A DNA stretch of 32,136 nucleotides from positions 1 through 32,136 of the forward strand of contig CAJQRS010000027.1 in NCBI GenBank assembly GCA_905612375.1. The letters are read 5' to 3'. The DNA is from an uncultured Candidatus Pelagibacter sp. Its GTDB lineage: Bacteria; Pseudomonadota; Alphaproteobacteria; Pelagibacterales; Pelagibacteraceae. Position 1 is the first letter of the stretch, and each line of letters begins with the position of its first letter. The notes below the pieces were generated by a model. That model was not told the origin of the DNA and did not search any database. It saw only the letters and a list, made by a program, of their open reading frames with translations. Below are positions 1-32,136 of the stretch, piece after piece. The translations under genes were made by a program, and so were the position numbers.

Positions 1-2180
1 CTATCCTGAGTTTCTTTTGTTTCTATTAACTTCATAAAAGCATCTAACTCTAATTTAAACAAATCTTCTTCTGACAAAGTTTTATCTATACTTGTTTCGC
101 CACCACTTAAAACGTTAGCCAATTCTACTCCCACTGTCATACCATGATCTAAAATTATTTTATCATTATATAGTTTTTCTAAAATCTTAATCATTTTTTC
201 TTTAACTAAATTACCTGCAAGATTAAATGTCGTCTCAGGAGGTGCTTTAAAATCTCTATTGTTCGCCAAAATTTTCTTTGAAACTTCTAGTAAACTATTT
301 CTATTCATTATCTTTTTATCTTCAGGCTTTAAGTATTTCATTGGTATTGCTTCAACAGGTGATGTTGCAGTTTTACCATAACCAATAATATCAAACACTT
401 TTAATGATGCATAATGTGGATCTTGCTTAGCTTCTTCTGTATCAAGCCATCTAGCTAACATCTCTTTGCATCCGCCACCTGCAGGAATTAATCCAACAAT
501 TGTTTCAACTAAACCTACAACAATATTTGTATGTGAGGCCACAAAGTTGCTGTGCACCATAACTTCGAATCCTCCACCAAGCGTTAATCCCGATGGTGCA
601 GAAATAACTGGGTAATCAGAATATTTCAAATGTTTGCAGGTTTCTTGAAAATATTTAATAAATTTTTCAATAGAATTAAAATCTCCTTTATCAGCAAATT
701 CCATTGTGTAACTTAAATTTACACCAGCAGAAAATTGCATACTTTCGTTTATAATTATCAAAGGCTTGTCTGTAGCTTTCTTTAAAGCATCCATTGAATT
801 ATAATCAAGAGCATTTGCTTTAGTTGTAAATTCAACAACATTATAATCTTTAAATCTATAGATCTGCGCAGAACTATTCCCATCAATACTCATTGCAGTC
901 TTTTTAATTTTTCCTAAAGTTTCAATTTCAGTATATTTTTGTCTCTCTCCATAAAATTTTTCATCTTTAGTTTTTGCAAGATTTTCTAAAAAATTATTAT
1001 TTTGATATTCGTCAATCTTACTAAAAAAGTTAGCTACACCAATTTCTTCAAGCATTTCAAATGGTCCCTTGGCCCAATTAAAACCTAACCTCATAGCTTC
1101 ATCTATGTCATTAAATTCTTTTGTAATACCTGGAACTAAGGATGACGCATATTTGATAATTTTCGAAGTAACTGACCAAGCATATTTTCCATATTTATCA
1201 TCACGATTAATTAAACTTTTAAGATCAACTTTTTCAAATTTAATATCAATTTTTTTAGTGGGAAAATAATCTTCTGTATTTAGATTTAATGACTCTTTAA
1301 TTTTAAAACCCCCAGCTTTATTAATTCTGTAAAATCCACCTTTTCCTTTTCTACCAGTCATACCCATCGTTATCATTTTTTTGATCAATGGAATTTCTTT
1401 TGCTACTCCATGAAATTTATCTGACTTGGGAAGTTCTTTAATAAAGCTTTTTAAAACATCTGCCATTAAGTCTATTCCAATTAGATCATAAAGACCAAAT
1501 ATTCCAGTCTTAGGAATGCCCATTGGTCTTCCAAAAATTGCATCCGCTTCCTCAACAGATAGCTTCATCTTAAAGGCTTCAGTCATTGCAATTTGCATTG
1601 CGTAAACACCCACTCTGTTGCCCAAGAAGCCAGGTGTATCATTACAAACAATTGCACCTTTACCTAGTTCAATCTCACAAAACTTTTTTAAAAAGTTTAT
1701 TTTATCTAAATCATTATTCTCATTTTTAACTATTTCTAATAGCCCCATATACCTGACTGGATTAAAAAAATGAGTGATGCAAAAATCTTTTTTTTCTTCT
1801 TCAGACAAATGTTGAGATAAAACTTTAATAGGTATTGATGATGTGTTTGAGGAAACTATTGCACCATTTTTTCTTACATTAAATATTTTCTTATAGATAT
1901 CATGTTTAACATCTATTCTTTCAACAACAGCCTCTACCACCCAATCTGCTTCTCCTACTTCAGAAAAATTATCATAAATATTTCCAACTTTAATATTATT
2001 TATTTTTGATGTATCCAATAAGAGAGGTGGTTTTGATTTATGAATTCCATCTCTAGCTTGTTCACTTATCTCTGTCTTTAAGTCTAATAAAGTTACAGGG
2101 ATGTTTGCATTACATAAGTGTGCGGCAATTCCACTACCCATTGTTCCCGAACCAATAACTACTACTTTTTTTATTTCCAT
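1..2180 (-). CDS. 3-hydroxyacyl-CoA dehydrogenase / enoyl-CoA hydratase (FadB/FadJ-like), 3' end truncated by window edge
   Basis: Minus-strand frame open from ATG at 2180 to the window edge with no in-frame stop (absent from the ORF track because no stop lies in the window). N-term MEIKKVVVIGSGTMGSGIAAHLCNANIPVTLLD = NAD-binding 3HCDH Rossmann motif; C-terminal part contains VGLVETIVGLIPAGGGCKEM, typical of the crotonase/enoyl-CoA hydratase fold. Confidence 0.9.
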   Translation of the reverse strand, partial: MEIKKVVVIGSGTMGSGIAAHLCNANIPVTLLDLKTEISEQARDGIHKSKPPLLLDTSKINNIKVGNIYDNFSEVGEADWVVEAVVERIDVKHDIYKKIFNVRKNGAIVSSNTSSIPIKVLSQHLSEEEKKDFCITHFFNPVRYMGLLEIVKNENNDLDKINFLKKFCEIELGKGAIVCNDTPGFLGNRVGVYAMQIAMTEAFKMKLSVEEADAIFGRPMGIPKTGIFGLYDLIGIDLMADVLKSFIKELPKSDKFHGVAKEIPLIKKMITMGMTGRKGKGGFYRINKAGGFKIKESLNLNTEDYFPTKKIDIKFEKVDLKSLINRDDKYGKYAWSVTSKIIKYASSLVPGITKEFNDIDEAMRLGFNWAKGPFEMLEEIGVANFFSKIDEYQNNNFLENLAKTKDEKFYGERQKYTEIETLGKIKKTAMSIDGNSSAQIYRFKDYNVVEFTTKANALDYNSMDALKKATDKPLIIINESMQFSAGVNLSYTMEFADKGDFNSIEKFIKYFQETCKHLKYSDYPVISAPSGLTLGGGFEVMVHSNFVASHTNIVVGLVETIVGLIPAGGGCKEMLARWLDTEEAKQDPHYASLKVFDIIGYGKTATSPVEAIPMKYLKPEDKKIMNRNSLLEVSKKILANNRDFKAPPETTFNLAGNLVKEKMIKILEKLYNDKIILDHGMTVGVELANVLSGGETSIDKTLSEEDLFKLELDAFMKLIETKETQD

Positions 2181-2235
2181 AAAATTTATAATTGAATTAT
2201 TGTTTATAATAAAAACTGTGAAATTAGTAAACGAA

Positions 2236-3090
2236 CTATCTGTTAATTCCTCTTAGTCTTTCAGATCTTCTTCGTAATAACTCAGCTGTAACTAAAATTA
2301 AAGTTGACATAACAATTAAACAAGTTGCAACAGCTAAAATTGTTGGACTTAATTGTTCTCTCAAACCAATCCACATCTGTATTGGGATAGTTGTGTTATC
2401 TAACCCTGCTAAGAAGAGTACAACTACAACTTCATCAAATGATGTTACAAAAGCAAACAATGCACCAGATATAACGCCTGGCGTGATTAATGGTAAAGTT
2501 ATCTTCATAAAAGTATTGTATGGAGTGCTTCCTAAACTTGCTGCAGCTCTAGTAACGCTATGGTCAAATCCGGATAAGGTTGCTGTTACAGTTATCACCA
2601 CAAAAGGTGTTCCTAATATTATATGTGCTAAAATTATTCCAGTGTGTGTTGCAGCCAAGCCAACTTTAGCCATAAAAAAGAATATTGCGACACCTGAAAT
2701 AATAAGTGGCACAATCATTGGTGAAATTAATATAGCCATAATAATTCCTTTATAGGGCATATGCCTACTGCTCAATCCTAAGGCTGCTAATGTTCCTAGA
2801 ATGACAGAACCTATTGTTGCAAAAAATGCTACTATCAAACTATTTTTTGCAGCTAAACCCCATGGGTTTTTAGTACCCCAAATCATATCTTTATACCACC
2901 TTGTAGAAAAAGCATCAGGATCAAGTCTTTTCATTCCATCAGAAAAAATTAAAAATTCATCACCACTAAAAGATAGTGGAAATATTACAAATAGAGGAGC
3001 AATCAAATATATAAATACAAATGTACATATTGATAAATAAATGTAGTGCCAAATTCTATATCTTGTTTCTGTATAACTTGGTAATGCCAT
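2236..3090 (-). CDS. potC: ABC transporter permease, spermidine/putrescine type (PotC-like)
   Basis: 284 aa, multiple TM segments, EAA-type loop RAAASLGSTPYNTFMKITLPLITPGVISGALFAF; adjacent to potB/D/A-like genes. Confidence 0.9.
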   Translation of the reverse strand: MALPSYTETRYRIWHYIYLSICTFVFIYLIAPLFVIFPLSFSGDEFLIFSDGMKRLDPDAFSTRWYKDMIWGTKNPWGLAAKNSLIVAFFATIGSVILGTLAALGLSSRHMPYKGIIMAILISPMIVPLIISGVAIFFFMAKVGLAATHTGIILAHIILGTPFVVITVTATLSGFDHSVTRAAASLGSTPYNTFMKITLPLITPGVISGALFAFVTSFDEVVVVLFLAGLDNTTIPIQMWIGLREQLSPTILAVATCLIVMSTLILVTAELLRRRSERLRGINR

Positions 3091-3092
3091 AA

Positions 3093-4346
3093 TTATCCTA
3101 ATTTTATATTATCAATTCCAACAAGCTTATTGTAAATCCAATAAACAGCCATTACACCAACAAGCAACATTAAACCCATTGCAGACGCAAAGCTCCAATC
3201 TAAAGTTTGTTTCATATGGTATGCTATTGAATTACTAATAAGTGTTCCAGAAGCTCCACCTACTAGTGCTGGAGTAATATAGTAACCAACAGCAAGTATA
3301 AAAACTAATAATGATCCTGCTCCAATGCCAGAGGTAGTTAAAGGAAAATAAATTTTCCAAAAAGATACAAATGGAGTTCCACCAAGGGATTTTCCAGCTC
3401 TCATTAAGCTCGGTGAGACTGTCTTCATTACACTATAAAGTGGTAAAACCATAAATGGTAATAGGATTTGCGTCATCGCTACATATGTGCCAACTATATT
3501 GTACATCATCTCAGGCCTATTATCGTCATCAACCAAACCAATCATTACAAAAAAATCATTTACTACACCTTGTTGTTGTAATAAAATCATCCAACTTGCA
3601 GTTCTGACAAGTAAAGAGGTCCAAAATGGTAAAAGGACACAAATCATCAATAGGTTACTATATTTCATTGGTATGGTTGCCAATAAATGTGCAATTGGAT
3701 AACCCATTAAAAAAGTAAAAAGTGTAACAAATAAAGCAACTTGAAGAGTTCTAAGCCAAAGCTTTATATATATTCTTCTGCCCTCTTCAACTCTAACTAT
3801 TTCTCCATTTTCATCAGTATACATATCCACTGCTTTTAAATACTTTGCTACTGTATATGGAGGTGCTGTTCTTTTTATTGCTCTCCAATAACTAACATCT
3901 TCAAATCTTTTATGAACAGATATTATCTGCTCTTTATAATTACCTTCTTCAAAATTTTTCATTTTTCTTATTAATTTTTTAAGAATCGAATTAAAACCAT
4001 TTTTTTCTTTATTTAATCTTTGACCAAGTTTTCCTTGTGTTTTAGCTTTGACTAAAATTTTGTAGTCAGATAAAAAACTTGCAAATACTTCTTCTGAGGG
4101 CAATTCTTGTCCATCCCATTTCTCCATCGCCTTAAATGTTTTAGGAAGCATATTTGTAACCATTTTATCATCAACACTTCTAGTAAGCAGTTCTCCTATG
4201 GGGGAAATATATGTGATAGCTAAAAAAAGTAGTAAAGGGACTACAAGTAAAAAGGCTTTAATTTTATTTCTTCTTTCAGCTTTTTTTAAGCTTTTTTCTA
4301 ACGGTATACCGTCTGAAGTTAAAATCTGTTTTGTTTCTGTATTCAT
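3093..4346 (-). CDS. potB: ABC transporter permease, spermidine/putrescine type (PotB-like) with an enlarged loop after TM1
   Basis: 417 aa; binding-protein-dependent permease loop MRAGKSLGGTPFVSFWKIYFPLTTSGIGAG; about 140 residue hydrophilic insert between TM1 and TM2. Confidence 0.88.
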   Translation of the reverse strand: MNTETKQILTSDGIPLEKSLKKAERRNKIKAFLLVVPLLLFLAITYISPIGELLTRSVDDKMVTNMLPKTFKAMEKWDGQELPSEEVFASFLSDYKILVKAKTQGKLGQRLNKEKNGFNSILKKLIRKMKNFEEGNYKEQIISVHKRFEDVSYWRAIKRTAPPYTVAKYLKAVDMYTDENGEIVRVEEGRRIYIKLWLRTLQVALFVTLFTFLMGYPIAHLLATIPMKYSNLLMICVLLPFWTSLLVRTASWMILLQQQGVVNDFFVMIGLVDDDNRPEMMYNIVGTYVAMTQILLPFMVLPLYSVMKTVSPSLMRAGKSLGGTPFVSFWKIYFPLTTSGIGAGSLLVFILAVGYYITPALVGGASGTLISNSIAYHMKQTLDWSFASAMGLMLLVGVMAVYWIYNKLVGIDNIKLG

Positions 4347-4350
4347 AAAT

Positions 4351-4390
4351 AAAAAAAGGCGGTTATCAAATAACCGCCCATATATTTTTT
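4351..4390 (-). terminator. Intrinsic terminator/attenuator between potD and potB
   Basis: Perfect 9-bp stem GGCGGTTAT-CAA-ATAACCGCC (4358-4378); on the minus strand followed by a T7 tract (A7 at 4351-4357). Confidence 0.85.
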
Positions 4391-4410
4391 TTTAAGCTTA
4401 AATGTTAAAA

Positions 4411-5535
4411 CTATTTAAGTGTTGCCTTCATAGCTTCAAATTTTTCACCAAGCTCTGTGCCATTATCAGCCCAGTAAACAGCGTCAACTAAGAAATAGTT
4501 TTTCGTGTTCTTTTTAGATGATGGCATTTCAGGTAACATATTTGTTTTACCATCTTTATACCAAGGCTCACCTGCTTTGATTACTGCTAAAGAAGACTTT
4601 CTAAAAGGTGCGTAAGCAATGTGTTTCGCAGATCCTGCTAAACCTTCAGTACTCATCATCTCTTTAAGAACTTTCATAGCGTCACCACTAGCAACGTTTG
4701 GTCCATCTTTAACCATAACCATGTACTGATAATCAAGACCTTGACCATCCCATACTTGTGTTAGGGGAGCACCACTCATCTGTGCACCAAAAAATCTACC
4801 ATTCCAACCAGTAGCCATTACAACTTCACCTGACATTAATAACTCAGGTGGTTTTGCTCCTGCAGACCAGAATACACATCCGCCCTTAGGATCATTACAT
4901 AATGCAGCAATTTTATCTATTGCTCTTTTAACACCTTTTTCAGTATTTAAAGCTTCATAGATTTTTGCACCACCTTTTCCAGGTTTGATTCCATCAGCGG
5001 CTAAAGCTATTTCTAGATTACTCACTGCGCTTCCATAAATTCCTCTTTTTCCAGGAAATTTTTTAGTGTTAAAGAAATCTTTTATAGTTGTTGGTTTTTT
5101 ACTTCCAATCGTATCGTGATTGTAAGCATAGTTCCAAGTATATAAAATATTTCCTACAGCACATTTACTAGGCATTGGTGCAAAGAAATCATCACTTGCT
5201 TTAACGCCATCTGAACCCGGTCCAAAATCTTTATCGAAATCGAATTCAACGAATAGACCTTCGTCACATCCATTAATAGTGTCCATTGCATAAACATCAA
5301 TGATGTCCCATGTAATTGCACCAGCTTCTTTTTGTGCTTTAATCTCTGATAATCCACCAGAATAGTCTACCCAATTAACTGGGATGCCTAATTTCTTAGC
5401 TGCAGGATCACCATAACCTAACTTTTGACTTTCTGTATAAGCTCCACCCCAAGACACTACAGTAACTGCAAATGCTGATGAAGTGATAGATAGTACAAAA
5501 GAAAGAGCTAGTAATAGTTTACTTAATTTTTTCAT
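4411..5535 (-). CDS. potD: Periplasmic substrate-binding protein of polyamine-type ABC transporter (PotD-like)
   Basis: 374 aa with Sec signal peptide MKKLSKLLLALSFVLSITSSAFA; VVSWGGAYTESQK N-terminus typical of PotD/PotF-like solute-binding proteins; operon context. Confidence 0.9.
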   Translation of the reverse strand: MKKLSKLLLALSFVLSITSSAFAVTVVSWGGAYTESQKLGYGDPAAKKLGIPVNWVDYSGGLSEIKAQKEAGAITWDIIDVYAMDTINGCDEGLFVEFDFDKDFGPGSDGVKASDDFFAPMPSKCAVGNILYTWNYAYNHDTIGSKKPTTIKDFFNTKKFPGKRGIYGSAVSNLEIALAADGIKPGKGGAKIYEALNTEKGVKRAIDKIAALCNDPKGGCVFWSAGAKPPELLMSGEVVMATGWNGRFFGAQMSGAPLTQVWDGQGLDYQYMVMVKDGPNVASGDAMKVLKEMMSTEGLAGSAKHIAYAPFRKSSLAVIKAGEPWYKDGKTNMLPEMPSSKKNTKNYFLVDAVYWADNGTELGEKFEAMKATLK

Positions 5536-5651
5536 TTTCTCTCCTATTTAACGTTAACGTTTTATTAAAGAGACACTAAAACAATATAGGTGCGTTTAGT
5601 CAACAGCTGATTATGGCTAATTTGCCTTTATTTTTTGGGATATTTAATGAC

Positions 5652-6740
5652 TTATTTTGGGTCTAGCGCTCTAGTGTCTTTACTATTCCAGCCAATATTA
5701 ATTTCGTTTCCCAATTTAATATCTAAGTTTGAAGTACTATTTGGAATTTTTAAAATGAATTGATCACTTCCTAATATGTTAATTCTTAACCTTGTATGGT
5801 CACCATGATAAATAACCTCTTCAATTTTACCTTTGTAATTATTATCCATTTTTTTTTCTGGATTAATTAAAGCTCTTTCAGGTCTTAAAGAAATAGTTGT
5901 TTTATCTCCTTTGGATTTAATTGAAATTGGGTTTGCTAATATCTCAGAACCATTTTCTAATTTGACTTTGCAAGTATCTCCATCAATATCACTTATAGTT
6001 CCATTAAATATATTATTTTCTCCTATAAATCCTGCTACAAATGAATTTTCAGGTTCTTCATATAATTTATCAGGACTTGAAAGTTGTTGAACTTTACCAT
6101 CATTAAATACTGCTATACGATTTGACATTGTTAAGGCTTCAGTTTGATCGTGAGTTACATAAACAACAGTCACACCTATGCTTTCATGAATATGTTTAAT
6201 TTCATATTGCATACTTTCTCTTAAATTTTTATCTAAAGCTCCTAATGGTTCATCCATTAATACCAATTGTGGATCAAAAACTAATGATCTTGCTACTGCT
6301 ACCCGTTGTTGTTGTCCTCCTGATAATTGCATAGGCATTCTTGTTTCAAAACCTTGCAGAGACACCATTGATAAAGCTTTATCAATTTTTTTATCAGCCT
6401 CATCTTTTGGAATTTTTCTAACTCTTAATGGAAATGCTAAATTTTCATAAACTGTCATATGTGGAAATAGAGCATAATTTTGAAACACCATTCCAATTCC
6501 TCTTTTGTGAGGTGGAATATTTGAAATAACTTTGTTGTCTAAATATATTTCTCCGTTAGTTGCAGTTTCAAATCCTGCCAACATCATCAAGCAAGTAGTT
6601 TTACCAGAACCAGAAGGTCCTAACATAGTTACAAACTCACCCTCTTCAATATCTAGATCTAGACCTTTTACTACTAAGGTTTTCCCGTCATAGCTTTTGT
6701 CTACATTGTCAAATTTTACGAATTCTTTATTTATTGCCAT
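5652..6740 (-). CDS. potA: ABC transporter ATP-binding protein, spermidine/putrescine type
   Basis: Walker A GPSGSGKTT, signature LSGGQQQRVAVARSL, Walker B LVLMDEPLGALD, C-terminal TOBE-like domain. Confidence 0.93.
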   Translation of the reverse strand: MAINKEFVKFDNVDKSYDGKTLVVKGLDLDIEEGEFVTMLGPSGSGKTTCLMMLAGFETATNGEIYLDNKVISNIPPHKRGIGMVFQNYALFPHMTVYENLAFPLRVRKIPKDEADKKIDKALSMVSLQGFETRMPMQLSGGQQQRVAVARSLVFDPQLVLMDEPLGALDKNLRESMQYEIKHIHESIGVTVVYVTHDQTEALTMSNRIAVFNDGKVQQLSSPDKLYEEPENSFVAGFIGENNIFNGTISDIDGDTCKVKLENGSEILANPISIKSKGDKTTISLRPERALINPEKKMDNNYKGKIEEVIYHGDHTRLRINILGSDQFILKIPNSTSNLDIKLGNEINIGWNSKDTRALDPK

Positions 6741-6799
6741 ATTTTCTCCAGAGGATTTAAAACATTTGTTGAGTTTTTTATCAAGTTTTTTTATTTAAA

Positions 6800-7966
6800 C
6801 TACTTAATGTGAAGGCCTTTTGGAAAATTACAGAATAACTCGGACCCATTGTCAGTTATTCTTATTGCTTCAGATGCCTCAACCCCCCAATCACCAAATT
6901 GCATCACAGCAATCATGTGAAAAGTTACATTTGGCTCTAAAATTGTCATATCACCTTTTGATATATTTAAAGTATGTTCACCCCAATCTGGTGGATAACC
7001 AATGCCAATTGAATAACCAGTTCTAGATGTTTTTTCCATTCCATACTTATCTAATATTTTCCAAAATGCTTGAGCAACGTCATTGGCGGTCTTTCCAGGT
7101 TTTGCAGCATCAATACCAGCCTGTAATGCTTCATTTGTTTTATTCATGGTGTCAATTTTTATTTGGTCGGGCTTTCCGAGTAAAACTGTTCTAGCCATTG
7201 GACAGTGATATCTTTGGTACACACCAGATAACTCAATAATTGTAGCTTCTCCTTCAATAAATTTTTCTTGCGTTGCCGTTAAATGCGACGCTGAAGTTCC
7301 CTTTCCTGTCGGTAATAAAGTTGCAATACTTGAATACTCTCCACCAAATTCTGGAGTTCCGTAAAATAAGGATTTTTGGATTTCTCCAACCGCATCACAC
7401 TGTCTTACACCAGGATTTATCACATCAATTGCTGTTTTCATTCCTTTTTGAGAAATAAGCGCTGCTGATTTCATAAATGTAATTTCTGCATCAGATTTTA
7501 CAACTCTTGTCCAATTAACCAATCTTTCTGAATCTTTTAGTTTTGCGTTTGGCAATCCTTGTTTAATTTTTTCATAGCAATAAGCAGTGAAATAATGACT
7601 ATCCATTTCTAATCCAATTGTAAGCTTGTCCCATTTTTTTTTTTTAATAATAGCTACCAGATTATCATAAGGGTGAAGTGGCCATGTGTGAATATACTTC
7701 TCATCATAAATTAAAATATTTTCATCTTTTAAATAAGTTTTTATATAGGCTCCACCGGAGTCTTGTTTTCTAACCCAACACAGTGGCTCTTCAGCATTAA
7801 CATGGACTACCACTGCTTGAGCATAATAAAATGACCACGCATCATATCCTGTAAGATAATTCATATTGGCCGTATCATGAGAAATTAATAATTCTATACC
7901 TTTATCCTGCATAGATTTTTGAACTTTTTCTAATCTAGTCTTGTATTCTTCTTTACTAAAATTCAT
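6800..7966 (-). CDS. M24-fold (creatinase/prolidase, 'pita-bread') hydrolase, possibly ectoine-hydrolase (DoeA)/creatinase-like; canonical metal ligands not conserved
   Basis: 388 aa with creatinase N-domain and C-domain motifs (LISHDTANMNYLTGYDAW; GTSASHLTATQEKFIEGEATIIELSGVYQRYHCPMARTVLLG; TGYSIGIGYPPDWGEHTLNI; DWGVEASEAIRIT). Confidence 0.8.
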   Translation of the reverse strand: MNFSKEEYKTRLEKVQKSMQDKGIELLISHDTANMNYLTGYDAWSFYYAQAVVVHVNAEEPLCWVRKQDSGGAYIKTYLKDENILIYDEKYIHTWPLHPYDNLVAIIKKKKWDKLTIGLEMDSHYFTAYCYEKIKQGLPNAKLKDSERLVNWTRVVKSDAEITFMKSAALISQKGMKTAIDVINPGVRQCDAVGEIQKSLFYGTPEFGGEYSSIATLLPTGKGTSASHLTATQEKFIEGEATIIELSGVYQRYHCPMARTVLLGKPDQIKIDTMNKTNEALQAGIDAAKPGKTANDVAQAFWKILDKYGMEKTSRTGYSIGIGYPPDWGEHTLNISKGDMTILEPNVTFHMIAVMQFGDWGVEASEAIRITDNGSELFCNFPKGLHIK

Positions 7967-7969
7967 ATT

Positions 7970-8743
7970 TTAATAACTGTTAATTTTCTTAGGAAATTTT
8001 TTATTTTTAACTTCATATTTATATTTAATTATAGCTGTGTTAATTTGTTTTGTAATATTTATAAATCTCTTAACAAATCTAACCTTTATTAGATTTAATC
8101 CAATTAGATCATCAGTAACTAAAACTTGTCCATCACAATGAACAGATGCTCCTATCCCAATAGTTGGAATATTTATAGTTTTTGTAATTTCTTTTGCTAA
8201 TGAGCTTTCTACACATTCTAATACAATAGAAAAAACACCTAATTCTTCTAAAATTTTAGCATCTTTTAGGAGATTATTTCTTTCAACTATTTTTTTTCCT
8301 TTAGCTTTAAAATTTTTAGCTGACTGAGGAAGAACTCCCAAATGTCCCATTACTGGAATTTTATTCTTAATTAATTTTTTGATTATATGGTATATTTTTT
8401 TACCACCTTCTAATTTAACTGCATCACATTTTGTTTTTAAAATTATTGCTTTTGCATTTCTTAAAGCTTCCGAGGTATTTCTATAAGTATTATGTGGCAT
8501 ATCAACAACCATGAGACTTTTCTTTATTCCCATTCTCACACTTTTAGAATGCTCTATCATCATATCAAGTGTTACGCTTCTAGTTGATTTATAGTTATAT
8601 AAAACAGAGCCCAAAGAATCTCCCACTAAAACGATGTCGCAATGTTTGTCTATAATCTGTGCAATGTTTTTAGAGTAAGCTGTTAGGCAAATAATTTTAG
8701 ATTTATTTTTTTTTTTGGAAATTTTTGAAAATTTATTTTTCAT
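7970..8743 (-). CDS. panB: 3-methyl-2-oxobutanoate hydroxymethyltransferase
   Basis: 257 aa; conserved PanB motifs LVGDSLGSVLYNY, VDMPHNTY, AVKLEGG, GHLGVLPQSAKNFKAKGK, LECVESSLAKEIT, PTIGIGASVHCDGQVLV. Confidence 0.92.
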   Translation of the reverse strand: MKNKFSKISKKKNKSKIICLTAYSKNIAQIIDKHCDIVLVGDSLGSVLYNYKSTRSVTLDMMIEHSKSVRMGIKKSLMVVDMPHNTYRNTSEALRNAKAIILKTKCDAVKLEGGKKIYHIIKKLIKNKIPVMGHLGVLPQSAKNFKAKGKKIVERNNLLKDAKILEELGVFSIVLECVESSLAKEITKTINIPTIGIGASVHCDGQVLVTDDLIGLNLIKVRFVKRFINITKQINTAIIKYKYEVKNKKFPKKINSY

Positions 8744-8873
8744 TGAAAGTTACCAAGTACCTATATTTTTCATACTAATCCATTGCAGTAGAAATTTAAT
8801 GATTTATCAACATTTGGGATTCTAATCATTGTGTGCAAGTATTTCATAATATCATGTTTTCTATAATAAATTA

Positions 8874-10439
8874 TTACTCTAATTCAATCGTACTCGGTGG
8901 TTTTGAAGTAACATCATAAACTACTCTATTAATTCCAACAATATTATTGATAATTTGATTAGAAATTTTTTGCATAAAACCTTTTGGAAAATCAAAGAAA
9001 TCGGCAGTCATTCCATCTTCAGAAGTAATTGCACGTAATAAACAGATATGTTCATAGGTTCTATTATCGCCCATAACACCAACTGTTTTTACAGGAAGTA
9101 AGGCTGCATAGGCTTGCCAAATTTTATGGTATAAACCGTGGTCACGTAAAGCTTTAATGAAATAAAAATCTGCTTCTTTTAGAATTTTAATTTTTTCATT
9201 AGTTATTATACCGGGCATTCTTATTGCTAAACCAGGGCCTGGGAATGGGTGTCTAGATATTATATCTTTAGATAAATTAAGCTCTAATCCTAATTTTCTA
9301 ACTTCATCTTTAAACAGGAATTTAAGTGGTTCAACTAATTTTAATTTCATTCGTTTGGGAAGGCCTCCCACATTATGGTGAGATTTTATTTTTGATGTTT
9401 GGCTGCCAGTTACCGATTTACTTTCAATTAGATCTGGATAAAGGGTTCCTTGAGCTAGAAATTTTACATTTTTAATTTTTTCTGCATATCTTTCAAATAT
9501 TTTAATGAATAAATTTCCAATAATTTTTCTTTTTTTTTCAGGATCAGAAACATTGGTAAGTTTTTTAATGAATTCTTTTTCAGCATTGACATATAATAAA
9601 TTTATCTTTAATTTATTTTTAAATGTATTAACAACTTGTGTTTCTTCATTTTTTCTCAACAATCCATTATTAACAAATATACATGTTAAATTTTTTCCTA
9701 TAGCTTTACTTAAAAGTTGTGCAACCACACTACTATCAACTCCACCTGATAGACCACAAATTACTTTGTTATCGCCTACTTGATCTTTGATTTCTTTTAT
9801 TAAATTTAGTTTTTGATCTTTAGGAGACCAATTTTTTTTAATCTTACAAATAAGAAAAATAAAATTATGTAATAAAATTTTTCCTTTAGGAGTATGTGTT
9901 ACTTCTGGGTGAAACTGAACACCATAAAAATTATCTTTAGTATTTTCAATTATTGTTAATTTGGAGTTTTTTGTTGAAGCGACTATTTTAAAATCTTTAG
10001 GCATTTTAGAGACTTGATCGGCATGACTCATCCAAACATTACTAATATTTTTGTTATTAAAAAAATTTTTAGTTAAAATACTATTTGAAACTTTAGTTAT
10101 AGTTGCAAGACCAAACTCTCTATGTTTTGACCTATTAACCCTTCCACCTAATTCTTTTGATAATATTTGATGTCCAAAGCATATGCCCATGACTGGTATG
10201 CCTAGTTTTAAAATTTTTTTATCGAATTTGAATTTATTATTTTCATAAACATTTAGAGGGCCTCCAGAAAGTATTATTCCACCTGTATTAAGTTTGACAA
10301 TCTTACTGATATTAATTTTTTTATGACTAATGATTTCTGAAAAAACACCAAACTCTCTTATTCTTCTAGCAATTAATTGTGTAAATTGAGACCCAAAATC
10401 TATTATTAGTATTTTACTTAAATTGTTACTAAGACTCAT
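8874..10439 (-). CDS. guaA: GMP synthase (glutamine-hydrolysing)
   Basis: 521 aa; class I GATase [21 protein letters not shown]-PPase [14 protein letters not shown]-terminal [11 protein letters not shown]. Confidence 0.97.
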
Positions 10440-10866
10440 TTTTAGGTTCTAAATTCTCTAAAGACTTTAAAATTAAAATCTTCTTATCACATAGTTTGTT
10501 ACAAATTTTAGTAAAATTTTCTGCTAATTCTTTGACCTTTGAATAATTAGATTTTTTAAGCTCTATTTCCATTAGTAAGTAGTTTGCTTCTTCATTTTTA
10601 GGATCTAATAAAAGTACAGTATTAATATTTTTTTCCTCTTCTCTCTTATTTTCTTCAAATTTATAAATTTTAGCTAAATATAAATATGATTCTGAATCCT
10701 TAGGATTGAAAACAATACTTCTTTGAAATAAAAATTTTGATTCTTCATATTTTTTTTCTTTATATTTAGTTTTTCCTTCCTCAAAGGAAATACTTTCTGC
10801 CAACACTGAGCTTATCAAAGTTACAGATATAACAAAAATTGAAACTAATTTAGTTATTTTTATCAT
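10429..10866 (-). CDS. Small exported TPR-repeat protein
   Basis: 145 aa; N-terminal signal-like segment; tandem TPR-like helices ([38 protein letters not shown]). Confidence 0.75.
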
Positions 10867-11948
10867 TAATATTTATTTTCATTTTTTACTTCATCAACGT
10901 TATGAACCATACTTTCATAAAAACCTGCTTTAGTTATTTTTACAAAATTTGGTTTATTTTTGAGATTAGGCACTTTCCTTGCACCAAGATATCCCATAGA
11001 TGATTTTAGTCCACCTATTAATTTAAAAATTATACTTTTAACATCGCCTTTATATTTAACAAAACCTTCCACACCTTCTGGCACATACTTAGATACATCT
11101 TTTTGCTTTGCTTGAAAATATCTGTCAGCAGATCCTTTATTCATTGCGCCAACAGACCCCATGCCTCTAAAGCTTTTGAACAATTTTCCATTTTTCTTAA
11201 TTAACTTACCAGGAGTTTCAGTGCTACCTGCAAACAAAGATCCTATCATTACTGCATCTGCTCCAGCAGATAATGCCTTAGCAATATCGCCTGAGTATTT
11301 AATTCCACCATCTGAAATAATTTTTGTTTTAATATTTTTTATACCTTTCTTTACATCAATTATTGCACTTAACTGAGGCACACCAATACCAGCTACTAAT
11401 CTAGTTGTACAAATTGATCCAGGTCCAATCCCAACTTTTACAATGTCTACCCCTAGCTTTATTAAAAATTTAGCAGCTTCAGCTGTTGCAATATTTCCTG
11501 CACATAAAGTTGTTTTATTCGTTTTTAATTTTTTTATTTCTTTTATAATTTCTGCAACTTTTTTACTATGGCCATGTGCGGTATCTACTACAATTAAATC
11601 TACTTTTTCTTTTAAAATTGCTGTTGCTCTTTGTAATTCTAAAGGACCAGCTCCAACTGCTGCCCCAACTAATAATTTTAATTTTTTTACTTTCTTAATT
11701 TCTTCAATTTGTTTTTTAATATCCAAATTTCTATGTATAACCCCAATACCCCCAGCTTTTGCTATTGCAATAGCCATTTTACTCTCAGTTACTGTGTCCA
11801 TTGCAGAGGATAATAAGGGAATTTTTAGTAATAAATTAGGTGATAATTTTGTGCTCGTATCTACTGCAGAAGGTAAAACTTCTGAGTATTTTGGTGCCAT
11901 TGTTACGTCATCAAAGGTCAGTGCTTCTTTTATAGGATCCATAATCAT
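10866..11948 (-). CDS. guaB: IMP dehydrogenase (catalytic barrel only, no CBS domains)
   Basis: 360 aa; [51 protein letters not shown] catalytic Cys loop, [43 protein letters not shown] and YVPEGVEG flap. Confidence 0.94.
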
Positions 11949-11979
11949 TTATATATGATTCTTTTTAAAATTAAAGTCC

Positions 11980-12591
11980 CTATCTTAATATTTTACAAAT
12001 AATAAAGCTTTCTTTAGATTCCTTTCTACTGGCTTTGGGCTTAAATACTTTTACTTCTTTAAAAATTGTTTTTCCTAGGGCAACTATCTCATTAAATGAT
12101 GATCCTAAGAATATTTTAGAGACGAAGCGTCCTTCTTTAACTAGCATTTCCTTAGCAAAGTTCATTGCTTCCATTGCAAGTTCTCCTGTATAAATTGCAT
12201 CAATATCTTTTATACCTGTTGTATTAACGGCCATATCAGACACAACAACGTCAACTTTTGATTTAAAAAATCCTTTAATCTTTGCCTGAGAATCTAACTC
12301 TGTAAAATCACCTTTAATTTGGATTGTGTTGTCAATTTCTTCCATACCCTTTATATCGATTGAAACTAATCTTCCACTCTTTACAGTTCTTGCGATATAT
12401 TGAGACCAACTACCCGGTGAGGCTCCTAAATCTATTACAGATATTCCATTTTTTAATATCTTAAATTTTTCATCAATCTCAATTAATTTATAAGCTGATC
12501 TTGCTCTATAGCCATCTACTTGAGACTGCCTAACATAAATGTCTCTTTTTTGTTTGTTGATCCAGTTTTTAGAAATTCTATTCTTTTTCAA
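11980..12591 (-). CDS. rlmE: 23S rRNA (uridine-2'-O)-methyltransferase, FtsJ/RrmJ family
   Basis: 203 aa; RARSAYKLIEIDEKFKI, VIDLGASPGSWSQYIA SAM motif, VVSDMAVNTTG. Confidence 0.92.
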   Translation of the reverse strand: MKKNRISKNWINKQKRDIYVRQSQVDGYRARSAYKLIEIDEKFKILKNGISVIDLGASPGSWSQYIARTVKSGRLVSIDIKGMEEIDNTIQIKGDFTELDSQAKIKGFFKSKVDVVVSDMAVNTTGIKDIDAIYTGELAMEAMNFAKEMLVKEGRFVSKIFLGSSFNEIVALGKTIFKEVKVFKPKASRKESKESFIICKILR

Positions 12592-13503
12592 TTAATGACC
12601 AAATCTTAAACTTTTGGATAATATTTTTTTTTGAATAGATTGAATCTTAATTTCAACTTCTTTATCCAATCTCATATCTTTATCACCATCCCAAATTCCT
12701 GCAGCTAAATGCATAATTCCAATTTCATAATTTGGCAAATAAGGTTCAACAAATGTATTATTTATTTCATCAAATTTAGGTAACAAATTACTAGCAATCC
12801 AATTACAGTTTAATGGCAAAAATTCAGTCTCTAATTCGTCTATATACACTGACATGTTGATAGCAAGGCCTTCTGAGCCAAAAATATTTCCACTTTTTAA
12901 AGTTTGTTCAAGATTTTTTTGCCAAGAGATCCAACCAGGAGAATTTTTTTCTAGTGAAAAAACTCCAATATTTATGTGTGGAGCAAAAGCTAGTTTTCTT
13001 GCTTTTCTAATTCCTATCTTTGATTTGATTGCATGTTTAAAATTTTGAGACTTAATTATTGCTACTTTTCCAAATAACCAATTTACTTTTGACATTATTT
13101 TATATCCTGGTCCCAATGTTTGGGTAATTCCTAATTTACCATCTTCACAAGCTTTAAAATATAATTCAACAGAGTTCCAGTCATTCACCCAAGCATCACA
13201 GTCAATCCATAAATATTTTTCATAATTTGGAAAATATTTAGGAAGAAAGGCTCTTGATACTTGACTCTTTAACCACTCTCGTCCCTTAACTTTAAATGCA
13301 GGAACATCAATGTCCCATTCTGCTGATTTAATTTCATCAACTTTTTTGGATAAAATATTCTTCTGTTCTTCTGATAAACCAGCATCTAGAATGCAAATTG
13401 CTATATCTTTACTTTTCTCAAAACTTTTAATTGAATCGACTAATTCATTGAGTAATTCAAAATAATTTGAATCAGCGAGGGATACAATTACATTTTTTTT
13501 CAT
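12592..13503 (-). CDS. GT-A fold glycosyltransferase, GT8-like
   Basis: 303 aa; LWIDCDAWVND (DxD-type motif), N-term VIVSLADSNYFELLNELVDSIKSF, C-terminal IMHLAAGIWDGDKD. Confidence 0.6.
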   Translation of the reverse strand: MKKNVIVSLADSNYFELLNELVDSIKSFEKSKDIAICILDAGLSEEQKNILSKKVDEIKSAEWDIDVPAFKVKGREWLKSQVSRAFLPKYFPNYEKYLWIDCDAWVNDWNSVELYFKACEDGKLGITQTLGPGYKIMSKVNWLFGKVAIIKSQNFKHAIKSKIGIRKARKLAFAPHINIGVFSLEKNSPGWISWQKNLEQTLKSGNIFGSEGLAINMSVYIDELETEFLPLNCNWIASNLLPKFDEINNTFVEPYLPNYEIGIMHLAAGIWDGDKDMRLDKEVEIKIQSIQKKILSKSLRFGH

Positions 13504-14313
13504 TTATAAAATATCTTCTAAATCATCATTTTCATTTTTTTCAGTAACAATATTTTTTTCTTTTTTTATCTTTTTGTAATGAAAATAACTAACTGGAATT
13601 AAGCATAAATATAAAAAAATGCTAATTACTAAAACTTTAAAAGTGTAAACTAGTAATGCACCAAAAAATAAGACTATTCCAAATAATAAAAATTTTGTCA
13701 TAGATCTTGGGATAACTATTCTTTTAAAGGAATACGTCGGAACTATACTTATCAATAATATTGAAACCATAATAAAGAATGCAGGCACTACTAGATCATA
13801 ATCAATTTTGAAAAAAATTTCTCCTAATCCACTAAAGCTTAAGACTAAAGGCATTAAAACAATAATCCCCCCCGCTGGTGCTGGCACCCCTTCAAAAAAA
13901 TTATCTTTCCAAGATGGTTCTTCTTCGGAATTGACATTGAATCTAGCAAGTCTTAAGGCAACACAAACTACATACATCAAACAGACAAACCAACCTAATT
14001 TGTCTAAGTATTGCAAATTCCAGAAATACATTATAAATGCAGGAGCTACACCAAAACTAATTACATCTCCTAGGGAATCAAGTTCTTTACCCATTTTAGA
14101 TGTTCCTTTAATTAATCTTGCTATTCTTCCATCTAAGGCATCCATTAACCCTGCAAATAATATTGCGATTATAGCTAGTGCAAACTTTCCATCTAAAGCA
14201 AACTTAATTGAAGTTAAACCAATACAAACTCCGATCAATGTGATTGCATTAGGAAGAATCATTCTTGCTTTTTTGTCAGAAACTATTTTAAAATTATTTT
14301 TAGGTTGTTCCAT
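13504..14313 (-). CDS. pssA: CDP-diacylglycerol-serine O-phosphatidyltransferase
   Basis: 269 aa; CDP-alcohol phosphatidyltransferase motif MDALDGRIARLIKGTSKMGKELDSLGDVISFGVAPA; adjacent to psd. Confidence 0.93.
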   Translation of the reverse strand: MEQPKNNFKIVSDKKARMILPNAITLIGVCIGLTSIKFALDGKFALAIIAILFAGLMDALDGRIARLIKGTSKMGKELDSLGDVISFGVAPAFIMYFWNLQYLDKLGWFVCLMYVVCVALRLARFNVNSEEEPSWKDNFFEGVPAPAGGIIVLMPLVLSFSGLGEIFFKIDYDLVVPAFFIMVSILLISIVPTYSFKRIVIPRSMTKFLLFGIVLFFGALLVYTFKVLVISIFLYLCLIPVSYFHYKKIKKEKNIVTEKNENDDLEDIL

Positions 14314-14316
14314 AAG

Positions 14317-14964
14317 CTACTTTTTAGCTAATAATGTTTCACCAGCAATTGTTTTTTGTCCCACTTTTACTAAAGTTTCATAATTTTCAAAATAAACATC
14401 TGCTCTACTTCCAAATCTAATCATTCCAATTCTTTCACCCTGCTGAAGTTGTTGATCCTTAGTAGATTCACAAACAATTCTCCTAGCAATTAGACCAGCA
14501 ATCTGAACAACAATAACATCTTCACCCTGATTGTTTATTATCTTGTAATAATTTCTTTCATTGTCTTCACTTGCTTTATCAAGCGATGCATTTAAAAATT
14601 TTCCTGGTTTATAGAGTATTTCTGAAATTTTACCTTCACAAGGAGTTCTGTTAACATGGCAATCAAAGACATTCATAAAAATACTAATCTTTGTAAATTT
14701 TTTACCCTCTAGGCCAAGCTCCTTAGGTCCATCAACTTCATGTACCATTAAAACTTCACCATCTGCTGGACTTGTTAAATAATTTTCATCATTTATTGAA
14801 ATTCGCTCTGGGTCTCTAAAAAAATAATAGACCCACACAGACAATACAAAACTAATTAATCCTAAAAAAGTGCTTAGAAAATATAGAATGATTGTTATGA
14901 ATATAGCTATTGCTAAAAATTTATATCCTTCTGAATGAATTTTTGGAAAAATCTTCTTTAACAT
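14317..14964 (-). CDS. psd: Phosphatidylserine decarboxylase, short (archaeal/alphaproteobacterial) type
   Basis: 215 aa; SPADGEVL, FMNVFDCHVNRTPCEGKI, processing site region IGMIRFGSRADVYF. Confidence 0.92.
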   Translation of the reverse strand: MLKKIFPKIHSEGYKFLAIAIFITIILYFLSTFLGLISFVLSVWVYYFFRDPERISINDENYLTSPADGEVLMVHEVDGPKELGLEGKKFTKISIFMNVFDCHVNRTPCEGKISEILYKPGKFLNASLDKASEDNERNYYKIINNQGEDVIVVQIAGLIARRIVCESTKDQQLQQGERIGMIRFGSRADVYFENYETLVKVGQKTIAGETLLAKK

Positions 14965-14974
14965 AAGCTTCTAT

Positions 14975-15004
14975 TTGATAATTTTTTATTAATATGTATA
15001 TAAA
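14975..15004 (+). promoter_or_regulatory. Putative sigma70-type promoter of icd
   Basis: TTGATA (14975-14980) - 18 bp - TATAAA (14999-15004), upstream of icd start 15042 in the divergent psd/icd gap. Confidence 0.4.
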
Positions 15005-15041
15005 GCACTAAATTACAATTACTAATATATATTATTCAAAT

Positions 15042-16256
15042 ATGTCTAAAATTAAGGTTAAAAACCCAGTTGCTGAACTTGATGGCGATGAAATGACAAG
15101 AATAATATGGGAGTTTATCAAAAGTAAACTTATTCTTCCATATTTAGATTTGGGTATAGAATATTTTGATTTAGGCATGAAAAGCCGAGATAATACTAAT
15201 GATCAAATAACAATTGATTCAGCTGCTGCAATTAAAAAAATTGGAGTTGGTATTAAATGTGCAACAATTACCCCTGATGAAGCAAGAGTTAAAGAATTTG
15301 ATTTAAAAAAAATGTGGAGGTCTCCCAATGGAACTATAAGAAATATTATAGGAGGAACGGTATTTAGAGAACCCATAGTTTGTAAAAATATACCAAAATT
15401 AGTTCCTTCATGGACTGATCCTGTGATTATTGGAAGACATGCATTTGGAGATCAGTATAGAGCAACAGATTTTAAAGTTCCTGGAAAAGGTAAAATGGAG
15501 GTTAAATGGACGGCTGAAGATGGTAGCCAAGAAATAAAATATGAAGTTTTTAATTTCCCTGGACCTGGAATAGCTTTATCAATGTATAATTTAGATAAAT
15601 CAATTGAAGACTTTGCAAGATCATGTTTTGGTTATGGTTTAATTAAAGGATGGCCAGTGTATCTTTCAACAAAAAATACAATTTTAAAAGTTTATGATGG
15701 AAGATTTAAAGATATTTTTCAAAATATTTTTGATAAAGAATTTAAAACAAAATTTGAGAAATTAAAAATTACATACGAACACAGACTAATTGATGACATG
15801 GTAGCATGTGCTATGAAATGGAGTGGTAAATATATCTGGGCTTGTAAAAATTATGATGGCGATGTTCAATCTGATACTATGGCACAAGGTTATGGTTCTT
15901 TAGGGTTAATGACTAGCGTTCTACTAACTCCTGATGGAAAAATAATGGAGGCTGAGGCAGCTCATGGTACAGTTACAAGACATTATAGAATGCACCAACA
16001 GGGTAAAGAAACTTCTACAAACCCAATTGCATCAATATTTGCTTGGACAAGAGGTCTTGCGCACAGAGGAAAACTAGACGGAAATGAAGAACTAATTAAT
16101 TTTTCAAAAACTTTAGAAAATGTTTGTATTGATTGCGTTGAAAATGGATCAATGACCAAAGATTTAGCAATTTTAATTGGCCCTTCAAGTAAGTATTTAA
16201 CTACTAATGGTTTTTTAGATGAGCTCGATGGTCAGCTTAAAAAAAAACTTAATTAA
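15042..16256 (+). CDS. icd: NADP-dependent isocitrate dehydrogenase (eukaryotic-type homodimeric)
   Basis: 404 aa; [57 protein letters not shown]. Confidence 0.96.
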
Positions 16257-18918
16257 TTAATTTTTTAATATTCTCAAAAGACTCTTCAATTTTATCAGGC
16301 AATGTTCCACCAGCTTGCGCAAAGTCAGCTCTTCCACCACCACCTTTACCACCAATAACTTCAGAACCAGCTCTAACAATTTTTACAGCATCAAACTTTA
16401 CTTCTAATGTTTTGGTAACACCTACAGCTAATCCAACTTTATTATCATTGATAGCATAAATTATTACTAATCCTTCACCAATTTCTTTTTTTCCTTCATC
16501 TATTAACTTACGTAGATCTTTAAATGGTAAATCTATAATATTTTGAAACCTAACTTTAAATCCATTAATAATTTGATCATTGATTTTATTTTTTTCTTTA
16601 TCTTTTAATATTGAGTTAACTGAAAGTTGATCAAATTGTTTATTAAGGTCTTTTATTAAGGCTACTTGATCATTACTTTGAAGATTAGGTTTTCCTCCTA
16701 ATTTAATAATTTTCGTTTCTAATTCTTTTATAACTGCCTCATTTTTTTTATTTGACAGGTTAGACAAGTTTTCTTTTTCTTTTAAAAAGTTGACTAACTG
16801 AGTGTCTCTTAATGCTTCAATTCTCCTTACACCCGCTGCAATAGATGATTGGCTTATAATCTTAAATTTTCCAATATCTGCTGTATTTAAAACGTGTGTT
16901 CCTCCACATAATTCTGTTGAGAAAAATTTACCTTTCTCGTCACCCATAGATAAAACCCTGACCTCATCACCATATTTTTCTCCAAATAAAGCTAGGGCAC
17001 CATTCTCAACAGCTTCTTTAGGTGTCATTATTCTTGTTTTCACATCTGAATTTTTTTGAATTATTGAGTTAACATAATGTTCAATTTGCTCCATCTCGTC
17101 TTTCGAGATAGGTTTCATATGACTAAAATCAAATCTTAATCGATCAGACTGAACTAAAGATCCTTTTTGAGTTACATGCTCACCCAGAACTCTTCGTAAA
17201 GCTTCGTGCAATAAATGAGTAGCAGAATGATAGGCTCTAATATTGTTTCTTTTCTGTGTATCTATTTTTAATTCAACACTATCTTGTAATTTAACTGAAC
17301 CTTTTTTAACTTTTCCATAATGTACAAATAAATCTCCTAGTTTTTTTTGAACATCTAAAACCTCGAATTCAAAATTTTCATTTGAAATTATTCCCGTATC
17401 AGCTACTTGTCCACCAGATTCCCCATAAAAGGGTGTTTGATTTGTAATTATAATTCCTTCATCGTTTTCTTGTAGATCCTGGACTTCTTTATTATTCTTG
17501 AGAATTAGAGTTATTACACCTTCTGCTTTATCTGTGGCATATCCTAAAAAATCAGTTGCACCTAAACGATCTTTTATATTAAACCAGATTTGATCTAGTG
17601 AACTATCTCCTGATCCTTTCCAATTCTTTTTTGCTAATTCTTTACTTTCTTTCATTAATAAATCAAATTTTTTATCATCTACTGTTAATGATTTATTTTT
17701 TAAAATATCTGCTGTTAAATCTAATGGAAAACCAAATGTATCATAAAGTTTAAAGGCAACTTCACCTGGTAATACTTTTTTTACTTTAGTTATTTCTTCA
17801 TCTAATATTTTTATTCCCCTATCTAATAAAACTAAAAACTTTTCCTCTTCTGTTTTTAAAGTTTCTTTTATTAATGACTGTGCTCTTTCTAATTCAGGAT
17901 AATTATTTGACATCTCTTCTAATAATGTTTTAAAAATATCATAGAAAACTGGCTTCTTAGAACCTAACAAATGTGAATGTCTCATGCCACGTCTCATAAT
18001 TCTTCGAAGTACATATCCCCTCCCTTCATTCGATGGCAAAACTCCTTCTGCCAATAAAAAAGAGCTTGCACGTAAATGATCAGCTATCACCCTAAAACTA
18101 GATTGGTTAGCTTCGTTTACTTTAACATTCAACGAATCTGATGCTGATTGAATTAATTTTTTGAAGTGATCTGTTTCATAGTTGTCATGTGTTCCTTGCA
18201 ACAGTGCCACTATTCGTTCAAGACCCATGCCAGTATCTACAGATGGTTTTGGAAGATCGATCCTTTTATCTTTTGAAATTTGCTCATATTGCATGAATAC
18301 TAAATTCCATATTTCAATAAACCTATTGCCATCTTCATTTTTAGTACCAGGTAGTCCGCCTTCTAAATGATCACCATGGTCATAAAAAATTTCTGAACAA
18401 GGTCCACATGGTCCGGTATCTCCCATAGACCAGAAATTATCTGTTGTTGCTATCTTTATTATTCTATCATCACCAAAACCAGCTATTTTCTTCCAGTAAT
18501 TAAAAGCTTGTTCATCATCATGATACACAGTTACGTAGAGACGATTTTTATCAATTCCAAACTCTTTAGTTATTAAATTCCACGCATATGTAATTGCTTG
18601 TTCTTTGAAATAATCACCAAAGGAGAAGTTTCCTAGCATTTCAAAAAATGTGTGGTGTCTTGGTGTGTAGCCAACATTTTCAAGATCGTTGTGTTTTCCA
18701 CCTGCACGCACGCACTTTTGAGAAGTGGTTGCTCTTACATAGTCTCTTTTCTCTAATCCAGTAAATACATTTTTGAACTGCACCATACCAGAATTAGCAA
18801 ACATTAATGTTGGGTCATTATTTGGAACTAAATTACTAGACTCAACTATCTTATGATCATTTTTTTTAAAATAATCTAGAAATACATTTCTTATTTCATT
18901 TAAAGATTTGTCAGCCAT
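16249..18918 (-). CDS. alaS: Alanyl-tRNA synthetase
   Basis: 889 aa; FVDYFKKN-like N-terminus, ALL-type motif [19 protein letters not shown], editing domain [19 protein letters not shown]-terminal [16 protein letters not shown]. Confidence 0.97.
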
Positions 18919-18966
18919 ACATTTAAAATACAGCTTATTTATTTGTTGTCTAGGTAAGTGTAAGGG

Positions 18967-18999
18967 AAAAAAGGCGCTTAAATTAAGCGCCTTTTAATA
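18967..18999 (-). terminator. Rho-independent terminator downstream of recA
   Basis: GGCGCTTAA-A-TTAAGCGCC (18973-18991) flanked by A6 (left) and T4 (right), just past the recA stop on the minus strand. Confidence 0.85.
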
Positions 19000-19021
19000 A
19001 CTAAAGATGACTTTACTTTAA

Positions 19022-20170
19022 CTAATCTTTTTTGGGTGGTGTAACTTCTTCATTGGTTTCCACCTTAGGGTCTTCTATTTGATCTTTTGCAGCTTTTTCT
19101 GGATCAAGTGGATTTCCCTCAATTTTTTTTACTATTACTCCAGCTTTTTCTCTTATTGCCATTTCTATCTCCGCAGCAATCTTGGGGTTTTGCTCTAAAT
19201 AAATCTTAGCATTTTCTCTGCCTTGACCAATTTTTTCACCTTTATAAGCATACCAAGCACCCGATTTTTCAACAATCTCAGCTTTTGCTCCAAGATCAAC
19301 TAATTCACCTACTTTACTAATACCTTTTCCATACATAAGGTCAAATTCTACAACTTTAAATGGAGGTGCTACTTTATTTTTAACTACTTTAACCCTTGTT
19401 GAGTTACCAATAATTTCATCACCATCTTTGATGGCACCAATTCTTCTGATGTCCATTCTTACTGATGAATAAAACTTAAGTGCATTTCCACCTGAAGTAG
19501 TCTCTGGACTTCCAAACATAACTCCAATCTTCATCCTAATTTGATTTATAAAAATCATCATAGTATTTGTGCTTGAGATTGAACCTGTTAACTTTCTTAA
19601 AGCCTGACTCATTAATCTTGATTGAAGTCCTACATGGTGATCTCCCATTTCTCCTTCAATTTCTGCTCTAGGGGTTAATGCTGCAACTGAATCAACAACA
19701 ATTACAGAAATGGAACCTGATTTAACTAACGTGTCAGCGATTTCCAATGCTTGTTCCCCTGTATCTGGTTGTGAAATTAATAATTCTTCTGTATTTACAC
19801 CAAGCTTTTTTGCATAAACTGGATCTAAAGCATGTTCCGCATCTATAAACGCACATATTCCACCTGTTTTTTGAGCTTCAGCTAAAACTTGTAGGGCTAG
19901 GGTTGTTTTTCCAGATGATTCAGGACCATAGATTTCAATTACCCTCCCTTTAGGTAGCCCACCTATCCCAAGCGCAACATCTAAACTTAATGAACCAGTT
20001 GATACCGATTCAATGTCCATTGCTCTTCTTTCACCAAGCTTCATTACAGAGCCTTTTCCAAAATTGTCTGTAATTTGTGCTATTGCTGCATCTAAAGCTT
20101 TAATTTTTTCATTGCCTTCAGCTTGCTGTGCTTTTGTAGTTTTAACTACTTTTAATTTATTTTTATTCAT
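19022..20170 (-). CDS. recA: Recombinase RecA
   Basis: 382 aa; [49 protein letters not shown]. Confidence 0.98.
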
Positions 20171-20248
20171 TTTATGCCTTTTTTATTAAATAATTAGTAT
20201 TCGAATCGTGTTTTAAATGTACACATTTTGTTCTCATTATCAATAGTT

Positions 20249-20269
20249 AATTTTTTATATTAAAAAATT
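20249..20269 (-). terminator. AT-only inverted repeat after the TolC-like gene (possible weak terminator)
   Basis: AATTTTTTA-TAT-TAAAAAATT perfect 9-bp arms, beginning about 5 bp beyond the stop of the 20274..21572 CDS. Confidence 0.35.
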
Positions 20270-20273
20270 GGCT

Positions 20274-21572
20274 TTATTTCTTAAGTTTTAGATGATTGCT
20301 ATTTAATTGGCCAATAAATTTTAGAATATTAAACTGAGCAAGCAGATAATTTCTTTCTGAATTTGATAAAGCAATTCTAGAATTGAGTAAAATAGAGTTA
20401 GATTGAATAACATCTAGAGTAGATCTTCCAAGTCCCGATTCATACTCAACTGTTATTCCTTCATTTGCAATTTCTGCGGCTTTAACTTGAGACTTAACTG
20501 AATTCAATAAACTTTTTGAAGTTTGAAGTGTAGACCATGAGATTGCTACATCGCTGTTATTAGTTTTTATAACACTAGCTAATAATAATTTTTTTCTATT
20601 TTGTAAGTTTCGGCTTTTACTCAATGAAGCTCTATTTTTTCCACCAGAAAATACTGGCCATGTAACAGTTGCTTTTAAAGTGTTCTTATTACTCTCATCA
20701 TATGATGAACTCAAATCTTGGGATCTAGAATTTTCATAAGAAAGTTTTGCAGAGGGTGATAGATCCGATCGTGAAATAAGAACATCTTTTTCTGATTGTT
20801 CATATTCTAACTTTGCTATAATTAATTCAGGATTATATTTTTTTGAAGTATCAATTGCATCATTCAGGCTATCTGGAAGCATAAGGTTAATATCAAAATC
20901 TTTATTTAAACTATTAATGTCTGCAATCGGTCCAATTACATTTTCATAATTTAACTTGTTTGATACGATTTCATTTTGGGATTGAATAAAATTTGCTTGA
21001 GCTTCAGCTAAAGAGGACTCAGATTGAGCCAAATCAGATAAAGTAATTTGTCCTCTTTCAAGTCTAGCTCTATTAGTTTCAACTTGTCGTTCTAACAAAT
21101 TAAGATTACTTTGATTAATCTTTAATTTTTCATTAGCCAGTATTAAACCTGAATAGGCTTCAATTGCTTTTAACAAAACTTCTTGTTCTTTTTTTAATAG
21201 TTTTGCACTCGCAAGATTAATTCCTATTTCATTTTTTTGGACATTAGCACTTCTACCAAAATCAATTAATGTTTGTTCAACTTTTATAGATTGAGTGGCA
21301 GGATCAACATCATTAACCGACTGCTCAACTCCAGCTCTATTAGTCAGTTTATCTGTGTCTTCTTGACTTTTGCTTCCAGAAATTGTGACAGAAGGTAAGT
21401 AATCACCTTTTGAGATTTTTAGATCTTCTTCTGAAATATTAATATTTTCTCTCTCTGCATTTAAGTCAGTATTGTTTTTGTAAGTTTCTGTAAGAGCTTC
21501 AAATAAAGTTACTGCAAAAACATGTTGATTTAAGAATAAAACTGAGAACAGTATTAAAATTGTTTTTTTCAT
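20274..21572 (-). CDS. TolC-family outer-membrane efflux protein
   Basis: 432 aa with signal peptide; OEP repeats (LFEALTETYKNNTDLNAERENI; ARLERGQITLSDLAQSESSLAEAQANF; YESGLGRSTLDVIQSNSILLNSRIAL). Confidence 0.9.
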   Translation of the reverse strand: MKKTILILFSVLFLNQHVFAVTLFEALTETYKNNTDLNAERENINISEEDLKISKGDYLPSVTISGSKSQEDTDKLTNRAGVEQSVNDVDPATQSIKVEQTLIDFGRSANVQKNEIGINLASAKLLKKEQEVLLKAIEAYSGLILANEKLKINQSNLNLLERQVETNRARLERGQITLSDLAQSESSLAEAQANFIQSQNEIVSNKLNYENVIGPIADINSLNKDFDINLMLPDSLNDAIDTSKKYNPELIIAKLEYEQSEKDVLISRSDLSPSAKLSYENSRSQDLSSSYDESNKNTLKATVTWPVFSGGKNRASLSKSRNLQNRKKLLLASVIKTNNSDVAISWSTLQTSKSLLNSVKSQVKAAEIANEGITVEYESGLGRSTLDVIQSNSILLNSRIALSNSERNYLLAQFNILKFIGQLNSNHLKLKK

Positions 21573-22498
21573 TATTTTTTAAATTTTATCTTTTCAATTT
21601 GATGATTGCTATTTAAATTCATTATTATAGATGAACTTTTTAGCGCATCTTTAAACATTTGTTGAGTGATTCTTTGATACGTTTGCATAAAATGTATGAC
21701 GTCCCCGCTACTCATAATCTTTAGGTTTTTTTTATTTTTTGTTTGAATCCAAAGCTTTCTCTCCTGTTTTAATCTCCATTCTCTTAATAGGCTAAAGTTT
21801 TTAGCTTTTAGATATAACAGTCCATCTAATTGTTTAAATAAAGTTTTATATTTAGTTTTTAATTGATTGTTAACATGGGCTCTCCATTTGGCTCCTTGAT
21901 CATATACTTTTTCAAGTGAGTTGATTGGTTTTTTAAGTTGGCTGCTTGATTGGGCTCTAGCTCCCACACACCATCCTTCAAAAATCACAACATCAGGCTT
22001 TGTTTTAATTTTGTGCCATGATATTTTTGAACATCTATCATCTATCGCTTTGTCAAATGTTGGAACCAGTAAACTCTTAAAGTTTTTATCTTTAATTTTT
22101 TTGAAAAAATTTAACATTAAATCTACATCGTGAGTTCCAGGAACTCCCCTTGTCATTAGTAAGGGATGTGTATTTTTAGATAATAATTTTCTATCTTTTC
22201 TTGTCTTATAAAAGTCATCGATGGAGATCTTAAAAACATTCAACTTAAAATATTTTTTTAAAATTAAAGTTAAAATTGATGAAATTGTTGTTTTGCCTGA
22301 GCCCTGTCCTCCTGCTAAACCAATTATTAATGATCTTTTTTTATTAACCCTTTTTGATATCCAGAAGCTGACAGGAATTAAAAAAGATTTAATCATCCTA
22401 TTTTTATTTTTAAATTTGTCCTTTTTTGTTTCTTGAGACAGGATAAACTTAAAATAATCTTTTTTTACTTTGTTGAAACAATTATTAACTTCTTGCAT
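21572..22498 (-). CDS. D-glycerate 3-kinase-like P-loop kinase
   Basis: 308 aa; IIGLAGGQGSGKTTISSIL Walker A, SIDDFYKTRKDR, HPLLMTRGVPGTHDVDLM, VIFEGWCVGARAQ, resembling plant/cyanobacterial GLYK. Confidence 0.82.
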   Translation of the reverse strand: MQEVNNCFNKVKKDYFKFILSQETKKDKFKNKNRMIKSFLIPVSFWISKRVNKKRSLIIGLAGGQGSGKTTISSILTLILKKYFKLNVFKISIDDFYKTRKDRKLLSKNTHPLLMTRGVPGTHDVDLMLNFFKKIKDKNFKSLLVPTFDKAIDDRCSKISWHKIKTKPDVVIFEGWCVGARAQSSSQLKKPINSLEKVYDQGAKWRAHVNNQLKTKYKTLFKQLDGLLYLKAKNFSLLREWRLKQERKLWIQTKNKKNLKIMSSGDVIHFMQTYQRITQQMFKDALKSSSIIMNLNSNHQIEKIKFKK

Positions 22499-22504
22499 AA
22501 AAAA

Positions 22505-22867
22505 CTATTTTTTATCAAGAGGATGATTTTGACCATCGTTGACTGCAATATTTTCTAATTCAAAAGTATTTATTTCATCTACACATCCAAGATTAAATCC
22601 TGTCATAGCTGGATTGGCTCTTGGGTTATGATGTGTATAAATTCCACAATTGGAACAAAAATAGTGTTTCGCAATTTTTGAATGAAACTGATAAAGTTTT
22701 AATTTATCTTCACCTTTAATAATCTTAAAATCTTCATTCTTAACCATAGACATAATTGCCCCTTTTCTTTTACAAATTGAGCAGTTACATTTTAGAATTT
22801 TTTCTAAGTTATCAGGTACATTTATTTCTGCTTCTACTTCTCCACAGTGGCATGTTAGTTTTTTCAT
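22505..22867 (-). CDS. GFA (glutathione-dependent formaldehyde-activating/CENP-V) family protein
   Basis: 120 aa; CHCGEVEAEI, CNCSICKRKGAI, YFCSNCGIYTHHNPR zinc-binding Cys motifs. Confidence 0.88.
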   Translation of the reverse strand: MKKLTCHCGEVEAEINVPDNLEKILKCNCSICKRKGAIMSMVKNEDFKIIKGEDKLKLYQFHSKIAKHYFCSNCGIYTHHNPRANPAMTGFNLGCVDEINTFELENIAVNDGQNHPLDKK

Positions 22868-23437
22868 CTATATTACTCCTTTATCCTCTATATTAATCAC
22901 AAACATTGCCTCATTTCTTCTTAGCAAAGGTAGAGTGAATGGGTTATTATAAGTTGCTTTAATGGGTGGGCCTAAAATTGAGATATCATCTTTTTTTAAC
23001 TCATTTTCTAAAATATTTTTATGTTTAATAAAATTTTTATCAGAAGCTCTTCCTGAATATATAATAACTGCATAATAACCACCTTTAATATCTAATATTC
23101 TAATATCTGAATTAGATGGATTCGGTGCATTACTTTTATTAAATTTTAAAGGTAAATAGAATTGCATAGTCATATTTCCTTTTTTTTCTATTTGAGTAAC
23201 TGGTGTTGTCATCCTAATCTCCTCATTACTCTTATTATCACCAGAAATGTATTTAAATAATTTTCTAAAACTGCTGCCTTGATTTGATATTTCTACTTCA
23301 ATGGCTAAACGATCAGAATATTTTCTAATTTCATAAATTTCATTTTTCTTCATTACTTCATAGTTTGATTCTTCATAGGCCATACAGTTAGAGGTTATAA
23401 TTAAACCAAATAATATAATCGATAGAATTTTTTTCAT
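22868..23437 (-). CDS. SOUL family heme-binding-like exported protein
   Basis: 189 aa with signal peptide; YEVMKKNEIYEIRKYSDRLAIEVE, EIRMTTPVTQIEKKGNMTMQFYLP, FTLPLLRRNE. Confidence 0.85.
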   Translation of the reverse strand: MKKILSIILFGLIITSNCMAYEESNYEVMKKNEIYEIRKYSDRLAIEVEISNQGSSFRKLFKYISGDNKSNEEIRMTTPVTQIEKKGNMTMQFYLPLKFNKSNAPNPSNSDIRILDIKGGYYAVIIYSGRASDKNFIKHKNILENELKKDDISILGPPIKATYNNPFTLPLLRRNEAMFVINIEDKGVI

Positions 23438-23556
23438 TTTAGTATGGTGATTAAACTATCTCTGGTTGAAGTTATCCACAAGGGCACAAAATGTAGTTTC
23501 AATGTTCACCTTTTGATTCACCTTTGATTCAGTTACAGACTCAAAATACAATCTCT

Positions 23557-23584
23557 TGCGTGTATTGTATAACTACTCTATAAA
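23557..23584 (+). promoter_or_regulatory. Putative umuDC promoter
   Basis: TTGCGT (23557-23562) - 16 bp - TATAAA (23579-23584), placing the TSS in or next to the SOS operator. Confidence 0.45.
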
Positions 23585-23587
23585 TAA

Positions 23588-23602
23588 GAACAAAACTAGA
23601 AC
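23588..23602 (+). promoter_or_regulatory. Alphaproteobacterial SOS box (LexA operator)
   Basis: gaacAAAACTAgaac = exact GAAC-N7-GAAC (reverse complement GTTC-N7-GTTC), ending on the base before the umuD ATG. Confidence 0.85.
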
Positions 23603-23998
23603 ATGAAATTAACTATCCCCTTTTATCTACATAAAGCAGGTGCAGGTTTTCCTTCTCCCGCAACAGACTACATAGAAGAAGATGTAGATCTTAACATTCA
23701 TCTGATCAAAAATGTTCCAGCAACTTTCATTATCAGGGTTCAAGGAAAATCGATGACCGATGTTGGTATTTATGATGGTGACCTATTAGTTGTTGATAGA
23801 AGTTTGAAACCTAAGAATTTTTCTACAGTTGTTGCAAATGTTCATGATGAATTAGTTGTTAAAAGTTTTGTTAAATCAAAGGATGGACAATTTTTGACAT
23901 CAGGTTCAAAAAATATTGAAGATAAAATAATTATTGGTGATGAAATGGAAGTATTTATTTGGGGGGTTGTGACTTATGTCATCCATTCAACGTACTAA
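23603..23998 (+). CDS. umuD: UmuD-like S24 autopeptidase, pol V subunit
   Basis: 131 aa; cleavage-site region [20 protein letters not shown], catalytic Ser motif [19 protein letters not shown], catalytic Lys region ELVVKSF; followed by umuC with 23-bp overlap. Confidence 0.94.
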
Positions 23999-25256
23999 AA
24001 AAATAGCACTTGTTGATTGCAATTCTTTTTACGTTTCTTGTGAAAGGTTATTTAATCCTAAAATTAGAAATAAACCTGTAGTCGTTTTATCTAATAATGA
24101 TGGCTGTATCATTGCAAGGTCTACAGAAGCTAAGGCTCTTGGTATTAAAATGGGAGAGCCTTACTTTAAGGCTAAAGATACAATACTTAAAAATAAAGTG
24201 TATGTTTTTTCTTCAAACTATTCTTTATACGGAGATTTATCTAGAAGGGTAATGAGAACTTTAAAAAGATTTAATCCTGAGTTAGAGATATATTCTATTG
24301 ACGAGGCTTTTTTAGATTTAAGTAATTATCCTGATGATGAAGTTGAAGATGTTGGAAAAGAAATAAGAAGTATCGTTTTGCAGTGGACGGGGATTCCAAC
24401 AAGTATTGGTATTGCGAAAACTAAAACATTAAGCAAGATTGCAAATCATATAGCTAAAAAAAAGCAATCTGGGGTTACTAACTTAATTGGTATTGAAAAT
24501 ATTGATCCAATGTTAGAAAAAATAGAAATCAATGATGTGTGGGGAGTTGGTAAACAGATGACAAAATTTTATCACCAAAATGGAATTTACAATGCTAAAC
24601 AATTAAAAAACATCTCTAATACTTGGATTAAAAAAAGTTCTAGTGTATTAAGTTCTAGAACTGCATTAGAACTTAGAGGTATTCCCTGTATTCCTATAGA
24701 TCTAAAAAGTTCTAAAAGAAAAAGTTGTGTAGTGTCAAGATCATTTGGTACAAGAGTAGAAAGGTTTCAAGAATTACAAGAAGCAGTAGCAAGTTATTGC
24801 TTAAATGCTTCAGAAAAAATTAGATCAGAGTCTTTAATCGCAAAATCAATAACTGTTTCAGTTAGAACAAGTCCATTTCAAAATAGAGGAGTTTATTATT
24901 CAAATGCTAAAACTATAGATTTTCCAATAGCTACCAACAATAGTATTGAAATAGTTAAAACTGCTTTAATTGCGTTAAATGAAATCTTTATAAATGGATA
25001 TAGGTATCAAAAAGCAGGCATAACATTAACTGGTTTAGTTAGTTCAGATGGAAGTAAAAATTTATTCTCCTCAGAAAAAGATGAGAAAATTAAAGGCTTA
25101 ATGAGGTCTATTGATAGTACAAATTACAGATATGGCAGATCAACACTAAGTTTAGCAAGTGCTGGAGTCAATAAAAGATGGAATATGAGGAAAGATCATT
25201 CTTCAAAGATAGATACTGCTAACTTTCACTCACTACCAATAATAAAAGCTATTTGA
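23976..25256 (+). CDS. umuC: Y-family DNA polymerase V catalytic subunit
   Basis: 426 aa; [78 protein letters not shown]. Confidence 0.96.
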
Positions 25257-26190
25257 GCGTAGCTGCAATATTTTCGTCTACACCCCAAATATAAAATCCA
25301 CCTTTTGCTCGATCCCAATCTCTGTATCTACAACTTGAACCAAACCTAGTTTTATGGCCAATTTTTTTATCTGGATTTTTTTTCATCTTGTTAATCACTT
25401 TTATAATTTTTTTATTTGTGTATTTACCTAATTTAAACAAACAGTTTACTTCGTATGGGTCGTAGGGAGTTTTAGAGCTTGGGGTTAAAAAAACTGAGTC
25501 TTGTAATTGTGGGCAATCTGACTTTCCGTGAGCATAAGTTGATCCAAGTTTTCGACCTTGAGTTAATTGTACTTTTTTTTCTTGATTAGAGTAATGTACA
25601 TTGCCACTCATGCCAGGCACACAACTATACCCTCCGCCATTACTATGATGCAGCTCATGCAAAGTTACTAATAATTTTTGCTCATCAGTTCCATTGTTGT
25701 TACTTTTTAAATAAGTTGTACCATAGCCAACACCTGCTTCACCACCATCAACATTGGAAAAGTCAGCAAAATTATAATAGTGTTTTTTAACATTATTCAT
25801 CCCCTTGACTTTGTTTAGAAAGGGTATGATGTCATTGTTTGCCCATTTGTGAAGATCTTTGTGTTTCATATCCATTCTAATAAATGTGATGTCTAATTTT
25901 CCATCTGCTCTATAATCAAATTTATATTTTCTAGCTACCCCATCACTTTTTTTATGTTCAGTCGTAGCTTTTAACATAGCCTCATTTAATTCTAATAAAA
26001 TTTTCTCCATTTTTCCATTAATATCCAATTCTCGATCTTCACTATCAGCTGCTAATAAATAATTAAAATGAATTTGATTGTCGTTTGTTACATCAGGCTG
26101 ATCTTCAAAAAATCTTCCCAGTTTTTGATCAGCTAAAACCAAATTACAAAAAAACAATCCCAGTAAAATTATTCCTAAAGGTTTTTTCAT
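25249..26190 (-). CDS. Uncharacterised exported protein with HExxH zincin-like motif (putative metalloprotease)
   Basis: 313 aa; N-terminal signal peptide [36 protein letters not shown] (HELHH at 25645-25659); four Cys in the mature part. Confidence 0.7.
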
Positions 26191-27059
26191 TTAATTTTAT
26201 CAATACTCCCAATATTTTCTAAACAGTTATTAAATTCTGACATATTTTCTCTTTTAGATAATATGATTACTGAAATCATCATAATGATAACCCCAAGAAC
26301 TGGTATCAGTGTAATTACTGATATTTTTCCTATCACTAAAAATAAGTAAGCAATTAAAAATAATATGGACCTAATTAATAATAATGTTTTAAAAACAGCA
26401 ATAATTGAAAGAGAATGCTTTAGAAGCTTAACAAAGCTCATTTTAGAAGGACCAAAATATCTTTTTCCTCTTTCAGATGGAATGGATTTTCTATCTTTTG
26501 CTATTTTTGCTAAAGACCCTGAAAAACTACTCCATGTTGCTGATTCAGTAACCATTTTATCAACTACTGACTTTGGAAGGCATGTGTAGTTGCCATATTT
26601 AATAGTTTGTCCTGTAAAAACGAGAGTTAAATATTTATGTGTCTCATAACAAAATTTAAAAAAAAACCCTTCTGATCTTTTTACTCGATTGGCTGTAATA
26701 ACTGTATTTGGATATTCTTTGATCTTTTTAATTAGTAAACTTAATTCTTCTGGTCTATCTTCTCCATCACCATCCATTGGAATTACATAATCAAAGTCTT
26801 CTTTTTCATTTATATGTTTCAGTCCAGCTGCATTACACCTTGCATGCCCTTTATTTTCTTCCATATTAATAATTTGAATAAATTTTAATCTATCTAAATC
26901 AGCTGAAAAATCTGGTCTAGTTTCAGTAGAAGCATCGTTAACTATTATTACTGAAAATTCATCATCTAATACTGAAATTTTTGAATTAATATTCTCTAAT
27001 AATTTAAAAGCTGACTGCCAATCATTATAAATAGGTATTAATATTTTTATTTTGCTCAT
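26187..27059 (-). CDS. Glycosyltransferase family 2, polyprenyl-phosphate glycosyltransferase-like
   Basis: 290 aa; ILIPIYNDWQSAFKLLENI, VIIVNDASTE, YVIPMDGDGEDRPEELSLL; two C-terminal TM helices. Confidence 0.88.
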   Translation of the reverse strand: MSKIKILIPIYNDWQSAFKLLENINSKISVLDDEFSVIIVNDASTETRPDFSADLDRLKFIQIINMEENKGHARCNAAGLKHINEKEDFDYVIPMDGDGEDRPEELSLLIKKIKEYPNTVITANRVKRSEGFFFKFCYETHKYLTLVFTGQTIKYGNYTCLPKSVVDKMVTESATWSSFSGSLAKIAKDRKSIPSERGKRYFGPSKMSFVKLLKHSLSIIAVFKTLLLIRSILFLIAYLFLVIGKISVITLIPVLGVIIMMISVIILSKRENMSEFNNCLENIGSIDKIK

Positions 27060-28378
27060 CTATTTCCTACGCAGATATTATCAATACATATAAATTTTGA
27101 TAATAAATTTAACTTATTTTTTTTAATAACACCTTCCCAAGTAGGTCTAGATTTCAAATGATATGACAAATTTCCAGCAGCCCATTCATCTCCTAGTACA
27201 ACGTTAATTGGTTCTTTATAATTTTTACTCCAGACATATTGCACCTTAATTGCAATTTCTTTTCCAAGATAGTCAGTTCTCTTATCTGTTTCTGTAATTG
27301 AAATATAGGCATAAACAAAAGGTGAAAAGATAAATAAAATTAAAAATATTGCTATAAAGCTATTTAATTTTTTTAAGTTTATTTGTGCTTGAAAAATATA
27401 AACAATTAAAACGCCAAAGAATAAATAAAATGGTGTCATCCACATTGTTCTTATTTTTGATCCAGTCAATACTGAAGTTAAAAATATTAATCCTATTGGA
27501 ACTAGATTGATAAATATTAAAAATAATAACTTTCTATCTTTAAAAGATATTTTAAACTTAAATTTTTTTATCAGAAAAAATGACATTAGAAAAAATGGAA
27601 TTAATATTCCAATTTGTTTGCCTAAAAATATTAGTGGATAAGATATGTGGTCTAATAAATTTGAGTTTTCTAATCCAGTTCTTGCCAAACCATATGTAAT
27701 TGTAGCATAATCATTATTTGTTAGCCAAATTAAGTGAGGAACTAACAAAACAATAAAGACCTCTAAAGAAATTAAATATTTAAAATCAAATTTTTTATAC
27801 TTCCTTATAAAAATTACGTAAAAAAATAATGTATCTATTGCTACTAATAGATAAATAAAAAGATATTTTGATAAAAAACCAACACTAGCAAATATGCCCA
27901 GCAAAAAACAGTCTTTGATGCATATCTCTTGCCTATCAAATAATTTCCAAGAATAATAAACACACAGAGCCCAAAAAGGTAATTGGCAAACATTTACATT
28001 AAATTCTGGAGTTGTGAAGTTATAAAAGTAAATACCTTCAAGTAAAAGTACTGAAATTAAGCTTAAATTTTTATTTTTAAATAACTCTTCTGAAAATTTA
28101 AAAACTACAATAAAAGCAATCACAACAAATATTTGACTTAATAAATAATAAGCCCAATCTTGTGAACCAAAAATTTGATAAAAAACTTCAAGAAAAAAGG
28201 CAACTGCTGGTGGATGTTTATTAAAACCCCAATCTAAGTTACTGGCCCAAGCTAAATGCTCAATGGTATCAAGTGGCAAGTTATTATTTGTTAATGATGG
28301 AACTAATGTCCATAAAATTAAATGAACTGCAATGAAACTGTATAATAATTTATTTATACTTAATTTATTTAAACTCAT
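27056..28378 (-). CDS. GT39/PMT-like (ArnT-type) integral membrane glycosyltransferase
   Basis: 440 aa, many TM segments; LPLDTIEHLAWASNLDWGFNKHPPAVAFFLEVFYQIFG typical of the first acidic loop of PMT family; overlaps a GT2 gene. Confidence 0.8.
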   Translation of the reverse strand: MSLNKLSINKLLYSFIAVHLILWTLVPSLTNNNLPLDTIEHLAWASNLDWGFNKHPPAVAFFLEVFYQIFGSQDWAYYLLSQIFVVIAFIVVFKFSEELFKNKNLSLISVLLLEGIYFYNFTTPEFNVNVCQLPFWALCVYYSWKLFDRQEICIKDCFLLGIFASVGFLSKYLFIYLLVAIDTLFFYVIFIRKYKKFDFKYLISLEVFIVLLVPHLIWLTNNDYATITYGLARTGLENSNLLDHISYPLIFLGKQIGILIPFFLMSFFLIKKFKFKISFKDRKLLFLIFINLVPIGLIFLTSVLTGSKIRTMWMTPFYLFFGVLIVYIFQAQINLKKLNSFIAIFLILFIFSPFVYAYISITETDKRTDYLGKEIAIKVQYVWSKNYKEPINVVLGDEWAAGNLSYHLKSRPTWEGVIKKNKLNLLSKFICIDNICVGNR

Positions 28379-28435
28379 AATGGACTTATAATATTATTGT
28401 TTACTTATATTTAAATTTATATGAATTAACCCTAC

Positions 28436-28463
28436 TTGACACGTATTAATTGCTGAATATACT
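28436..28463 (+). promoter_or_regulatory. Near-consensus sigma70 promoter of the DksA-like gene
   Basis: TTGACA (28436-28441) - 16 bp - TATACT (28458-28463). Confidence 0.7.
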
Positions 28464-28485
28464 CCGGCCACTAAAATTTATATAT

Positions 28486-29025
28486 ATGCCTAAAATCTCA
28501 AAGCCCTCTGCTACAAAAACAATTAAAACAAAAAGGATTGCTACTGCAATAAAAAACTCCACTAAACCTATAAAAAAAGTTACTACTATTGAGAAAAAAA
28601 TAAAGGCACCAATTAAAATTTCAAAAAATTATATTCCAAAAGATACTGAAAAATACATGTGTGATAAACATATATCTTTTTTTAAAATAAAACTTACTGA
28701 TTGGAAAAAAGAATTAGTAAAAGCAAATAACGAGGCGCTTTACCATGGATCCATGGATGACAATAGTGTTTCAGCAGATGTTGTTGACCAAGCAAGTTCT
28801 TACACAGATAAAGCAGTAGAAATGAAAGCAATTAATAGACAAATAAAATTGATTTCTAAAATTGATCAAGCTTTATTAAGAATAAAAGATAAAATTTTTG
28901 GATTTTGTGCGGAGACAGCAGAACCAATAGGCTTAAAAAGATTAATGGCAAGACCTGTTGCTGACCTTTGTATTGCAGCCCAAGAAAAGCATGAAAAAGA
29001 AGAAAAAGTATACGCTGATGATTAA
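28486..29025 (+). CDS. DksA/TraR family RNA polymerase-binding regulator with Lys-rich N-terminal extension and 2-Cys finger (track start at TTG 28450 is probably too early)
   Basis: C-terminal half ADVVDQASSYTDKAVEMKAINRQIKLISKIDQALLRIKDKIFGFCAETAEPIGLKRLMARPVADLCIAAQEKHEK matches the DksA coiled-coil and globular domain; the promoter -10 lies downstream of the TTG at 28450, so ATG 28486 is favoured. Confidence 0.88.
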   Translation: MPKISKPSATKTIKTKRIATAIKNSTKPIKKVTTIEKKIKAPIKISKNYIPKDTEKYMCDKHISFFKIKLTDWKKELVKANNEALYHGSMDDNSVSADVVDQASSYTDKAVEMKAINRQIKLISKIDQALLRIKDKIFGFCAETAEPIGLKRLMARPVADLCIAAQEKHEKEEKVYADD

Positions 29026-29141
29026 TGAAAAATAATAACTCTAAACAAAACTCAATTTCATTTCTTTTTGCAAAAAAACATATTTATTATTATTATGCTT
29101 TTATTTGGATAGTTTTATTATTATATCTATTTATCAAATGA
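29025..29141 (+). CDS. Putative 38-aa single-TM small protein (not in ORF track)
   Basis: ATG overlaps the DksA-like stop (TAATG). Translation MKNNNSKQNSISFLFAKKHIYYYYAFIWIVLLLYLFIK*. Confidence 0.5.
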   Translation: MKNNNSKQNSISFLFAKKHIYYYYAFIWIVLLLYLFIK

Positions 29142-29233
29142 GCAAAAAATTAATATTAATTATTATTATTGTATTGGCTATAGAGCTCTCAGGAAACGGT
29201 ATCTTAAGTTCTATATACAGATTAATGAGTTAA
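29138..29233 (+). CDS. Putative 31-aa single-TM small protein (not in ORF track)
   Basis: ATGA overlap with the preceding small ORF. Translation MSKKLILIIIIVLAIELSGNGILSSIYRLMS*. Confidence 0.45.
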   Translation: MSKKLILIIIIVLAIELSGNGILSSIYRLMS

Positions 29234-29243
29234 AAAATTAAAA

Positions 29244-29870
29244 TTAAGGTTGAGGAGGAAACTCTTTTTTATTCATAAACTGATATCCTCTTATTACAGC
29301 TTCTCTTTTGGAAATATCAACATACCATCTTGATAAATTTTTATAATTCTTAAGCCCAATATCATGCCATTCATGTCTTGCTATCCAAGGCCATGTTGCA
29401 ATATCTGCAATTGTATAATCATTCCCAGCTAGGTATTTTGATGAAGATAATCTTTCATCTAGTTCACCATAAAGCCTTTTAGCAATTTTAAAAAACCTCT
29501 CTTCTCCAAATTGACTTTTACCAGGATTATAATGATGAAACTGATGATGTTGTCCAAGCATTGGTCCAATTGTTCCCGTCTGTGCCATTAACCATTGATT
29601 TATAGCATTACGATCTTTAGCTTCATAAAATTTATTATATTTTTCTGCTAAATACATAAGGATTGCTCCAGACTCAAATATAGATTCATTTTTTTCATGA
29701 TCTACTATTACGGGTATTTTACTGAAAGGGCTTATCTTTTTAAAATCAGTTTTAAATTGATCATCTTTTGATAAATCCATTATTGTAACTTTAAAATCAC
29801 AAGCTATTTCTTCTAATAATATAGTTATTTTTTTTCCATTCGGGGTATCCGAAGTGAAAAGCTCAATCAC
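29244..29870 (-). CDS. Glutathione S-transferase family protein (YfcG/GstA-like)
   Basis: 208 aa; MIELFTSDTPNGKKITILLEE, KIPVIVDHE, ESGAILMYLAEKY, GNDYTIADIATWPW. Confidence 0.9.
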   Translation of the reverse strand: MIELFTSDTPNGKKITILLEEIACDFKVTIMDLSKDDQFKTDFKKISPFSKIPVIVDHEKNESIFESGAILMYLAEKYNKFYEAKDRNAINQWLMAQTGTIGPMLGQHHQFHHYNPGKSQFGEERFFKIAKRLYGELDERLSSSKYLAGNDYTIADIATWPWIARHEWHDIGLKNYKNLSRWYVDISKREAVIRGYQFMNKKEFPPQP

Positions 29871-30883
29871 TACTTAACACCCAATCGATCTTTAACCGTT
29901 TTTGAAGATGTGGTGAATTCAAATCTATATTTTTCATCTGGTTTTGCATATTTAAAGCACCCTCTAGCAGCAAGAGCGCCCTCGTGAAACCCTGAAAGAA
30001 TTAATTTAAGCTTACCTGGATAAGAGCAAATATCTCCAATTGCAAAAATACCTTCTTTGTTAGTTTCAAAACTTTCTGTGTTTACCGGTATAGTCTTCTT
30101 ATCTAAATTTAAACCCCACTCAGCAATTGGTCCAAGCTTCATGATTAATCCAAAAAAACCCAGGACATAGTCTGTTTTAATCTCTTTCATGTTGTTATCA
30201 TCATGCTTAATATTAATATTTTCAATTTTTTCACTTCCTTTAACTGAATCTAATTGATATTTTGTATAAACTTCTATTTTACCTTCTTCTTTTAGTTGGT
30301 TAACTTTATCAATACTTGCTTGCATTCCTCTAAATTCGTCTCTTCTATGAACTAATGTAACTTTAGATGTATTTGATAATTCAATTGCCCAATCTAGCGC
30401 TGAGTCTCCTCCACCAAAAATAGTAACTGCTTTACCTTTAAAGACTGTTTTGTCTCTAATTGAATAAAGTATTTGTTTCCCCTCATATTTTTCAATTTCT
30501 TTTGTAGAAAATTTTCTTGGTTCAAAAGAACCCACTCCTGCAGCAATAATTATGCTTGATGCTTCAAATTCTGTTCCTTTATTTGTTTTAATTACCCATT
30601 TTTTTTCAACTTTTTTAATTTCTTCTACTCTTTCATTTAAATGAAAATTTGTTTTAAATGCTTTTATTTGTTTAATTAAGTTATTAGTTAACTCTTCTCC
30701 TGTACACTCAGGGACTGCAGGTATGTCATAAATAGGTTTGTCTGGATAAAGCTCGATACACTGTCCACCTATTTTATCTAAATTATCAACTACTTCACAT
30801 TTTAATCCAATTATTCCTAGTTGATGGACGCAAAATAATCCAACTGGTCCTGCTCCTATTATTAAAGTATCTGTTTTAATCAT
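29870..30883 (-). CDS. Ferredoxin/flavodoxin-NADP+ reductase, thioredoxin-reductase-like type
   Basis: 337 aa; GAGPVGLFCVHQLGIIGLKCEVVD, IGGQCIELYPDKPIYDIP, FGGGDSALDWAIELS, GIFAIGDICSYPGKLKLILSGFHEGALAA. Confidence 0.9.
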   Translation of the reverse strand: MIKTDTLIIGAGPVGLFCVHQLGIIGLKCEVVDNLDKIGGQCIELYPDKPIYDIPAVPECTGEELTNNLIKQIKAFKTNFHLNERVEEIKKVEKKWVIKTNKGTEFEASSIIIAAGVGSFEPRKFSTKEIEKYEGKQILYSIRDKTVFKGKAVTIFGGGDSALDWAIELSNTSKVTLVHRRDEFRGMQASIDKVNQLKEEGKIEVYTKYQLDSVKGSEKIENINIKHDDNNMKEIKTDYVLGFFGLIMKLGPIAEWGLNLDKKTIPVNTESFETNKEGIFAIGDICSYPGKLKLILSGFHEGALAARGCFKYAKPDEKYRFEFTTSSKTVKDRLGVK

Positions 30884-31204
30884 TTAACCTTGCTTTGATG
30901 GAAGACTAACGGTAAGTCCGTCTAATTCATCTGAAACTAATAATTGGCAACTTAATCTGCTAAATGTATTTGGCTCAAACGCCATATCTAACATGTCCTC
31001 TTCTCCATCCTCTTTTTTTGGAAGTTTATCAAACCACTCTTCTTTGACATAAACGTGGCAAGTAGCACAAGCCATTCCTCCACCACAATCGGCATCAATT
31101 CCTGGAATATCATTTTGAACAGCACCTTCCATTACACTCAATCCATTAGCTATTTCTATGGTGTGTGAATTTCCACTATTCTCTATGTAAGTAACTTTTG
31201 CCAT
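30884..31204 (-). CDS. [2Fe-2S] ferredoxin (adrenodoxin/putidaredoxin type)
   Basis: 106 aa; [17 protein letters not shown] (C-x5-C-x2-C) and [19 protein letters not shown]. Confidence 0.93.
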
Positions 31205-31224
31205 TGAAATATATATAGTAACTT

Positions 31225-31265
31225 AAAAAAAAAGGGCAAGTACACAAAATGTACTCGCCCTTTCT
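31225..31265 (-). terminator. Terminator/attenuator between proteorhodopsin and ferredoxin
   Basis: AAAGGGC-a-AGTACA / CAAAA / TGTACT-c-GCCCTTT (31231-31263), one mismatch, extended A tract on the left = T tract on the minus strand. Confidence 0.85.
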
Positions 31266-31287
31266 TGAATTATTTACGTGTTGCTAA

Positions 31288-32058
31288 TTACTTAGCTCTT
31301 TTTCCACTAGATTGCGTTGCTGCAGCCCAAATTACTAGACCAAATGCAATTTTGTTTAAAAAGTCAGCAAGGTTATAAACAACGTTTAGTGTGTTAGCAT
31401 CAACTCCACCTGTTAGGTAACCAAATACGTAACCTAATGGGTAAATTGCCCAACCTACTGTAACGATCATTCTCATTGCACCAAATGCAGTAACAAGAGA
31501 TTTGTTTCCACTTTTTGCTGCAGCTTTTCCTGCTTCACCTGAAAATACTTCATAAAGAATATAGAACCATCCAGCCATACCGATTACAAAACCAAGTGTA
31601 GCGTTAATGTATCCTGCTTCTCCTAAGTATCCACCAACTAGCATTACTACTGAACCAAGTAACAACCTCCAGAACATTCCAGAATTTGCTTTTCCTACAG
31701 CTGCTAGAATTAAGTAAAATTCTACCATTTGTAATGGCACAGTTATTAACCAGTCAATATATCTGTATACAGTTGGTGACTCACCAGTCGCTACCCAAAC
31801 ATCTCTCATGTACATGTAGTGAATAAATGCAATACCAGTAACTAGTCCTGCAACGATTATTGATGTTCTCCAACCTGCTGCTACACTACCACTCTCTAAG
31901 AAAAAGAAAGCAGTTGCTGCCAACATCCCCATTGAAATCACCCAAAATGAGATTCCAACAAAGTCATCAGAAGCTAACAACGCAGTTTCTGCGTTTGCTA
32001 CACCTGAAACACCCATTAGGGCTACAGCTGTAAGGGCAAACAATTTTAGTTTTTTCAT
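31288..32058 (-). CDS. Proteorhodopsin, proton-pump type, predicted blue-tuned
   Basis: 256 aa, signal peptide plus 7 TM; YIDWLITVPLQMVEFYLIL (Asp acceptor, Thr, Gln tuning residue, Glu donor) and retinal-Lys helix LADFLNKIAFGLVIW. Confidence 0.97.
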   Translation of the reverse strand: MKKLKLFALTAVALMGVSGVANAETALLASDDFVGISFWVISMGMLAATAFFFLESGSVAAGWRTSIIVAGLVTGIAFIHYMYMRDVWVATGESPTVYRYIDWLITVPLQMVEFYLILAAVGKANSGMFWRLLLGSVVMLVGGYLGEAGYINATLGFVIGMAGWFYILYEVFSGEAGKAAAKSGNKSLVTAFGAMRMIVTVGWAIYPLGYVFGYLTGGVDANTLNVVYNLADFLNKIAFGLVIWAAATQSSGKRAK

Positions 32059-32090
32059 AAAAAACTCCCTCTTATGTTAGTTTTTAACTT

Positions 32091-32125
32091 TAGTTTATAT
32101 AAACTAGACTTAAACTAATGCTCAA
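32091..32125 (-). promoter_or_regulatory. Putative proteorhodopsin promoter with palindromic -10 region
   Basis: Minus strand TTGAGC (32125-32120) - 17 bp - TTATAT (32102-32097), within perfect palindrome TAGTTTATATAAACTA (32091-32106); GAGGGAG Shine-Dalgarno before the ATG. Confidence 0.5.
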
Positions 32126-32136
32126 GTCATGTTGAA

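Follow-up and report, generated by a model that had tools for sequence, protein, structure and literature searches.

A conserved LexA-type operator at the umuD start codon and a predicted compact SOS regulon in SAR11 bacteria

The umuDC locus

The window, a stretch of 32,136 nt from an uncultured Candidatus Pelagibacter sp. (contig CAJQRS010000027.1), carries a umuDC operon on its forward strand. The first gene, umuD (23603..23998, +), encodes an S24-family autoproteolytic subunit of Pol V of 131 aa (NF007621, E=8.4e-40), and the second, umuC (23976..25256, +), a Y-family polymerase of 426 aa (NF002955, E=3.4e-119) with the domains PF00817, PF11799 and PF13438 expected of such an enzyme. The score of umuC against NF002955 is 398.5 bits, just under the model cut-off of 431. 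The start of umuC overlaps the end of umuD, indicating one operon. Alignment of UmuD to its E. coli counterpart (PDB 8gmt, 1umu) predicts cleavage at A14-G15 and a Ser50/Lys87 dyad, and the protein has no DNA-binding domain, the S24 match starting at residue 6. By homology to UmuDC, the product is probably a mutagenic polymerase. The gene immediately following umuC is on the opposite strand (25249-26190, -) and encodes a protein of 313 aa whose N terminus resembles a signal peptide; no Pfam match was found for it. The window also contains recA (19022..20170, -; TIGR02012, E=8.4e-169), a second predicted member of the regulon described below.

A perfect GAAC-N7-GAAC direct repeat, GAACAAAACTAGAAC, occupies positions 23588..23602 (+), and its last base is followed directly by the umuD ATG at 23603, exactly as an earlier note on this DNA had described. 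Read on the other strand it is GTTC-N7-GTTC, the alphaproteobacterial LexA operator, here placed at an SOS promoter. Sequence and alignment point to a -35 element TTGCGT (23556..23561, +; TTGACT in some relatives) and a -10 element TATAAA (23579..23584, +) that ends 3 bp before the operator. The earlier note had named the same two elements, with a spacing of 16 bp that has to be corrected to 17. This sigma-70-like promoter would place the umuDC transcription start in or next to the box, roughly a dozen nucleotides before the ATG, and an almost absent umuD leader of about that length is a reasonable prediction. The missing Shine-Dalgarno sequence at umuD is not unusual, since a Shine-Dalgarno-like 4-mer is in place at 17% of the long ORFs in the complete genome of a close relative (G018), vs 9% at a control position, with ORF starts that are rough.

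The bare pattern is not informative by its frequency. There are 9 perfect copies in the 697,115 bp assembly to which the window belongs, vs 11 for a backwards control, and 2 in the window vs 0.36 expected, a number reached in 6 of 100 shuffles. The second copy in the window (24658-24672) lies inside umuC, is probably a chance coding match and was left out of the regulon, as was a coding match of GAACTTTTATAGAAC inside a purF-like gene of the same genome (L064). What lifts the umuD copy above chance is its placement and conservation; at the rate of 9 per 697115 bp, a perfect copy within 50 bp before umuD would arise by chance with a probability of about 6e-4.

Conservation of the umuD box

Upstream regions of umuD were compared from 91 genomes of the family, 69 of the regions being distinct. 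A perfect GAAC-N7-GAAC precedes umuD in 89 of the 91, always 0-9 nt from the ATG, the gap being 0 nt in 44 genomes, 4 nt in 35, 3 nt in 4, 9 nt in 4 and 7 nt in 2. The two exceptions, L148 and L150, belong to one genus and have GAACAAAATAGAAAC and GAACAAAATAGCAAC. Only perfect boxes enter the column-by-column table, so that its half-site columns are invariant by construction; the unbiased measure of conservation is the 89/91. The spacer, too, hardly varies, being mostly AAAACAA or AAAATAA, and most promoter bases just upstream of the box are 50-75% conserved. This alignment of orthologous upstream regions, which the earlier note had proposed as a check, thus bears out near-total conservation of the GAAC repeats. 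That the match is a functionless, chance occurrence of a short pattern is accordingly very improbable: the copy number in the assembly and the copy inside umuC would allow it, but the box keeps its place across genera, is conserved above its flanks, and the same type of box stands before lexA, recA and nrdA.

LexA in the family

A LexA repressor is widespread, lexA (PF01726) being found in 141 of 148 genomes of the same family. These include the closest relatives, G018 and G042 (97% UmuD identity), and the protein of G018 is a TIGR00498 LexA at 164 bits vs a cut-off of 110.95. Within the assembly of the window itself (697,115 bp in 52 contigs, 51.55% complete) lexA was not found, which says little because only 52% of the genome is present; the lexA that the earlier note proposed to look for is known from the relatives and not from the organism's own contigs. 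The one S24 protein in this assembly is UmuD itself, and another S24-type repressor might bind the box in place of canonical LexA, as UmuDAb does in Acinetobacter. Such an arrangement is most unlikely here, as the UmuD of the window is without a DNA-binding domain, canonical LexA occurs in nearly all relatives, and the lexA gene bears the same type of box.

Boxes at lexA, recA and nrdAB

A perfect box was present upstream of lexA in all 30 loci first examined, as GAACTTTTATAGAAC or GAACTTTTGTAGAAC, with other variants in a few loci. A second box, GTAC-N7-GTTC, follows downstream and ends 1-3 bases short of the ATG; the exceptions are three loci of one genus, where GTTT replaces GTAC. In the window, the recA box is GAACAAAATGTGTAC (20219..20233, -), 48 bp before the recA ATG, and its second half-site is the variant GTAC. 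The recA loci examined share this box, one having GAACAAAAGTAGTAC. The same box type therefore occurs at both lexA and recA in this lineage, and the GAAC-N7-GTAC variant is nearly fixed upstream of the two genes; in the complete genome G018, intergenic sites of this form are found at recA and lexA only. At recA the GTAC half-site overlaps a possible -10 element (TACATT), which may be the reason for its fixation.

The fourth location is upstream of nrdA, the gene for ribonucleotide reductase alpha (NF006577), where a GTTC-N7-GTTC box is nearly always GTTCTATAAATGTTC; the genome of the window has GTTCTATAAACGTTC (C6:10140) and one relative GTTCTTGTATTGTTC. Most nrdA upstream regions (L063 and others) also share ACAACATRTAGTTGT. 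We take this second motif to resemble an NrdR box.

In a matrix scan of G018 the best intergenic sites are those at nrdA, lexA and umuD, plus one before an atpG-like gene. No further convincing intergenic member of the regulon was found in this genome, on a scale where true sites are not separable from background below about 16 bits. The site before the atpG-like gene, GAACTTAAGAAGAAC, recurs in one close relative; it was set aside, and a fifth regulon member at this gene is possible.

The sRNA upstream of umuD

Upstream of umuD there is a block of about 100 bp that is strongly conserved though the gene beyond it changes. It is a separate and already known element, the SAR11_0636 sRNA of Rfam (RF01827; 23464..23553, -), which is encoded divergently from umuD within one intergenic region and scores 103.1 bits (E=1.1e-20) vs a gathering cut-off of 67. 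The element was described in HTCC1062 (Meyer et al. 2009, PMC2704228), where it occupies the corresponding intergenic region in the orientation seen here. The main text of that paper gives its neighbors as varying on both sides and names neither umuD nor LexA, whereas within the genus of the window the sRNA is just upstream of umuD wherever both are listed, umuD being the constant neighbor and the other side changing. Across other genera it adjoins umuD in some and lies elsewhere in others, sometimes in two copies. A stretch like the RF01827 core (TTCAC-TTTTGATTC) recurs beside rnpB (L162:320-420, on contig C40 of the same genome, and L163:300-400), in L162 with TTATCCACA nearby.

Two other readings of this region were rejected. 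The block contains a perfect TTATCCACA and three GANTC sites, and was considered as a replication origin; the GC skew of G018, however, has its extremes at 308 kb and 996 kb and umuD is at 622 kb, no cluster of DnaA boxes was found at the umuD locus, and Rfam identifies the block as RF01827. Several genomes lack both the sRNA and umuD, and co-loss as a reading of this was likewise discarded: the joint absence suggests assembly gaps, because recA is also missing in the two of these genomes that were checked for it (G104 and G114).

On the minus strand of the window TTGTTC-N16-TATACA can be read as a promoter for the sRNA, its -35 TTGTTC sharing bases with the box. A two-way SOS module, in which LexA at this box represses both umuDC and RF01827, is nevertheless unlikely, and SOS control of the sRNA is possible but unsupported; if true, it would make the sRNA damage-inducible where sRNA and umuD are neighbors. 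It is far less likely still that the box is conserved for the sRNA promoter and not for LexA. The sRNA and umuD are neighbors across the whole genus and in several others, which would fit such an explanation, but in genera with the sRNA at another locus (L133-L143) umuD still has its box, and none of twelve stand-alone sRNA copies examined has a LexA box in the 90 bp upstream.

Comparison with known systems

The umuDC operator is of an ordinary, known kind and follows the standard alphaproteobacterial arrangement. The LexA regulon of Caulobacter crescentus likewise has LexA as repressor and a direct-repeat operator with a 7-bp spacer (GTTCN7GTTC). Compared by box and not by gene list, the SAR11 set differs in looking very small (lexA, recA, umuDC, nrdAB) and in its GAAC-N7-GTAC variant, which is conserved both upstream of recA and in the second box of lexA. 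With E. coli it shares a umuD-umuC operon, here predicted to be under LexA, and the predicted self-cleavage of UmuD before a GFPSPA segment. The operator is different, a GAAC direct repeat in SAR11 and TACTG(TA)5CAGTA in E. coli, and the SAR11 UmuD has a shorter N terminus, with predicted cleavage at A-G rather than C-G.

A LexA-controlled umuDC operon in SAR11

Very probably, then, the 15-bp site is the LexA-repressed operator of umuDC, and the same LexA controls lexA, recA and nrdAB. We infer from position and similarity to known systems that a LexA dimer bound to GAAC-N7-GAAC would cover the predicted transcription start, immediately past the -10 element, and keep umuDC from being transcribed. 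Upon DNA damage, RecA loaded on single-stranded DNA would lead LexA to cleave itself, freeing the operator and allowing a umuDC transcript whose leader is about a dozen bases long. Cleavage of UmuD, giving Pol V, would presumably be promoted by RecA as well. The same repressor acting on its own gene, on recA and on nrdAB would make up a compact regulon of four operons.

Published expression data are in line with this proposal. RNA-seq of HTCC1062 infected by phage HTVC027P shows induction of recA, lexA, umuD and umuC, and in the same infection nrdA rises 3.12-8.87x and nrdB 2.53-5.83x (PMC12753301); every gene of the predicted LexA set is among those induced. In the passages covered here, the authors discuss nrdAB as nucleotide supply, without a tie to LexA. 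Induction during phage infection is no proof of LexA control. In a microarray study of late iron stress, lexA, recA and mucA cluster together (PMC2864753). Together with the conservation of the box and the presence of lexA in the family, the published co-induction of umuD, umuC, recA and lexA supports the suggestion, already made from the window alone, that LexA control of umuDC has been retained in a streamlined marine genome. No published LexA operator of SAR11 was found in the literature covered, which mostly excludes subscription journals, and priority is thus not established.

Overall, SAR11 seems to have retained an SOS network of very small size, which includes the genes of a nucleotide-making enzyme. 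The site at umuD is a candidate operator for an SOS response whose induction has been observed before in a bacterium that ranks among the most abundant in the sea. What goes beyond the known arrangement, and is worth testing, is the compactness of the regulon and its link to nrdAB. Placing ribonucleotide reductase under the same LexA, as proposed, would offer a host-side reason for the induction of nrdAB under a phage without nrd genes of its own, and a regulon of four operons would be small enough for complete testing.
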